Shown here in pieces: positions 1 through 64,000 of a DNA stretch of 64,000 bases. A model generated the notes under the pieces. It saw only the letters and a program-made list of their open reading frames with translations. It was not told the DNA's origin and searched no databases. Made by a program: the position numbers and the translations under genes. Position 1 is the first letter of the stretch, and every line of letters starts with the position of its first letter. This stretch comes from Gluconacetobacter aggeris (GTDB lineage Bacteria > Pseudomonadota > Alphaproteobacteria > Acetobacterales > Acetobacteraceae), in assembly GCF_014174395.1 (NCBI RefSeq), contig NZ_JABEQD010000001.1, forward strand, positions 372,001 through 436,000, read 5' to 3'.

Positions 1-2
1 GC

Positions 3-437
3 TCATTGTCCTTCCATGAACTGATCCTGACCTACGATACCCAGCTTGGTAATGCCAAGCCTCTGGGCATCCGCAAGGACATGCGCCACCGTCTTGTAGT
101 CGGCCAGACGATTGGGGTGGATATGCATTTCAGGCTGGTCGGGCTCGGCGGCAGCCTGCTGGAAATGCGCCAGCAGCGATCCCTCGTCCCCGATGGGTTC
201 GCCATTCCAGGAAATGCTGTTGTCGAAATCGATCGCGAGCGTCACGACCTTCGGCACGTCGGTCGAAGGCGGCGGGTTGCCCTGGGGCAGGTCCAGCGCA
301 ACCGAATGGGTCTGCAGCGGAATGGTAATGATCAGCATGATCAGCAGCACCAACATGACGTCGATCAACGGCGTCGTGTTGATATCGACCATGCCTTCGT
401 CTTCGTGGGTACTCTCGGAGCCGACACTCATGCCCAT
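3..437 (-). CDS. exbD: ExbD/TolR-type biopolymer transport protein (second copy)
   Basis: Inner-membrane subunit of the TonB energy-coupling motor, using the proton gradient with ExbB to energise TonB. The 144-residue product has a short acidic cytoplasmic N-terminus, one membrane segment at about residues 24-43 starting TPLIDVMLVLL, and a periplasmic domain. Asp26 in 'PLID' is the family's conserved membrane aspartate, needed for proton flow. The ATG at 437 has AGAGAG nine bases upstream; an in-frame ATG two codons later is possible. It is the last gene of tonB-exbB-exbD-exbD, 147 bp after the first exbD, with a strong hairpin in the gap. The two ExbD copies are clearly diverged, so this is not a recent duplication. 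TolR is the alternative, but no tolQ, tolA or tolB lies beside it. Confidence 0.88.
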   Translation of the reverse strand: MGMSVGSESTHEDEGMVDINTTPLIDVMLVLLIMLIITIPLQTHSVALDLPQGNPPPSTDVPKVVTLAIDFDNSISWNGEPIGDEGSLLAHFQQAAAEPDQPEMHIHPNRLADYKTVAHVLADAQRLGITKLGIVGQDQFMEGQ

Positions 438-548
438 GGCGGTGTACTCTCTAAAAAAACGCGGACTGCCGGACCGTTCAGGCCGCCCACCCCTGAACCG
501 GTGCGGACGGGCGGACGCGGCGCCCTGATGTGAGATTCCCGGAAGTCC

Positions 549-570
549 GGGGCCGGCTCACGCCGGCCCC
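549..570. other. Perfect GC-rich hairpin between the two exbD genes
   Basis: GGGGCCGGC and GCCGGCCCC form a nine-base-pair perfect stem around a four-base loop, 15 nt past the first exbD stop in the direction of transcription. No T-run follows, so it looks more like an mRNA-stabilising or pausing element that could lower expression of the distal exbD than a full terminator. Confidence 0.5.
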
Positions 571-584
571 TTGTTCCCCGTCGT

Positions 585-1010
585 TCAGTCCGAGTGCGGC
601 TGCTCGGTGATGAAGTCGACGTGGTAGATCCCGGCTTCCTGACAGGTGGCGATCACCCGCCCCACGGATTCGTAGCGCGACTTGGCATCGCCACGGATCT
701 GGATCTGGGGCTGCGGCTTGATCACCGCCACCTTCTCAAGCCTGTCCAGAAGGTCAGCGCGACTTTTGATCGCGATTTCATTCCAGTAGATCTGTCCGTT
801 CTCCGTCACCGCCAGCACCACGTTGCCGGGCTTGGTCTGAGTAGGCTGGTTGGCGTCCCTCGGAAGGTTCACCTTGATCGTGTGTGTTGCGACTGGGATG
901 GTGATCAGGAAGATGATCAGCAGCACCAGCATGACGTCGACAAGTGGAGTGGTGTTGATGGCGGACACCACCTCGTCTTCATCGCCGCCGCCTCCGACTT
1001 GCATCGCCAT
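585..1010 (-). CDS. exbD: ExbD biopolymer transport protein (first copy)
   Basis: 141-residue ExbD. It has an acidic N-terminus, one membrane helix (about residues 22-42, 'TTPLVDVMLVLLIIF') carrying the conserved Asp25, and a roughly 95-residue periplasmic domain. ExbD assembles inside an ExbB oligomer and passes proton-motive energy to TonB. Only two bases separate its start from the exbB stop, so the two are almost certainly translationally coupled. The motif 'INTTPL(V/I)DVMLVLL' is shared with the downstream copy, but the periplasmic parts differ widely. Function is assigned from family and operon position. Confidence 0.92.
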   Translation of the reverse strand: MAMQVGGGGDEDEVVSAINTTPLVDVMLVLLIIFLITIPVATHTIKVNLPRDANQPTQTKPGNVVLAVTENGQIYWNEIAIKSRADLLDRLEKVAVIKPQPQIQIRGDAKSRYESVGRVIATCQEAGIYHVDFITEQPHSD

Positions 1011-1012
1011 GA

Positions 1013-2047
1013 TCAGGCAACCCGGTTGGAGGTCGTGGTGGTGGTCGGCGAGTTATCGGGATGAACCACGATTTCCGGCGCGGCACCATGACGGAAGCCA
1101 CCCAGCAGGATCGACTGCAGGTCGGCGGCGAAGTTGCGGACCTTGTCCATGGCGCCCTTGTTGCGGCGGACCAGCAGGTTGTAGCCCAGCACGGCCGGAA
1201 CGGCGGTGCCCAGACCGATCGCGGTCATGATCAGCGATTCACCGACCGGGCCGGCAACCTTGTCGATCGACGCCTGGCCGGCGATGCCGATGGCGGTCAG
1301 GGCGTGATAGATACCCCAGACGGTGCCGAACAGGCCGACGAACGGCGAGGTGGAACCCACGGTGCCGAGGAAGGCCAGGCCACCCTGCATACGCGCCTGG
1401 ATGGTGTCGACGGCGCGCTGGATCGACATCGAGGTCCAGGTATGCAGGTCGATCGATTCCTGCATCGTGCCCTCATGGTGCTCGGCCGCGACGATGCCGG
1501 TATCGGCGATGTAGCGGAACGGCGAGGACGGCTTCAGCGCGGCGGCGCCTTCCTGGATCGAGGACTTGGTCCAGAAGGTCGTCGCGGCTTCCTTGGCGGC
1601 CGAGAACATACGCATCTGTTCGAAGAACTTCGTGATCATGATGTACCACGTGCCCAGCGACATGACGACCATGATCAGCAGGACGCCGCGGGCGATGATG
1701 TCACCATTGCGCCACAGCGCATCCAGGCCATACGGGTTGCCCGCCGGCTTGGCCGGGGCGGCATCTTCCGCCGGCGGCGTCACGGGAGCCGGGGCAGCAG
1801 CATCGGCGGCCGGAGCGGCAGGGGCCGAACCGTCGGCCGGCGCGGCCGGAGCGGCGGCGGGGGCCGACGCGTCGGGCGCCGGAGCGGCCGGCGCCGTGGC
1901 GGCGGGGGCCGACGCGTCAGGAGCGGGAGCGGCGGCCGGAGCGGTGGACTGTGCGTCCTGAGCCACCGCGATCACGGGCGACGAGACGCTCAGAATGGCA
2001 GCCAGGGCCGACGCGGCAACGACAGGAACACGGTGCAGTCTGGTCAT
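1013..2047 (-). CDS. exbB: ExbB, MotA/TolQ/ExbB proton channel protein with long Ala/Pro-rich N-terminus
   Basis: Inner-membrane proton-channel subunit of the TonB system, 344 residues. From the chosen ATG at 2047 it begins with a signal-like hydrophobic segment (about residues 4-28). A very Ala/Pro/Asp-rich low-complexity tract follows to about residue 100. The MotA/TolQ domain has three membrane segments, including 'GVLLIMVVMSLGTWYIMI' and the conserved 'TVGSTSPFVGLFGTVWGI' loop. ATG at 2047 is preferred because AGAGGA lies ten bases upstream; a TTG three codons earlier is the alternative. The Ala/Pro tract makes it about 100 residues longer than a minimal ExbB and is presumably a periplasmic spacer. 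It lies 92 bp after tonB and 2 bp before exbD. Confidence 0.92.
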   Translation of the reverse strand: MTRLHRVPVVAASALAAILSVSSPVIAVAQDAQSTAPAAAPAPDASAPAATAPAAPAPDASAPAAAPAAPADGSAPAAPAADAAAPAPVTPPAEDAAPAKPAGNPYGLDALWRNGDIIARGVLLIMVVMSLGTWYIMITKFFEQMRMFSAAKEAATTFWTKSSIQEGAAALKPSSPFRYIADTGIVAAEHHEGTMQESIDLHTWTSMSIQRAVDTIQARMQGGLAFLGTVGSTSPFVGLFGTVWGIYHALTAIGIAGQASIDKVAGPVGESLIMTAIGLGTAVPAVLGYNLLVRRNKGAMDKVRNFAADLQSILLGGFRHGAAPEIVVHPDNSPTTTTTSNRVA

Positions 2048-2139
2048 GTACTCCAAATCCTCTGTGGTAAATGGCCCGTTTACCGGAACCCCGGAGCCGC
2101 CGGACCTACATCCGGCCGGCCCCGGTCGTTAGGTGACCC

Positions 2140-2799
2140 TCAGTCGTTGCTGAGCCTGAAGGTAATCGTATACGGATGGCGGAACTCCTTGATGGGCACG
2201 CCATTCTTCACCGCCGGCTGATACCGGGCGCGGCGGACGTAATCCAACGCGGCCTGGGAGAAAGCCTGCCCACCCTGCACGCTCGTCACGGCGCAGTTGC
2301 TGGTCGACCCGTCCGGCTCCACGTCGCACACCACGGTCACGCGGCCTTCCCGATTCTCCTCGAGCATTTCCTCGGGATATTCGAGCTTGACGTTGTTGAC
2401 CGGACGCGCACCCGCCAGATGATCCGGAACCGGCGGCCCGACCGGCGCGTTCTGCGCCGACGGCGGCACAGGCGGCGAAGGCGGCACAGGCTTCGGCGGT
2501 GGCGTATGCGTCACCTGCTTGATCACCTGCTGCGGCGGCGGCTGAATCTGGATCTTCGGCGGCGGAATGTACGGCGGCGGCGGCTGCGTCATCACCGGCG
2601 GCGGCGGCGGTGGTGGCGGCGGCGGCGGCGGCTTTGGCTCCGTAATAATCTTGGTCTGGATGGGCGGATGCAGCTCCTGGACGATCTTCGCCCCGAGCCC
2701 GTTCATCAACGCCCAGATCAGAACCACGTGCAGGAGAACAACGACAGTTATGCCGATGATATGTTTCGTCGGACTGCGTTGTTGTTCTGCGTAGTTCAT
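2140..2799 (-). CDS. tonB: TonB energy transducer
   Basis: 219-residue TonB that links the ExbB-ExbD motor in the inner membrane to outer-membrane TonB-dependent receptors. It shows a cytoplasmic start, one membrane anchor at about residues 13-33 ('IIGITVVVLLHVVLIWALM'), a proline-rich periplasmic spacer at about 47-115 with twelve consecutive prolines, and a C-terminal TonB fold at about 130-219. That fold includes 'LEYPEEMLEENREGRVTV' and the late 'ARYQPAVKNGVPI' motif. The ATG at 2799 has AAGGAGG seven bases upstream. It heads the operon, and likely clients are the two TonB-dependent receptors at 51.6-54.1 and 57.5-60.0 kb. Its promoter should lie in the AT-rich stretch upstream. Confidence 0.93.
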   Translation of the reverse strand: MNYAEQQRSPTKHIIGITVVVLLHVVLIWALMNGLGAKIVQELHPPIQTKIITEPKPPPPPPPPPPPPVMTQPPPPYIPPPKIQIQPPPQQVIKQVTHTPPPKPVPPSPPVPPSAQNAPVGPPVPDHLAGARPVNNVKLEYPEEMLEENREGRVTVVCDVEPDGSTSNCAVTSVQGGQAFSQAALDYVRRARYQPAVKNGVPIKEFRHPYTITFRLSND

Positions 2800-3334
2800 G
2801 TCGAAACCTCCTTAACCCTCTCGTCCACGCCGGTTTCGGCACTCAAAACCACAACAAATCAGGACCACTGCGCAGCGTCCGACCCTCCACCCGGGCAAAC
2901 CCGGGCCATGCCGTGGCGCGAACCACGGACACGTGCGGAAGGGCGCAACAGACTACATCGGGATCGTGCATCCCCTGCGTTCCGACCTGACCGGACAGAC
3001 ATCGAAATGCCGCCAAGCCGTCGAATTGGGCTATTGCGCCCATCCGATGTCAAGCAAGATATTTATCGAATTTGAAACGAGTAATTTGTCATCAGTGGCC
3101 CAAAAAATGGCCATATTAACAACCTGTCATAAACGGCCAAAAACTGGCGATTTTTTAGATCGTGCCCATTTTTCTGCCATTTTTCGCGCCGAGTCCGATT
3201 CCGTTGCGAATCCGACACGATACCCGACCGGCGCCACGCGGCCTCGTTCACCGCGCTGACGAAGCCTCAACGCAGGAGGCCGGGACCAGGTTCGAATCCA
3301 TCGCGCGGCACCGAACCGCCCCATGGAGACGACC
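2800..3334. promoter_or_regulatory. Intergenic region upstream of tonB with an AT-rich island and repeated GGCC/A5 motifs
   Basis: About 535 bp without a convincing gene. The part at roughly 3046-3200 is much more AT-rich than the rest of the window. It holds variants of one short motif: a perfect TGGCC...GGCCA inverted repeat around a run of A (about 3099-3116), a second CGGCCAAAAACTGGC (about 3133-3147), and TGCCATTTTT-like versions near 3163-3186. This is the natural place for the tonB promoter and its operators. I could not fix a -35/-10 pair or a convincing Fur box. Short ORFs here look like noise. Confidence 0.4.
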
Positions 3335-3360
3335 AAAAAAAAGGGCGGCCGAAGCCACCC
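3335..3360 (-). terminator. Intrinsic terminator of prfB
   Basis: Read on the minus strand, GGGTGGC-TTCG-GCCGCCC forms a seven-pair stem (one T-G wobble) with a UUCG tetraloop, followed at once by eight T. It starts 28 bases after the prfB stop codon, a textbook rho-independent terminator. Confidence 0.9.
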
Positions 3361-3387
3361 TTTCCTGCCGCCGGGGATAACCCGCGA

Positions 3388-4519
3388 TCACTGTGCGGAG
3401 GCGCTGGCCTCGGACCGGGTGGCTCCCACCCGGGCGGCCAGGGCCGCCGCCATGAAATCGTCCAGGTCGCCATCCAGCACGGCGCCGGGATTGCCCCGCT
3501 CGACATTGGTCCGCAGGTCCTTCACCAACTGGTAGGGCGCCAGCACGTAGGAACGGATCTGGTGCCCCCAGCCGATATCGGTCTTCGCCGCCTCGGTCTG
3601 GGCTGCGGCGGCTTCGCGCCGCTGCAGTTCCTGCTCGTACATGCGGGCCTTCAGCATCGTCATTGCCGTGGCCCGGTTGCGGTGCTGCGACCGGTCGGTC
3701 TGGCAGGCCACGATGATGCCGGTGGGAATATGGGTGATCCGAATCGCGGATTCCGTCTTGTTGACGTGCTGTCCGCCCGCGCCCGAGGCACGGAACGTAT
3801 CGACCTTCAGGTCGGCTTCGTTGATCTCGATCTCGATCGAATCATCGACCACCGGATAGACCCACACCGAGGCGAACGAGGTCTGCCGCCGCGCGGCGGC
3901 GTCGAAGGGCGAAATCCGCACCAGCCGATGCACGCCGGCCTCGGTCTTCAGCCAGCCATAGGCATTGGGACCGGACACCTGGATCGTCGCCGATTTCAGC
4001 CCCGCCTGCTCGCCCTCCGAGCTTTCCATCAGCGTGACCTTGTAGCCATGCTGTTCGGCCCAGCGCGTGTACATGCGCAGCAGCATCTCGGCCCAGTCCT
4101 GGGCCTCGGTACCGCCCGCGCCGGCATTGACTTCCATGTAGCAGTCATTGCTGTCGGCCTCGCCGGACAGCAGGCTCTCGGTCTCGCGGCGCTTGGCCTC
4201 GTCGGCCAGGTCGCGCAGCATCCGCGTGGCGTCCTTCAGGACGGCCTCGTCGCCTTCCATCTCGGCCAGTTCGATCAGATCCAGCGTATCGCGGACATCG
4301 GCTTCCAGCCGCTGCACCCCTTCGACCTGCCCGGCCAGGAGGGTGCGCTCGCGCATCAGCTTCTGGGCGGCATCCGGATCGTTCCACAGATCCGGGTCCT
4401 CCGCCCGGTTGTTCAGTTCGGCCAGGCGGCCAAGTGCGACATCCCAGTCAAAGATGCCTCCTCAGCAGTGCCACCGACTGCTTGATCTGGTCGTTGAGAG
4501 CCTCGGTCTCGGCGGACAT
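3388..4519 (-). CDS. prfB: Peptide chain release factor 2 (RF2), programmed +1 frameshift
   Basis: Recognises UGA and UAA stop codons and triggers peptide release. The gene is read in two frames. Codons 1-23 run from the ATG at 4519 ('[10 protein letters not shown]...LLRRHL') to an in-frame TGA at 4450-4448. A +1 shift at CTT-T then gives '[14 protein letters not shown]' and the rest, about 376 residues in total (E. coli RF2 has 365). The body contains the RF2 stop-decoding tripeptide SPF ('[12 protein letters not shown]') and the catalytic GGQ ('[14 protein letters not shown]'). The shift signal is listed separately and makes synthesis autoregulated by RF2 level. It lies 70 bp after mrcA on the same strand and ends at a strong terminator. 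An annotation starting only at the ATG near 4356 would be truncated. Confidence 0.95.
4447..4462 (-). promoter_or_regulatory. Programmed +1 frameshift site of prfB
   Basis: On the coding strand the sequence is AGGAGG-CAT-CTT-TGA-C. The AGGAGG is an internal Shine-Dalgarno-like stimulator three bases before the CTT slippery codon, and TGA is the stop in the zero frame. When RF2 is scarce the ribosome slips to read GAC and continues. The layout matches the classic E. coli prfB site except for the stimulator-to-CTT codon (CAT instead of TAT). Confidence 0.95.
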
Positions 4520-4589
4520 GGAACAGGAACTCCATCGGTCAAGAGGGGCAGCCGACCGGCGGCCTGCCCGACAGGAAATGCAAACGGGG

Positions 4590-7343
4590 TCAATACAGGC
4601 CGCCCATGCCGATGTCACCCCCGGCGGCCGGGGCGGCGGCCGACGGCACGGGCTGGCCCGGCACGGCGCCTGGGCCGGTCGCGGGGCCGCCTGCCGGCGC
4701 GGCGGAGGGCGATGCCGCCATGTCGCTCTCGGAATCCGGCATCGTCTCGGCGCCGGTATCCTCGGCGGTCAGCGCGCCGGTCGCGGTGGCGTTCAGGTCG
4801 GCACTGATGCCCGGCACCTGGTCGGGCTTGAAGGCGTCCATCGCCATGCCCATCCCGGTATCGTAACGCGTCAGCGTCACCCCCTGCGGCACGGGGAAAT
4901 CCAGCTTCGGCCGGTCGGCCAGCACTGCCTTCATCACCCGGTTCCAGATCGGGCCGGCGATCGTGCCGCCGGTCTCGTTCTTGCCCAGGGTCTGCGGCGT
5001 GTCGAACCCGATCCAGACGATCGTCACGATATCGGGCGAGAAACCGGCGAACCACGCATCGTTGAAATTCTGGCTGGTGCCCGTCTTGCCGGCGATGGGG
5101 CGGTCGATCCCCTGCCCCGCCCGGGTCCCGGTGCCGCGCAGGATCACGTCGCGCATCATCGTCACGATCTGGAACGCGCTGGCCGGCGAGGCCACCTGCG
5201 GCCGCGTATCGACCAGCACCGGCCCATCGGCCGGCGCGGCCGTCGCCGCCGCCATCGCCGCCTGTGCCAATGCCGGCGTCTGGCCACCCGCGGAGGCCGA
5301 TTGCGGCGCCGCAACGGCAGACGCGGGGGCGCCAGATGCGGGCGTGGCGGGACCGGGCGTGGCCGCCGCCTGCAAGCCCAGGCCCGGCGGCTGCCACAGC
5401 ACATGGCCGTCGCGGTCCTGCACATTGTCGATCAGGGTCGGCGTCACCAGCCGCCCGCCCGCCGCGATGGTGGCATAGGCCCCGGCCTCGCGCAGCACGG
5501 TCGTCTCCACCGCGCCCAGGGCGGCGGGCAGGACATGGGGCATGGCATCGACCAGTTGCAGCGACGTGGCCATGTTCGCCACCGCTTTCATGCCGATATG
5601 GGCCGCCAGGCGAATGGTCACCAGGTTGCGCGATTCCCGCAGCGCGTCATGCAGGGTGGTGGGGCCCCAGAAATCCTTCTCGTAATTGTTCGGGTGCCAT
5701 GTGCCGTACGAGACCGGGGAATCGTCGAATTTCTGCGACGGCGAAATCCCCTGCTCCATCGCCGTCAGATAGACGAACGGCTTGAAGGACGATCCGGGCT
5801 GGCGCAGCGCCTGGGTGGCGCGGTTGAACTGCGACTGGCCGAACGACCAGCCGCCCACCATCGCCAGCACCCGGCCCGTCCGCACGTCCATCGTCACCAG
5901 CGCGCCTTCGACCTTCGGCACCTGGCGCAGCGCGACCCCGCCGCCCTCGGCCTGCGGCTCGACCATCAGCAGGTCGCCCGCGTGCGGGGCCCGCATGCGG
6001 CGCATCCAGGCCATGTCGCGCCCCAGCAACCGGCCGGTGCGCGGTTCGGCACGCGCCGCCGGCCCTTCCAGCCAGCCGATTTCGCCCGTCGACGGCGACA
6101 GCAGGACCCCAAGGCGCCAGGAGTCCAGCATGCCGGGCGGCCGCGCCGCAGCGGCCAGGGCGGGGACCCACTGGCCGGCGTTCGCCACACCGTCCAGATG
6201 CCCCACCGGCCCGCGCCAGCCGCCATGATCATGGTCATAGGCCATCAGCCCGTCACGCACCGCCGCGGTGGCGATCTGCTGCAGATGCGGGTCCATGCTG
6301 GTATGGACCAGAAGGCCACCCTGCATGGTGGTGTCCTGCCCGTATCGCTCGATCAGCTGGCGACGCACCTCCTCGCCGAACCATTCCGAACCGGGGACCG
6401 GACCCGGGCGGGTGAAGGATTGCGGCACCAGCGGCTCGTTCTGCGCGGCGCGGGCCTCGCTATCGGAAATGGCGCCGATCTCGGCCATGCGTTGCAGCAC
6501 CCAGTCGCGTCGGCCCTTGGCGGCCTCGGGGAAGCGATAGGGGTTGTAGTTGGTGGGCGATTTCGGCAGCGCGCCCAGGAACGCGGCCTCGGCATCGTCC
6601 ACCTGGTCCAGCGGCTTGTTGAAATAGGTCTGGGCCGCGGCCCCCACGCCATAGGCACCCGCGCCGAGATAGATCTCGTTCAGGTAGATCTCGAGGATCT
6701 TCTCCTTGGGCAGCGTCTGCTCGATCCGGATCGCCAGCAGGGCTTCCTTCGCCTTGCGTTCCAGCGACAGGGTCTGCTTCGATCCCAGCAGCATGATGCG
6801 CGCCACCTGCTGGGTGATCGTCGAGGCCCCCATCGGGCGGTGGCCCCGATGCACGGTCAGGTCGCTCAGTCCCGCGCGGATGATCGCGAACGGATCGACG
6901 CCGCCATGGGTATAGAATTTCTGGTCCTCGGCCGCGATGACGGCATTCTTCACCCGTGCCGGAATGGCCGAATAGGGCACGAAGATGCGCCGTTCAGCCG
7001 CCAGCTCCGCCATCACCTTGTCATCGCCGGAATAGAGGCGGCTCATGACCGGCGGCTGATAGGTGCGCAGCCCGTCCACCGTCGGCAGGTCGGCCACCAG
7101 TTGCTCGTATTTCGTCCAGGCCACCAGCCCGCCCGCCAGCGTCACCAGCAGCACCACGGCCGCCCCCCCACCCAGCAGGCGGCGGATCAGCCGGAAGCGC
7201 GGCCGGCGCGGGCCGCCACCCGGCCCGGTCAGGCCGAAGCCACGCCGGGGCTGGCCCGAGGCCGCGCCTTCGACGACATCGCCCCCGACGCGCGAGGTGA
7301 CAAGCAGCCGGCCGTCACGGCCTGATCCGTTACGAAAAATCAT
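4590..7343 (-). CDS. mrcA: Penicillin-binding protein 1A, bifunctional transglycosylase/transpeptidase
   Basis: Polymerises and cross-links peptidoglycan in the periplasm. The 917-residue protein has a basic, Gly/Pro-rich cytoplasmic N-terminus and a membrane anchor at about 55-76. The GT51 glycosyltransferase domain carries 'EDQKFYTHGGVDP' with catalytic Glu139. The transpeptidase domain carries SSFK (nucleophile Ser518, Lys521), SRN (571-573) and KTGT (753-756). An Ala/Pro/Ser-rich insertion at about 655-710 interrupts the transpeptidase domain between SRN and KTGT, and the C-terminus (after about 870) is low-complexity. The start at 7343 lacks a strong ribosome-binding site. prfB follows after 70 bp on the same strand. 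Confidence 0.93.
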   Translation of the reverse strand: MIFRNGSGRDGRLLVTSRVGGDVVEGAASGQPRRGFGLTGPGGGPRRPRFRLIRRLLGGGAAVVLLVTLAGGLVAWTKYEQLVADLPTVDGLRTYQPPVMSRLYSGDDKVMAELAAERRIFVPYSAIPARVKNAVIAAEDQKFYTHGGVDPFAIIRAGLSDLTVHRGHRPMGASTITQQVARIMLLGSKQTLSLERKAKEALLAIRIEQTLPKEKILEIYLNEIYLGAGAYGVGAAAQTYFNKPLDQVDDAEAAFLGALPKSPTNYNPYRFPEAAKGRRDWVLQRMAEIGAISDSEARAAQNEPLVPQSFTRPGPVPGSEWFGEEVRRQLIERYGQDTTMQGGLLVHTSMDPHLQQIATAAVRDGLMAYDHDHGGWRGPVGHLDGVANAGQWVPALAAAARPPGMLDSWRLGVLLSPSTGEIGWLEGPAARAEPRTGRLLGRDMAWMRRMRAPHAGDLLMVEPQAEGGGVALRQVPKVEGALVTMDVRTGRVLAMVGGWSFGQSQFNRATQALRQPGSSFKPFVYLTAMEQGISPSQKFDDSPVSYGTWHPNNYEKDFWGPTTLHDALRESRNLVTIRLAAHIGMKAVANMATSLQLVDAMPHVLPAALGAVETTVLREAGAYATIAAGGRLVTPTLIDNVQDRDGHVLWQPPGLGLQAAATPGPATPASGAPASAVAAPQSASAGGQTPALAQAAMAAATAAPADGPVLVDTRPQVASPASAFQIVTMMRDVILRGTGTRAGQGIDRPIAGKTGTSQNFNDAWFAGFSPDIVTIVWIGFDTPQTLGKNETGGTIAGPIWNRVMKAVLADRPKLDFPVPQGVTLTRYDTGMGMAMDAFKPDQVPGISADLNATATGALTAEDTGAETMPDSESDMAASPSAAPAGGPATGPGAVPGQPVPSAAAPAAGGDIGMGGLY

Positions 7344-7448
7344 CCAGGGTCCAATGGGCGAGGGGCAAGGGAACGAGATCCGTCATGACGGGCAAGGACG
7401 CCTCTCCTAGCATTCTCGGGCCGCGGCGTCGCCCCCCGGGCAGGGGCG

Positions 7449-8336
7449 TCAACCATCCGCCTGACGGCGCCATTCCGCGCGCCCCTCCTGCTCCAGCCGG
7501 GTGAAGGTCGCATCGTCCAGTGCCAGTCCGGCGGCGGCCACATTCTCTTCGACATGCGCGGGGCTGCCGGTGCCGGGGATCGGCAGCATCACCGGGGCGC
7601 GGCGCAGCAGCCAGGCCAGCGCCACCTGTCCCGGCGTGGCCCCCATATCGCGCGCCGTCCGATCCAGCACGCCGCCTTCCCGCGCCAGCGAGCCCGCCGC
7701 CAGCGGCGCCCAGGGAATGAAGCCGATCCCGCGCGCGGCGCAATAATCCAGCACGTCCTCGGACGCGCGGTTGACCAGATTATAGCGGTTCTGCACCGTC
7801 ACGACCGGGAAGAAGCGCTGGGCCCGCTCGATCATCTCCACCGACACTTCGGACAGGCCGACATGACGGATCAACCCTTCCGCGCGCATCGCGGCGATGA
7901 CCTCGAACTGCACCTCCGGCGGGCAGTCCGGCCCCACGCGATGCAGCTGCCACAGATCGATCCGCTCCACGCCCAGGCGGCGCATGCTCATCAGCACGCA
8001 CTGGCGCAGATAGTTCGGATTGCCCACCGGGCGCCAGATGTCCGGTCCATGGCGGGTGTGGCCGCCCTTGGTCGCGATATGCAGCCCGGCATAGGGGTGC
8101 AGGGCCGCGCGGATCAGATCCTCGCTGACATAAGGGCCGTAGGCGTCGGCAGTGTCGATCAGGGTAACCCCGCAGGCCACCGCGCGGCGCAGGGTTTCCA
8201 GCGCACGCTCGCGGTCGGGCGGGTCGCCCCATATTCCGCGCCCGGTAATGCGCATGGCGCCGAACCCCAGGCGCACGACCGGCAGGTCGCCACCGATCAG
8301 GAACGTGCCGGCCTGGCGTGCATCGGGACGGGGCAT
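7449..8336 (-). CDS. Aldo/keto reductase
   Basis: NAD(P)H-dependent TIM-barrel oxidoreductase of about 295 residues. The family tetrad is visible: Asp and Tyr in 'DTADAYG', Lys in 'IATKGG' and His in 'LWQLHRVG'. The usual cofactor-binding end '[18 protein letters not shown]' is near the C-terminus. The ATG at 8336 ('[10 protein letters not shown]') is chosen because AGGAGA lies six bases upstream; the frame stays open for 33 more codons but that extension is unlike the family. Substrate cannot be told from sequence. It lies between hrcA and mrcA on the same strand, with a partial R3 repeat in the gap to hrcA. Confidence 0.88.
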
Positions 8337-8437
8337 GAAGGCTCTCCTCGAACATGCGCGCCGGGCGGAGACGAACGCACCGTCCCGGCAGCTAGGGCAG
8401 GAAGATGGCGGCACCAAGGCAGTCCGGCCTTTCACGC

Positions 8438-8478
8438 CCGCGCCGGATCGCCACCAGCGCGCGTGTCCGGGCGGAGAT
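8438..8478 (-). repeat. R3 interspersed repeat, partial copy
   Basis: Read on the minus strand, this stretch carries the R3 core GCGCGCTGGTGGCGATCCGG, identical over 20 bases to the core at 47798-47963. The left end begins directly after the hrcA stop codon. Only the left part of the element is present, and the right terminal repeat is missing. Confidence 0.7.
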
Positions 8479-9546
8479 TCAGCCGAGCATTCTGCCGATA
8501 ACCCGCGCCGTGTAGTCCACCACCGGTATGATACGCCCGTAATTGAGCCGCGTGGGGCCGATCACGCCGATCGCACCCACGATGCGATTGCTCTCGGTCC
8601 GCGCCGGCGCCACCACCACCGAGGTGCCGGACAGGCCGAACAGGCCGCTTTCGGCCCCGATGAAAATCCGTACACCATCCGATTCCTGGGCCAGTTCCAG
8701 CAGGCGCAGCATCGTCTCCTGCGTTTCCAGCCGCTCGAACAGCATCTGGATGGTGGACAGGCGCTCGATCTCCGTCACATCGGCCAGCAGGCGCGCCTGG
8801 CCGCGCACGAACAGCGTGCCGCCACGGTCCACATCGCTCCACGTCGCCAGCCCGCTGGCCACGATCTCGGCCGTCAGATGGTGCAGCTCGCTGCGATTGG
8901 CACTCATATCCGCGCTGACATGCGCGCGCAGATCCTCCAGCGAACGGCCCGCCAACTGGGCGTTGAGGTAGTTCCCCGCCTCGACCAGCGCCGAGGGCGG
9001 CAGGCCGATCGGGGTCTCGATCACCCTATTTTCCACCTGCCCGTCCGCGCCCACCAGGATCACCAGGGCGCGCCGGGGGCCCAGGGCCACGAATTCGATA
9101 TGCTTCACCGCCCCGTCGCTCTTGGGGGCCAGCACCAGCCCGGCGGCCGAGGACAGGCCCGACAGCATCGACGACGCCTCGGCCAGCGTGTCCTGCAACG
9201 AACGCCCGCGCATCTCCAGCGAGTTGGTGATGGTCTCGCGCTCATCCTCGCTCAGGCTGCCGAACTGCAGCAGGCCGTCGACGAACAGCCGCACCCCCTT
9301 TTCCGTCGGCAGCCGGCCCGCCGACGCGTGGGGCGAGAACAGCAGACCGGCCTCGGTCAGGTCCGCCATCACATTGCGGATGGTGGCGGGCGAGAGCGGC
9401 AGCGGCAGGCGCCGCGACAGGGTGCGCGAGCCGACCGGCTCGCCGGTCTCGACATATTGTTCGACGATCTCGCGCAGGATCGCCGCCGAACGGGCATCCA
9501 GCCCCGGCGGCAGGGCCGGACGGGAAGACAGCGTGCCGGGATTCAT
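8479..9546 (-). CDS. hrcA: Heat-inducible transcription repressor HrcA
   Basis: Negative regulator of class I heat-shock genes (groESL, sometimes dnaK), binding CIRCE operators. The 355-residue product shows an N-terminal winged helix with '[18 protein letters not shown]' and the '[19 protein letters not shown]' signature next to it, then the long GAF-like C-terminal domain ending '[24 protein letters not shown]'. ATG at 9546 is chosen; a GTG six codons upstream (9564) is equally open, and the GGAGG nearby could serve either. I found no CIRCE-like inverted repeat upstream, so no autoregulation can be claimed. It is divergent from rph and no groE or grpE gene is in view. Confidence 0.93.
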
Positions 9547-9789
9547 CCTGCTTGAAGCCTCCACGTTCGCAGCCGGAAATACCGGATGAATTGAGCATTA
9601 TACGAGGTTGCCGCCAAAGTTTCGATGCCGCCTGAACAGGTGGCGCGCGGGCAACCGCTGCACCGGAATCTGGAGGCACCGGCAGGCGATGACAAGCCTC
9701 GGGCTGGCCATTATCCCCCGGCTCGGGCTATGCCCGCCTTTTCGGCGGCCCGCCCCGGAATACCTGTCGATGCGGAGTATCGTTTGCCC

Positions 9790-10539
9790 ATGACCACCCG
9801 CCCCTCGGGCCGCGCTCCCGACGCGCTGCGCCCCGTCTCCATCGAAACGGGCTTCGCCCGCCACGCCGAGGGATCGGCCCTGATCCGCATGGGCGGGACC
9901 GAGATACTGTGCGCCGCCAGCGTCGAACCGCGCGTGCCGCCCTTCCTGCGCGGCCAGGGCAAGGGCTGGGTGACGGCGGAATACGGCATGCTGCCCCGCG
10001 CCACCCACGCGCGCGGCGCGCGCGAGGCCGCAAAGGGCAAGCAGTCGGGCCGCACGCAGGAAATCCAGCGCCTGATCGGCCGCTCGCTGCGCGCCGTGAC
10101 CGACCTGAGCGCGCTGGGCGAAATCTCGATCACCGTCGATTGCGATGTGCTGAATGCCGATGGCGGCACCCGCTGCGCCTCGATCACCGGCGCCTGGGTC
10201 GCCCTGCGGCTGGCGCTGGAAAAGCTGGTGCGCAACCGCGTCCTGGCCCGCGTGCCGCTGACGGCGCAGGTCGCCGCGATCTCCTGCGGCCTGACCGGGG
10301 CCGGGGCCGTGCTGGACCTTGATTATGACGAGGATAGCGCGGCCGCCGCCGACGCCAATTTCGTCCTGACCGAGGCCGGCGGCATCGTCGAGATCCAGGG
10401 CACGGCCGAGCAGGCCCCCTTCTCGCAGGCGCAGTTCGAGGCCCTGCTGCGCCTGGCGCAGGACGGCACGCAGCATCTGTTCGCCGTCCAGCGCGCGGCG
10501 GTGGATGCCGCGCTGGCCGCGCGGAGCGACGCATCGTGA
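9790..10539 (+). CDS. rph: Ribonuclease PH
   Basis: Phosphate-dependent 3'-to-5' exoribonuclease that trims tRNA and other RNA 3' ends. From the ATG at 9790 ('[16 protein letters not shown]') it is 249 residues, close to the family's 238-250. Signatures include '[12 protein letters not shown]', '[20 protein letters not shown]', '[14 protein letters not shown]' and '[14 protein letters not shown]'. The open frame extends 55 codons further upstream, but that part is not family-like. Its stop overlaps the GTG start of rdgB by four bases (GTGA), so the pair is translationally coupled. It is divergent from hrcA across about 240 bp. Confidence 0.94.
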
Positions 10540-11153
10540 GCGGGGCGGAGGCACGCCGCCTGGCCGGTGGCGAACGGCTGGTCCTGGCCAGCCACAACAA
10601 GGGCAAGCTCGCGGAATTCGACGCCCTGCTGAACGGGTATGGCATCACCATCGTCTCGGCCGGCCAGCTTGGCCTGCCCGAGCCCGAGGAAACCGCCGAC
10701 AGCTTTACCGGCAACGCGGCGCTGAAGGCCGTGGCGGCGGCGCAGGCCAGCGGCCTGCCGGCACTGGCCGACGATTCCGGCCTGTGCGTCGCCGCCCTGG
10801 GTGGCGCGCCGGGGATCTATTCCGCCCGCTGGGCCGGCCCCGACAAGGATTTCCCCGGCGCCATGGCCCGCATCCACGAAGGCATCGGCACGGACGAGGA
10901 CCGATCGGCCTGGTTCATCTCCGTCCTGTGCCTGGCCTGGCCCGACGGCACCGTCCGCATGTTCGAAGGCCGGATCGACGGGCAGATCGCCTGGCCGCCC
11001 CGTGGTGCCCACGGCCACGGCTACGACCCGATCTTCACGCCGGACGGCGAGACCCGAACCTTCGCCGAGATGCCGGAAGCCGAGAAGAACGCCATCAGCC
11101 ACCGCGCCCGCGCCTTCGCCGCCTTCCGCACCGCCTGCCTCCCTCCCGGATGA
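10536..11153 (+). CDS. rdgB: dITP/XTP pyrophosphatase (RdgB/HAM1)
   Basis: House-cleaning enzyme that hydrolyses dITP, ITP and XTP to monophosphates, keeping deaminated purines out of nucleic acids. The 205-residue protein shows the N-terminal '[14 protein letters not shown]' (SHNxGK) motif, 'LADDSGLCV', 'GVYSARWAG'-like '[14 protein letters not shown]', and '[12 protein letters not shown]' followed by 'SHRARAF'. The start is GTG, overlapping the rph stop. It ends at the tail-to-tail junction with the flavin oxidoreductase gene, where an R2 repeat lies. Confidence 0.94.
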
Positions 11154-11159
11154 GGCAGG

Positions 11160-11240
11160 GGAAAAGGGCGTTGCCCTTGACCCACCAAAGGGCAGCGCCC
11201 TTTGGAAACCCGTTCGTTATCAGCAGATTATCATAATTGG
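11160..11240. repeat. R2 interspersed repeat, copy 1
   Basis: Two small hairpins, AAGGGC-gtt-GCCCTT and AAAGGGC-agc-GCCCTTT, flank the shared block TTGACCCACCAAAGGGCAG. TTTGGAAACCC and TTCGTTATCA follow. The same series is found inverted at 41106-41174 with only a few changes. It fills the gap between the convergent rdgB and flavin oxidoreductase genes, and either hairpin could act as a weak two-way terminator. Confidence 0.8.
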
Positions 11241-11254
11241 TCGCCTGAAACGCG

Positions 11255-11277
11255 AACGGGCCCCGATGGGGCCCGTT
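11255..11277 (-). terminator. Hairpin downstream of the flavin oxidoreductase gene
   Basis: AACGGGCCCC and GGGGCCCGTT make a perfect ten-pair stem with a three-base loop, 17 bases past the stop codon of the minus-strand gene. Only short interrupted T tracts follow, so it may terminate weakly or mainly protect the mRNA 3' end. Confidence 0.6.
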
Positions 11278-11293
11278 CCGGCAATGCGCCGTG

Positions 11294-12712
11294 TCAGCGT
11301 CCGGTCAGGATGCAATCGACCAACTGGCCGACCGTCGGCACGAACCCGTTGGCGTAGAACGGGTCGGTGCCGAAGCGCCACGCATTCGTGCCGCCGAACA
11401 TCAGGTTATTGTCCATCACCGCGTCCGCGCCCTCAGGGCCGGCATGGGCAATGGCCTGCAGCGTCTTCTGGATGCAGAACGAGCGCGGATCGGCCTTGTG
11501 ACCGTTGGAATAGTCCGGCCCCCGTTGGCTCCAGTTCGAGAAGCGGCATTCCGACAGGCAGCCCATGCACGCCACCTGGTCGGCCAGGATCTCCCGCGCC
11601 TTCTCGGGTGCGACGAAGATCAGGGTGGAATCCGGGGTGCGCATGGCCTCGGTATAGCCCTCGCGCTCCCACAGAAGGACATGCTCGCGGTCGGCTTCGG
11701 TCATGAAGACCAGCCGGCCACGCGCACCCACGCCATAGGACGCCGTATGCTCGCCCACCGGTTCGGTGGAATAGGCAACCTGGCGCTCGGACCGCGCCTG
11801 GAGTTCCAGCAGGAACGGATTGTTCACCGCCGAGGAATAGAATCCGGTCGGCGAGAAGCGGTTCAGGAAGACATCGCCCTTCTTCAGGGTCAGCAGCCTG
11901 CGCTTCCACGCATCGGGGATCGGGCTTTCCTGCGTCAGCAGCGGCCGGGTGCCGAACTGGAAGGCGATCGGCCCGAGTTCGGGATTGTCGATCCAGTCTT
12001 CCCATTCCTCCAGGCACCACACGCCGCCGGCCATGATGATCGGCGTCTCGTGCAGGCCGAAGCCGCGCATCGTCTGGCGCAGCGCCAGCACGCGGGGGAA
12101 CGGGTCCTCGGGGTTGAGCGGATTTTCGGTGTTCGACAGGCCGTTATGCCCGCCGGCCCGCCACGGGTCTTCGTACACCACCCCGCCCAGCCCGTCGGGG
12201 TTCTTGTGGAACGACCGCTTCCACAGGGCGCTGAAGGCCCGGGCGGACGAGACGATGGGATAATAATGGATGCCGAACCGCGCCGCGATCTCCGACAGGC
12301 GATAGGGCATGCCCGCGCCGCAGGTCAGGCCATGGATCAGCCCCGGCGCACCTTCCAGCACCCCGGTAATGACGTCCTCGGCGCCGCCCATCTCCCACAG
12401 GATATTGGCGTGGATACGTCCGCGCCCACCGGCCAGATCATGCGCGATCTTCGCCTGCGCGATGCCGCCATTGATGGCATAGGCAATCAGTTCCTGCTGC
12501 CGTTCGCGCCGGTTGCGGCCATGATAGACCTGCGGGACGCGTCGTCCCTCGGCGTCATAGGAATCGGCATTGACGATCGACACCGTGCCGGCGCCACCCG
12601 CCGCCGCCCAATGTCCGGACGATATGCCGGTCGAAACCGACACGCCCTTTCCACCTTCGATCAGCGGCAGGACATCCACCCCGCCCATGCGGATCGCATT
12701 GATCGCCTTCAT
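11294..12712 (-). CDS. Nitronate monooxygenase-like flavin oxidoreductase with C-terminal cysteine cluster
   Basis: 472-residue protein resembling the 2-nitropropane dioxygenase/nitronate monooxygenase TIM-barrel flavoproteins. It has an early 'GGVDVLPLIEGGKGVSVSTG' region, 'GAGTVSIVNADS', 'LTCGAGMPYRLSEIAARFG' and 'PIIMAGGVWCLEEW', where the last is a likely phosphate-binding glycine turn. An unusual C-terminal part has Cys382-x2-Cys385-x3-Cys389 plus Cys413, a spacing suggestive of an Fe-S cluster. The ATG at 12712 ('MKAINAIRMGGVDV') gives a normal barrel start; the open frame extends 33 codons further. It follows pnp on the same strand after 110 bp. Substrate is unknown, and neither flavin nor Fe-S content is proven. 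Confidence 0.7.
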   Translation of the reverse strand: MKAINAIRMGGVDVLPLIEGGKGVSVSTGISSGHWAAAGGAGTVSIVNADSYDAEGRRVPQVYHGRNRRERQQELIAYAINGGIAQAKIAHDLAGGRGRIHANILWEMGGAEDVITGVLEGAPGLIHGLTCGAGMPYRLSEIAARFGIHYYPIVSSARAFSALWKRSFHKNPDGLGGVVYEDPWRAGGHNGLSNTENPLNPEDPFPRVLALRQTMRGFGLHETPIIMAGGVWCLEEWEDWIDNPELGPIAFQFGTRPLLTQESPIPDAWKRRLLTLKKGDVFLNRFSPTGFYSSAVNNPFLLELQARSERQVAYSTEPVGEHTASYGVGARGRLVFMTEADREHVLLWEREGYTEAMRTPDSTLIFVAPEKAREILADQVACMGCLSECRFSNWSQRGPDYSNGHKADPRSFCIQKTLQAIAHAGPEGADAVMDNNLMFGGTNAWRFGTDPFYANGFVPTVGQLVDCILTGR

Positions 12713-12787
12713 CACTACCCTATCGTCCTCGCGCGGTCCCAACGGACCGGCGTCTCGTCCATACGTGCCCCGCACCCCGCGGGGCCG

Positions 12788-12816
12788 CGGCGGTGGAGCA
12801 GGCTGCCCCACCGCCG
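12788..12816 (-). terminator. 3' hairpin of pnp
   Basis: CGGCGGTGG pairs with CCACCGCCG, and an inner GCAG/CTGC extends the stem to 13 pairs with one A-C mismatch. It begins eight bases after the pnp stop. There is no T-run, so it is better seen as an mRNA 3'-end stabiliser or partial terminator before the downstream oxidoreductase gene. Confidence 0.5.
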
Positions 12817-12823
12817 ACCGGCT

Positions 12824-14965
12824 TCAGCGCGCCGGCGGCCGAGCGGGCTTGGCTCCGACATTCTCGGTGATGTCGGCGCCGGTCTCCTGATCGACGACGC
12901 GCATCGACAGCTTGACCTTGCCGCGATCGTCGAAGCCCAGGACCTTCACCTTGACCACATCGCCCTGGTTGACGACGTCCGTGGTCTTGGCAACCCGGCC
13001 CTGCGACAGTTCCGAGATATGGACCAGACCGTCGCGCGCGCCCAGGAAGTTCACGAACGCACCGAAATCGGCGGTCTTGACCACCTTGCCGGTGTAGATC
13101 GCGCCCACCTCGGGCTCGGCCACGATGCCGCGGATACGCTCGATCGCCTTGTTGGCCTGCTCTTCGGCCGACGCCGCGATCATGATCGTGCCGTCATCGT
13201 TGATGTCGATCTTGGCACCCGAATATTCAACGATCTCACGGATCACTTTACCGCCCTGGCCGATCACATCGCGGATCTTTTCCTTGGGCACGGTGATGGT
13301 GGTGATCTTCGGCGCCGTCGAGGACACGTCGCTGCGCCCCTCGGTCAGGGCCTTGGACATCTCACCCAGGATATGCAGGCGACCGTCGCGCGCCTGGCCC
13401 AGGGCGATCTTCATGATCTCCGGCGTGATGGACGTGATCTTGATGTCCATCTGCAGCGCGGTGACGCCCTGCTCGGTGCCCGCCACCTTGAAGTCCATGT
13501 CGCCGAGATGGTCTTCGTCACCCAGGATGTCGGACAGCACGGCGAAGCCGCGATCTTCCTTGATCAGGCCCATGGCAATACCCGCCACCGGCCGCTTCAG
13601 CGGCACGCCCGCATCCATCAGCGCCAGCGAGGTGCCGCACACGGTCGCCATCGAGGACGAACCGTTGCTCTCGGTGATCTCGGACACCACACGCATGGTG
13701 TACGGGAAGGTGTCCTTGCCGGGCAGCAGCGGATGCACCGCGCGCCAGGCCAGCTTGCCATGGCCGATCTCGCGACGGCCGGGCGAGCCCATGCGGCCGC
13801 ACTCACCCACCGAGTAGGGAGGGAAGTTGTAGTGCAGCATGAAGTTGGTGCGGTACTCGCCTTCCAGCGCGTCGATCACCTGCTCGTCCTGGGCGGTGCC
13901 CAGGGTGGCGACCACCAGGGCCTGGGTCTCGCCACGGGTGAACAGGGCCGAGCCATGGGCACGCGGCAGGATGCCGACTTCCGACACGATCGGGCGCACC
14001 GTCTTCAGGTCGCGGCCGTCGATGCGCAGGCCGGTATCCAGCACCGCGCTGCGCACCACGTCGGCTTCCAGGTCCTTCAGGATCGGCTTGGCCGCATTGG
14101 CGTCCAGGCCTTCTTCCGTCAGCGCCGCCAGCACGGCGTCCTTCGCCGCGCCGACCTTCTTGTAACGCGCCTGCTTCACGCGCTCCTGATACGCCTCGGC
14201 GATCGCGGCGCGGCCCAGCTCGTCGACCCGCTTGCGCAGCGCCAGCTCCTCGGCCGACGGCTCGGCCAGGTCCCACGGCGCCTTCGCGGCATGCTCGGCC
14301 AGCGCGATGATGGCGTCGATGACCGGCTGGAACGATTCATGACCGAAGGTCACGGCGCCCAGCATCACCTCTTCGCTCAGCTCGCCCGCCTCGGACTCGA
14401 CCATCAGCACGCCTTCCGACGTGCCGGCGACCACCAGGTCCAGCGCGCTGGTCTTCAGCTCCGCCAGGGTCGGGTTCAGCACATAGGCGCCGTTCTCATA
14501 GCCGACGCGGCAGGCCGCGACCGGGCCGAAGAACGGAATGCCCGACAGGGTCAGCGCCGCCGAGCAGCCGATCAGGGCCACGATCGACGGATCGTTCTCC
14601 AGATCATGGCTCAGCACGGTCGCGACGACCTGAACCTCGTTGCGGAAGGATTCCGGGAACAGCGGACGGATCGGACGGTCGATCAGGCGCGAATTCAGGA
14701 CCTCGATCTCCGACGGGCGCCCTTCACGCTTGAAGAAGCCGCCCGGGATCTTGCCGGCCGCATAGGCCTTTTCCTGGTAGTTGACCGTCAGCGGGAAGAA
14801 ATCCTGGCCCGGCTTGACGCTGCGGGCACCGACGGCGGTGCAGAGCACGACCGTGTCGCCATAGGTCACGACCACGGCGCCATCGGCCTGGCGGGCGATC
14901 TTGCCCGTCTCCAGCACCAGCGTGCGGCCGCCCCACTCGATCTCTTTGCGGTAGTAATTGAACAT
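12824..14965 (-). CDS. pnp: Polyribonucleotide nucleotidyltransferase (PNPase)
   Basis: Phosphorolytic 3'-to-5' exoribonuclease of mRNA decay and degradosome-type complexes. At 713 residues it is the normal family length. It has two RNase PH-like domains: the first contains '[26 protein letters not shown]', and the second contains '[17 protein letters not shown]' and '[16 protein letters not shown]'. An all-helical linker lies between them. A KH domain ('[17 protein letters not shown]') and an S1 domain ('[27 protein letters not shown]') follow. The ATG at 14965 has GGGAG seven bases upstream. The rpsO-pnp order is conserved across bacteria, and pnp leader structures are commonly autoregulatory. 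Confidence 0.97.
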
Positions 14966-15224
14966 TCAGACACTCCCTGTCCGAAAGCCGCCCCGAACGG
15001 ATGGGAGGGGTCCGGACAAGGGGATGAAGGACAGCGTCTCGGACGGCATGGAGCGATGACGGTGGCCCGCCAGAACACCATGTGGCCTGAAACGCTGCGA
15101 CCCGGTCCGGATGTCTCCACCGACATGGGGGCAGCGTGTGACCCGGCCCAGGATTGGGCGTCGGGCAATGGCGGCCCCGCGACAACGGGGTGGCCACGCC
15201 ATCCCGTCGGCGGAACGCACCAAC
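14966..15224 (-). promoter_or_regulatory. pnp leader (rpsO-pnp intergenic region)
   Basis: About 260 bp of non-coding, GC-rich sequence between the rpsO hairpin and the pnp start. It can fold into several stems, for instance CCGCGACAACGGGG near 15178 and the GGGCGTCGGGC area near 15160. In many bacteria this leader is the RNase III/PNPase autoregulatory target. Here that role is inferred from position only, and no gene was found in it. Confidence 0.4.
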
Positions 15225-15271
15225 GCGACCCGGTCCGTTGCCACGCATCGCGCGGCAGCGGACCGGGTCGC
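15225..15271 (-). terminator. Long hairpin at the rpsO 3' end
   Basis: GCGACCCGGTCCGTTGCC and GGCAGCGGACCGGGTCGC pair over 18 bases with a single G-T wobble around an 11-base loop, starting eight bases after the rpsO stop. No T tract follows. By analogy with E. coli this is a processing or stability element separating rpsO and pnp messages. Confidence 0.75.
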
Positions 15272-15279
15272 GTGTCATC

Positions 15280-15549
15280 TCAGCGGCGCAGACCCAGGCG
15301 GCCGATCAGGGCCTGATAGCGGGCCTCGTCCTTGCGCTTCAGATAGTCCAGCAGGCCACGGCGCTTGCCGACCATCACCAGCAGGCCGCGACGCGAATGG
15401 AAATCCTTCGCATGGGTCTTCAGGTGCTCGGTCAGGTTCGTGATCCGCTCGCTCAGCAGAGCGACCTGGACTTCCGGCGAGCCGGTGTCCTGGGCGGCGG
15501 TCTGGTATTCGCCAATCAGCGCCGTGCGGCGTTCAGCAGTAATCGACAT
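15280..15549 (-). CDS. rpsO: 30S ribosomal protein S15
   Basis: 89-residue S15, a primary 16S rRNA-binding protein of the small subunit. The ATG at 15549 ('[15 protein letters not shown]') is the usual family start and has GGAG eight bases upstream; the open frame extends four codons more. It shows the conserved '[16 protein letters not shown]', '[16 protein letters not shown]' and '[12 protein letters not shown]' blocks. It lies 24 bp after truB and is followed by an 18-pair hairpin. Confidence 0.97.
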
Positions 15550-15573
15550 CGGGTTCTCCACATTCAGATTCGG

Positions 15574-16494
15574 TTAAAGCATGCGGTCCGGGCGCAGCCA
15601 GCCATCTTCCAGCCGGCACAGCCCGATCACGCGCCCCCCGTCCATCCCCCGGACGATCCCCTGCTCGGGATCGGCGGCGTCCGGAATGCGTCCCATCAGC
15701 CCCAGCAGGCTGATCGCCTGCCCGTGCGAAAGGGACTCTGCTTCCTCGTGGGTCAAGGCCAGCGCCGGGATGTCGGCCAGCGCGGTCGCGACCGGAAGAA
15801 GCAGATCCGGTGAGGCAGGCGCGTTGTCGTCGTTTGGCGCCAGTTTGTCCAGTGGAATCGCGTCTTCCTCGGCAAAAGGGCCAACCCGCAGGCGGCGCAG
15901 GGCGGCCACATGGCCGACCGTGCCGCAGGCCCTGGCGATATCGCGCGCGAGCGAGCGCATATAGACGCCCTTGCCGGATTCCACCTCGAAAATCGCGGTG
16001 TCCTCATCAGGCCGTGCGACCAGTTCGAACCGGTCGATCCGCGCCGGCCGGGGCGGCAGCTCGGGCGGGCGGCCGTCGCGCGCCATGTCATAGGCCCGTT
16101 CGCCCGCCACCTTGATCGCGGAATAGACGGGCGGCACCTGCATGATGTCGCCCCGAAAGGCCGGCAATGCACGGCGGAAATCATCGTCCGAGGGACGAAC
16201 CGGCGAGGTCTCGGTCACCACGCCGTCGGCATCGTCCGTGTCCCTTGCCTCGCCCAGGCGCAGGGTGAACTGGTAGCGCTTGGTCCCGTCCATGATGTAG
16301 GGCACCGTCTTGGTGGCCGCGCCGAAGGCGATGGGCAGCAGCCCGGTCGCCAGCGGGTCCAGCGTACCGCCATGCCCCGCCTTGGCGGCATCGAACAGAC
16401 GCTTCACCCGGTTGACGACATCGGTCGATGTCATCCCCGTCGGCTTGTCGATGACCAGCCAGCCATCGATCGGACGTCCGCGCTTGCGTCGCAT
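15574..16494 (-). CDS. truB: tRNA pseudouridine-55 synthase
   Basis: Makes pseudouridine 55 in the T-loop of tRNAs. The 306-residue protein begins 'MRRKRGRPIDGWLVIDKPTG', with the family motif 'GHGGTLDPLATGLLPI' that carries the catalytic Asp. 'DGTKRYQFTLRLGEARDTDD', 'QVPPVYSAIKVAGERAYDMAR' in part, and 'GKGVYMRSLARDIARACG' follow. It is the first gene of truB-rpsO-pnp. Where rbfA would usually be directly upstream, an oppositely oriented MCE gene lies instead, so truB must have its own promoter in 16495-16650 or later. Confidence 0.95.
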   Translation of the reverse strand: MRRKRGRPIDGWLVIDKPTGMTSTDVVNRVKRLFDAAKAGHGGTLDPLATGLLPIAFGAATKTVPYIMDGTKRYQFTLRLGEARDTDDADGVVTETSPVRPSDDDFRRALPAFRGDIMQVPPVYSAIKVAGERAYDMARDGRPPELPPRPARIDRFELVARPDEDTAIFEVESGKGVYMRSLARDIARACGTVGHVAALRRLRVGPFAEEDAIPLDKLAPNDDNAPASPDLLLPVATALADIPALALTHEEAESLSHGQAISLLGLMGRIPDAADPEQGIVRGMDGGRVIGLCRLEDGWLRPDRML

Positions 16495-16650
16495 GGGGCA
16501 AAACCTTCTTGATCAGAATCCTGGAAGAGGCGTGCGTGTAGACGAGCCCTGAATGAGGAGCAATGCCGGATTGTGCGATGCCTGCTTTCTCATCAGGCCG
16601 CAGAGGCCCGAATAAAAGCCGATGATCACCCTTCTTCGTCCCCGCGGCCG

Positions 16651-17628
16651 ATGAGCATGCATCCGGGCCAGACAGCCCGATGGGCGGCCATCCTGCTCTT
16701 CGTCGCCGGCGGGATCGCGCTGGGCTGCGCCTTCCTGGGCTCGTTCGGCCAGTTCGGCCTGCTGGCGCGCACCGAACGGGCCATGATCGTGTTCGACCAT
16801 CCGGTGGGCGGCCTGCACCCCGGCGCGGTCGTCACATTTCGCGGCGTGATGCTGGGCCGGGTCGAGCAGGTCGCCCTCGACGCCGATCCGCAGCAGGGCC
16901 GCGCACTGATCCCCGTCATTATCCGCATCCAGCCCGAACGGATTCATATGATGGCCGGCACAGACGCCTCGTCGCCCCGCCGGCCCCTGGCCCGGCTGGT
17001 GCGTGACGGGTTGCAGGCCGAACTCCATACCGCCAGCCTGGTCACCGGCCGCATCGGCATCGATCTGGATATCGTCCCCGGCCGTGTCCCGCAGCCGCAT
17101 CCCGGCCTGTCGAACCTGGTGGAAATCCCGGCCCACGAATCCCGGCTGGCGATCCTGCGCCGCACCCTGACCACTCTGCCGATCCACAAGATGGCGGCGG
17201 AATGGCGACAGGCCATGCAGCAAAGCCAAAAAATAGCACAGGCTCTGGATGCCAGCCTGCCGCCCGTCCGTACCAGCCTGACGGCCACCGCATCAGCCCT
17301 CCGGACGGCCTCGGCCACGGCGAAAACTGCCCGGCAAAAGACTGAAAGCGCCTGGCACGCCACCCGCACCGCAATCGCGCAGGGCCGGGCCACGGCCCAC
17401 CAGCAGATCCATGATCGCGGCGCGGACATCCACGCCCTCACCCGCGACAGCGAAACGGCCATGGCAGCCGCCCGGCAGCTCCGCTCCGACCTGCGCACAC
17501 CCGACGCTGCGCTGAAAATCGACCTGGAGGCCACGCGGCGCGATATCGCGGCCGGCGGCGCCGCGCTGCATGACGCGGCGCATGAGATCCGACAGGCGCC
17601 GGGGGTGCTGTTGCTGGGGACGCAATAA
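16651..17628 (+). CDS. MCE (MlaD/PqiB-like) domain membrane protein
   Basis: About 325 residues from the ATG at 16651 ('MSMHPGQTARWAAILL'). One membrane segment (about residues 11-36) is followed by a single MCE domain with 'VGGLHPGAVVTFRGVMLGRVEQV', here cited by its parts GGLHPGA and FRGVMLGRV. A long helical, Ala/Thr/Arg-rich C-terminal tail of likely coiled coil follows. MCE proteins form hexameric shuttles for phospholipids between inner and outer membranes. Here only one MCE domain is present, unlike PqiB with three, and there is no mlaE, mlaF or pqiA beside it. It is the only plus-strand gene within the minus-strand rbfA-truB region. The start is uncertain because no clear ribosome-binding site precedes it; the frame is open from 16573. 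Confidence 0.72.
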   Translation: MSMHPGQTARWAAILLFVAGGIALGCAFLGSFGQFGLLARTERAMIVFDHPVGGLHPGAVVTFRGVMLGRVEQVALDADPQQGRALIPVIIRIQPERIHMMAGTDASSPRRPLARLVRDGLQAELHTASLVTGRIGIDLDIVPGRVPQPHPGLSNLVEIPAHESRLAILRRTLTTLPIHKMAAEWRQAMQQSQKIAQALDASLPPVRTSLTATASALRTASATAKTARQKTESAWHATRTAIAQGRATAHQQIHDRGADIHALTRDSETAMAAARQLRSDLRTPDAALKIDLEATRRDIAAGGAALHDAAHEIRQAPGVLLLGTQ

Positions 17629-17633
17629 TCTTC

Positions 17634-17655
17634 GTTCTTTTTTGAAAAAAAGAAC
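17634..17655. terminator. Two-way terminator after the MCE gene
   Basis: GTTCTTTTTT pairs with AAAAAAGAAC across a two-base loop, five bases after the MCE stop. The stem is A/T-rich, so the T and A runs could serve either strand. It sits next to the R1 repeat in the same tail-to-tail gap. Confidence 0.55.
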
Positions 17656-17671
17656 CAAAAAACTCTGATTC

Positions 17672-17754
17672 GTTCAGGAGTTTTGTGCCGGGAACACACG
17701 ATGCCCCTGAACCGATCAAAAGTCTTTTTGCTTCTTTTTCTTCAGAAAAAGAAG
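17672..17754. repeat. R1 interspersed repeat, copy 1
   Basis: The unit starts GTTCAGG and later has CCTGAAC (outer inverted repeat). A fixed block reading AAAAGTCTTTTTG follows, then the hairpin CTTCTTTTTC-TTCA-GAAAAAGAAG (17731-17754). The same order and almost identical right half occur at 26791-26872. It ends ten bases before the stop of rbfA, between two convergent genes, and should act as a two-way terminator. Confidence 0.82.
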
Positions 17755-17764
17755 AGAGCTTCTC

Positions 17765-18202
17765 TCAATCCAGATCCCGCGCCACGTCGGGCTGGCTCAG
17801 CAGCGCACTGACTTCCATCGCATAATCCAGCGCCGTATCGGGCTGGAAATGGATTTCCGGCACCACTCGCAGCCGCAGATTGCCAGACATGCGCGACCGC
17901 AGGAACGGCGCCACCCGCCGCAGCGCCGGCATCAGCGCGTCGACATCGCTACGCCCCAGCCGCGCCACAAAGGCCGTGGCGTGCTTCAGGTCAGGCGACA
18001 ACCGCACTTCGGTCACGGTGATGCGGGCATCGACCAGTTCCGGGTCGCGGAATTCCGTGCGGGCAAACAGGTCGGCCAGCACGCGGCGCACTTCCTCACC
18101 CACGCGCAACTGGCGCTGGCTGGGGCCGGAAGCGGCAAGACCGGCGAGTTTCCCCGCCGGCCCAGCCGTATTCACCTTCCCACGTGATGGGTTGCGGCTC
18201 AT
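17765..18202 (-). CDS. rbfA: Ribosome-binding factor A
   Basis: 30S maturation factor acting on the 5' end of 16S rRNA, needed at low temperature. The 145-residue product has the small KH-type fold with '[17 protein letters not shown]', '[22 protein letters not shown]', and near the end '[13 protein letters not shown]'. The ATG at 18202 overlaps the infB stop by four bases (ATGA), which decides the start. An N-terminal basic extension of about 30 residues ('[18 protein letters not shown]') precedes the domain. It is the last gene of rimP-nusA-ylxR-infB-rbfA, and an R1 repeat follows. Confidence 0.94.
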
Positions 18203-20883
18203 GCGGGAACCAGTTCCATTTCGTAGCACTCGACCACGTCGCCTTCACGCAGGTCGTTGTAGCCGGCGAAGGACAGGCCGCATTCATACCCGCGCGCCAC
18301 TTCCTTGACATCGTCCTTGAAGCGCTTGAGCTGGCTGAGATCGCCCTCGTGGATGACGACGTTGTCGCGCAGCAGGCGCACACCGCACCCACGCTTGACC
18401 ACGCCCTCGGTGACGTAGCAACCGGCAACCTTGCCCACCTTGGTAATGTCGAACACCTTGCGGATCTCGGCATAACCCAGGAACTTCTCGCGGTGCTTGG
18501 GCGCAACCTTGCCCTTGACCAGTTGTTCGACGTCGTCCGCGACCTGATAGATGATCGAATAGTAGCGGATATCGACCCCTTCGCGCTGCGCCAGTTCCCG
18601 CGCCTGCGTCGTGGCACGGACGTTGAAGGCGATGATCACCGCGTCCGACGCCTTGGCCAGTTGCACGTCGCTTTCGGTGATCTGGCCGACACCGGCCGTC
18701 AGCACCCGCACCTTGACCTCTTCATGCTCCAGCTTGAGCACCGTGGTCTGCAGCGCCTCGGCCGAACCCTGGACGTCGGCCTTGATCAGCACGGCGACTT
18801 CCTTCTGGGCGCCGGCCTGGATACGCGCCAGCATCTGGTCCAGCGTGCCGCGCGCGGCCGTCTGGCCGGCGGCCATGCGGTCCTTGATCACGCGCTGGCG
18901 GAATTCCGAGATCTCGCGGGCGCGGTTCTCGTTCTCCACCACCACGAACGGCTCGCCGGCACCCGGCACGCCGGCAATGCCCAGGATCTCGACCGGGGTC
19001 GAAGGCAGCGCTTCCTGGATCTGGCGGTTGCGGTCGTCCAGCATCGCACGGACACGGCCCCATTCGGCACCGGCCACCACGATGTCGCCACGCCGCAGCG
19101 TGCCCTTCTGCACCAGGATCGTCGCCACCGGACCACGACCGCGATCCAGCCGGCTTTCGATCACCGAGCCTTCGGCCACCCGGTCCGGGTTGGCGCGCAG
19201 GTCCAGGATTTCCGCCTGCAGCAGGATGGCTTCCTCCAGCTTGTCCAGCCCGGTGCGCTTCAGCGCCGAGACCTCGACATCCTGGGTGTCGCCGCCCATC
19301 GATTCGACCACGATCTCATGCGACAGCAGTTCCTGACGCACGCGATCGGGGTTGGCGCCCGGCTTGTCGCACTTGTTGATCGCAACCACGATCGGCGCAT
19401 TCGCCGCCTTGGCATGGCGGATCGCCTCGATCGTCTGCGGCATGACCCCGTCATCCGCCGCCACGACCAGCACCACCACGTCGGTCACCGAGGCACCACG
19501 GGCACGCATGGCGGTGAACGCCTCATGGCCCGGCGTGTCGATGAAGGTGATCTTGGCGCCCGAAGGCAGCGTCACCTGATAGGCGCCGATATGCTGGGTG
19601 ATGCCACCGGCTTCGGCCGCGGCCACGTCGGTGGTGCGCAGAGCATCCAGCAGCGAGGTCTTGCCGTGGTCGACATGCCCCATGACCGTCACGACGGGCG
19701 GACGCGGCAGCAGGTCTTCCGGCGTATCCTCGATACCTTCGATGCCGATTTCGACGTCGCTGTCGGCCACGCGGCGGACGCGATGGCCGAATTCCTGAAT
19801 GACCAGCTCGGCCGTATCGGCATCCAGCGACTGGGTCACGGTCGCCATCACGCCCATCTTCATCAGGGCCTTGATGACTTCGCCCTGGCGGGCCGCCATG
19901 CGGTTCGCCAGTTCCTGGACCGTGATCGTCTCGGGCAGCACCACGTCGCGCACCACGCGGACCTGGTCGGAGCGCAGGCGCTCCAGCTCCGCCTGCCGGC
20001 GCTCACGCTCGCGCTGGCGCCGGACCGAGGCCAGCGAACGCGTCTTGTCGTCGTCACCCTCGATCGCCGCCTGAACGTCGATGCGGCCGGACCGGCGGTT
20101 GTCACCACCCTTCTTCGCCGGCGCGCCGCTCGGCTTGCGGCTGGGCACGACGCCGGGGCGACGCGGGGCACGGCGTTCTTCTTCCGTGTCGGTACCACGC
20201 CCGGTGCGCAGGCGCAGGGTCTCGCCCTGCGGCTGGGCCGGCGTCGCGGCCTGCGGGGCCGGACGGGTGGGCGTGACCGGACGGGCCGGCATGATGGCGC
20301 GCTCGGCCAGCGGGCGCAGGCGCTCCATCGGCGGGGCCAGCGTGACCTCGCCGGGGATCGGCACGGCCGAGACCACGGGACCGGCCGCCGTCGGGGCTTC
20401 CGCCGGCTCGGGGGCCGGGTGCGCGGCCTGCTCGGCGCGGGCGCGGGCCGCCTCCTCCTGCTCGCGGGCTTCTTCCTCGGCTGCGCGCCGGGCCTCTTCC
20501 TCGCGCCGCCGCGCTTCCTCGGCGGCGGACAGGATCATGATCTTTTCCTGCTCGCGCCGCTCCTGCTCGCGGCGAACGGCTTCCGCCCGCTGCTCCTCGA
20601 GTACGCGCTGGCGGGTGGCCAGTTCGGCGGCGGTCAGCGCGCGGCCGCCATTGCCACCGCGCCCGCCAGCCCGGCCGCCACCGGACGAACCGGAACCGCT
20701 GCCCGCAGGGGCGGGACCGGGGCCGCGCTTCTTGCGCACCTCGACCTGCACCACCTTCGAACGACCATGGCTGAAACTCTGCCGCACGGAACCGGCGTCA
20801 ACCGTCCGTCCGACCTCCCTCCGGCCCGCCGGCCGCAGGGACAAGCGTCCCTTACCCTGATCCTGATCGTTGCCTTCGCTCAT
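18199..20883 (-). CDS. infB: Translation initiation factor IF-2
   Basis: GTPase that brings initiator tRNA to the ribosome. At 894 residues it has the long, charged alphaproteobacterial N-terminus: a Gly-rich tract '[17 protein letters not shown]', a Glu/Arg-rich probable coiled coil and Pro/Ala linkers. The IF2_N domain ('[20 protein letters not shown]') follows. The G domain has '[15 protein letters not shown]' (G1), 'DTPGHEAF' (G3) and 'NKCDKPGA' (G4). Domains II-IV follow, ending '[17 protein letters not shown]'. The ATG at 20883 is 12 bp after the ylxR stop. Confidence 0.97.
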
Positions 20884-20895
20884 GTACCCGCCTGT

Positions 20896-21561
20896 TCACC
20901 CAAGTTCGCCGGATTGGTCCGACGAACCCGGAACCGCCCTGCCGGACAGCCCCGCAAAACGTTCACTATCAATGCGGACGCGCCGTGCCAGTTCGCCACG
21001 CGACATCGCCGCATGCACGACATGGTCACGGCCAAATGCCGCCCCCAGACCCGCCGCCGTAGGAACAACCGCTATCGGCAGATCCCGTGCGCCGGACAAT
21101 AACCTCGTCCTCTCGTCAGGGCTGCCATCCTCGGCCTGTATCACCAGACCGGCGCGACCGCCCTCTATCCATTCCCGCACCTTGACGAAACCGTATGTCA
21201 CCTGACCGGCCCGTCGTGCGAGTCCCACCGTCTCCAGCATCCGGCGCACCAGGCCGGCTTCCAGGATCGTATCCAGGTCGGGCGGAACAACGACCTGACC
21301 GCGGGCGGCGCGTGAGAACGCCCCCCGTGTCCGCGCCGTTTCTAGCACATCCCGCCGCGCGCTCAACCAGATTCCCCGTCCGGGCAGACGCGCGGAAAGA
21401 TCGGGTGTCACAACGCGGTCCGGCGAGACCACGAAACGCAGCATCGTCTCAGGCGCCGCACGCTCCCGCGTGACGATGCAGCGGCGGAGCGGCCCCCGCT
21501 CGTCATCGTCCGGCTCGTGTTCGGCGTCCGCCGTCATATCCCGCCTCGCCTGCTCCGACAC
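20896..21561 (-). CDS. ylxR: YlxR (DUF448) RNA-binding protein fused to an L7Ae-like domain
   Basis: 221 residues with two parts. Residues about 20-105 are a YlxR domain ('RRCIVTRERAAPETMLRFVVSPD', 'PGRGIWLSARRDVLETA'), a nucleic-acid-binding fold coded between nusA and infB in most bacteria. Residues about 108-205 resemble the L7Ae/L30e/YlxQ fold ('MLETVGLARRAGQVTYGF', 'GRAGLVIQAEDGS', 'AAFGRDHVVHAAMSRGELA'). In Gram-positive bacteria these are separate genes (ylxR, ylxQ); here they are one. The start is GTG at 21561, eight bases after nusA, but ATG at 21537 is a fair alternative. Confidence 0.88.
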   Translation of the reverse strand: MSEQARRDMTADAEHEPDDDERGPLRRCIVTRERAAPETMLRFVVSPDRVVTPDLSARLPGRGIWLSARRDVLETARTRGAFSRAARGQVVVPPDLDTILEAGLVRRMLETVGLARRAGQVTYGFVKVREWIEGGRAGLVIQAEDGSPDERTRLLSGARDLPIAVVPTAAGLGAAFGRDHVVHAAMSRGELARRVRIDSERFAGLSGRAVPGSSDQSGELG

Positions 21562-21569
21562 GCCGTGGC

Positions 21570-23096
21570 TCAGGCCTCCGGCGCGTCGGCCGGCTGCTCA
21601 CCCTCGAACCAGTGGGCACGCGCCGCCATGATAATCTCGTTCGCCGCTTCCTCGTCGATGACGTCGCCACCCAGGAACTCGACCAGCTCGTCGCCGGCCA
21701 GGTCGGCCAGGTCGTCCAGGGTCTTCACACCCTTTTCACCCAGCGTCACCAGCATCTGGTTGGAAAACACGCCCAGGACCGCGATGTCGTCCGACACGCC
21801 AAGCCCACGGCGCTTCTCGTCCAGCTCGTCCTCGCGGCGCGCCAGGAAGCCCTCGGCGCGACGGACCAGCTCGCTGGCCACATCCTCGTCGAAACCCTCG
21901 ATCCCGGCCAGCTCGTCGGGATCGGCATAGGCCAGTTCCTCGATCGAATGGAAGCCTTCCGTCACCAGAAGGCCGGCGATGACGTCGTCCACGTCCAGCG
22001 CCTCGACGAACAGGCCGCTGCGGCGGCGGAATTCCTCCTGGCGGCGTTCCGATTCCTCGGCCTCGGTCAGGATGTCGATATCCCAGCGCGTCAGTTGGCT
22101 GGCCAGGCGGACATTCTGCCCGCGCCGGCCGATCGCCAGGCTGAGCTGCTCGTCCGGCACCACCACCTCGACGCGTCCGGCTTCCTCGTCCATCACCACC
22201 TTGGTGACTTCCGCCGGCGCCAGGGCGTTGACCACGAAGGTCGCCGCCTGGGGGCTCCAGGGGATGATGTCGATCTTCTCGCCCTGCAGTTCCTGCACCA
22301 CGGCCTGCACGCGCGATCCGCGCATACCCACGCAGGCGCCGACCGGATCGATCGAGGCATCGCGCGAGATCACCGCCATCTTGGCGCGCGACCCCGGATC
22401 GCGGGCCACGGCCTTGATCTCGATGATGCCATCATAGATTTCGGGCACTTCCTGGGCGAACAGCTTGGCCAGGAAGGCCGGATGGGTGCGCGACAGGAAG
22501 ATCTGCGGCCCGCGCGGCTCGTCGCGCACGTCATAGATATAGGCGCGCACGCGGTCGGAATTGCGGAAGCTCTCGCGCGGGATCAGCTCGTCACGGCGCA
22601 GCAGCGCCTCCGAACTGCCGATCTCGACCATCAGGTTGCCGTATTCCGTGCGCTTGACCGTGCCGTTCACGATCTCGCCCACGCGGTCCTTGAATTCCTC
22701 GTACTGGCGCTTGCGCTCATATTCGCGCACGCGCTGCACGATCACCTGCTTGGCCGTCTGCGCCGCGATACGGCCGAAATCGATCGGCGGCAGCGGGTCG
22801 ACCAGATGCTCGCCCAACTGGATCTCGGGCTTGAACTTGCGGGCGATGTGGAGCGGAATCTGCGTTTCCTCATTCTCCACCACCTCGACGGCCTCGGTCC
22901 AGCGGGACAGGCGGACATCGCCGGTCTTGCGGTCGATGGTCGCGCGAATATCCTTCTCATGCCCATATTTGGCACGCCCGGCCTTCTGGATGGCCTGCTC
23001 CATCGCCTCCAGGACTTCCTCCCGGTCGATCGCCTTCTCGCGCGCGACGGCATCCGCCACCAGCAGCAGCTCGGGACGGGAAACGGACGTATCCAT
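21570..23096 (-). CDS. nusA: Transcription termination/antitermination protein NusA
   Basis: RNA polymerase-associated elongation factor of 508 residues. It has an N-terminal polymerase-binding domain ('DREEVLEAMEQAIQKAGRAKYG'), S1 ('GEIVNGTVKRTEYGNLMVEIG') and KH1/KH2 ('VGACVGMRGSRVQAVVQELQ', 'AIGRRGQNVRLASQLT'). Two acidic helix-hairpin-helix repeats form the C-terminus, the last ending 'AHWFEGEQPADAPEA'. The ATG at 23096 has GGAGG five bases upstream. It lies 18 bp after rimP. Confidence 0.97.
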   Translation of the reverse strand: MDTSVSRPELLLVADAVAREKAIDREEVLEAMEQAIQKAGRAKYGHEKDIRATIDRKTGDVRLSRWTEAVEVVENEETQIPLHIARKFKPEIQLGEHLVDPLPPIDFGRIAAQTAKQVIVQRVREYERKRQYEEFKDRVGEIVNGTVKRTEYGNLMVEIGSSEALLRRDELIPRESFRNSDRVRAYIYDVRDEPRGPQIFLSRTHPAFLAKLFAQEVPEIYDGIIEIKAVARDPGSRAKMAVISRDASIDPVGACVGMRGSRVQAVVQELQGEKIDIIPWSPQAATFVVNALAPAEVTKVVMDEEAGRVEVVVPDEQLSLAIGRRGQNVRLASQLTRWDIDILTEAEESERRQEEFRRRSGLFVEALDVDDVIAGLLVTEGFHSIEELAYADPDELAGIEGFDEDVASELVRRAEGFLARREDELDEKRRGLGVSDDIAVLGVFSNQMLVTLGEKGVKTLDDLADLAGDELVEFLGGDVIDEEAANEIIMAARAHWFEGEQPADAPEA

Positions 23097-23114
23097 CAGA
23101 ACCTCCAGGACGTC

Positions 23115-23696
23115 TTAATGAGTCTTCCGCGCCGGCTTCTCGCCGGGCGGGACAGGGGTTTCCGGGTCTCCGTCGTCGGAGACCCCCATCATATGAGCGC
23201 TGGCGGCGATCAGTTCATCGGTCAGAACCAGTCGCGCGCGACGCATATCCGACAGCGGCAGCGCCACTTCGGTTCCATCTTCCAGCCGCAGCCGCCCGAC
23301 CCCGTCCGCGGCACCCAGCAGGATGCCCGAAAAGCGCTTGCGGCCATCGATCGGGATATTCACCTCGGCCTTCGCCAGATGCCCGGCGAACCGGTTCCAG
23401 TCCTTCGCCCGCGTCAGCGGGCGGTCGATGCCGGCCGACGAGACTTCCAGCGTCCAGGCGCCCGGCAGCGGGTCCTCGATATCCAGCACCGCGCCCACCG
23501 CGTGGCTGATCTGTTCGCAATCCTCGATCGCGATCAGGCTGCCATCGGCACGGTCGGCCATGATCTGCACCGTCGGGCTCTCCCGGCCCAGGATCGCCAC
23601 ACGGACCAGTTCGAATCCCATATCGGCCAGAACGGGCGCCACGAGGGCGGCCACCTTGGCGTCCAGGCCAGTGAGGTAGGGCAGGTCTGCGTCCAA
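23115..23696 (-). CDS. rimP: Ribosome maturation factor RimP
   Basis: 30S assembly factor, 193 residues as called. It shows '[19 protein letters not shown]', '[19 protein letters not shown]', the signature 'YTLEVSSPGIDRPL' in the form '[20 protein letters not shown]', and a C-terminal SH3-like part. The start is difficult. The frame is open to 23807, with ATGs at 23807 and 23777, but the stretch just before '[10 protein letters not shown]' codes through a perfect terminator hairpin and T-run. I therefore prefer TTG at 23696, although no clear ribosome-binding site precedes it. If ATG 23777 is used, the protein gains a 27-residue N-terminal extension rich in aromatic and hydrophobic residues. 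First gene of the nusA-infB operon. Confidence 0.88.
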
Positions 23697-23724
23697 AACA
23701 AAAAAGGCGGCCGGCAAGGCCACC
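23695..23724 (-). terminator. Terminator/attenuator at the head of the rimP-nusA-infB operon
   Basis: On the minus strand GGTGGCC-TTGCC-GGCCGCC forms a seven-pair stem (one T-G wobble), followed directly by TTTTTTGTTTTG. It sits at the very start of rimP. It either ends transcription from upstream or attenuates the whole translation-factor operon, because every transcript starting in the rimP-orphan operon gap must cross it. Confidence 0.75.
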
Positions 23725-23897
23725 CCCCAAGAAAAGCGGAAGATGAAGGAATGCAGCTGATATAGGCGATAACGCATGCCGCCGCAAGGTGCATGCGCCG
23801 GCAGCACCCGGGCGGTCCCCAGGGGCTACATTACATTACAATCACGTCCTCGTTTGCATGCTTGCCCAACCGCATGAGGCACACGCATGATGCGGAC

Positions 23898-24500
23898 ATG
23901 AGGCAGACGCCCGACCCCGAAGCACGCGCCGCGCCCGACGAGGCCGGACCCGGCAAAGGCCGGCCCCTATGGTACGGCCTGGCGGCGGGCATGATCGTCG
24001 TGGCCGGTTTCAGCGCCCGCATGGCCAGCCAGAGCGACCACCCGGCCCCGGCGCCCGCCCCGATCGTCGGCGATGCCGCGCACAGCGCCGCCGCCGGGGC
24101 CGGCACCCTGACAAGCACCCAGCAATTCGCCATGATCGCGCCCGACAACGCGCCGCGCGCCCTGCAGCAATCGGGGCTGACGCCCGACCAGCAGGCCCGG
24201 ATCCTGGCCGGCATCCGCAAGCGGGAATACCGGCTGGTCCAGATGCCGCTCTATGACGAGGGCGGCACGGGCGGCATCGTGACCGTCAGTTCGGGCGGCA
24301 TCACCCAGACCGTACCGCTGACCCCCAAGCCGCGCACCGTGCTGCTGCCCATCCGCATATCCGGCGAGGTCGATATCGCGCCGGTTTCCGATCCTGGCCC
24401 CACCGGCGTGGCGCCGGGAGCCATCACGGTCCTGGGGCCGACGCCGCTGCCGGTCATTCACCGGGACCAGATGCTTGTTCTGGATGTGATCGTCCAATGA
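23898..24500 (+). CDS. Small membrane-anchored protein of unknown function, gene A of a three-gene AAA+ locus
   Basis: I do not recognise a family. The 200-residue product has a charged cytoplasmic start ('RQTPDPEARAAPDEAGPGKG'), one membrane segment (about residues 25-42, 'WYGLAAGMIVVAGFSA') and a Pro/Ala linker. The periplasmic part contains 'SGLTPDQQARILAGIRKREYR' in two pieces and ends in a beta-rich stretch 'TVLLPIRISGEVDIAPVSDP...LVLDVIVQ'. It overlaps the next gene by four bases (ATGA), so the two are coupled. The start is uncertain: ATG 23874 is in frame and neither site has a good ribosome-binding site. It is divergent from rimP. A periplasmic role is inferred from topology only. Confidence 0.75.
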   Translation: MRQTPDPEARAAPDEAGPGKGRPLWYGLAAGMIVVAGFSARMASQSDHPAPAPAPIVGDAAHSAAAGAGTLTSTQQFAMIAPDNAPRALQQSGLTPDQQARILAGIRKREYRLVQMPLYDEGGTGGIVTVSSGGITQTVPLTPKPRTVLLPIRISGEVDIAPVSDPGPTGVAPGAITVLGPTPLPVIHRDQMLVLDVIVQ

Positions 24501-25765
24501 AGGCTCTCCTGCCCGCCCTCAACCGGCTGATGCCGGTCATGATGGTCGTTTTCCTGATCCTGGCCAGCCTGCAGGCCGCGGCCTCGCTCCATCTTTCACT
24601 CGCCAGCCTGACGCATTTCATGGAATGGTGTGCGCCGGCCTTTCCGGTGCTGATGGGCGGGAGCAGCCTGCTGGCCTTGGCGGGACTGATGTTCGAGACC
24701 CGCGCCGAACGGCTGGCGCGCAAGGGGCTACGGCGCCGACGGGGGTGGATGATGGATGTACTGGCCAGGCTGACCAATCGCACCGCGCTGGAGGAAATGC
24801 TGGCGCGCGAACAGAAAGAAACGGTGATCGATGCCGAGGAACTGGCGGCCAGCCTGCGCGCGCGGGTAATCGGGCAGGACCAGGTCTGCGAGGACATCGC
24901 CGCCCAGCTCCGCCGCCGCATGGCGCTGCAGGTGCGCGGCAAGCCGGTCGGCATCTTCCTGCTGGCTGGGCCGCCGGGCACCGGCAAGACCTATCTGGCC
25001 AAGCAGATGGCCCGGCAGCTCGACCGCCCGCTGCTGCATTTCGACATGACGCAGATGAGTTCGCCGCATGCCGCGACGCAGCTTTTCGGCTCGCCCAAGG
25101 GCTATGTCGGCTCCGACACGTTCGGCAAGCTGACCGGCGGCCTGAAGGAAAAGCCCGACGCCGTCGTCCTGCTCGATGAAATCGAGAAGGCGCATCCCGA
25201 CGTCTTCAAGAAATTCCTCACCGCGTGGAATGACGGGCACGTCACCGAGGCCTCCACCGGCCAGCAGATTTCCACCGTCCGCGCCATCTTCGTGCTGACG
25301 TCGAACATCGCGACCGATGCCCTGTCCGAGATCGCCGACCGCCTGGCCGACGAACCCGACCGCATGCGCGCCGAGTCGGTCGAGGCCCTGCGCCAGGCCG
25401 GCTTCGCGCCCGAAGTGCTGAACCGCCTGGACCGCATCTTCGTCTTCCGTGCCCTGACCGGCCTGGACGTGGCCCGCGTCGCGGCGCTGGAGATCGAGGC
25501 GATGATCGAAAGCTACGGCCTGAGGGTGGAGACCGGCGGCATCGACGCATCGCTGCTGTTCGAGGTCATGCGCCGCCAGAGCAAGATGGGTGCCGCCGCC
25601 AGCGCCCGCGACCTGGTGCGGTCGATCGAGGACATGATGAGCGACTCGCTGATTTCCGCCCGCCAGCAGGGGGCGAAGATGGTGCGCGTCATTTCCGGCG
25701 AGAACGGCGTGACCGCCGAAATCGCCAACGATACCGAGGCCCAGCGGGCCCGCGTCCTGCGCTGA
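24497..25765 (+). CDS. Membrane-anchored ClpA/ClpB D2-type AAA+ ATPase, gene B of the locus
   Basis: 422 residues with two N-terminal membrane segments (about 12-32 and 48-65). Positive charge at both cytoplasmic ends places the ATPase in the cytoplasm. One AAA+ module resembles the second domain of ClpA/ClpB. It has Walker A GPPGTGKT (158-165), pore loop 'KGYVGSD' (201-207), Walker B 'VVLLDEIEK' (Asp227, Glu228), sensor 1 'LTSN' (Asn270), 'LNRLDRI' with arginine-finger candidates Arg310/Arg313, and a sensor-2-like Arg371 in the small domain. No IGF/IGL ClpP-docking loop is seen between sensor 1 and the arginine finger, so it is more likely an unfoldase or remodeller than a protease partner. 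It is coupled to gene A by ATGA and lies 26 bp before gene C. Confidence 0.85.
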   Translation: MKALLPALNRLMPVMMVVFLILASLQAAASLHLSLASLTHFMEWCAPAFPVLMGGSSLLALAGLMFETRAERLARKGLRRRRGWMMDVLARLTNRTALEEMLAREQKETVIDAEELAASLRARVIGQDQVCEDIAAQLRRRMALQVRGKPVGIFLLAGPPGTGKTYLAKQMARQLDRPLLHFDMTQMSSPHAATQLFGSPKGYVGSDTFGKLTGGLKEKPDAVVLLDEIEKAHPDVFKKFLTAWNDGHVTEASTGQQISTVRAIFVLTSNIATDALSEIADRLADEPDRMRAESVEALRQAGFAPEVLNRLDRIFVFRALTGLDVARVAALEIEAMIESYGLRVETGGIDASLLFEVMRRQSKMGAAASARDLVRSIEDMMSDSLISARQQGAKMVRVISGENGVTAEIANDTEAQRARVLR

Positions 25766-25791
25766 CCCGCTTTTCCCGTACGGCGACCTGA

Positions 25792-26787
25792 ATGTCCGCA
25801 GCTTCCCGCCTCTGGCATCGCGCGCCGATCTGGCGCGCGATGCTCTATTGCATCCCCCTCTTCACGGCGCTGACGCTGCTCTACCCGCCGGCGTACCTGA
25901 CGCGTGCGGTCCCGGCCCTGCGGCCGGTGTTCGACCGGATCAATCGCACCCTGGGCCGCACGATGCCCCCGCCCGCACCGTCCTCCTCCCCCGACGCGCC
26001 CGACGCCGCACCGCCGGCGCCACCGGTGGACGGCGCGCCGGACAATGGCCAGCAGACGGCGGGCGGCCCGCAACTGGCGGCCCCCCCCATCACTTCGGAC
26101 CTGGCAGGAGCCATCCCCTTCGCCGGACGCATCCTGCCCCTGCCCGCCGGCACCTGGCATCCGGTGCTGACGACACAGAGCGGCCCGCACGGCGAACTGC
26201 TCAGCAACGTGCTGGTGCGTGCCGAAGGCGGCGTCGTGACCGGGGTGATCATCGCGCGCGCCAGCACGCAATCGCTGCCGCTCTCGACCGTCGATTCGAT
26301 GAATAATGGCTGCCATGACGACCGGAACTACCTGTCCAAAATCGTCCCCAGCGCATCGAAAGTGATGGAATGCTGGTTTACCAGCCATGTCCAGATCGAA
26401 GGCCAGCCGCTGAGCGACAGCGTGGACATCCAGACCGCGTTCAACCGCCTGCACGTGCTGGGTTTCCCGATCCCGTACGTCATGCTGGTCGCGACCTGGA
26501 ACTATGCCGAAGCCGCCACCGATCGCGGTGCGAATATCGAGAACGTAACCATCCTGCTCAGCCCGGCCCGCAAGGGCACCATGACGCTGCCCGCCCCGCC
26601 GGAACAGTGGCTGAAACAGGCCCTGCCGCAGAACCCGGGCGCCGAGCGCTTCGTCAACGCCGCCAATGGCTGGATGGACGGCTGGACGACCATGCTGCGG
26701 CGCGGCTTCCATGGCGACCTGACGAACGGCAGCCCCGAACTGGTCCGCGCCAGCCGCGATCCGGCCTCGGTCCTGCCGGGCGAGTGA
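25792..26787 (+). CDS. Membrane-anchored periplasmic protein of unknown function, gene C of the locus
   Basis: 331 residues, family not recognised. One N-terminal membrane segment lies at about 15-37 ('MLYCIPLFTALTLLYPPAYL'). A Pro/Ala/Asp-rich linker (about 55-100) then leads to a compact C-terminal domain (about 108-315). That domain has two cysteines in 'NNGCHDD' and 'VMECWFTS' that could form a periplasmic disulfide, with 'LPAGTWHPVLTTQSGPHGE' at its start and tryptophan-rich helices near the end. Same single-anchor, linker, exported-domain plan as gene A. It starts 26 bp after the ATPase gene and ends four bases before the R1 repeat, so the operon has just these three genes. Confidence 0.78.
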   Translation: MSAASRLWHRAPIWRAMLYCIPLFTALTLLYPPAYLTRAVPALRPVFDRINRTLGRTMPPPAPSSSPDAPDAAPPAPPVDGAPDNGQQTAGGPQLAAPPITSDLAGAIPFAGRILPLPAGTWHPVLTTQSGPHGELLSNVLVRAEGGVVTGVIIARASTQSLPLSTVDSMNNGCHDDRNYLSKIVPSASKVMECWFTSHVQIEGQPLSDSVDIQTAFNRLHVLGFPIPYVMLVATWNYAEAATDRGANIENVTILLSPARKGTMTLPAPPEQWLKQALPQNPGAERFVNAANGWMDGWTTMLRRGFHGDLTNGSPELVRASRDPASVLPGE

Positions 26788-26790
26788 TCT

Positions 26791-26872
26791 GTTCAGGAAC
26801 CTTGCGCTTGCTCAAGCCAAGGTTCCTGAACGAACAAAAGTCTTTTTGCTTCTTTTTCTTCAGAAAAAGAAG
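26791..26872. repeat. R1 interspersed repeat, copy 2
   Basis: GTTCAGGAACCTTG and CAAGGTTCCTGAAC make a perfect 14-pair stem (26791-26804 with 26818-26831), and an inner GCTTG/CAAGC closes the loop. The fixed block AAAAGTCTTTTTG and hairpin CTTCTTTTTC-TTCA-GAAAAAGAAG (26849-26872) follow, identical to copy 1 over this block. It fills the gap between gene C and the convergent LysR gene, starting three bases after one stop and ending nine before the other. Confidence 0.85.
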
Positions 26873-26881
26873 ATCCTTCGG

Positions 26882-27769
26882 CTACCGCAGCACATCCGAA
26901 ATATCGATCAGGAAATCCAGCACCGTGCGCGTCCGCAACGGCAATGTACGCGGCCCGGTATGCACGGCGTAGAATGGCAGCTCCGGCACCGTCCATTCCG
27001 GGAACAGGCGGATCAGCCGGCCGGCGGCAATATCTTCCCTCACCTGGAAAGACGGCAGCAAACCGATCCCCAGCCCCGCAAGGGTAGCCTGTAGCACCGC
27101 CTCGCTGCTGTTGGCGCGAAAAGGACCGCTGGCGGCGACCACGCTTTCCTCGCCATTGCCTTCGAAATGCCAGTCATGGCGCGTGCCGCCATAGGTATAG
27201 GCGATGCAGGGATGATTCAGCAGGTCACGCGGATGGGGGGGCGCGCCGCGCCGGGCCAGATAGTCCCCGCTGGCGACCGCGATCCGCTTGACGGTCCCCA
27301 GGCGACGGGCAATCAGCGATCCTTCCGCGATCTCGCCCACGCGCACCGCCAGATCCAGCCCTTCCTCGACCAGATCGCCGAACCCGTCGCGCATGATCAG
27401 TTCCACCGCCAGGTCCGGATGCTTGTCCAGCAACTCGCCCAGCCGGCCCGTCATGTACAGGCCGAAAGCCGTCGTGACCCCCAGCCGTACCAAACCGGAC
27501 ACCGACGCCCGGCGGCGGCCCAGCGCGGTTTCGGCGGTTTCCAGAATTTCCAGCACCTCGTAGGCATGGGGCAGCAGGCTACGCCCATCCTCGGTCATCA
27601 TCAGGCTGCGCGTCGTCCGAGCGAACAGGGTGGTGCCATAATGCGCCTCCAGCAGCGCGATATGGCGGGAAATTGTCGGCTGACTGGCGCCGGTTTCCCG
27701 CGAAACCGCGGAAAACGACCCGGTGGCAGCGACGCGAACAAAGCTGTGCAGAGCGGATAGCAGATCCAT
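26882..27769 (-). CDS. LysR-family transcriptional regulator
   Basis: 295 residues from the ATG at 27769 ('MDLLSALHSFVRVAATGSF'), the usual LysR start. The N-terminal winged helix-turn-helix reads 'GSFSAVSRETGASQPTISRH', and the effector-binding domain ends 'TVLDFLIDISDVLR'. The sequence resembles the LysR group with 'RLGVTTAFGLYMTGRLGELL', often repressors or activators of neighbouring oxidoreductase or transport genes. The nearest genes are the amino-acid ABC transporter upstream on the same strand, which could be the target, though there is no divergent partner. Effector unknown. The frame extends 18 codons upstream without a ribosome-binding site. Confidence 0.88.
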   Translation of the reverse strand: MDLLSALHSFVRVAATGSFSAVSRETGASQPTISRHIALLEAHYGTTLFARTTRSLMMTEDGRSLLPHAYEVLEILETAETALGRRRASVSGLVRLGVTTAFGLYMTGRLGELLDKHPDLAVELIMRDGFGDLVEEGLDLAVRVGEIAEGSLIARRLGTVKRIAVASGDYLARRGAPPHPRDLLNHPCIAYTYGGTRHDWHFEGNGEESVVAASGPFRANSSEAVLQATLAGLGIGLLPSFQVREDIAAGRLIRLFPEWTVPELPFYAVHTGPRTLPLRTRTVLDFLIDISDVLR

Positions 27770-27908
27770 GACCACATGACGTTCGGGTTGTCTTCGACTG
27801 GTTTTCTTTAGGCTTCCCACCATTTATGCACAACGTGACACAAAACAGCACCGACATGTGCCAGACGCATCAACCATATGCCCGGCATCGGAGGGGGAGC
27901 CCGGGTCC

Positions 27909-29414
27909 TCAGATATGCCCCTGCCGCTGGCGCCCGGTATGAAACCGCGCCTCGGCCAGGCGGGCCAGCCGAACGAACGGCAGGCCCAGCAGCAGATAGG
28001 CCACGCCGATCAGCAGGCCGGTGCCGAAATAATCGTAATAGGTCGAAGACAGCCGCACATAGGTCTGGCTGAGTTCGGTCAGCGTGATCACGCTGACCAG
28101 CGACGAATCCTTGAGCAGCGAGATGAAATCGTTGGTCATCACCGGAATGACCATCCGCACCGCCTGCGGCACCACGACGAAGCGCAGGGCCTGGAAATGC
28201 GTCATGTTCAGCGCGATCGCGGCCTCGATCTGGCCGCGCGCCACCGATTGCAGTCCGGCGCGGTAATTCTCGGCCTCATAGGCGGCATAATTCATGCCCA
28301 GCGCCAGCACGCCGGCCACGAACGGCGACAGGCGCAGGCCGATGCCCGGCAGGGCGTAGAAGATGAACAGGATCTGGATCAGCAGCGGCGTACCGCGCAC
28401 GATCTCGACATAGAGCGTCGCCAGCGCACCCAGCCAGCGCGGGCCATACCGGCGCATCAGTGCCAGGGCCAGCCCCAGCCCCACCGCCAGCACCATGGCG
28501 CAGGCCGAGACCGCAAAGGTCAGCAGCGCGCCATGCAGCAGCAGCGGCAGGAAGCTGACATAGCGATCGAACCGCGCCCCCCAGCCGGCCGTCGGCGCGG
28601 TGGCGGCCCGGTAATGGTCCCAGGCCTCCGGCGCAATCTCCGGCGTCGAGGCATCGCCGGTCAGGGCGGCCATGGCCGGCGTCCATAACTTCCAGCGCGC
28701 GAGAATGCGGTGCAGTTCGCCGTCCCGCATCATGCCGTCCAGCGCGGCATTCACCTGGTCGCGCAGCACGCTATTGCCCTGGGCGAAGGCGACGCCATAC
28801 GCCACCTGCCCGATCGGCGCGCCCGCCAGCTTCAGGTCCGGGTCCGGCGACCCATAATAAAGCGCGATGGTACCATCCAGCAGCACCGCATCCAGCCGCC
28901 CATTCTTCAGATCGGTATAGGCGTTGGTCTCTTCCTCGTACGCCCGGATGCGGATCGACGGATCGGCCTGCAACATGCGTTCGGCCGTGGTGTCCTTCAG
29001 CGTACCCACGACATGCCCGTGCAGCGCCGCCAGCGTGTCCAGCCCCTGCTGGTCGCGCCGCACGGTGATGCGTTCGGTCGTCATGTAATAAGGGCGGCTG
29101 AACAGCACGCCCTGTTCATGTTCGGGGGTGATCTCGATCCCGTCGATCACCATGTCGTACAGCCCGCGCTGCAGGCCGGGTATCAGCCCGTCCCAGTCGT
29201 TCTGGACAAACTGGGTCTGCCGGCCGAGGCGGCGGGCGATCGCCTGCGCGATCTCGTATTCATAGCCGGTCAGGCGGGACTGATCGGCCGGATCGTGGAA
29301 CACGAACGGCACATTGGCCTCGGCATCCGACGCCCAGCGCAGGGGCGCGGCATGGCTGGCCACGGGCAGAAACATCACCAACGCCAGCAGCAGGGCCATC
29401 AGGCCGGGCTTCAC
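27909..29414 (-). CDS. Polar amino-acid ABC transporter, fused substrate-binding and permease protein
   Basis: 501 residues. A signal peptide (about 1-23, 'MKPGLMALLLALVMFLPVASHA') precedes a periplasmic solute-binding domain of the amino-acid type (about 25-255, with 'GYEYEIAQAIARRLGRQTQF', 'YDMVIDGIEITPEHEQGVLF' and 'TDLKNGRLDAVLLDG'). A HisM/GlnP-type permease domain follows (about 285-490) with the 'EAAIALNMTHFQALRFVVVPQ' coupling loop. The start overlaps the ATPase stop by four bases (ATGA). Fused receptor-permease proteins are a known variant of glutamine/glutamate-type importers. The specific amino acid is not determinable. Confidence 0.92.
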   Translation of the reverse strand: MKPGLMALLLALVMFLPVASHAAPLRWASDAEANVPFVFHDPADQSRLTGYEYEIAQAIARRLGRQTQFVQNDWDGLIPGLQRGLYDMVIDGIEITPEHEQGVLFSRPYYMTTERITVRRDQQGLDTLAALHGHVVGTLKDTTAERMLQADPSIRIRAYEEETNAYTDLKNGRLDAVLLDGTIALYYGSPDPDLKLAGAPIGQVAYGVAFAQGNSVLRDQVNAALDGMMRDGELHRILARWKLWTPAMAALTGDASTPEIAPEAWDHYRAATAPTAGWGARFDRYVSFLPLLLHGALLTFAVSACAMVLAVGLGLALALMRRYGPRWLGALATLYVEIVRGTPLLIQILFIFYALPGIGLRLSPFVAGVLALGMNYAAYEAENYRAGLQSVARGQIEAAIALNMTHFQALRFVVVPQAVRMVIPVMTNDFISLLKDSSLVSVITLTELSQTYVRLSSTYYDYFGTGLLIGVAYLLLGLPFVRLARLAEARFHTGRQRQGHI

Positions 29415-30154
29415 AGCACGGACCTCAGGAACCGCCGCGTGCGCGCGTCTTCCGGCGCCACGAACAGCCGGTCGGGGTCGTCGGCCTCGACGATCTCGCC
29501 GCCATCCATGAACACCACGCGGTCAGACGCCGCCCGGGCGAAGCGCATGTCATGCGTGACTACAAGCTGGGTCATCCCCTCATTGTCCAGGGTGCGCATC
29601 ACCGACAGCACTTCTTCGGCCAGTTCGGGGTCGAGCGCGGAGGTCGGTTCGTCATACAGCATCACGTCGGGACGCATCGCCAGCGCCCGTGCAATGGCCG
29701 CGCGCTGCTGCTGGCCGCCCGACAGCGTGTCGGGATAGCGCGTGGCCATGGCGGACAGGCCCACCTTGTCGAGCAGGGCCAGCGCCTCGGCCCGCGCCTC
29801 GTCCGCCGGCATGCGCTTCACGCGCACAGGCGCCAGCATCACATTGTCCAGCACGGTGCGGTGGGGAAACAGGTTGAAGGACTGGAACACCATGCCGACA
29901 TGCGCGCGCAGGCGATGGGCGGCGTCCTCCTCCTGGCGGGTCCAGCGTCCGCCCGTGCGCGTGATCGTCACGCCGGCGATATCCACCGTCCCGGAATCGG
30001 GAATTTCAAGAAAATTGAGGCAGCGCAGGAATGTCGACTTGCCGCAGCCCGACGGCCCGATGATCGAAATCAGCTCGCCGCGCGTCACGTCCAGCGAGAT
30101 GCCGCGCAGCACCGCGTGGCCGTCGAACATCTTGCGCACCTGATCGGCCCGCAC
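29411..30154 (-). CDS. Polar amino-acid ABC transporter ATP-binding protein
   Basis: 247-residue GlnQ/HisP-type ATPase. It has Walker A 'GPSGCGKST', Q-loop 'VGMVFQSFNLFPH', ABC signature 'LSGGQQQRAAIARAL', Walker B 'VMLYDEPTSALDPE' and the switch His in 'VVTHDM'. The start is GTG at 30154 ('MRADQVRKMFDGH'). It is coupled by ATGA overlap to the receptor-permease gene. A strong terminator of acnA ends only about 12 bases upstream of this start, so the operon either has a promoter overlapping that terminator or depends on read-through. Confidence 0.93.
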   Translation of the reverse strand: MRADQVRKMFDGHAVLRGISLDVTRGELISIIGPSGCGKSTFLRCLNFLEIPDSGTVDIAGVTITRTGGRWTRQEEDAAHRLRAHVGMVFQSFNLFPHRTVLDNVMLAPVRVKRMPADEARAEALALLDKVGLSAMATRYPDTLSGGQQQRAAIARALAMRPDVMLYDEPTSALDPELAEEVLSVMRTLDNEGMTQLVVTHDMRFARAASDRVVFMDGGEIVEADDPDRLFVAPEDARTRRFLRSVL

Positions 30155-30162
30155 GACGGACT

Positions 30163-30200
30163 CAGCAAAAAACGCCGGCCCGGGGAAACCCGGGCCGGCG
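30163..30200 (-). terminator. Strong intrinsic terminator of acnA
   Basis: CGCCGGCCCGGG and CCCGGGCCGGCG form a perfect 12-pair stem with a four-base loop, followed on the minus strand by TTTTTTG. It is 30 bases downstream of the acnA stop and directly in front of the ABC ATPase start. Confidence 0.92.
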
Positions 30201-30230
30201 CCAGACTCATCAAACGAAAGAAGAGACCGT

Positions 30231-32924
30231 TCAGGCAGCTTTGGTCATCCCACGCAGCACATACTGGAGGATGCCACCATGCCGGTAATACTCGACCTCG
30301 TCCAGCGTATCGACGCGGCAGAGCAGCGGCACCGTTTCCCTGGTGCCGTCGGCGCGAGTGATTTCCATGTCGATCGTCATCCGCGGGGTGATGGTCTCCA
30401 GCCCCTTGATGTCGATGATTTCGTCACCCTTCAGGTTCAGCGACTTGCGCGTCGTGCCGTCCTTGAACAGCAGGGGCAGCACGCCCATGCCGACCAGGTT
30501 GGAACGATGGATGCGCTCGAAGCTCTCGGCGATCACGGCGCGAACGCCCAGCAGCAGGGTGCCCTTCGCCGCCCAGTCGCGCGACGAACCCATGCCATAT
30601 TCCTTGCCGCCGAAGACGACCAGGGGCACGCCCTCGGCCTTGTACTCCATCGCGACATCGTAGATCGAGCCTTCCTTCCCGTCGGGGAAGTGCTTGGACA
30701 GGCCCCCTTCGGTGCCCGGCAGCATCTCGTTCTTGATGCGGATGTTCGCGAAGGTGCCACGGACCATGATACGGTCGTTGCCGCGACGCGAACCGTAGGA
30801 ATTGAAGTCCTTCGCCGAAACCTGATGCTCATTCAGGTAGACGCCGGCAGGCGAGCTTTCCTTGATCGAGCCGGCCGGAGAGATATGGTCGGTGGTGATG
30901 TTGTCGCCCAGCAGGGCCAGGACGCGGGCCCCCACGATGTCGCCCTTCGGCTTGGGCTCGGGCGTGATGTCCTGGAAATACGGCGGGTCCTGCACGTAGG
31001 TCGAGGTCGGGTCCCACTTGTAGGTCTCGGAACCGGTCGCGACCTTCAGGGCCTGCCACTCCTTGGTACCCTTGCTGATCTGGCTGTAGCGCTTGATGAA
31101 CTCTTCACGCGTGATCGAGGAACCGATCAGGTCCGCGATCTCCTTGTTGGTCGGCCAGATGTCCTTCAGATAGACCGGCTTGCCGTCCGCCGACGTGCCC
31201 AGCGGCGCGGTGGTGATGTCCTCGCGTATCGTGCCGAGCAGCGAGTACGCGACCACCAGCGGCGGGCTGGCCAGATAGTTGGCGCGCACGTTGGGCGAGA
31301 TGCGGCCTTCGAAATTCCGGTTGCCCGACAGCACCGACACGGCGACCAGCTTGTTGCCTTCGATCGCATCCACGATGTGGGACTCGAGCGGGCCGGAATT
31401 GCCGATACAGGTCGTGCAGCCATAGCCGACGGTGTTGAAGCCCATCGCGTCGAGTTCTTCCGTCAGGCCCGCGCGGTCCAGATAGTCGGTCACGACCTGC
31501 GAACCCGGCGCCAGCGACGTCTTCACCCACGGCTTCGGCTTCAGGCCGAGCGCGCGCGCCTTCTTCGCCACCAGGCCGGCCGCGATCAGCACCGCCGGAT
31601 TGGAGGTGTTGGTGCACGAGGTAATGGCCGCGATCACCACGTCGCCGTGGCCGATCTCGTAGTTCGTGCCGGCCACCTTGGCCTTCTTGTGCGCATCGGC
31701 GGCGGGCACGCCCAGGCTGCCGGTCAGCTCGGTTTCGAACGCGCTGGTCGCGTCCTTCAGCGTCACGCGGTCCTGCGGGCGCTTCGGGCCGGCCAGCGAC
31801 GGCACGACGGTCGACAGGTCCAGTTCCAATGTGTCGGTGAACACCGGCTCATGCGATTCCGCGGTGCGGAACATGCCCTGGGCCTTCAGATATTCTTCCG
31901 TCAGCTTGATGCGGTGTTCGTCACGGCCGGTCTGGCGCAGATAATCCAGCGTCAGATTGTCGACCGGGAAGAAACCGCAGGTCGCGCCATATTCCGGCGC
32001 CATGTTGGCGATCGTCGCGCGATCGGCAACCGGCAGATGGTCCAGCGCCGGGCCGAAGAATTCGACGAACTTGCCGACGACGCCCTTCTTGCGCAGCATC
32101 TGGGTAACGGTCAGCACCAGGTCGGTGGCCGTCGCGCCCTCGGGCAGCTTGCCCGTCAGCTTGAAGCCGATGACGTCGGGGATGAGCATCGCGATCGGCT
32201 GGCCCAGCATCGCGGCCTCGGCCTCGATACCGCCCACGCCCCAGCCCAGCACGCCCAGGCCGTTGACCATCGTCGTGTGGCTGTCGGTACCATACAGCGT
32301 GTCCGGATAGACGTAGCTCTTGCCGTCGACGTCGGCCGTCCACGCGACCTGGGCGATATATTCCAGGTTCACCTGATGGCAGATGCCCGTGCCCGGCGGC
32401 ACGACCGAGAAATTCTCGAACGCTTCCTGGCCCCAGCGCAGGAACGCATAACGCTCGCCGTTCCGCTCGAATTCGATGGTGACGTTCTTCTGCAGCGCGT
32501 CCGGCGTGCCGGCCACGTCCACCATCACCGAGTGGTCGATGACGAGGTTGACGGGCACCAGCGGATTCACCTTCTGCGGGTCGCCATTCAGCTTCAGGAT
32601 ACCGTCGCGCATCGCGGCCAGATCGACCACGGCGGGCACGCCGGTGAAGTCCTGCATCAGGATGCGCGCGGGCTTGAAAGGAACTTCCTTCGTGCTGCTG
32701 CCCGCGGGCAGCCAGCCGGCAATCGACCTGGCATCGTCGACGCTGTACGACCGGCCGTCTTCGAAGCGCAGGATGTTCTCCAGCAGCACCTTCAGGCTCA
32801 CCGGCAGGCGCGTCACATCGCCAATGGTCTTCTCAGCTTCCGGGATCGAGAAATAATGGTACGTCTTGCCGTCGACATTCAGCGTACGGCCTGTCTTGAT
32901 TGAATCGTGCCCAACCGACTTCAT
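30231..32924 (-). CDS. acnA: Aconitate hydratase A
   Basis: TCA-cycle enzyme interconverting citrate and isocitrate through cis-aconitate with a [4Fe-4S] cluster. The 897-residue protein starts '[20 protein letters not shown]'. It shows '[24 protein letters not shown]', cluster cysteine regions '[11 protein letters not shown]' and '[14 protein letters not shown]', and '[15 protein letters not shown]'. The swivel domain carries '[11 protein letters not shown]' and '[18 protein letters not shown]'. It is the AcnA/IRP type, not AcnB. The ATG at 32924 has GGAGGA seven bases upstream. It is divergent from ccmAB and ends at a strong terminator. IRP-type aconitases can moonlight as RNA-binding proteins when iron is low, but nothing here tests that. 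Confidence 0.97.
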
Positions 32925-33166
32925 TGGTTTTTCCTCCGTGGCGTCAGCAACGGATTATCCAATTGGGGCACGTGCTCCGCATATGGAGGCGGTGTGTTCC
33001 CTCTCTGGACAACCGGCTTGATCTCCCAACGGTCGTAGAACATACCCGGACGCGGTAACGACACAAGCTGGCCCCGGTAACAAGAACGCGGGAACACGCC
33101 GCCGCCGCCGCCGACCCCAATCCGAGGACGATCGCCATTCCTGCCCCCTGCCCCCTCGCCAGCCCC

Positions 33167-33823
33167 TTGCTGAATGTCGAAAACATCTCTGTTTTCAGAG
33201 GGGAAAGACTGGTTCTCGACAGTGTCGGGCTGCGGCTGGACGCCGGCGAGGCCCTGCTGCTGACCGGGCCCAACGGCGCAGGAAAGTCGACCCTGCTCCG
33301 CGTTCTCGCAGGATTGCGCAAACCGGAAGGCGGCCATGTGCTATGGGCGGGTATCGACGCCCTGGCCGACCGGACAACCCATGCCGCGCGGGTCGCCTAT
33401 CTCGGCCATCAGGACGCGCTGAAGCCCGGCCTGACCCTGCGCGAAAACCTCGCCCTGCCCGCCCGCGCCGCGGGGTCGGACCCGAAACAGGCCCCGAAAC
33501 AGGCCATGAAGGCACTCGATCTTCTGCCACTGGCCGACCTGCCGGCCCGCATGCTCTCGGCCGGGCAGAAGCGCCGCGCCGCGCTGGCGCGCGTGATGCT
33601 GGCCCGCGCACCGCTCTGGCTGCTCGACGAACCCAGCCTGGGGCTGGACACAAGCTCCATCGGGCTGCTGGAAGCCCTGTTTCACGCCCATCGCGAGACT
33701 GGCGGAATCATCATCGCAACCACCCATGTTCCCCTGCCCCTCCCCAATGCGCGGACCCTGGCCCTGCCGGGCGCGAGCGGCCTGGAAACCATGGAAGAGA
33801 TGGACATGGAGTCGTGGTCATGA
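33167..33823 (+). CDS. ccmA: Cytochrome c biogenesis (heme export) ATP-binding protein CcmA
   Basis: 218-residue ABC ATPase of system I cytochrome c maturation; with CcmB and CcmC it releases holo-CcmE. Motifs are Walker A 'GPNGAGKSTLLR', signature 'LSAGQKRRAALARVML' and Walker B 'LWLLDEPSLGLD'. It has the short CcmA length and the 'YLGHQDALKPGLTLRENL' segment typical of CcmA. The start is probably TTG at 33167 ('LLNVENISVFRGERLVL' with the first Leu as Met); no better codon precedes the conserved region. It overlaps ccmB by four bases (ATGA). Confidence 0.92.
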   Translation: MLNVENISVFRGERLVLDSVGLRLDAGEALLLTGPNGAGKSTLLRVLAGLRKPEGGHVLWAGIDALADRTTHAARVAYLGHQDALKPGLTLRENLALPARAAGSDPKQAPKQAMKALDLLPLADLPARMLSAGQKRRAALARVMLARAPLWLLDEPSLGLDTSSIGLLEALFHAHRETGGIIIATTHVPLPLPNARTLALPGASGLETMEEMDMESWS

Positions 33824-34515
33824 AGGCCGAGGGCATGCAGGCCTCCCTCCCCGCCCTGCTGGCGGCCGTCATCGGGCGCGACCTGCGGCTGGCGCTGCGC
33901 CATGGCGCCGATACGCTGGGCGCGGTGCTGTTCTTCATCCTCGCGGGCGCGCTGTTTCCCCTGGCGCTCGGCCCCTCGCCGGAGCTGCTGCGCCGGATGG
34001 CCCCCGGCATCGTCTGGGTCTGCGCCCTGCTGGCGGCCCTGCTGCCGCTGGACCGGCTGTTCGGATCGGAACTGGAAGACGGCTCGCTGGACCAATTGAT
34101 GCTGTCCGGCCTGCCGCCGGCGCTGGTGGCGCTGGCCAAGATGATCGCGCACTGGCTGACCACCGGCCTGCCCCTGCTGCTGGCGGCAAGCCCGCTGGCC
34201 ATCATGCTGGGCCTGCCGATGCCGGTGCTGCCGATCCTGCTCGCGGGACTGGCATTGGGGACCGCCATCCTGTCGCTGATCGGCGGCATGGCGGCGTCGA
34301 TCGTGCTGGGCGCGCGCCGGGGCGGCGTGCTGCTGCCGCTGCTGGTGCTGCCCCTGGCCACCCCGGCCCTGATCTTCGGCGCGGCAGCACTGGACGCGGC
34401 GCAAACGGGCCTGTCCTGGCGGCCGGACCTCGAACTGCTGGGTGCCTTCCTGGCCGGCGCGCTGCCGCTCTGCCCACTGGCGGCCGGCGCCGGCCTGCGC
34501 GCCGCCGTCGAGTAA
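33820..34515 (+). CDS. ccmB: Heme exporter protein CcmB
   Basis: 231-residue integral membrane partner of CcmA with six predicted membrane segments. It shows 'IGRDLRLALRHGADTLGAVLFF' at the start, 'DRLFGSELEDGSLDQLMLSGLP' in the CcmB signature region, and 'LPLLVLPLATPALIFGAAALD' near the end. The start is the ATG at 33820 overlapping the ccmA stop; an ATG five codons later is possible. CcmC, CcmD, CcmE, CcmF and CcmH genes do not follow in this window, so the rest of system I must be elsewhere. Confidence 0.92.
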   Translation: MKAEGMQASLPALLAAVIGRDLRLALRHGADTLGAVLFFILAGALFPLALGPSPELLRRMAPGIVWVCALLAALLPLDRLFGSELEDGSLDQLMLSGLPPALVALAKMIAHWLTTGLPLLLAASPLAIMLGLPMPVLPILLAGLALGTAILSLIGGMAASIVLGARRGGVLLPLLVLPLATPALIFGAAALDAAQTGLSWRPDLELLGAFLAGALPLCPLAAGAGLRAAVE

Positions 34516-34716
34516 GGCGGCAGCACCGCACCCATGGCCGCCGCCCCGTCCGGAACCCGGGGATCGCCCCGGCCTTCGTCCTGTCCTGGCTACTGGGGTG
34601 GTTGACCGACAGGCCGGTCTCGACGCCGGCCAATCGTCGGCTTCGGATGTGGCTTCAGGCCGGGGCGCATACACATGACAGACACGACGGTACGGATCAC
34701 CGATCAGCCGACCTGT

Positions 34717-34959
34717 CTACTGGATGTTGTCGCCCTCGCGCCGGCTGGTCCGCATGAGCCAGTCGATCTGGTTACGGACCTTCAGCCAGAACATGACGTC
34801 ATCGGGCCGATCCTCCTCCAGGCAGCGGGCGATATGACGCATCGTCATGCCGCGCGCACCAGCGCCACATACAGCGATCAGAGAATGCGCCATCGCCCGG
34901 ACACTGACCTTCTTCCGCGCACTCGGCTGCGATTCCTCCCGCGCATTTGCCTTGAACAT
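34717..34959 (-). CDS. Small basic hypothetical protein
   Basis: 80 residues, family not recognised. It starts 'MFKANAREESQPSARKKVSV'. The C-terminal half 'RHIARCLEEDRPDDVMFWLK' runs on to 'VRNQIDWLMR', like small conserved alphaproteobacterial proteins that sense or count stress. Codon usage and the Trp/Met-containing helix look more gene-like than the surrounding noise. No strong ribosome-binding site precedes the ATG at 34959. An overlapping plus-strand ORF here is less convincing. It sits alone between ccmB (convergent) and the decarboxylase. Confidence 0.45.
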   Translation of the reverse strand: MFKANAREESQPSARKKVSVRAMAHSLIAVCGAGARGMTMRHIARCLEEDRPDDVMFWLKVRNQIDWLMRTSRREGDNIQ

Positions 34960-35273
34960 TGATGATGATCCACAAGCCGTTTCGTCATGAGAGAGAGAGC
35001 CGCACACCATGCCGGGCCGTCGCTTTCCGGATCGGCAACACGCACGCCCCGGCATCGATCAGCAAAAAACGGCCGATCGAGCGGGAAGCGATCGTGCTCC
35101 TGCCCGCTTCGTGGCGTGAGAATATAAAACAAGACCGCTCCGGTCCTGTTTCGACTTGCCCAAGCCCATCAGGTCACCCCAGCCATCCTTGCCTAGATAG
35201 ACCCGTAACGATGGTTTCATTATGGCTTATGGACGACGAATCATGTCGGCCCACGCGCCGGGGACGATCATCC
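34960..35273. other. Non-coding stretch between small CDS and decarboxylase terminator
   Basis: About 310 bp with no supported gene. The notable item is a hairpin at 35127-35151: AAACAAGACCG and CGGTCCTGTTT, 11 pairs with one mismatch around CTC. On the minus strand TTTATATT follows, which could end a short transcript. A promoter for the small CDS may lie here. Confidence 0.4.
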
Positions 35274-35310
35274 TGAAAACAGAAAACCCGTCGCGAAGGG
35301 CGACGGGTTT
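35274..35310 (-). terminator. Intrinsic terminator of the decarboxylase gene
   Basis: On the minus strand AAACCCGTCGC and GCGACGGGTTT make an 11-pair perfect stem with a five-base loop, then a T-rich tail (TTTCTGTTTTC). It is about 60 bases after the decarboxylase stop. Confidence 0.85.
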
Positions 35311-35370
35311 CAGCAGCGGGCCGACCATCGGAGCACCCCCGGAAGAGGCGCATCCGCAATCGTCAGATAT

Positions 35371-36501
35371 TCAGATATAATGCTCGGTCAGCGGCGCGAA
35401 ACCGTTGAACCGGGTGGAGCAGTAGGTCGAAACATAAGCCCCGGTTGACAGCAGTTCGATCCGGTCGCCCGACGCCAGGTCCAGCGGCAGGGCGTAGGGT
35501 GCCTTTTCGTACATGATGTCCGCACCGTCACAGGTCGGGCCGGCAATCGCCACCTGACCCGTGGCGCCACCATCATGCGGCGTGCGGATGCCGTAGCGGA
35601 TCGACTCGCCCTCGGTCTCGGCCAGGCCGCCGAAACGGCCGATATCGAGATAGACCCAGCGCGTATCGTCCTTCAGCCCGCGACGGGTCACCAGCACGAC
35701 CTCAGACGACACCACGCCGGCATCGCCGACGATGAAGCGCCCGGGCTCGACGATCATCTCCGGCAGGTCGTTGCCGAAATGCTCGGTCATCGCATGGCTG
35801 ATCGCCAGTGCGAACCGGTCGATCTCGGGCACGTCCTCGCGGTAACGGATCGGAAAGCCGCCGCCCAGATTGACCATGCGCAGGTTCAGCCCCGCCGCGG
35901 CCAGGTCGGTGAACAGCATGCCGACCCGCGCGATCGCGGCTTCGTACGCATCGGTCGTCGTCTGCTGGCTGCCGACATGGAACGACAGGCCATACGGGTC
36001 CAGCCCCAGCGCGCGGGCGCGCAGCATCAGGTCGCGCGCGCTGTCCAGCGTGGTGCCGAACTTGCGCGACAGCGGCCATTCCGCGCCCTCGTTCTCGACG
36101 ATCAGGCGGCAATAGACGCGCGATCCCGGAGCGTGGCGGGCCAGCTTTTCCAGTTCCTCGATGCAGTCGAAAGCATACATCGTCACACCGGCCGCATGGG
36201 CATTGGCGATCGCCGATACCTTCTTGACGGTATTGCCGAACGAAATGTCCTGCGCCTGCGCACCCGCATCGAGGCACATGCGGATCTCTTCCCACGACGC
36301 GGCGTCGAAGGCCGAGCCCAGCGACACCAGCCGGCGCAGAATGGCTTCCGCCGGATTGGCCTTCACGGCATAATAGATGCGCGCCAGCGGCAGCACGTCG
36401 TGCAGCGAGCGATAGCGGGCCTCGACGCGGTCGACATCGACGACGAGGCAGGGCGTGGCAGGAGCATGCTCCGCCAGAAAATGGGCGATTTTGGGAGTCA
36501 T
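35371..36501 (-). CDS. Type III PLP-dependent decarboxylase, probably ornithine decarboxylase
   Basis: 376 residues of the alanine-racemase-fold (group IV) basic amino-acid decarboxylases. PLP lysine is Lys47 in 'YYAVKANP'. 'FHVGSQQT', 'VNLGGGFPI' and 'VEPGRFIVGDAG' bind phosphate and substrate, and the catalytic cysteine is Cys324 in 'PTCDGAD'. The family makes putrescine from ornithine (or cadaverine from lysine) for polyamine synthesis, and length and motifs fit eukaryotic-type ODC. The ATG at 36501 has GAAGGGA ten bases upstream; a TTG three codons earlier is less likely. The long structured 5' region may be a polyamine-responsive leader. ODC versus lysine/ornithine dual specificity cannot be decided. 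Confidence 0.88.
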   Translation of the reverse strand: MTPKIAHFLAEHAPATPCLVVDVDRVEARYRSLHDVLPLARIYYAVKANPAEAILRRLVSLGSAFDAASWEEIRMCLDAGAQAQDISFGNTVKKVSAIANAHAAGVTMYAFDCIEELEKLARHAPGSRVYCRLIVENEGAEWPLSRKFGTTLDSARDLMLRARALGLDPYGLSFHVGSQQTTTDAYEAAIARVGMLFTDLAAAGLNLRMVNLGGGFPIRYREDVPEIDRFALAISHAMTEHFGNDLPEMIVEPGRFIVGDAGVVSSEVVLVTRRGLKDDTRWVYLDIGRFGGLAETEGESIRYGIRTPHDGGATGQVAIAGPTCDGADIMYEKAPYALPLDLASGDRIELLSTGAYVSTYCSTRFNGFAPLTEHYI

Positions 36502-36747
36502 CGCACCCAAATCCCTTCTGTGAAATCTACCCGGAACTTGCGCCGGACAGGTGTTGCGAAACGGTCTAACGGACCAGCGACCAGAACCGGGCCCTGAAGG
36601 GCCCCCAATTGCCAGAACGCTTGACGTCGTTGCGTAACCTCAGAGGGCCAGTGGCACGTGCGTTGTTGCGTGGAGAGCGCATATGGGGGCAAAGCACCTT
36701 GCGCGCAACAGAAAAATCGTCCCCTGCGCATGTTTTTTCGCTAGGTA
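36502..36747 (-). promoter_or_regulatory. Long structured leader upstream of the decarboxylase gene
   Basis: About 245 bp between the divergent decarboxylase and YihY genes. Reading toward the decarboxylase it holds TTGCGCGCAA (36699-36708), a GGGCCC-TTCA-GGGCCC hairpin (36590-36605) and GGTC-CGTTA-GACC (36565-36577). The ribosome-binding site lies close to the start codon. Alphaproteobacterial ODC genes often carry a conserved speF-type leader; whether this is one was not tested. No convincing gene is present. Confidence 0.4.
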
Positions 36748-36819
36748 GTGCAAACCCGCCGGGCGATGGCCGCCCGCCACGGGGCGCACGCCGCCCCACA
36801 CCGGACCGACGGAGCGAAC

Positions 36820-37743
36820 TTGATCGTCCTGCAGCCAGACAAACCCGATCATCTTGCCGATACGACCCCTGATCTGAGGCGACTCTGGCGGCCGGTCCTG
36901 CGCCGCATGCTCCATAACCTGACATCGGACCAGATCACCCTGGCCGCGGCGGGGTGCGCGTTCTATGCGACGCTGTCCCTGTTCCCGGCCATCAGCACCC
37001 TGATCTCGATCTACGGGCTGGTGCTGGACCCGGACACGGTGGAGCCGCAGCTCGACCTGCTGCGGCACCTGCTGCCGCCCTCGGCCTTCACCCTGATCGG
37101 GGAACGGATCCACACGCTGGCGGCCGAACCCCATTCCTCGCTGACGCTCAACCTGATCATATCCACCACCATCGCACTATGGTCGGCCTCGGCCGCCACG
37201 CGCTCGATCATCGCCGCCGTCAATATCGCCTATGGCACCACCGAGACACGGGGCTTCATCCGGTTCCAGATGGTGGCGCTGGGCATGACGCTGTGCGCGA
37301 TCTGCGGCGCGGTGCTGACGCTGGCGGTCATGGTGGCACTGCCGGTCCTGATCAATTTCATCCCCGAACGGCTGGGCCTGGCACCGCCGCCCTGGTCGAT
37401 CGAACTGCTGGTGCAGATGGGCGGCCCGCTGCTGCTGCTGCTGTTCGTCCTCGTGGCCTGCACGCTGCTCTACCGGCTCGGACCCAGCCGCCCGGCCGCC
37501 CCCTGGCGCCGCATCCTGCCCGGCTCCTGCGCGGCAACCCTGATCTGGATCGTCACCTCGGTCGGGGTTTCGTACTATATCGGCACCGTTGCCACCTACA
37601 ACGCCACGTACGGGCCATTAGGCGCGGTGGTGGCGACGATGATGTGGTTCTTCGTGACCGCCTATGTCGTCATGCTGGGCGCGGAACTGAACGCGGGGCT
37701 GGAAGAAGAAATGGAACAGGCCCGCTCCGCCAAGCCCCAGTAA
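36820..37743 (+). CDS. YihY/BrkB family inner-membrane protein
   Basis: About 307 residues with six membrane segments and the family motifs 'AAGCAFYATLSLFPAIST', 'LWSASAATRSIIAAVNIAYG' and 'GPLGAVVATMMWFFVTAYV'. 'MLGAELNAGLEEEM' is at the C-terminus. It was long mis-annotated as ribonuclease BN; function is unknown, and membrane transport or envelope roles have been proposed. The start is uncertain: the TTG at 36820 has GGAG five bases upstream and fits the family length, while GTG 36748 and ATG 36766 are also open. It is convergent with rlpA. Confidence 0.87.
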   Translation: MIVLQPDKPDHLADTTPDLRRLWRPVLRRMLHNLTSDQITLAAAGCAFYATLSLFPAISTLISIYGLVLDPDTVEPQLDLLRHLLPPSAFTLIGERIHTLAAEPHSSLTLNLIISTTIALWSASAATRSIIAAVNIAYGTTETRGFIRFQMVALGMTLCAICGAVLTLAVMVALPVLINFIPERLGLAPPPWSIELLVQMGGPLLLLLFVLVACTLLYRLGPSRPAAPWRRILPGSCAATLIWIVTSVGVSYYIGTVATYNATYGPLGAVVATMMWFFVTAYVVMLGAELNAGLEEEMEQARSAKPQ

Positions 37744-37820
37744 CCGCCCCGGCAACAGGCGGTTTCAAAAGCCCCGCTGGCGGCGGCAAGGCCGGCCCGC
37801 CGACGACCAGTCCCAACCGG

Positions 37821-38474
37821 TCAGCGGCGGTGGGCAGCGTCCGTCACGCGGCGCGCCGCATGCGGCCCGGCGGCGGCAATGGCATCCGCGCTGCTGTCCG
37901 AGGCTTCGGCCTGCGCGACTTCAACGGGCGAAGCCGGTTGAATCACGACATGGGCGGTCCCGGCATTGAGCATCCCCAATTGTGCCGCCGCGGCAGGGGA
38001 CAGGTCGATAATGCGGCGACCGAGGAACGGGCCACGGTCATTCACCGTCACCACCACCGAACGACCGGTATCCTGCGAGCGCACCAGCACCCGCGTCCCC
38101 ATCGGCAGGGTCGGATGCGCGGCCGTCAGCGCCCTGGGGTCGAAATTGCTGCCCGACGAGGTCCGGCGCGCCACCTCGTGGCGTGGACGGCGCGCATGGC
38201 CGTACCAACTGGCCACCCCCTGCTCGGACCAGGCGAGCGCGGACCGGCTGGCGGCCGCCAGCGCGTGCGACCGCCGCGCCAGCGCCGCGCGGACCGAGGC
38301 CGCCCACGCCGTCACGGGGCGGCCATCGGCCCCAGGGGCCTGGGCATCGGACATCGCGGTATCGGACGATGCGCGCACCGGCACCGTATCCGCCCCCTCC
38401 GTCCCGTCATGGGCAGAGGCGGCCGACACGAAGAAAACGAGGCAGAGCAGCGACAGCATCGCCTGGCCACCCAT
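37821..38474 (-). CDS. rlpA: RlpA-like septal/periplasmic lytic transglycosylase
   Basis: 218 residues. A signal peptide ('MGGQAMLSLLCLVFFVSAASA') precedes an Ala-rich linker (about 25-80). The double-psi beta-barrel domain (about 85-170) follows, with 'GVASWYGHA', 'TLPMGTRVLVRSQDTGRSV', 'NDRGPF' (the catalytic Asp motif) and 'IDLSPAAAAQLGM'. RlpA cleaves naked peptidoglycan glycan strands. There is no lipobox cysteine and no C-terminal SPOR domain, so it is the short soluble form. The ATG at 38474 is chosen because AGGA sits about six bases upstream; an ATG two codons earlier is too close to it. Confidence 0.9.
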   Translation of the reverse strand: MGGQAMLSLLCLVFFVSAASAHDGTEGADTVPVRASSDTAMSDAQAPGADGRPVTAWAASVRAALARRSHALAAASRSALAWSEQGVASWYGHARRPRHEVARRTSSGSNFDPRALTAAHPTLPMGTRVLVRSQDTGRSVVVTVNDRGPFLGRRIIDLSPAAAAQLGMLNAGTAHVVIQPASPVEVAQAEASDSSADAIAAAGPHAARRVTDAAHRR

Positions 38475-38789
38475 TCGCATTCCTCGTCGTGTCCGGTGCA
38501 GTTCCAATGCGTTTTCAGTCCTCTTCGGATCAATCGGCCAGTATCGGGTTACAATAAAGCAGTCCCGCGACCGTTGAGTCCAGTTTTTTCCATCACGATA
38601 CCGGTGCAACAGTCCGAGAAGATTCGGCGCCGCCCCGGTTTTCCCGTGCCGTCGGCATTTGCACCGTCAATTATGGCAATTTTCAGCCTTCATTACTGCC
38701 GCCCCTGATACAGGGCTGCGGCAGGGCCGCCGCACCCGGCCATGATCATTCTCTTGGAACCGGCCGAAGGTCGTGCTACGGCGCCTGTG
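38475..38789. other. Divergent promoter region of rlpA and aroQ
   Basis: About 315 bp with no supported gene. It must contain the promoters for the leftward rlpA and the rightward aroQ-accB-accC operon. AT-richer patches lie at about 38535-38600 and 38665-38700, but no -35/-10 pair or hairpin stands out clearly. Confidence 0.35.
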
Positions 38790-39248
38790 ATGATAAAGCG
38801 CCCTCTGATCGCGGTCCTGAACGGGCCCAACCTGAACATGCTCGGAATGCGCCAGCCCGAAGTCTATGGTCGCGCGACCCTGGACGACGTGGAACAGATC
38901 TGCATCCAGGCCGCCGAGCGCCTGGATGTCGCCATCGACTTCCGCCAGACCAACGGCGAGGGCGAGCTGGTGTCATGGGTGCAGGAATGCCGCAACCGCG
39001 CGCAGGGGATCGTTATCAATCCGGCCGCCTACGGCCACACTTCAATCGCCCTGCTCGATGCGCTCCTGGCCGTCGAGCTGCCGGTGATCGAGGTCCATAT
39101 CTCCAACATTCACCGCCGCGAAGAATTCCGCCATCATACCTATTGCTCCCGGGCCGCCGCAGGAATCATCTGCGGTCTGGGCGTGCGTGGCTATGCAATG
39201 GCGCTTCAGGCGATGACAGACATGATTCTGGACGAGAACGATCGATGA
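38790..39248 (+). CDS. aroQ: 3-dehydroquinate dehydratase, type II
   Basis: Shikimate-pathway enzyme converting 3-dehydroquinate to 3-dehydroshikimate by trans elimination. 152 residues with 'VLNGPNLNMLGMRQPEVYG', 'DFRQTNGEGELVSWVQE', 'INPAAYGHTSIALLDAL', 'EVHISNIHRREEFRHHTYCS' and 'GVRGYAMALQAM'. These include the active-site Asn, Tyr and His blocks. ATG at 38790 is taken because the protein then begins 'MIKRPLIAVLNGPN' like the family; the frame is open 16 codons upstream. It overlaps accB by four bases (ATGA), a grouping seen in many proteobacteria. Confidence 0.95.
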   Translation: MIKRPLIAVLNGPNLNMLGMRQPEVYGRATLDDVEQICIQAAERLDVAIDFRQTNGEGELVSWVQECRNRAQGIVINPAAYGHTSIALLDALLAVELPVIEVHISNIHRREEFRHHTYCSRAAAGIICGLGVRGYAMALQAMTDMILDENDR

Positions 39249-39691
39249 GCCGACTGCTCGTGGACGCGGATGCCATTCGGGCATTGGCTGAAATTCTGAC
39301 CGAAACCGGCCTGACCGAGATCGAGATCGCGGAGAAGGACAACCGCATCCGCGTTGCCCGCGCCGCGCCCGGCGTGGTCCATGCCGTGCCGGCGGCGGCT
39401 CCCCTCGCCGCCCCGGCCCCGGCCGCCGCCGCCGCGCCGGCCGACCCGGCCAAGCATCCGGGCGCCGTCACCAGCCCGATGGTCGGCGTGGCCTACCTGA
39501 CGCCCGATCCCAGCGCGCCCCCCTTCGTCACCGAAGGGCAGAGCGTCACCGCCGGGCAGACCCTGATGCTGATCGAGGCGATGAAGACCTTCAATCAGAT
39601 CAAGGCCCCCCGCGCCGGCACGCTGAAGCAGTTGCTGGTCGTGTCGGGCGATCCGGTCGAGTTCGGCGAAGTCCTGGCCATCATAGAGTAA
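39245..39691 (+). CDS. accB: Acetyl-CoA carboxylase biotin carboxyl carrier protein
   Basis: 148-residue BCCP. The N-terminal part starts '[20 protein letters not shown]', followed by a Pro/Ala-rich flexible linker (about 42-75). The biotinyl domain carries the canonical 'EAMKTFN', where Lys114 takes biotin through BirA. The 'thumb' segment precedes it ('[18 protein letters not shown]'). The start overlaps the aroQ stop and accC begins two bases after its stop, so the three genes are one operon. It feeds malonyl-CoA synthesis together with AccC and AccAD, the latter not in this window. Confidence 0.96.
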
Positions 39692-39692
39692 G

Positions 39693-41045
<1,353 letters not shown>

Positions 41046-41060
41046 GATTGAGGCATACCC

Positions 41061-41175
41061 AGGGCTCTGCCCTGGACCCGGCAGGGCCTGAGGCCCTGCA
41101 CCACAATCATTTGATAACGAATGGGTTTCCAAACGGCATCTGCCCTTTGGTGGGTCAAGGGCAACGCGCCCTTGG
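41061..41175. repeat. R2 interspersed repeat, copy 2 (inverted), with extra hairpins
   Basis: The right part, 41106-41174, is the reverse complement of 11162-11231. It shares TGATAACGAATGGGTTTCC (differing by one base) and CTGCCCTTTGGTGGGTCAAG. The left part adds AGGGC-tct-GCCCT and GCAGGGCCT-g-AGGCCCTGC hairpins not present in copy 1. It lies between accC and the convergent FUSC gene. Confidence 0.8.
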
Positions 41176-41197
41176 CAACGCCGGTCTTTCGGCGAAA

Positions 41198-43438
41198 CTA
41201 CCCGAAAGCGGTGTCCAGATACGGGCTCGACGCGTCGAAGAACATCCGATTGGTGTCCAGCTCGTAGGAAATCACGTTCAGGCTGGCCAGGGCGCGGTCC
41301 ATTTCCATCCGCACGCCCAGATTGTCTTCGTGCCCGGCCTGGGCCGCGATCCGCTGGCTGGCCAGCTTGGCCGCGCGCGCGGTGCGGCCGTAATGGCCGC
41401 CATAGCGGCCGCTGAACTGCTCCATGCGGCCCATCATGGCCTCGATCACCTGGGTAGCGGCGACCGGCAGCAGGTTGCGCGCCAGGATGCGGCGCAGGCG
41501 GATGATGTTCAGGCCGATCGTCATCGCCGAGAGCGTGCCTTGCAGATAGGCGTCGATCACCGGCTCCGGCGTCTCGCCGGCATTGGTCAGCAGCCGCACG
41601 AAACGGTCCACGTTCCGTTCGACGACGAAGATGGTGGTGGGCAGGCTGGGCGCCCGCGCCACATGCCGCAGCCCCTTCAGGATCTCGCTGCGCATCTGCC
41701 AGCGCATGGCATTGGTGTCGTTGGGCAGCACCAGCCGGAACGACCACATCGCGTACCACAGCGCCAGGATCAGCGGCATGGCGGTATTGAAGAAGGTGAT
41801 TTCGTCCAGTCGCCCCTGATTGTCCGGGCCAATCAGGATGGGCAGGAACAAATTGTAGGATACGGCGGCCAGGATGATAGTGGGATAGGCGAACGCCAGC
41901 CCGCCCGCCAGCATCGGCAGGCTGAGGCACAGGGCCAGGACTTCGAAGGTCGATGGCGTCGCCAGCGTCCACAGCACCAGCACCGCCGATATCCCCACCG
42001 CCCACAGCGCCCCGGTCAGGAAGGCCTGCGTCGCCAGCGCCGGCTTCTCCAGCGTCGAGAACAGGCTGCACACGATCGAGACGAACATCAGGAACAGCAG
42101 CCCGACCGACCAGCCGGTCGCAATCCAGATCACCCCGGCCCCGAAGATCGTGATCGAGGCGCGCAGACTGTTGGCGCCCGCCAGCCGCCAGTCGCGGAAC
42201 GTCTTGATCCGATAGTGGAAATGATCGTGCGGCAAGGGATGCATGCTGGCTTCGAACTGGGTGATCGCCCCTTCCAGATCCTCCAGCATGGCATCGAGCG
42301 CATGATGCAGCATGCGCTGCCATTGCAGGCCGCGCGCCTCGTCCTCGCTCGCCGGGGCCCGGCTGTCGCTGCCCATCTCCTCGCCCAGCGAATCCGCGAT
42401 CGCCTGCCGGCAGGTGGCGCGCAATCCCGCCAGTTGCAGCAGGCTGGGCTGGACATCGCCGGCCTGCAGCCGCGCGGGCAGGGCCAGCAGGAACGTCCGC
42501 ACGGATGCGGCCGTCGTGCTGAAGACATCGCCCTGCACATGGCCAGGCATGTGCAGCAGCGCCGATAGGTCCAGCCCGCGTGACAGCAGCACCGCCACGC
42601 GCGCCAGCGCGGCGCGGGCATGGTCGCCCTCATGCCCGTGATGGCGCCCCAGTTCCACCTCGGCGAACTCGATCTGGTCGCTCAAGGTGGTGATGGTCGA
42701 AAACACGCCCCGCGCGCGCGTCAGGGCCTGCCCGTCGCCCCCCAGCAGGTCCGACAGCGCGCGGGCGGCGCCGTCGATGGCAGTCAGGAAATTGTGCGAC
42801 AGCCGGTCGCGCGCCCGTTCCCCCAGCCGGAACTGGAACAGCGACGAGACCGAACTTTCCAGCACGATGCCCAGCACGATATAGGTCGCGCGCGCCATGG
42901 CGATGGCGAAGATATGCTGCGGATCGGCAATGCCATCCAGCGCGATGATGGCGTAGGTGAAGCCGCTGGCCCGCATCCCGTGGATGCGATAGTTGGTCAT
43001 GGTGGCCGGCCCCGGCAGCAGCGTGCCCACGAAGCAGAACAACCCGATCCCGACCGCCAGCAGCAGGATGAACAGCAGCGGCTGCTGCGGGCAGGCCGCC
43101 ACCAGCGCCACGGCGAAGAGCGTGCCGACGACCATGCCGAACAGATGCCAGCGTGCCTTGGCCACGCTCTTGCCGCGCGTGCCCTGTGCGACCATCCACA
43201 CCGTCAGGGCTGCCCATTGGGGGCTGCCCAGTTCCCACCACAGCGCGATGCCCAGGGCGATCAGCGAAGTGATCGTGGTCCGCAGCGCATAGCCGAATGT
43301 CAGCAGGTCGGGGGCGAAGAGCCAGCGCAGATGGTCCTGCCGGCGGGGAACCCCCGACCAGAGCTGGGACCAGAGATCGCGCAGCCGGGCCAGATCAGGG
43401 GTCAGCGACGGCTCGCGACTATTCATCCCGGCATCCAT
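41198..43438 (-). CDS. FUSC-family inner-membrane protein (aromatic acid exporter-like)
   Basis: About 746 residues with two blocks of membrane segments (about 40-190 and 410-560), each followed by a large cytoplasmic helical domain. This is the layout of YccS/AaeB FUSC proteins. Landmarks are 'RTTITSLIALGIALWWELGS', 'QWAALTVWMVAQGTRGKS', 'FGAGVIWIATGWSVGLLFLM' and 'TATPSTFEVLALCLSLPMLA'-like text near the second block. Such proteins export aromatic carboxylic acids or related compounds, usually with an AaeA membrane-fusion partner that is absent here. The start is unclear: ATGs at 43438 and 43426 are both plausible. A reduced R3 element lies just upstream. Confidence 0.85.
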   Translation of the reverse strand: MDAGMNSREPSLTPDLARLRDLWSQLWSGVPRRQDHLRWLFAPDLLTFGYALRTTITSLIALGIALWWELGSPQWAALTVWMVAQGTRGKSVAKARWHLFGMVVGTLFAVALVAACPQQPLLFILLLAVGIGLFCFVGTLLPGPATMTNYRIHGMRASGFTYAIIALDGIADPQHIFAIAMARATYIVLGIVLESSVSSLFQFRLGERARDRLSHNFLTAIDGAARALSDLLGGDGQALTRARGVFSTITTLSDQIEFAEVELGRHHGHEGDHARAALARVAVLLSRGLDLSALLHMPGHVQGDVFSTTAASVRTFLLALPARLQAGDVQPSLLQLAGLRATCRQAIADSLGEEMGSDSRAPASEDEARGLQWQRMLHHALDAMLEDLEGAITQFEASMHPLPHDHFHYRIKTFRDWRLAGANSLRASITIFGAGVIWIATGWSVGLLFLMFVSIVCSLFSTLEKPALATQAFLTGALWAVGISAVLVLWTLATPSTFEVLALCLSLPMLAGGLAFAYPTIILAAVSYNLFLPILIGPDNQGRLDEITFFNTAMPLILALWYAMWSFRLVLPNDTNAMRWQMRSEILKGLRHVARAPSLPTTIFVVERNVDRFVRLLTNAGETPEPVIDAYLQGTLSAMTIGLNIIRLRRILARNLLPVAATQVIEAMMGRMEQFSGRYGGHYGRTARAAKLASQRIAAQAGHEDNLGVRMEMDRALASLNVISYELDTNRMFFDASSPYLDTAFG

Positions 43439-43486
43439 GCTCCTGCACTGCACCCGCCGCCGGACGGCGGTTTCACGTCCTCTCCT

Positions 43487-43545
43487 GGAGCCTGACCGAA
43501 AATGCGCGCTGGCGGCGATCCGGCGCGCGTTTACGGTCAGGCTCC
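43487..43545. repeat. R3 interspersed repeat, internally deleted copy
   Basis: GGAGCCTGACCG and CGGTCAGGCTCC are perfect 12-bp terminal inverted repeats. Inside is the R3 left part, AATGCGCGCTGG..GGCGATCCGGCGCG, but the middle and right of the full element are missing. It lies between apt and the FUSC gene. Confidence 0.8.
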
Positions 43546-43651
43546 TCAATCACCATTAGATCACCGCGCCATCCGCCGACAGTACAGGGAACCGAATAAC
43601 AGAGGTCACGAAACCGCATTCCCCCGGCCGCCGAAGCGGCCGGGGGCAGCG

Positions 43652-44182
43652 TCATTCGTCGTACGAGACCAGGGCCTTGACCGGCACATCCAGCCGCGCC
43701 CGCCCGCCCAGCGCGGTCAGCTCCACCAGCACCGAGGCCCCCACGACATTCGCGCCGACCTTGCGCAGCAGCGCGATCGAGGCCGCGAGCGTGCCGCCGG
43801 TCGCCAGCAGGTCGTCCATCACCACCACCCGCTGGCCGGGCACGATGGCATCGGCCTGGATGTGCAGCGTGTCGCTGCCATATTCCAGCTCGTAGGAGTG
43901 GGATACCGTCTCGCCCGGCAGCTTGCCCGGCTTGCGCAGCATCACCAGGCCGCAGCCCAGCCGGCTGGCCAGCGGGGCGGCGGTCAGGAACCCGCGGGAT
44001 TCGATGGCGGCCAGCATGTCCGGCGCCCAGGGGGCGACCGCATGCGTCACCCGCCCCATCGCCACCTGCCACGCATCCGCGTTCCGCATCAGGGTGGAGA
44101 TATCGTAGAACAGGATACCCGGCTTCGGAAAATCCGGAATGCCGCGAATGTGCTGCTTCAGGTCCATCGTGGCGGTCGTCAT
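43652..44182 (-). CDS. apt: Adenine phosphoribosyltransferase
   Basis: Purine-salvage enzyme making AMP from adenine and PRPP. About 176 residues with '[20 protein letters not shown]', the APT-specific '[21 protein letters not shown]' in two pieces, '[23 protein letters not shown]' in two pieces, and the PRPP loop '[13 protein letters not shown]'. Several starts are possible (44200, 44182, 44167), and none has a strong ribosome-binding site; 44182 is a compromise. The frame extends upstream without family similarity. It follows the Bcr/CflA gene on the same strand. Confidence 0.93.
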
Positions 44183-44331
44183 GTCCGTGTCCAAATCCAT
44201 CCCGTAATAAACCGAATTCCATGGCGAAAGCCGGCCAGGACCTGTCGTCCGGGCCGGAAAAACCGCCGTGCTGTAGCTAGCCCGCCGCCGCCATCGCCCG
44301 CAAGCCCGGCGGCGGCCGGCATCAATGGATA

Positions 44332-45663
44332 TCAATGGACCAGGGGCGGGGCGCCCGGTGCCTCTCCATCCATATGGACCGTCCCGGCCGCCTCGCCCGC
44401 CGGGCGCGCGGGCCGCAGCAGGACCATCAGCAGCATGATGACGGCCCCCATCAGCATCACGCCCGCCATCGGCACCGGCGTGGTGCGCGGCAGCATGCCG
44501 ACAAAGGCGCCGGCGAGGGCACCCAGCACATATTGCAGCGTGCCGATGAAGGCCGAGGCGCTGCCCGCCTGGCGCGGATGGTCGGCCATCGCCCCCACGG
44601 CCGCATTCGGCCCGATGATGCCGGTCGTGCCCAGCGCGACCATCATCGCCAGGATCAGCGGCACCAGGGCGATCCCGTGCGGCACCGCCCCGCCCCGGAT
44701 CGCGAACGCCATGACGACCGACACCGCCAGCATCCCCACCGTGCCCAGCACGGCGGTACCCACCGACATGCCGAGAATCCGCCCGGCATCGATCCGCCCC
44801 ACCAGCACGCCATTGAGCTGCGAGGCCCCGATCATGCAGGCGGCGAACACCCCGAACAGCATGCCGAACCCGGCCGGCGTAAAGCCGAACAGATGGATGA
44901 AGACCGACGGCGCCGCCGACAGGTAGGTGAACGACATGAAAGCACCGAATCCGGCAATCATGGCATTGGTGATGAACCCCCGGTCGCGCGCCAGCGTCAC
45001 ATAACGGGTGGCCAGCGCAAGCGGGGAGAGAATGCTGCGCTCGCGCTCCGGCAGGGTTTCGGGCAGCACCCGCGCCACCAGCACGGTACAGACCAGCCCA
45101 TAGACCGCCGAGGCCCAGAAGATCGACCGCCAGGAGGTGAACGACAGCACGAAGCCGCCGAGCGTCGGCGCCAGCACCGGCACCACCCCCATGACCAGCA
45201 CCAGCCGCGACATCAGGCGCGCGGCCTCGTTGCCGTAGGAGATGTCGCGCACGCAGGCGCTGGGAATCACCAGGCTGGCCGACGCCCCCAGCGACGCCAG
45301 CAGGCGAAAGCTGGAAAAGGTCCAGATATCGCCCGCCATGGCGCAGCCGACCGAGGCCAGCGTATAGACCAGCGTGCCGAGCAGCATGGGCATGCGCCGC
45401 CCGAACCGGTCGGACAGCGGCCCCATCGTGATCTGCCCGATCGCCAGGCCGACGAACCAGATCGCCAGAGTCATTTCCGCCGAGCCCGCCGGGGCGTGCA
45501 GCGACGCTTCCAGCGCCGGGAAGGCGGGAAGGTAGATATCCGTCGATACCGGCCCCACAGCCGTCAGAAACCCAAGCAGGATGGCGATCCAGTTCATGGG
45601 CCGGGAAGCGGAGGCGGTGGCAGGGGCATCGTCGGATCTCGCGGCTATCGCGGATGGCGCCAT
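44332..45663 (-). CDS. Bcr/CflA-type multidrug efflux MFS transporter
   Basis: 443 residues with 12 membrane segments. The drug:H+ antiporter pattern is visible in '[20 protein letters not shown]', motif A '[17 protein letters not shown]' and '[23 protein letters not shown]' in two parts, the last like the Bcr motif C region. ATG at 45663 is preferred because GGAG lies eight bases upstream; GTG three codons earlier is also open. Bcr/CflA proteins export bicyclomycin, chloramphenicol, sulfonamides or small metabolites. Specificity unknown. It is upstream of apt on the same strand, with 149 bp between. Confidence 0.9.
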
Positions 45664-45841
45664 CAGCGGCACTCCATGTAGAGATCGTCGGGACCTACTA
45701 TCTCAGCGTGTCACCGTTTTTCATCATATAAATACTGTAAGGCTGCATTTCGCCGGACGCTGTGCATACGCGCAACAGCCCCGGCAAGGCGGCTCGTATC
45801 CCCGGATCAGACGGGCGGAACAGGGCTACAAAGTGGCGCGT

Positions 45842-46534
45842 TCACGGCACCTCCGGGGCATTGTCCCGCGACGCCATGCGCCGCGCCAGCCACAGGCCCA
45901 GCGCGCCGGACCCGGCGAACAGCACCGCCGCCAGCGCCACCTGCCAGCCATGGCCGATCCGCGCCCCGCCGCCCAGCAGCACGAACACCACCGTCTGCGG
46001 CAGGCTGCCCAGCAGCGTCGCCAGCACGAACGGCACGAACCCCGCCCCCGAAACCCCGGCCAGCAGGTTGAGCATCAGGGCCGAGCCCACGGGCAGCAGG
46101 CGGATGGTCAGGATGGCGGTGAAGGGATGCGCCGTGACGAACCCGTCCAGCCGGGCCAGGCGCCCGGCCAGGCGCCGCCGCACGCTGGCCCGCCCCACTC
46201 CGCGCGCCCAGCCGAACCCGCTGACCGCCCCCGCCAGCGTGGCAAGGCTGGCCAGCACGATGCCCTCGGCCGCGCCGTACGACACGCCGGCGGCGAAGCA
46301 GACCAGTTGGCGCGGCAGCCCCACGGCACAGATCGCCGAACCGGCCAGCAGAAAGACCAGCCGCCCGCCCATGCCGTCGCGCAGCAGCGCGGTATCGCCC
46401 AGCACGCCCCGCAGGCCGGGCGCGTAGCGCAGGGCCATCCCCACCGCCACGCAGGCGGCCACCATCAGCGCCGGTCGCGCCAGCACGGCCAGACCATCGG
46501 CACGGGAAGACGGGGCAACGAGGCGATCGGTCAC
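45842..46534 (-). CDS. VTT/TVP38-TMEM64 family membrane protein
   Basis: 230 residues with about six membrane segments and the VTT (DedA-superfamily) core 'AVGLPRQLVCFAAGVSYGAAEGIVLASL' in two parts. 'GRLARLDGFVTAHPFTAILT' and 'RLLPVGSALMLNLLAGVSG' are re-entrant-loop sequences typical of the family. Members are thought to act in lipid scrambling or undecaprenyl-phosphate or selenite handling; the specific role here is unknown. The start is GTG at 46534 with a weak ribosome-binding site. It is divergent from ctaA. Confidence 0.82.
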   Translation of the reverse strand: MTDRLVAPSSRADGLAVLARPALMVAACVAVGMALRYAPGLRGVLGDTALLRDGMGGRLVFLLAGSAICAVGLPRQLVCFAAGVSYGAAEGIVLASLATLAGAVSGFGWARGVGRASVRRRLAGRLARLDGFVTAHPFTAILTIRLLPVGSALMLNLLAGVSGAGFVPFVLATLLGSLPQTVVFVLLGGGARIGHGWQVALAAVLFAGSGALGLWLARRMASRDNAPEVP

Positions 46535-46698
46535 GCAGGGCGCCGGTCAGGACAGGGAAGGAAAGAGGCCACGGCGTCAGGTCCGATGCTGGAATCATTC
46601 ATGGCGTGACGGGAGGCGCCGCGCCCCGGCGGGCAACGCATGGGCCATGCACTAGCATCGGCTTGCGACCGGCGGCAAGGCGGGTCTAAATCCACCTC

Positions 46699-47799
46699 AT
46701 GTCCGCACACACCATCCCGCAATCCGCCGCCCGCCGCGACGGGGCCTCGTCCCTCTCGTCCCGCAACCGGCAGCGCATCTCCACCTGGCTGTTCGTCATC
46801 TGCTTCATGCTGATCGGCATGATCGCGCTGGGCGGCTATACGCGCCTGACGGGCTCGGGCCTGTCGATCATGGACTGGCGGCCGGTGACGGGCATCATCC
46901 CCCCGCTGTCCCATGCGGAATGGGAGCGCCAGTTCGCGCTGTACCAGACCATCCCGCAATACAAGATCCTGCATGACGGGTTCGGCCTGGCCGGGTTCCA
47001 GCAGATCTTCTGGGCGGAATGGACCCACCGGTTCTGGGGCCGGCTGATCGGCCTGGTGCTGCTGCTGCCCCTGATCTGGTTCGCGGTCACGGGCGCGCTG
47101 ACGCGCGGCCTGATCGCGCGGTTGCTGCTGTTCTTCGTGCTGGGCGGGCTGCAAGGGGCGGTGGGCTGGTTCATGGTCGCCTCGGGCTTCGACCAGAACA
47201 GCACGGCGGTCGAGCCGGTGCGGCTGGTGCTGCATCTGTGCTGCGCCTTCGCCCTCTATATCGCGATCCTGTGGACGGCGCTGTCGGTGCGCACGCCGGT
47301 CGCCCCCTTCATTCCCGCCACGGTCGCGGTGGTGCGCACCAGGCGGCTGGTCTGGGGCGCCACGTTCCTGATCGGCCTGACCATCATCGCCGGCGGCTTC
47401 ACCGCCGGCACGCATGCGGGCTTCGCCTACAACAGCTTCCCGTTGATGGAAGGGCACCTGGTCCCGCAGGGCTATGCCAAGCTGTCGCCGTTCTGGCTGA
47501 ACTGGTTCGCCAACATTCCCGCCGTCCAGTTCGACCACCGGCTGCTGGCCACCGTGACCGCGCTGGTCATCGGCGCCACCGTGCTGAGCGGCCTGCGCAC
47601 ACCGCAACTGGGCAAGCCCGCGCAGGACATCCTGATGCTCCTGGGCTGGGCGGTGCTGATCCAGTACGCGCTGGGCGTCACCACCCTGCTGCTGGTCGTG
47701 CCCGCCTGGGCCGGCACCGTGCACCAGACCTGGGGTGCCGTCCTGCTGACCGTCGCCATCGTGGCGCTGCACCGCCTGCGCGGCGTCGGCCGCGTCTGA
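46699..47799 (+). CDS. ctaA: Heme A synthase
   Basis: Oxidises heme O to heme A for aa3-type terminal oxidases. 366 residues with eight membrane segments and '[21 protein letters not shown]', '[21 protein letters not shown]', '[19 protein letters not shown]' and '[20 protein letters not shown]', including conserved histidines for heme. This is the long alphaproteobacterial/mitochondrial Cox15 type. A cytoplasmic Ser/Arg-rich N-terminus of about 25 residues comes first. Its stop codon directly abuts an R3 element, and the convergent trehalase gene follows. Confidence 0.96.
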
Positions 47800-47963
47800 G
47801 AGCCTGGGCGGAAAATGCGCGCTGGTGGCGATCCGGCGCGCGTTTCCTGCGCTTCGGTGCTCATGGCCATCAAGGCCATTCCGCTCCGATGCTCGGAAAC
47901 ACACGACGGCCGTGCCGCTTCGCGGCACTCTCGCTCACCAGCCCACATTTCCGCCCAGGCTCT
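47798..47963 (+). repeat. R3 interspersed repeat, full copy
   Basis: About 165 bp starting within the ctaA stop region. Left end GAGAGCCTGGGCGGAAAATG and right end CATTTCCGCCCAGGCTCTTC are imperfect inverted repeats that extend further inward (GCGCGCTGGTG against CACCAGCCCA). Inside are GGTGCTC, an extra block of about 30 bp not present in the other full copy, and the hairpin GTGCCGC-TTC-GCGGCAC. Apart from the extra block it matches the reverse complement of 54276-54410 almost throughout. No open reading frame of note is inside, so it is MITE- or REP-like. Confidence 0.88.
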
Positions 47964-47981
47964 TCCTGCCACGCCCACGTT

Positions 47982-48006
47982 CCAGCCCGCATTTTCAGTC
48001 ATGCTC
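47982..48006 (-). repeat. R3 solo terminal repeat overlapping the treA stop
   Basis: On the minus strand GAGCATGACTGAAAATG and GGGCTGG match the R3 end at 43489 (GAGCCTGACCGAAAATG..CGCTGG) at most positions. The treA stop codon TGA and its last residues (Glu-His-Asp) lie inside it. Confidence 0.7.
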
Positions 48007-49746
48007 TGAAGACCGGGCGTTGGATGACGCAACGCTGGGTGGCGGCGTATCGGGCACCGGCACCGAGGGCGGAACGATGGCCGGATAGCGGTTCATCAGG
48101 CCCAGCAGCGTGCCGTTGGTCCAGCCGAAGCCGATCTGCATCGGATATTCGCCGCCCCCGGCCCCACCCATCGGGCTGACCGACGGGTCCACCACGTCGT
48201 ATTTCTCCAGCAGTACGCCCGATTTCTGGTAGGTCGTGACCACCCGCGCCGTCCACCGGGCGGCGATCTCCCGCGCCAGATCGTCCTGCCCGTAACGGGC
48301 CAGCCCCATGATGGCCATCCATTCCTCCGGCGCCCAGCCGTTCGGCGCATCCCATTGCTGGCCGGTGGCCTGCTCGGTCGTCACCAGCCCGCCCGCCCGC
48401 AACAGCCGCGCCCGCGCCGTCGCCGCCACCATGCGCGCCTGCTCGGGCGTCGCGGCCTCCAGGAACAGCGGCACCATCGTCGCCACCGACAGGACCGGCG
48501 ACAGCGCCTGCTTTTTCCAGTCGTAATCGAAGAACGCACCCTGGGCCGGGTCCCACAAGACGCGCCGGATGGCGGCGACCCGCTCGGTCGCCAGTTGGGC
48601 GTAGCGCTGCGCCCGCGCCTGGTCTCCCCGCAGGCCATAGGCATGGGCCAGCGTCTGTTGCAGATGCGCGATCAGGCTGTTCAGGTCCACCGGCAGCAGG
48701 TCGGTGGTATGGATCGTGGTCAGCGTATGGCCATCGGCCAGCCAGCGCGAGGAATAATCCCACCCGCTTTCCGCCCCGGCACGCAGGTTGCGATAGATCT
48801 CGGCGGCGGGCCGGTCGGACGCGGCGGCCGTGGCGATATCCTGCGGATAGCTCTCGTCGCGCGGCGTGTCCCGGTCGTCCCAGTAGCGGTTCATCACCGT
48901 GCCGTCCGGCAGGCATACCACGCGGCGATGGGCGGTGCCGGGCGCCAGCCCATCGTCCCCCTCCATCCAGTACTCATATTCGCGCTGCAATTGCGGCAGG
49001 AAAGTCGTGTAGGCGGCCGGTCCGTCATGCCGCGCCAGCAGGTCGACCATCAGCGCGAAGAATGGCGGCTCGGACCGGCTGAGATAATAGGTGCGGCTGC
49101 CATTGGGCATGTGCCCATAGCCGTCGATCAACGAGGCGATATCGCGCACCGTGCCGCGCAGCAGGTCGAACCGCCCGCTTTCCGACAGCCCGATCAGCGT
49201 GAAATAGGAATCCCAGTAATAAAGCTCGCGGAACCGCCCGCCGGGCACGACATAGGGCTGAGGCAGCGGCAGCAGCGACGAATAGGCGGGCGGCCGGTCC
49301 GGCGGCCGGCTCAGCACATCCCACATGCCGTCGATATACTCGCGCACGCTTTCGTCCTGATGCCGGCGATAAGACACCAGGCGCTGCTGCGGCACAGAGA
49401 AATGCTGGGCCACGAAACTGTTGAGGTCGAACCCCGATTGCGCCTTCGCCTGCTCATACGCCGCCAGCAGGTCGCCCGGCGCGCGGTCGGGCACGGCATC
49501 GGCCGCCGTCTTGGCATCGGCGAAGATATGGGCGGCGGAAACGGCGGCAAACAGCCCGCCCAGTGCGATCGAGGGCGGCAGAAGGCCGGCGGCCGGTGCG
49601 GTGACAGGCAGCGTCGCGGGCGCCGACGCGGGCGCGGGTGCCATGACGACAGGCTCCGCCGACGCCGGCTGCATGACCGGCAGCGCCAGCCAGGCGGCCA
49701 GCAGCAGCCCCCCGCGCGACATCGCGCGGCGGTGGCGGCGGGGCAT
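47995..49746 (-). CDS. treA: Periplasmic alpha,alpha-trehalase (GH37)
   Basis: Hydrolyses trehalose to two glucose. About 583 residues from the ATG at 49746: signal peptide to 'QPASA', an Ala/Pro linker, then the GH37 domain. That domain has signature 1 'PGGRFRELYYWDSYFT' and signature 2 'QWDAPNGWAPEEW', plus 'ESGWDYSSRWLADG' and 'LLEKYDVVDP' with family acidic residues. The frame also opens from GTG 49800, giving a longer basic n-region. The C-terminus ends in an R3 repeat that supplies the stop codon. It is divergent from tldD across about 285 bp. In the periplasm it lets the cell use external trehalose or recycle its own. Confidence 0.94.
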   Translation of the reverse strand: MPRRHRRAMSRGGLLLAAWLALPVMQPASAEPVVMAPAPASAPATLPVTAPAAGLLPPSIALGGLFAAVSAAHIFADAKTAADAVPDRAPGDLLAAYEQAKAQSGFDLNSFVAQHFSVPQQRLVSYRRHQDESVREYIDGMWDVLSRPPDRPPAYSSLLPLPQPYVVPGGRFRELYYWDSYFTLIGLSESGRFDLLRGTVRDIASLIDGYGHMPNGSRTYYLSRSEPPFFALMVDLLARHDGPAAYTTFLPQLQREYEYWMEGDDGLAPGTAHRRVVCLPDGTVMNRYWDDRDTPRDESYPQDIATAAASDRPAAEIYRNLRAGAESGWDYSSRWLADGHTLTTIHTTDLLPVDLNSLIAHLQQTLAHAYGLRGDQARAQRYAQLATERVAAIRRVLWDPAQGAFFDYDWKKQALSPVLSVATMVPLFLEAATPEQARMVAATARARLLRAGGLVTTEQATGQQWDAPNGWAPEEWMAIMGLARYGQDDLAREIAARWTARVVTTYQKSGVLLEKYDVVDPSVSPMGGAGGGEYPMQIGFGWTNGTLLGLMNRYPAIVPPSVPVPDTPPPSVASSNARSSEHD

Positions 49747-50032
49747 GGCGGAACCGCGACCGGGCCGGATGGCGCGTCGCACCGGAAGATGTAGCGTCAC
49801 CAGGCAGGAAATCCTCGTTCGGTCAGCATGTTGGCAGGACAGAATGCCCTGCGGTGCCGAAGGCGCATAAGAAAAACGACCCGGATGGCGTGAAGTTCAT
49901 CCCACGGACGGACGATGGCGGCACTGGTCAAGCGCGCGCTTTCGTCCCACATCGGAATACGATTATGAATTCCGGCAGGGCATCACCCACCCTGCCCTCC
50001 CGTTCCCGCGCACCGTCCGGAGTCCGCCCCCG

Positions 50033-51493
<1,461 letters not shown>

Positions 51494-51505
51494 GGAGACA
51501 TCTTC

Positions 51506-51583
51506 ATGGCGCAGGACGAGCAGGATGACGCTTTTCCGCGCCTGTCGGACATGAAAAAGCCTTTCAACGAACCCGTTCGCTGA
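51506..51583 (+). CDS. Very small ORF coupled to tldD (25 aa)
   Basis: ATG at 51506 has a near-perfect AAGGAG eight bases upstream, and that site overlaps the tldD stop (TAAGGAG). The 25-residue product starts 'MAQDEQDDAFPRLSDMKK' and ends 'PFNEPVR', acidic then basic. Its stop codon falls inside the terminator stem, so it is the last thing translated from the transcript. No family recognised. The strong ribosome-binding site and tight spacing make translation likely. Whether the peptide matters, or serves to shape termination, is unknown. Confidence 0.5.
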   Translation: MAQDEQDDAFPRLSDMKKPFNEPVR

Positions 51584-51595
51584 AAGGCTTTTTCA
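51552..51595. terminator. Two-way terminator between tldD and the TonB-dependent receptor
   Basis: GAAAAAGCCTTTCA and TGAAAGGCTTTTTC form a perfect 14-pair stem, and inner CGAAC/GTTCG extends it after one mismatch. The A/T ends give a T-run in either direction, so it can end both the plus-strand tldD transcript and the minus-strand receptor transcript. Confidence 0.85.
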
Positions 51596-51640
51596 GAACC
51601 CAGACTTCCCTGAACGGCGCCCCGAAGGGCGCCGCATGGA

Positions 51641-54079
51641 TCAGAAGCCGGTCGAGACCGTCACGACCGCCGTGAAGGGCGTCTGGAGGTAATAGACAGG
51701 CTGCGCACCGGCAATGGTGCTGCCTCTCACGCCCGTCACCCCATTGAGCGTGTTCTGGAACGTGTAGACGCCGCTGCGGAACTTCGCATTGGTCAGGTTG
51801 GTCATGTTGAGCTGGATCTGCGGCGACTTCAGGAACCCGAGGCTGCCGAAACGATAGCCGATATTGACGGCATCGGTGATGTAGTTCGGGATCGAACTGT
51901 CGTTCATCAGCGTGGCGTACTGCTTGCCGACATATTTCAGCTGCGCGCCGATGAACAGGCGCCCGTCGTCATAATCCAGGCCGAGGGCCGCCATCACTTT
52001 CGGGCTGTTGATCTGGTTCTTGCCCTTCGTCGGCAGGTAATCGGCGATGGGGACGCCATTGCGAATACCCGTCGTCCCGATATTGTTGTCGATCCGCGCG
52101 CTCAGATACTCGAACGAGGCATAGGGGCGCAGATGATACAGGATCGGACGCGTCGACACCTGCACGTCGACGCCGCGCGACGTCTGGCCACCGGCATTGA
52201 CGGTCTGGCTGTAGCTGGCTCCACCCGGCCCACTCCCAGGGTCATACTGGGTCAGGGTCAGCAGGCGGTTGGTCATGTTGTAGTTGAAGAAGGACACGCT
52301 GCCGATGACCGTATCGCCATTATAGCGATAGCCGATTTCCTCGGAGATCGAATATTGCGGCACCGAAGCCCCGCCGCGCTGAGTACGCGCCGCCGAGGTA
52401 TTGGAGTAATAATCGACCAGCGAGGTGTTCGACGGCACCTTGAAGTTGGTCGCGCCATCCACGAAAATCTGATGGTGGCGGTTGAAGTTCCACGCAATGC
52501 CGATCTGCGGCAGCGGCTCGGCCACATGCAGGTTGCGGTTATAGGTGCCGCCGGGACCGGTGACGTAGTTATAGACCCGCCGCGTCACCATGGCTTCCTT
52601 GAAGCCCAGGTCGATATGCAGCTTGCGATCGAAATAATCCATGCTGTCGCCGATGAACAGCATGTTGACCTGCGACAGGCTCAGGAAGTCGCGATAATTG
52701 TAGGGCTGGCCGTTCGGCATTTTGACCAGGGCATTGGTACCCCAGATATTGTACGGCTCGCCGGTTGCCTGATCGACCCTGCCGACGGGCGAATATTGCA
52801 GCAGGTTGGCATATTCGTACCACCAGCCGGCCGTCAGATGATGATGGCTGCCGAGCTGGTAATTGACCTTGATCGTATTGCCGGGGCGGAACTGCTCCTG
52901 GTTCGACGGCGTCAGCGCCAGATAGCTGGCGCCGTTCGTCACCCGCCCGTCCCCGGTCAGGTCGACCGGCACATACTGTCCACCGTAATAGGTCTTGCCT
53001 TCGGTCAGGGTGCTGGCCCCGGTGCCGTTGCCGATACCATGCCAGAAATAGGCCGAATCGTCGATCGAAAGACGCGAGTTGATGACGATATGGGTCGGCA
53101 GGATGGCCACGACATTGCGGAACGGATTGACGTGCAGCCGGTAGTAGTTGGTATCCTTGATGCCGCCGTAATTGGCATCGTAGTTCGTGCTGTAGCCGGT
53201 CGTGCGATATTGCGACAGGCTGGGGTTCAGGAACGAATCATTGACCTGGTCGTTGTAGGAAACGGTCAGCCCGGTATGGCTTCCATTCTCGAAATCCTTC
53301 ACGAGCTTGAAGTCGTAATGGAATTTCTCCGACAGGCCGGGGCCGCGATAATTGTTGGCCTTGGTATGGCTGAAGGCGAACATGAACCGCACGCCGCTAT
53401 TGCCGATATCGCCTGAATTCAGCTTCAGGAACTGGCGCGTCATGTCGAACGAACCGAACGAGATATCGAGCAGGCCACCCATCTTGTGCGAAGGATTGCT
53501 CATCGTCGCCTCGACCAGGCCGCCGGCACCGCTGACGATCGGGCTGTCGAGATTGACCGAACCGGGCAGCAGCGAAACCGTCTCCAGATCCTCGGCCTCC
53601 AGCACCTCGTTCGAATAGAACTGCCCGCCGCCGATATCGTTCAGCGGCATGCCGTCCAGCGTCCAGCCGATATTGGTCTGGTCGAGGCCGCGCACCATCG
53701 TCGATCCGGAATACAGGCCGAAGGAATCCTGATCCATCACGTTGGCGCTGGGCAGCATCTTCAGGATCTGCTGGATGTTCGTGGTCGGCGACTGTTTCGA
53801 GATGAAGTCGCGCGTGATGGTCTGGATCGCCTTGGGGTCCTTTTCCACCCGCATCAGGCCTGCGCCGGGCGAACGGGTCAGCGCGGTGCGGCCGGTCACG
53901 TTGACGACCTCCGTCTTCGGTTCGCCCTGGACCGGCGTGGCCGCCGAAGCGGCAGGCGTCGACGCCGTTGCCGTGGCGCTGGGGGCAACGCTGGTCGTCT
54001 GGGCGCGCGCCGCCACACCGGTCAGACCGGCGACGGCAGTACTGGCAAGAAGAACACTCAGGCGAAGACGTGTGACCAT
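51641..54079 (-). CDS. TonB-dependent outer-membrane receptor 1
   Basis: About 812 residues from the ATG at 54079: signal peptide ('MVTRLRLSVLLASTAVAGLT' through 'ARA'), a Ser/Thr/Ala-rich segment, then the plug domain. The plug has 'TEVVNVTGRTALTRSPGAGL', 'QQILKMLPSANVMDQDSFGL' and 'MVRGLDQTNIGWTLDGMPLN'. A 22-strand type beta-barrel follows, ending 'YLQTPFTAVVTVSTGF' with the terminal Phe needed for barrel assembly. It imports a large or scarce substrate using TonB energy; substrate not determinable. A palindrome with TGCAAATTTGCA lies upstream and may be an operator. The frame extends 20 codons upstream of the chosen ATG. Confidence 0.92.
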   Translation of the reverse strand: MVTRLRLSVLLASTAVAGLTGVAARAQTTSVAPSATATASTPAASAATPVQGEPKTEVVNVTGRTALTRSPGAGLMRVEKDPKAIQTITRDFISKQSPTTNIQQILKMLPSANVMDQDSFGLYSGSTMVRGLDQTNIGWTLDGMPLNDIGGGQFYSNEVLEAEDLETVSLLPGSVNLDSPIVSGAGGLVEATMSNPSHKMGGLLDISFGSFDMTRQFLKLNSGDIGNSGVRFMFAFSHTKANNYRGPGLSEKFHYDFKLVKDFENGSHTGLTVSYNDQVNDSFLNPSLSQYRTTGYSTNYDANYGGIKDTNYYRLHVNPFRNVVAILPTHIVINSRLSIDDSAYFWHGIGNGTGASTLTEGKTYYGGQYVPVDLTGDGRVTNGASYLALTPSNQEQFRPGNTIKVNYQLGSHHHLTAGWWYEYANLLQYSPVGRVDQATGEPYNIWGTNALVKMPNGQPYNYRDFLSLSQVNMLFIGDSMDYFDRKLHIDLGFKEAMVTRRVYNYVTGPGGTYNRNLHVAEPLPQIGIAWNFNRHHQIFVDGATNFKVPSNTSLVDYYSNTSAARTQRGGASVPQYSISEEIGYRYNGDTVIGSVSFFNYNMTNRLLTLTQYDPGSGPGGASYSQTVNAGGQTSRGVDVQVSTRPILYHLRPYASFEYLSARIDNNIGTTGIRNGVPIADYLPTKGKNQINSPKVMAALGLDYDDGRLFIGAQLKYVGKQYATLMNDSSIPNYITDAVNIGYRFGSLGFLKSPQIQLNMTNLTNAKFRSGVYTFQNTLNGVTGVRGSTIAGAQPVYYLQTPFTAVVTVSTGF

Positions 54080-54245
54080 GTACAGGACGGCCTTTTTCTT
54101 GTCATGAAGGGAAGAGGAAACAAAAATCCCCGGAATCATCGAAAATTCACAATAATTCCGGAGAACCTGACCACTCCGTCAAGCTCGTATCAGCAGCCAG
54201 CTTTCGCAAGCAACTGCCATTCTCATGGTCGATCGCCTTGACCGA

Positions 54246-54271
54246 ATCATGTTGCAAATTTGCATCATTAT
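54246..54271. promoter_or_regulatory. Palindromic operator candidate upstream of receptor 1
   Basis: TGCAAATTTGCA (54253-54264) is a perfect 12-bp palindrome inside a 26-bp imperfect one (ATCATGT...TCATTAT). Its half-sites resemble the TGCAA/TTGCA halves of alphaproteobacterial Fur/Mur boxes, though without their usual centre. It is about 165 bp upstream of the receptor start. Iron control of a TonB-dependent receptor would make sense, but it is inference. Confidence 0.4.
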
Positions 54272-54275
54272 GGAT

Positions 54276-54410
54276 GAGAGCCTGACCGGAAATGTGGGCT
54301 GGTGAGCAAGAGTGCCGCGAAGCGGCACACCCGGCATGTGTTTCCGAGCACCGAAGCGCAGGAAACGCGCGTCGGATCGCCACCAGCGCGCATTTCCGGT
54401 CAGGCCCTCG
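54276..54410 (-). repeat. R3 interspersed repeat, full copy (inverted)
   Basis: About 135 bp. Left end GAGAGCCTGACCGGAAATG and right end CATTTCCGGTCAGGCCCTC are inverted repeats continuing inward. The inside matches the reverse complement of 47798-47963 except that about 30 bp are absent, and it includes the GTGCCGC/GCGGCAC hairpin. The right end overlaps the 3' end of the dioxygenase gene. Confidence 0.88.
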
Positions 54411-55431
54411 CAGCCCCCGGCGCGTCGTGGAGAAAGGGAAGGCAGGCATAGCGGCAGCCCCGCGTCACAGGGGCGACCGCATGCAGGACCGAGCAGGAGA
54501 ACACGGTCGCCCCGCCCAGGGGGGCGGTATATCGCGCCGGACCGATCTCCGGAAAGCTCAGCCCGCCCCCCTCGAAATCGTCATTGAGATTGATCGAGAC
54601 GGCGAAGCGGCGATGGGCCGTGGCCGTAACCGTATTGTCACGGTGCGGGCCGAAGCACCCATGGTCGGCGGCGTCATAACAGGCCACGATCATGCGTTCC
54701 ATGCGCGTGACCTGGAACTGGAAATATTTTGATATTTCTGGAACGATACGATGTATGACACGATGCTGAAGCTGGGCGACCAGCGCCGGATCGCGCAGCA
54801 CGCAGTCCCGCCGGCTCTTGAAGCCGATATCCGTCACGGGCAGGGACCGCCCCGGTTCCGGCTCGGTAAAGATGGCCGACTGCACGCTGGCCTGCCCATG
54901 GAAATAGCGGATGAGCATCTCGCAGAGCGCGGGCTCCAGCACGCCGGGCAGCATCAGGGCGGGCGTCGGTACCTGCCGTTGCACGGCCAGGGCGTCCGGG
55001 AGGTGCCGCAGGAAGGACAAGACCTGCCTGACCGAGGAGGGTTCATCGTCCGCGATCGCGGCGATCCGCAGCATGGGGTCCACCAGCACCAGCCCCCTGC
55101 CGCCGGCCGGCACGCCATAATGGCCGGCGACCAGCCGGTCCGCATCCAGGAAATGCCGTACCCCCGGCGGCTGCGCGTGCAGCCGCCCCGACAGCTCGTC
55201 GTCCGAATCGGCGCTGACGCCGAAGAGCTGGCAGCGTACCCCGTCGAAGACAGGATCGCCGGCCAGATGTTCCAGGCGCTCGCCGATATCGGCACCGGCG
55301 GCGGATGGAAAGAAATAGAGCAGGTTGTAACGACCGGCCGCCATGTCGAAACTGTACCGGCCCGACGGCGTGGTGCAGCGCTGGGTGAACCACGGAGCCG
55401 GATCACCGGGGGCGAGGAACCGCCTGTTCAT
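54400..55431 (-). CDS. Peroxiredoxin-like / prolyl-4-hydroxylase (2OG-Fe(II) oxygenase) fusion
   Basis: 343 residues. The N-terminal half (about 5-145) has a thioredoxin/peroxiredoxin-like pattern ('GDPAPWF', 'YNLLYFFPSAAGADIGERLE', 'FGVSADSDDE', 'DADRLVAGHYGV') but lacks the peroxidatic cysteine expected after the 'FFP' strand. The C-terminal half is a P4H-type double-stranded beta-helix with Fe(II) ligands His263 and Asp265 ('GPHRDNT') and His317, and 2OG-binding Arg327 ('LHAVAPVTRGCR'). Related bacterial proteins exist, but the target is unknown. The stop codon lies inside an R3 repeat. It follows the ester hydrolase gene by 96 bp on the same strand. Confidence 0.82.
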   Translation of the reverse strand: MNRRFLAPGDPAPWFTQRCTTPSGRYSFDMAAGRYNLLYFFPSAAGADIGERLEHLAGDPVFDGVRCQLFGVSADSDDELSGRLHAQPPGVRHFLDADRLVAGHYGVPAGGRGLVLVDPMLRIAAIADDEPSSVRQVLSFLRHLPDALAVQRQVPTPALMLPGVLEPALCEMLIRYFHGQASVQSAIFTEPEPGRSLPVTDIGFKSRRDCVLRDPALVAQLQHRVIHRIVPEISKYFQFQVTRMERMIVACYDAADHGCFGPHRDNTVTATAHRRFAVSINLNDDFEGGGLSFPEIGPARYTAPLGGATVFSCSVLHAVAPVTRGCRYACLPFLHDAPGAARA

Positions 55432-55527
55432 GCCATGATCCTTCGCCGCGAACCCGCAGGCACGAAATCTGCGCGAAGCGGCACCGGATGCACAAGAGAG
55501 AAAAAGCGCCCCCGAGGCGGCGAACGA

Positions 55528-57453
55528 TCAGTGCCCCTTCACCGGGGCCCCGTGAACCTCCAGCCAGCTCCGGGCGAGATCGACGCTGACCGTGGCCGGA
55601 CGATAGGCCTCCTTCGGGGCGAGGAAGATATTCTCCACATAGGTCTGCGGATTACGGTCATAGAGCGGGAACCAGCTCGACTGGATCTGGATCATGATCC
55701 GATGCCCCGGCAGGAACGTATGGTTCGCCAGCGGCAGCACCATGTCATAGGCCTGCGCGACATTGGCCGGAATGGGATGCGGCTGCGCGAAACTCTCGCG
55801 ATAGCGGCCGCGCAGGATATCCGCGCTGATCATGAGCTGATACCCGCCCATTTCGGGCTGATCGGCTACTTCATCCGGATAGACGTCGATCAGCTTCACG
55901 ACGAAATCGCCATCGGTGCCCGTGGTGGCGGCCGTCAGATGCATATGCGGCTGGCCACGGACGACGAACGGCGCCGTCAGCACCGGCGAGGTAAAGCTCA
56001 GCACATCGGGGCGCGCGGCCATGTTGCGCTGGTCGGTCGCCAGCCAGTCCCGCCAGTTCGAGCCCGGACGCCCCTTCGAGACGATGGGGCGCGCCACATA
56101 GGGCACCGGATGATCGGGGTCGGACACATAGCGCGCAACCCCCGCATCGGCGCCCGGCGCCTGCGCGCCGAGCCCCTGGCCGGGTTCGAGATGCAGCGTG
56201 GTACAGCCCGAAGCGCAGTCCCGTGGCGGCAACGCGTCCGCGTTCTCCCATATATTGTCACCGGTGCGGAACGCCGTGACGCGCGCGGGCAGCGGGACGC
56301 TGCCATCCTTGAGGTAATGGGCCAGGAACGGTTCCAGAATATTCCTGCGGAAATACAGGCCGGTGTCGGACCGCAGCTTGACCGGCCCCAGCGTGCTGGC
56401 CTCGCGGATCTCGCCGCCATGGTTCCACGGACCGACGGCCAGCCAGAGGCGCGACGCCGCCGCCGGATCTTTTTCCAACGCATGATAAAGGGCAATGGCG
56501 CCGTAATTATCCTCCTGGTCCCACAGGCTATGGACCAGAAGCGTCGGCACCGTCAGCCCCTCGCGCGGCAGCAGCCGGTCCAGCGCCTGTTGCTGCCACC
56601 AATCGTCATAGGCCGGATGGGCCAGAATCTGGCGGAAGAAGCCGATCTGGTCCATGCCGCGCACGCGGCCCGCCGCCCCGGCCGACCCCGCGCGCAGGAA
56701 GACGTCGTAGGAATCGTACTGGCTGGCCCACCAGGTGGCCGTATTCTTCGGTGTGCCGTCCTGCTCGTAGATATAGGGCAGCATTTCCTCGCGGAACGCG
56801 CCGTTATGGAACCAGTCGTCGCCCATCCAGCCATCGACCATCGGGTTCATCGGCACCGAGACCTTCAGCGCCGGATGCGGATGGAACAGCGCCGTGATGG
56901 CGGTATAGCCGTCATAGGATACGCCGATGATGCCGACCTTGCCGTTGCTTTCAGGCAGGTTATGCACCAGCCATTCGATGGTGTCCCAGGTGTCGGTGGC
57001 ATGGTCGACCGCGCTACCGTTCAGCGGGCCACGCAGCGGGCGGTTCATCACATACCGCCCCTCCGACCCGTATTTGCCCCGCACATCCTGGATGACGCGG
57101 ATATACCCGCCATCGGCGATCACATCCGGCATGTTGTCATAGCCTTCCAGCATCGGCCCCATATTGCCGCTGGAGGCGAAGGCGACCATGTGGTCGGCAT
57201 TATAGGGGGTGCGCGTCAGCAGGATCGGCGCACCATGGGCCCCCTTGGGAATGATGATGACCGTATGCAGCTTCGCGCCGTCCCGCATGGGAATCATCAC
57301 ATCCCGGCGGACATGATCGAAGCTGGCATCCTCCACCTGGAAATGGTCCGGCATGTCGGGGGCGATACCGCCGCCGGGGGCGGAAGGCTCCCCCGCCATG
57401 GCCGCCCATGGCAGGATGGCAAGACAGGCCGAAAGCAGCAGGATCTTTCTCAC
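55528..57453 (-). CDS. CocE/NonD-family hydrolase, probable alpha-amino acid ester hydrolase
   Basis: 641 residues, exported (signal peptide 'MRKILLLSACLAILPWAAMA'). It has an alpha/beta-hydrolase domain with a cap and a C-terminal jelly-roll. The nucleophile is in 'GVSYDG' (Ser179), with acid Asp312 in 'SLWDQEDNYGA' and His345 in 'GPWNHGGE'. The Ser-Asp-His spacing of 133 and 33 residues matches alpha-amino acid ester hydrolases such as those of Xanthomonas and Acetobacter, enzymes known for beta-lactam acyl transfer. The physiological substrate is unclear and may be peptides or amino-acid esters. The start is GTG at 57453 with GAGGA ten bases upstream. It lies between TonB receptor 2 and the dioxygenase fusion, all on the same strand. 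Confidence 0.88.
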   Translation of the reverse strand: MRKILLLSACLAILPWAAMAGEPSAPGGGIAPDMPDHFQVEDASFDHVRRDVMIPMRDGAKLHTVIIIPKGAHGAPILLTRTPYNADHMVAFASSGNMGPMLEGYDNMPDVIADGGYIRVIQDVRGKYGSEGRYVMNRPLRGPLNGSAVDHATDTWDTIEWLVHNLPESNGKVGIIGVSYDGYTAITALFHPHPALKVSVPMNPMVDGWMGDDWFHNGAFREEMLPYIYEQDGTPKNTATWWASQYDSYDVFLRAGSAGAAGRVRGMDQIGFFRQILAHPAYDDWWQQQALDRLLPREGLTVPTLLVHSLWDQEDNYGAIALYHALEKDPAAASRLWLAVGPWNHGGEIREASTLGPVKLRSDTGLYFRRNILEPFLAHYLKDGSVPLPARVTAFRTGDNIWENADALPPRDCASGCTTLHLEPGQGLGAQAPGADAGVARYVSDPDHPVPYVARPIVSKGRPGSNWRDWLATDQRNMAARPDVLSFTSPVLTAPFVVRGQPHMHLTAATTGTDGDFVVKLIDVYPDEVADQPEMGGYQLMISADILRGRYRESFAQPHPIPANVAQAYDMVLPLANHTFLPGHRIMIQIQSSWFPLYDRNPQTYVENIFLAPKEAYRPATVSVDLARSWLEVHGAPVKGH

Positions 57454-57487
57454 GCGACGCTCATCCTCGGGCGCAGGCAGGGACAGA

Positions 57488-57512
57488 AGGCCGGGCCATG
57501 CGGGCCCGGCCT
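57488..57512 (-). terminator. Partial terminator between receptor 2 and the ester hydrolase
   Basis: AGGCCGGGCC and GGCCCGGCCT form a perfect ten-pair stem with a five-base loop, 11 bases after the receptor stop. The tail is only TTCTG, so it probably damps read-through, leaving the hydrolase expressed at a lower level than the receptor. Confidence 0.55.
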
Positions 57513-57522
57513 GCGACCGGCA

Positions 57523-60048
57523 TCAGAATTCAGCCGAGATGGTGCCATAATATTCGCGCGGCGCCGCGACGAACAGATTGGCATTGTCATCGCCCGACAC
57601 CGACGCCGCGCCATAGACACCGCCGATGTAATTCTTGTCGAACAGGTTGGTGACCCCCAGGGTGGCCTTGAGATTCTGCGCGAAGCCGATCCGGCCGAAA
57701 TTATAGGCCAGGTTGAGGTTCGTCACCCAGTAGGCCGGGATATACTGGTCGTTGAGATAGGTCATCGGGCGCGAGCTGATATAATTCGCGTTGAAATTGA
57801 ACATCACCTGGCGCCAGGTATAGTTCAGGTTCGCCTTGTACATGAACTTCGGATAATAGACCTGGTGCTTGCCCTTCAGGCTGTATGTCGTACCGCCATA
57901 ATTGATGGAACGGCTTTGATATTGCGCGTCGTTCCAACTGAAGCTGTTGGTGATTTCAAGCCCCCGCACAGGGCGGACCGTCGCCATGACATCCGCCCCG
58001 TTCATGGTCTCCCGCCCGACATTCAGATACGCGCTGTGCGCCGTCGCGGAACTGCCTTCGGTGATGGAGGCCAGGCGGTTGTAGTAATCGGTATGATAGA
58101 AATCGACCGTTCCCGAGAAGATGCGCGAATCATACCGGTATCCGACGATATAGTTCCATGTCCGTTCCGGCCGCAGCACCTTCGTATTCGCATCGAAGAC
58201 CTGCTGGGCGGTCAGCTTGGCATTTCCCAGGCCGCCCCACGCCGTGCCGCTCCCCGACTGCGAGTAATAATCGTAAGCCCGCATATTCTCGGCGATATCC
58301 CAGTAGAATTCGTGATGATCGAGAAAATGGTAATCGAAGTTGAAATGGGGCAGGAAGGCCGACGACGCGGTCAGCGTTCCGGTTGCCGCATGACGATAAT
58401 AGGTGTTCCAGCCTTCGGCATCGAGCTGGCTGGTGAAATCCTTCTTCGTGCCGCCATGGGTCGTCTGGGTCAGGGATTTGAACCCGGCCAGCAGGGTCAT
58501 GCCGGGGATGATCGTCCAGCGATCCTGCAGGAAGAACTGGAACGTATTGGTGTTGTACGTATCGTCATACCATGTATGGGCCTGGCTGGGCTTGAAGTCC
58601 GAGTTCCAGTTATGCGCGTCGTGCAGATAATCCTCATACAGGCGCTGGTTATAGATCCACTGGTTGTTCTCGTACCACAGGCCGGTATCGATATGGTTGT
58701 TGTGCGGCGCCTCGATCGAGAATTTCTGCGTGAAGCCCAGGCGGCGCATGGCGGCATGGGCCATCTGCAAGGCCATCGGCACGCCCGAAACCGTGCCGTC
58801 GGCCAGCAGGGCGGGCACCCCGTAGCTGGGCGAGGTCACGAAATTATTGGTGCCGCCATGGATGGCGCTGCTGATATCGCCATAGGCGACCGTGTCGGAG
58901 GCGACATTCTTGAACAGGTCGAAATGTCCCGTGACCGCCGAGAGATAGGTGCGCTGCACCTGGGACGCATCCCAGGCATAATCGCCGATCTCGTCATTGG
59001 ACAGGATACCCTCGTACCCCGGCGGGACATCACTGGTATATTGCGCATAATAGGCCCAGAGCTTGGCCTTTTCGTAATCCGGCTTCAGATAGGTCGAATA
59101 GCGGCCCATCTTCTGCCACATGTTCTTCGTCATGGTCAGGTAATTTCCCTGCGTGAAATTACCGTAGCCGAAGAAGGCGGTTATCCTGCCCCGGTCGCCG
59201 ACCGGCTGTACGACCTTGGCATCGGCCTGCAATTCGCTTTGATAGCCCTGCCCTTTCCACAGATTCGTATTGGTGCGGGCGAAGGAGGCATAGAATTTCG
59301 TGCCGGTCGGGTTCAATATGCCGCTGTCCACGCGCCCATAGGTGCGATAGGCATTATAGCTGCCGAATGTCTGGCTGATCTTGCCGCCGGCCTTGTCCTT
59401 GGGGTCGGAGGTCGTGTAGGTCATCGCGCCGCCGAGATTCTGCGCCGAGAACGAATCCAGCGCGCCGGCCCCCTGCGACATCGTCATGCCCGCTAGATCG
59501 TCCTGGATCATTGCCTGGGTAATCGACACGCCGTTGTTATTGGCGAAGCCCTGGGTGCCGAGCGGAATGCCGTCCAGCGTCGCGCCGATCTGCATCTGGG
59601 TAAAGCCGCGCACGTAGAACGTATTGCCGTACGTATCCAGGCCGAAGGCATCGGTCGAAGCGAAATTGGCCCCCGGTGTCGTCAGGGAGAGAATCTGCAT
59701 CGGGTTCGTGCCGGCAACGAAGCGATCCATCACCGCACGCGTGACGGCAACCTCGGCGCCGTGGCTGCGGACGCGCGATGCCTCGACCTGGATCGCTTCC
59801 GGGTCTTCATGAACCGGCGCGGCACGGCGGGGATGCTGCACGGCAGCAGGCCGCATGGCAATGGACGTGGCAGGCTGCGCCGCCGTGCCGGGATGCGCCT
59901 TCTTCGCATGCTGCTTATGGGCAGGCGTCACGACCTTGGCGCCCGCCGAGGAAACGACCGAAACCACCGCAAGGCCCGCGATCGCCGTTGTGCGAAGCAA
60001 CCTGGCCCTGATACGCGGGCCCTGCGTCGACCACCGCCGAACAGTCAT
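57523..60048 (-). CDS. TonB-dependent outer-membrane receptor 2
   Basis: About 841 residues. The signal segment includes 'TTAIAGLAVVSVVSSAGAKV', followed by a His/Ala/Pro-rich stretch (about 45-80) and the plug ('MDRFVAGTNPMQILSLTTPG', 'YVRGFTQMQIGATLDGIPLG'). The long barrel ends in 'APREYYGTISAEF' with terminal Phe. The ATG at 60048 has GGAG eight bases upstream, and the frame extends 14 codons before it. The barrel is rich in Tyr/Trp/Asn, as in receptors for iron complexes or carbohydrates; substrate not determinable. A sigma-70-like promoter is seen upstream. It heads the receptor-hydrolase-dioxygenase gene row. Confidence 0.92.
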   Translation of the reverse strand: MTVRRWSTQGPRIRARLLRTTAIAGLAVVSVVSSAGAKVVTPAHKQHAKKAHPGTAAQPATSIAMRPAAVQHPRRAAPVHEDPEAIQVEASRVRSHGAEVAVTRAVMDRFVAGTNPMQILSLTTPGANFASTDAFGLDTYGNTFYVRGFTQMQIGATLDGIPLGTQGFANNNGVSITQAMIQDDLAGMTMSQGAGALDSFSAQNLGGAMTYTTSDPKDKAGGKISQTFGSYNAYRTYGRVDSGILNPTGTKFYASFARTNTNLWKGQGYQSELQADAKVVQPVGDRGRITAFFGYGNFTQGNYLTMTKNMWQKMGRYSTYLKPDYEKAKLWAYYAQYTSDVPPGYEGILSNDEIGDYAWDASQVQRTYLSAVTGHFDLFKNVASDTVAYGDISSAIHGGTNNFVTSPSYGVPALLADGTVSGVPMALQMAHAAMRRLGFTQKFSIEAPHNNHIDTGLWYENNQWIYNQRLYEDYLHDAHNWNSDFKPSQAHTWYDDTYNTNTFQFFLQDRWTIIPGMTLLAGFKSLTQTTHGGTKKDFTSQLDAEGWNTYYRHAATGTLTASSAFLPHFNFDYHFLDHHEFYWDIAENMRAYDYYSQSGSGTAWGGLGNAKLTAQQVFDANTKVLRPERTWNYIVGYRYDSRIFSGTVDFYHTDYYNRLASITEGSSATAHSAYLNVGRETMNGADVMATVRPVRGLEITNSFSWNDAQYQSRSINYGGTTYSLKGKHQVYYPKFMYKANLNYTWRQVMFNFNANYISSRPMTYLNDQYIPAYWVTNLNLAYNFGRIGFAQNLKATLGVTNLFDKNYIGGVYGAASVSGDDNANLFVAAPREYYGTISAEF

Positions 60049-60163
60049 TTCGTCTTCTCCTGCCAGATGCGCAACATGCCGACACAGCACTCCCCCGGCC
60101 CGACGCCGGATGAGCCATGCCGCGTCAACTATTTGTCTGAATCGACTTTGTTAGATTACTGCA

Positions 60164-60193
60164 ATGTTACGATTCAATAATATTGACCGTCAA
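60164..60193 (-). promoter_or_regulatory. Sigma-70-like promoter of receptor 2
   Basis: On the minus strand TTGACG (60193-60188), an 18-base spacer and TAACAT (60169-60164) sit in an AT-rich patch about 115 bases upstream of the receptor start. The -35 is near consensus and the -10 is acceptable. Confidence 0.4.
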
Positions 60194-60389
60194 TGATCAA
60201 AAACAACCATCTCTCATAACCTGAGGTTAAGAGACGACCTTGAAAGCCCTCCTGCCGCGCGCGGCAGGGACATGCGCCGTTGATGATGAATGCACGGATG
60301 GCGGCAGGCGCCGGCATCGCTGACCTGTTCCAGGTCAGAACATCAATGATACGGCTCCCATGGAACCGATAACGCCGTCCGGCCGCCGG
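60194..60389. other. Intergenic region between the P450 gene and the receptor 2 promoter
   Basis: About 195 bp without a gene. It has two palindromes: TAACCT-g-AGGTTA (60219-60231), a possible operator for receptor 2, and CTGACCTG-TTC-CAGGTCAG (60320-60338), which lies about 50 bases after the P450 stop and may be its 3' hairpin, though no T-run follows. Confidence 0.4.
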
Positions 60390-61883
60390 TCAGGCGGAGT
60401 AAGGACAGCCGACGGCCGCACTCTCTCTCGCCCGCACGGGCGGGAAAGTCGCGACATGGCCAGCGGGGCCTCGCTGCCGGTGGACCAGTATCCCCGGCAG
60501 GCCATCGCGCGGCCGCAGCGTCAGCCGGCATTGCGGCACGACCTTCTGGCCCGGCGGCAGGACGATGCGGAACCGCTGCGCCAGGATGGCCAGGCAGAGA
60601 ATGGCCTCGGTCATGCCGAAATGCTGGCCCGGACAGACGCGCGGACCGCTGGCGAAGGGGATGTAGCTGTAGGGTTCGGGCCGGGCCCCGTCCATGAAGC
60701 GTTCGGGCCGGAATTCGTGCGGCGCCTCGAACAGGCTCTCGGTCCGGTGCAGCAGCCACGGCACGATCAGGATCAGCGATCCGGGGCGGACGGCGACATC
60801 TCCGATCTGGTCCGCGTCGCGATTCTGGCGGGCCAGGATCGGCACGGGGGGATAAAGCCGCAGGGCTTCCTCGATCACCGCCTGGCACCAGCGCAGGCGC
60901 GGCAAATCCTCCAGCGTCGGGGCCCGGTCGCCGCACACGGCGGCGATTTCATCATGCACCGCCCGCTCCACCCACGGCGCGCGCGCCAGCAGATACCATA
61001 CCCAGGTCAGCGTCGCCGCCGTCGTCTCGTGCCCGGCCATGAAGATGGTGGCGGCCTCGTTCCGCAGGGCCACCGCGTCCAGCCCCAGCTCGGGGTTGCG
61101 CTTCTGGCGCCGGATCAGCAGTTCCATCATCGAATTATGGCTGCCCCGGCCGGCCAGATGATCCTCGACGATCCGGTCGATCACATGATGCAGGCGCCCC
61201 ACCGCGCGCCGCAGGGCCGGCGTGCGCATCATCGGCAGCCCCTCGTCCAGCCCCAGGAAATATCCGGGATTGGTCGAGTCCACCAGCGCCTGATATTGCG
61301 TGAAGCTTTCGGACACTTCGGTCGTGTCCGCATGGCCCAGTTCCTGGCCGAACACGCTGCGCGAGATGATCTCCGCCGTCAGCGCCGCCATTTCGGGCAG
61401 GATGTCGATGGTGGTCCGATCGGGGATCTGCTGCCAGCGCCGCGCCATTTCCAGGGCGGTCCGCTCGATGATGGGGCTGAAGGCGGGAACACGGTCCTTG
61501 TGCACGATGTCCGAGACCAGGGCGCGCCGCTGCCGCCAGGTCGGGCCGTCGGAAATGAACAGCCCGTCGCCCAGCAGATACTCCAGCGCACGGCGCATCT
61601 GGGGGCTCTTGCGCTCGTAATTGTCGCGCCGTTTCACCAGGATGTCGCGAATCACCTCGGGCGCATTCACCAGGACGATCTGTCGTCCGAGGATACGGAT
61701 CTGCGACACCTTTTCCCGATAATCGCCGACGCGCCATATCGAGAGAAAATCCTGCCGGGCCTGCAGCAGCAGATTCAGATATTTCCCCGGCGGACCGGCA
61801 TAATACGCGGCATGTACCGGCTCCAGGACGTTGTCGGAAACATGTTCCACAATCTCGACCGGCTGCAGGAACCGTGCGCGCAT
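60390..61883 (-). CDS. Cytochrome P450
   Basis: Heme-thiolate monooxygenase, 497 residues from the ATG at 61883 ('MRARFLQPVEIVEHV', AGGGG seven bases upstream). It shows the I-helix 'FMAGHETTAATLTW', K-helix 'EEALRLYPPVP' (ExxR), 'FRPERFMDG' and the heme loop 'FASGPRVCPGQ' with ligand Cys417. The E-R-R triad and size resemble bacterial P450s of the CYP102-heme-domain/CYP4-like class that oxidise fatty acids or similar. No ferredoxin or reductase gene is next to it, so it needs external electron partners. An LpxL-like acyltransferase lies upstream on the same strand, hinting at a lipid-linked role. Confidence 0.92.
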   Translation of the reverse strand: MRARFLQPVEIVEHVSDNVLEPVHAAYYAGPPGKYLNLLLQARQDFLSIWRVGDYREKVSQIRILGRQIVLVNAPEVIRDILVKRRDNYERKSPQMRRALEYLLGDGLFISDGPTWRQRRALVSDIVHKDRVPAFSPIIERTALEMARRWQQIPDRTTIDILPEMAALTAEIISRSVFGQELGHADTTEVSESFTQYQALVDSTNPGYFLGLDEGLPMMRTPALRRAVGRLHHVIDRIVEDHLAGRGSHNSMMELLIRRQKRNPELGLDAVALRNEAATIFMAGHETTAATLTWVWYLLARAPWVERAVHDEIAAVCGDRAPTLEDLPRLRWCQAVIEEALRLYPPVPILARQNRDADQIGDVAVRPGSLILIVPWLLHRTESLFEAPHEFRPERFMDGARPEPYSYIPFASGPRVCPGQHFGMTEAILCLAILAQRFRIVLPPGQKVVPQCRLTLRPRDGLPGILVHRQRGPAGHVATFPPVRARESAAVGCPYSA

Positions 61884-61918
61884 CAAAAAGCCCCTGACAC
61901 CTCTAGCGGAGATCGAGC

Positions 61919-61947
61919 ATTCATTCACAACCTGCCAGAGATGTCAA
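61919..61947 (-). promoter_or_regulatory. Possible promoter of the P450 gene
   Basis: A perfect TTGACA (61947-61942) followed after 17 bases by ATGAAT, a poor -10. The start of transcription would be about 30 bases upstream of the ATG at 61883. The surrounding 61930-62090 is AT-richer than average and non-coding. Confidence 0.35.
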
Positions 61948-62182
61948 TAAATGAGGCGAATTTCCCGATTTCCGTCACATTTCGAAAAAGAAATAGTGTA
62001 TTTTATCAGAATTCCTCATAACATCCATCCGCGCCTCGTCCTCCCTTTGAGGAAGTCATACACGGATCGTATTACGCGAATTCTTTGGAACGACAGGCTC
62101 CACCCGGTCAAACCCATGAGAATTCGATCGTTTTAGAGCCTGTTTGGACATGCACCGGCGGCGGGAGCAGGCAACCGGATCG

Positions 62183-63169
62183 TCAGGATACGAGGCGATT
62201 ATCGACAAAATACCATTGCGGTGCATGCATGCGTACAAGCGGTTCCACAATCCCGTTCAGGCGCTCGACATCGTCCAGCAGGGATGACGCCGCGCCATCC
62301 AGCGCGAAAGGTTCCAGAATCGTCAGGGTGAACCGCACCCCCGCTTCCCGCGTCAGATAAACCGGGCAGATCCGCGCACCCGTGCGGCGGGCCAGGCGCG
62401 CCACCAGGGCATAATTGGTTTGCAGATTGGCGGGCCGGCCCAGGAACGGCGCCCGAATCTGGCCGTTGAACCCTTCGTCGCAGAACACCAGAAGCTGCCC
62501 GCTTTCTTCCAGCACCCGCAGGGCGGGCCGCACGGCCTGGCGCCCGGGCGGCAGGAGCGCGATTCCCGCACGCGTGCGTACATGCCGCACGATCCAGTGC
62601 CGGGCCCGACTGCGCGGCGGATCGTAATTGAGCGAGACCTTCAATCCCAGATCGGTCAGGCACTGCATCAGCACTTCCCAGTTGCTGAGGTGCAGCCCCA
62701 TGAAAATGACCGGCACATCCTGGCATGTTTTCAAATGATCCACACCGACGCGACGCACGCCGCCCGACCTGCGGGCCAGGCGCGGCACCGCGGAATATTC
62801 GACCATCTGCCGCCCCTGCGAGTCCACATAGGCATCCACCATGTCCGCGATCGCATCCGGCGCATGGTCGGGAAAGAGCGTTTCAAGATTGGCACGCGCA
62901 CGCTGCAGGGGGACGGCATAGGCCCGCGGAACCAGCACACGCCCCAGCCACCCGCCAAAATGCGAACATAACGTGGCCGGGACCAGCCTGAATGTAAAAA
63001 AGAACGTCAGGTCAAAGATATTTCCACGATTATCCCGCACCCAGTAGCGCAGGAAACGCCGACGGGCCTCGCCGCCGGCCAGCAGATCGACCAACGACGG
63101 CGCCGCAGCCGGCTGGTATGTCCACGCCTTGCGTTTGCTCGGCGGCGAAGGCGGCACCATCAGGGACAT
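62183..63169 (-). CDS. Lysophospholipid acyltransferase-like (LpxL/HtrB family) protein
   Basis: 328 residues with the lipid A biosynthesis acyltransferase pattern. It has 'YWVRDNRGNIFDLTFFFTFR' near the start, an LpxL-type 'RARANLETLFPDHAPD' and the catalytic 'GLHLSNWEVLMQ' (HxxxxE). 'LNYDPPRSRARHWIVRH', 'QLLVFCDEGFNGQIRAPFLG' and 'RICPVYLTREAGVRFTLTI' follow. Classical LpxL would act on lipid A in the inner membrane. The lack of an obvious N-terminal membrane anchor and the position next to a P450 leave open an ornithine-lipid or other acyl-transfer role. Start at 63169 or three codons later (63160). Confidence 0.78.
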   Translation of the reverse strand: MSLMVPPSPPSKRKAWTYQPAAAPSLVDLLAGGEARRRFLRYWVRDNRGNIFDLTFFFTFRLVPATLCSHFGGWLGRVLVPRAYAVPLQRARANLETLFPDHAPDAIADMVDAYVDSQGRQMVEYSAVPRLARRSGGVRRVGVDHLKTCQDVPVIFMGLHLSNWEVLMQCLTDLGLKVSLNYDPPRSRARHWIVRHVRTRAGIALLPPGRQAVRPALRVLEESGQLLVFCDEGFNGQIRAPFLGRPANLQTNYALVARLARRTGARICPVYLTREAGVRFTLTILEPFALDGAASSLLDDVERLNGIVEPLVRMHAPQWYFVDNRLVS

Positions 63170-63256
63170 GGGTGGAGGACCTGTGCATCGGAAGGAAGAG
63201 TCGGAAGCAATATATGTCGGCGAGCCCGATCATACCGTCCTTGTCATTCCGTCACG

Positions 63257-63288
63257 ATAGAAAAACAATTCCATAGAAAAACAATTCC
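63257..63288. repeat. Perfect 16-bp tandem duplication
   Basis: ATAGAAAAACAATTCC occurs twice head to tail with no change, directly after the stop codon of the DUF1501 gene. It looks like a recent slippage duplication, and the second copy's last base is part of the stop codon. Confidence 0.9.
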
Positions 63289-64000
63289 TAGGCGGCCCGC
63301 ACCAGCCCATGCATCCTCTCGCCCCCCGTCCCCGGAAAGATCCGCGCCAGCGCGCCGCCGGGCACGTCCAGATGGTCGCACAGCACCCCGGCCGCGACGG
63401 CACGCAGGTCGGTCGTGGGCGCCAGGTCCCGGTTTTCGAAAAGCTGATCCTGCCGCAGGCCGGGCCATGTGCCGCCGACCCGCCCCCCGGCGACGGCCCC
63501 GCCCATGAGCAGCGCGACGGTTGCCGTGCCATGATCCGTGCCGCCGGTACCGTTCATGCGCACGGTCCGCCCGAATTCGGTCATGAGCAGCACGACCGTC
63601 CGGCTCCAATCCGCCCCCAGCGCCCCGCGCAACGCCTGCACGCCGCGATCGAGCTGGCTCAGAGGCCCCTTGAGGCGACCGACCTGGCCGGCATGGGTAT
63701 CCCAGCCGCCGATCTCCAGCGCCGCGACACGGGGACCGTTCGGGGCCGTCAACATGCGGCCCGCCGCGGCGGACAGGACGGAAAACGCATCCGGCTTGCG
63801 CCCGTCGCCCGAAGCCGGCGCGACCGCCTCCATGACGGAATCGGAGAAGCCACGCGCCCTCAACCCGTCGCGAAAGGCCGGCCCCGTAACAGGATCGGCC
63901 GCGTTGAGCGCCGCGATCTGGCTGTAGAGTGCCGGGTCCGGATGCTGGCTGCCGGCCGGGGCGAAGGTGCCGACAGGCGCGGGCCCGCGCAGCATCAGCG
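63288..64000 (-). CDS. DUF1501 family protein (partial, runs off the window)
   Basis: Only the C-terminal 237 or so codons are present; the frame is still open at the window edge. It has the DUF1501 (sulfatase-like) motifs 'ALEIGGWDTHAGQVGRLKGP', 'VVLLMTEFGRTVRMNGTGGTDHG' in two pieces and 'GGRVGGTWPGLRQDQLFENRDL' in two pieces. Full-length members are exported by the Tat pathway and are often next to DUF1800 genes; neither the signal nor that neighbour is visible here. Function of the family is not established. The stop codon abuts a 16-bp tandem duplication. Confidence 0.85.
   Translation of the reverse strand, partial: LMLRGPAPVGTFAPAGSQHPDPALYSQIAALNAADPVTGPAFRDGLRARGFSDSVMEAVAPASGDGRKPDAFSVLSAAAGRMLTAPNGPRVAALEIGGWDTHAGQVGRLKGPLSQLDRGVQALRGALGADWSRTVVLLMTEFGRTVRMNGTGGTDHGTATVALLMGGAVAGGRVGGTWPGLRQDQLFENRDLAPTTDLRAVAAGVLCDHLDVPGGALARIFPGTGGERMHGLVRAA

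Follow-up and report, generated by a model that had tools for sequence, protein, structure and literature searches.

Three jointly conserved genes of acetic acid bacteria hint at one undescribed machine built around a membrane-tied Hsp100-type ATPase

Introduction

Most Hsp100 motors known are soluble rings, and their rings or modules pull substrate in from the N-terminal side; the IGF/IGL loop serves for docking on ClpP. FtsH, Yme1 and Msp1 have one or more N-terminal membrane helices and an AAA+ module at the membrane. In the ExeA-ExeB and GspA-GspB systems, an inner-membrane ATPase is accompanied by an anchored periplasmic partner. Human CLPB (Skd3) carries ankyrin repeats at the place where the protein B described below has membrane helices.

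Here we analyse three same-strand open frames, A, B and C, located at 23898-26787 (+) of a 64,000-nucleotide stretch of the Gluconacetobacter aggeris genome (the window). The frames hint at one undescribed machine. No description of the A-B-C trio was met in the titles and abstract openings searched, a partial coverage that does not show absence from print. The main text of PMC12041372 has no mention of Clp, ATPase, rimP or nusA.

Results

Layout of the locus

The features of the locus are as follows (coordinates in the window, strand, description).

23898..24500, +, gene A: 200 aa, exported and N-terminally anchored protein, secure only in Acetobacteraceae
24093..24497, +, exported domain of A (residues 66-200): predominantly beta, plus two helices, in an AlphaFold2 model
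24497..25765, +, gene B: 422 aa, two membrane helices and one ClpB/ClpA-D2-like AAA+ module
24527..24694, +, membrane helices of B (residues 11-29 and 48-66), by hydropathy
24968..24991, +, Walker A of B, GPPGTGKT (158-165), by alignment with the ClpB/ClpA-like frames of the same genome
25100..25111, +, pore loop of B, GYVG (202-205), aligned with the GYVG of the same ClpB/ClpA-like frames
25166..25180, +, Walker B of B (224-228, with D227 and E228), by residue alignment
25421..25435, +, NRLDR of B (309-313), by residue alignment; presumably the arginine-finger region
25792..26787, +, gene C: 331 aa, anchored exported protein
25807..25836, +, N-terminal RLWxRAPLWR motif of C, by conservation; candidate docking site for B
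26104..26784, +, exported domain of C: residues L P G W C C P invariant across a wider family (the cysteines are C174 and C194 in C)
26792..26831, no strand, inverted repeat after C, read by eye; possible terminator
26837-26872, +, 36-base repeat bounding the unit, with an exact second copy at 17719-17754

An original prediction, made from this DNA alone, had placed an ATGA overlap between A and B, the start of C 26 bp past B, and a repeat as the boundary of the gene row. The overlap and the B-C gap were confirmed on the open frames, and the repeat is real: the 36-base exact pair in the window had no counterpart in 100 shuffles. The N-terminus of A is not fixed, as a longer in-frame start exists at 23793. 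The divergent upstream genes we take, by recognition, to be rimP and nusA.

In acetic acid bacteria the trio adjoins the nusA region, and a flank of the rimP/nusA type recurs in many relatives. Deeper lineages have other flanks, next to which A-B-C stays joined (L100-L102, L105, L106 and L108). The 4-base A/B overlap was found in 41 of the 71 named loci that have A. Since the A-B-C order recurs across Acetobacteraceae, the arrangement is more than chance.

On the minus strand an antisense open frame of 399 aa (25513-26712) runs across B and C. Long antisense frames were also seen at several related loci; we take them as an artefact of high GC.

Gene B

B had been predicted to combine two membrane helices with a single ClpB/ClpA-D2-like AAA+ module, and this was borne out by hydropathy and profile matches. 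We observed matches to Pfam AAA_2 (6e-37) and to the NCBIfam models of ClpB (3.3e-51) and ClpA (3.2e-48), both with scores far under the cut-offs. The score against the whole-protein ClpB model was 174.6 against a cut-off of 1232.1, B having one AAA+ module, not two. The FtsH model gave 0.001 (18 bits), the curated TssH model 141.9 bits (below its cut-off of 884.95) and Pfam Torsin 23.5 bits (below the gathering score of 27). In a PDB search the best solved matches of the B profile were the second modules of ClpE, ClpC, ClpB and ClpA. Within its own genome, the B profile scored 833 bits on B; next came 157 and 134 bits for frames of 872 and 880 aa, which we take to be ClpB and ClpA, respectively. 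The identity of B to these frames was 32.0% over 319 columns for the former and 30.4% over 326 columns for the latter.

Both a catalytic AAA_2 module and an aromatic pore loop are present in B, as in ClpB and Hsp100 proteins in general. An alignment revealed no IGF/IGL loop in B or in the presumed ClpB frame, while IGF was present in the ClpA-like frame; a HExxH zinc protease site was looked for in B and none was found. With neither the ClpP loop nor HExxH, remodelling or membrane extraction would be likelier for B than degradation. In PHROGs and PADLOC, too, B matched a number of AAA+ models, the best being phrog_4871 (7.5e-61), an ATP-dependent protease; we took these matches as general AAA+ likeness.

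The charges flanking the two helices (+2, -1, +5) place the AAA module in the cytoplasm. Among the B orthologues, 72 of 75 had two hydrophobic segments (hydropathy threshold 1.3).

Gene A

In window A, hydropathy showed an N-terminal hydrophobic segment that stays under a threshold of 1.4; between it and the exported domain lies a low-complexity linker. At a threshold of 1.3, one hydrophobic segment was found in 70 of 71 A orthologues. Charge and layout suggest that the exported domain is periplasmic. The residues ahead of the anchor are poorly conserved (0.33), which uncertain starts may explain in part.

No usable match to A was found in Pfam, NCBIfam, PHROGs or PADLOC, and PDB sequence profiles gave nothing convincing; the best Pfam match of single A members (0.009) was taken as chance. 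In the search of the class, the A profile reached E<=0.001 in 3 of 278 genomes, namely its own and two with weak matches. For structure prediction, 53 of 55 alignment rows and the window piece were used (54 sequences), with over-long A frames trimmed to a later in-frame start. The AlphaFold2 model of the A domain had a mean pLDDT of 92.6 and a pTM of 0.85. A Foldseek comparison of this model with the PDB produced no match at E<=0.001; the best were brief matches to beta sandwiches, CBM60 and MmpS5 among them, which did not reach 0.001, and no fold name was assigned from them.

Gene C and its relatives

C runs from an N-terminal hydrophobic segment through a low-complexity linker to its exported domain. 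In window C, hydropathy placed segments at 13-31 and, inside the domain, at 136-154; among orthologues one segment was found in 62 of 75, two in 12 and none in 1 (threshold 1.3). No usable match was found in Pfam, NCBIfam, PHROGs or PADLOC. The best Pfam match of C members (0.055) and a CitG match (0.0073, 15.8 bits against a cut-off of 272.3) were taken as chance. PDB sequence profiles gave nothing convincing, the best match (0.019) lying over the N-terminal part.

The AlphaFold2 model of the C domain, made from 54 of 58 alignment rows and the window piece, had a mean pLDDT of 91.6 and a pTM of 0.90, and Foldseek found no PDB match for it at E<=0.001. Assignment to the UTRA/GntR effector domains was not adopted: these matches, the best for C, started from 2.6e-3, with a query TM of about 0.25-0.30 and rmsd mostly near 10, and none reached 0.001. 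Lower matches, also short of 0.001, included lipid-binding folds and, from the viral library, START-like entries. The modelled domain thus has a weak likeness to UTRA that may serve as a lead only.

The C profile detected kin in 11 of 289 class genomes, its own included. A broader profile, partly built from these kin, detected them in 15 of 278, again with its own genome, and four were new (G288, G342, G442 and G471). In an alignment of 17 rows, L P G W C C P were kept without exception. With these common invariant residues and the profile match, the C domain belongs to an unnamed alphaproteobacterial family of secreted proteins, which we call PLPPGxW and of which C is an anchored member. No model in the Pfam and NCBIfam sets tested matches the family. 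The original prediction had placed A and C in no recognised family; this stood for A, for which Pfam and NCBIfam gave no match, and had to be amended for C, which does have relatives, unnamed as they are.

The flanks of the 15 distinct stand-alone relatives of C, covered to at most about 1.5 kb on either side, showed no A- or B-like frame; such relatives show that the domain of C can do without an ATPase. The two invariant cysteines, together with signal-peptide-like or lipoprotein-like starts of the relatives (read by eye), support a periplasmic placement of C. In the class genomes the family comprises L122-L131, L257 and L259-L261, which are secreted or lipoprotein-like. L122 has two tandem domains of the family and L131 has a SHOCT end; in two of the stand-alone relatives, the part beyond the C domain matches SHOCT or DUF2061. 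L120, in a genome within Acetobacteraceae (G024), has two adjoining distant C-like frames, with no A or B match in the surrounding stretch.

The mean column conservation at residues 6-16 of C was 0.82, compared to 0.43 in the domain and 0.25 in the linker. RLWxRAPLWR is the best conserved stretch among those compared, followed by PFAGRxLPLPAGxWHP (0.75). The strict motif occurred in 97 of 101 distinct C and in none of the 15 distinct stand-alone relatives. Of the four C that do not have it, L154 and L191 differ from it by one letter, L181 has a doubtful start and L120 is distant. We infer that the motif probably docks C on B.

Distribution and co-occurrence

In profile searches of 200 Acetobacteraceae genomes we found A in 44, B in 46 (at E<=1e-55) and C in 52. 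It had been predicted that the genes would travel together, with rare co-occurrence as the refuting outcome; the survey found all three in 43 of the 46 genomes with B, and C in all 46. The three genomes with B and no A (G106, G152 and G193) all have a degenerate B. Of the 52 genomes with C, six gave no B: G097 and G171 have a degenerate B too divergent for the threshold, in G085 the locus lies at a contig edge, G024 has the distant C-like frames, and G094 and G104 have weak local matches. A without B was seen in G125 alone, as a weak match (E 6e-4).

Among 75 named loci with C, B lay beside it in all 75 and A in 71. Their genera include Gluconacetobacter, Komagataeibacter, Novacetimonas, Acetobacter, Asaia, Gluconobacter, Neokomagataea, Acidomonas, Bombella and Saccharibacter, as well as others. 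The named-genome scan was made with two peptide patterns, and a species outside its result is not thereby shown to be free of the genes.

All of the 190 class genomes, which include the own genome and those of two other family members, had some AAA+ match to the B profile. The best match outside the own genome reached 171.7 bits, compared to 833 for B. The matches listed sit on frames of 558-1074 aa, as would be the case for ClpB or ClpA, with one exception of 388 aa. With this distribution, A-B-C is a long-standing unit of the acetic acid bacteria and their close relatives.

The small Acetobacteraceae genomes G077, G158 and G102 had no match to A or C and are candidates for loss of the whole unit. 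Among the matches listed, those of G077 and G158 to the B profile were all ClpB/ClpA-like.

Absence of A and decay of the B engine

Residues were tallied first on 125 rows and then on 96 distinct B; profile A3 was built without the A-less B. All 89 distinct B that lie beside A were intact at K164, T165, D227, E228, N270, R310 and R313, and residue 203 of the pore loop was Y or F in every one of them. Conversely, none of the seven distinct B without A was intact, and six had lost the pore-loop aromatic.

The seven A-less loci are L191 (Bombella sp. ESL0385), L192 (Saccharibacter sp. EH611), L193 (S. floricola), L194 (ESL0709), L093 (G171), L095 (G106) and L103 (G152). In L192 and L193 the Walker A threonine and the aromatic are lost and Walker B is swapped; L194, L093, L095 and L103 have lost the pore-loop stretch and other residues; L191 has kept K and T and lost D, E and the sensor asparagine. 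A search for A elsewhere in the genome gave nothing at E<=0.001 in six of the A-less genomes, while the controls G066 and G137 matched; nor was there a match at this threshold in the seventh, searched without a control. Read from the residues, A and the engine of B stand or fall together. The link could also reflect common loss of a third need.

We mapped the absence of A on a NusA tree of 43 rows chosen from 112 loci with NusA. It took five changes on the best tree, three of them forced by starred branches. A-less loci stand beside A-bearing sisters in the pairs L191/L204 (Bombella) and L103/L099, both with starred support; Saccharibacter stands beside L092 (G137) with weaker support (87/77), and L093 is a long branch. 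Among 500 shuffles, 27 were as clustered on the tree as the absence of A. A sign test on three pairs gave p 0.25, with 0.05 unreachable, and adds nothing, as A absence and B decay, identical in the residue tally, were entered as one label. The tree cannot tell loss of A from gain; the presence of A in deeper lineages argues for loss.

At about 179299-179873 of G137:C9 (L246 / L092), A seems to be split over two frames, with an intact B adjoining. This may be an early step or recent loss, a sequencing error or a counterexample.

Selection on the loci

The seven A-less B are open frames of 402-472 aa, near full length, each adjoining an open C frame. For the A-less Saccharibacter pair L192-L193, dN/dS was 0.058 for B, 0.072 for C and 0.035 for NusA, and these low values indicate purifying selection on B and C. 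For comparison, five pairs with A had dN/dS of 0.019-0.060 for B and 0.014-0.055 for NusA. As for the other A-less comparisons, L194-L093 was saturated, while L191-L204 (B 0.236) and L103-L099 (B 0.152) span the transition. Between L191 and L204 the identity was 48.5% for B, 47.9% for C and 96.4% for NusA; B and C both changed fast across this transition. Renewed constraint after the change is supported by one pair, L192-L193. Plain pseudogenisation of the A-less B is disfavoured by the frame lengths in all seven and by the dN/dS of B in that pair.

Discussion

That A, B and C make up one inner-membrane machine of the kind modelled here seems to us an evenly balanced proposition, in which a hexamer of B, the complex, the direction of pull, the topology of A and the roles of A and C are all presumed. 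Points against it are the small number of independent changes, three to five, the split A beside an intact B in G137, the stand-alone relatives of C and the lack of a confident fold match for A or C. B would be a threading ATPase of the Hsp100 type (ClpB-D2-like), tied to the membrane by its two N-terminal helices. As these anchors lie on the substrate-entry side, the natural direction of pull would be out of the membrane and into the cytoplasm. Absent where catalysis has gone, A would have its tail in the cytoplasm and its beta domain in the periplasm, and would be a dedicated client of B or an adaptor feeding clients to it. C, which is kept without catalysis and so may be bound to the body of B, would be a periplasmic receptor or sensor tethered through its N-terminal RLWxRAPLWR. 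The best reading is that A would be needed for the ATP-driven work of B, while C would dock on B separately.

The original prediction had given A and C one plan. Both do have the anchor, linker and exported domain; still, they are not equivalent, as only the presence of A tracks the catalytic state of B. It had also proposed a membrane Clp-type ATPase with exported partners, acting in remodelling, extraction or secretion. The unit, the anchored ATPase and the partners were found, and nothing found supports secretion; we infer remodelling or extraction.

Several other explanations account for part of these observations. The origin of the C domain in a secreted family and the persistence of B and C without ATPase residues would suit a transmembrane signalling relay, in which C senses the periplasm and alters the state of B, A is an output or a brake, and threading is secondary. 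We consider such a relay unlikely, since the pore-loop aromatic, kept in every A-linked B and lost in six of the seven A-less ones, points to threading. A might instead be the sole client, with B pulling on the cytoplasmic tail of A to reset or remove it and C as a regulator. The presumably cytoplasmic residues ahead of the anchor and the absence of A where catalysis is lost speak for this, but a tail as poorly conserved as that of A, even if uncertain starts contribute, would be unusual for a dedicated recognition site, which leaves this explanation rather improbable.

A membrane-anchored AAA+ module with exported partners also brings to mind outward translocation of protein to the periplasm in the manner of Bcs1. 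The Hsp100 entry side, however, faces the membrane here, and no nearby cargo gene is common to all lineages, so that translocation of this kind is very unlikely. Finally, the genes might be unrelated and joined by chance or co-transcription only, given that the flank is stable too in acetic acid bacteria; the trio is nevertheless kept in deeper lineages with other flanks, and A absence coincides repeatedly with B decay, which makes mere neighbourhood the most doubtful of these explanations.

To return to the machine of A, B and C, it is a tentative thought, somewhat short of an even chance, that it is a trans-envelope Hsp100 machine of a new type, with an A-dependent ATP-driven job and a non-enzymatic job with C that outlives the motor, and with pseudo-ATPases evolved several times. 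A membrane-tied single-module Hsp100 with fixed exported partners would give industrial organisms an envelope machine that is as yet unstudied. B is kept across acetic acid bacteria and is nearly as constrained as NusA. The natural lineages without A, where B is catalytically dead judging from its residues, offer a ready comparison of motor and scaffold roles.

Comparison with known systems

B shares with ClpB and Hsp100 proteins the AAA_2 module, Walker A and B, the GYVG pore loop and the sensor and arginine-finger residues. Unlike them, it is a single module without D1, N or middle domain, and has two membrane helices and the dedicated A and C. Solved ClpE and ClpC head the matches of the B profile; on the other hand, B differs from ClpA, ClpC and ClpE in that it has no IGF/IGL loop and shows no sign of ClpP docking. 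Human CLPB (Skd3) has, like B, a single ClpB-D2-like module, and the PDB search matched it (8zrs, 7ttr); we know of no A or C partner for it. In contrast to FtsH, Yme1 and Msp1, B has its best matches among Clp/Hsp100 models and is without HExxH. A and C, unlike the partners in ExeA-ExeB and GspA-GspB, match no such Pfam family. The C domain has the L P G W C C P of the PLPPGxW family, whereas the anchor motif is absent from its stand-alone members (0/15). As a motor, B is a variant within a known class. In the titles and abstract openings searched, neither the assembly nor its repeated conversion, linked to a partner, into a likely pseudo-ATPase appears to have been described.
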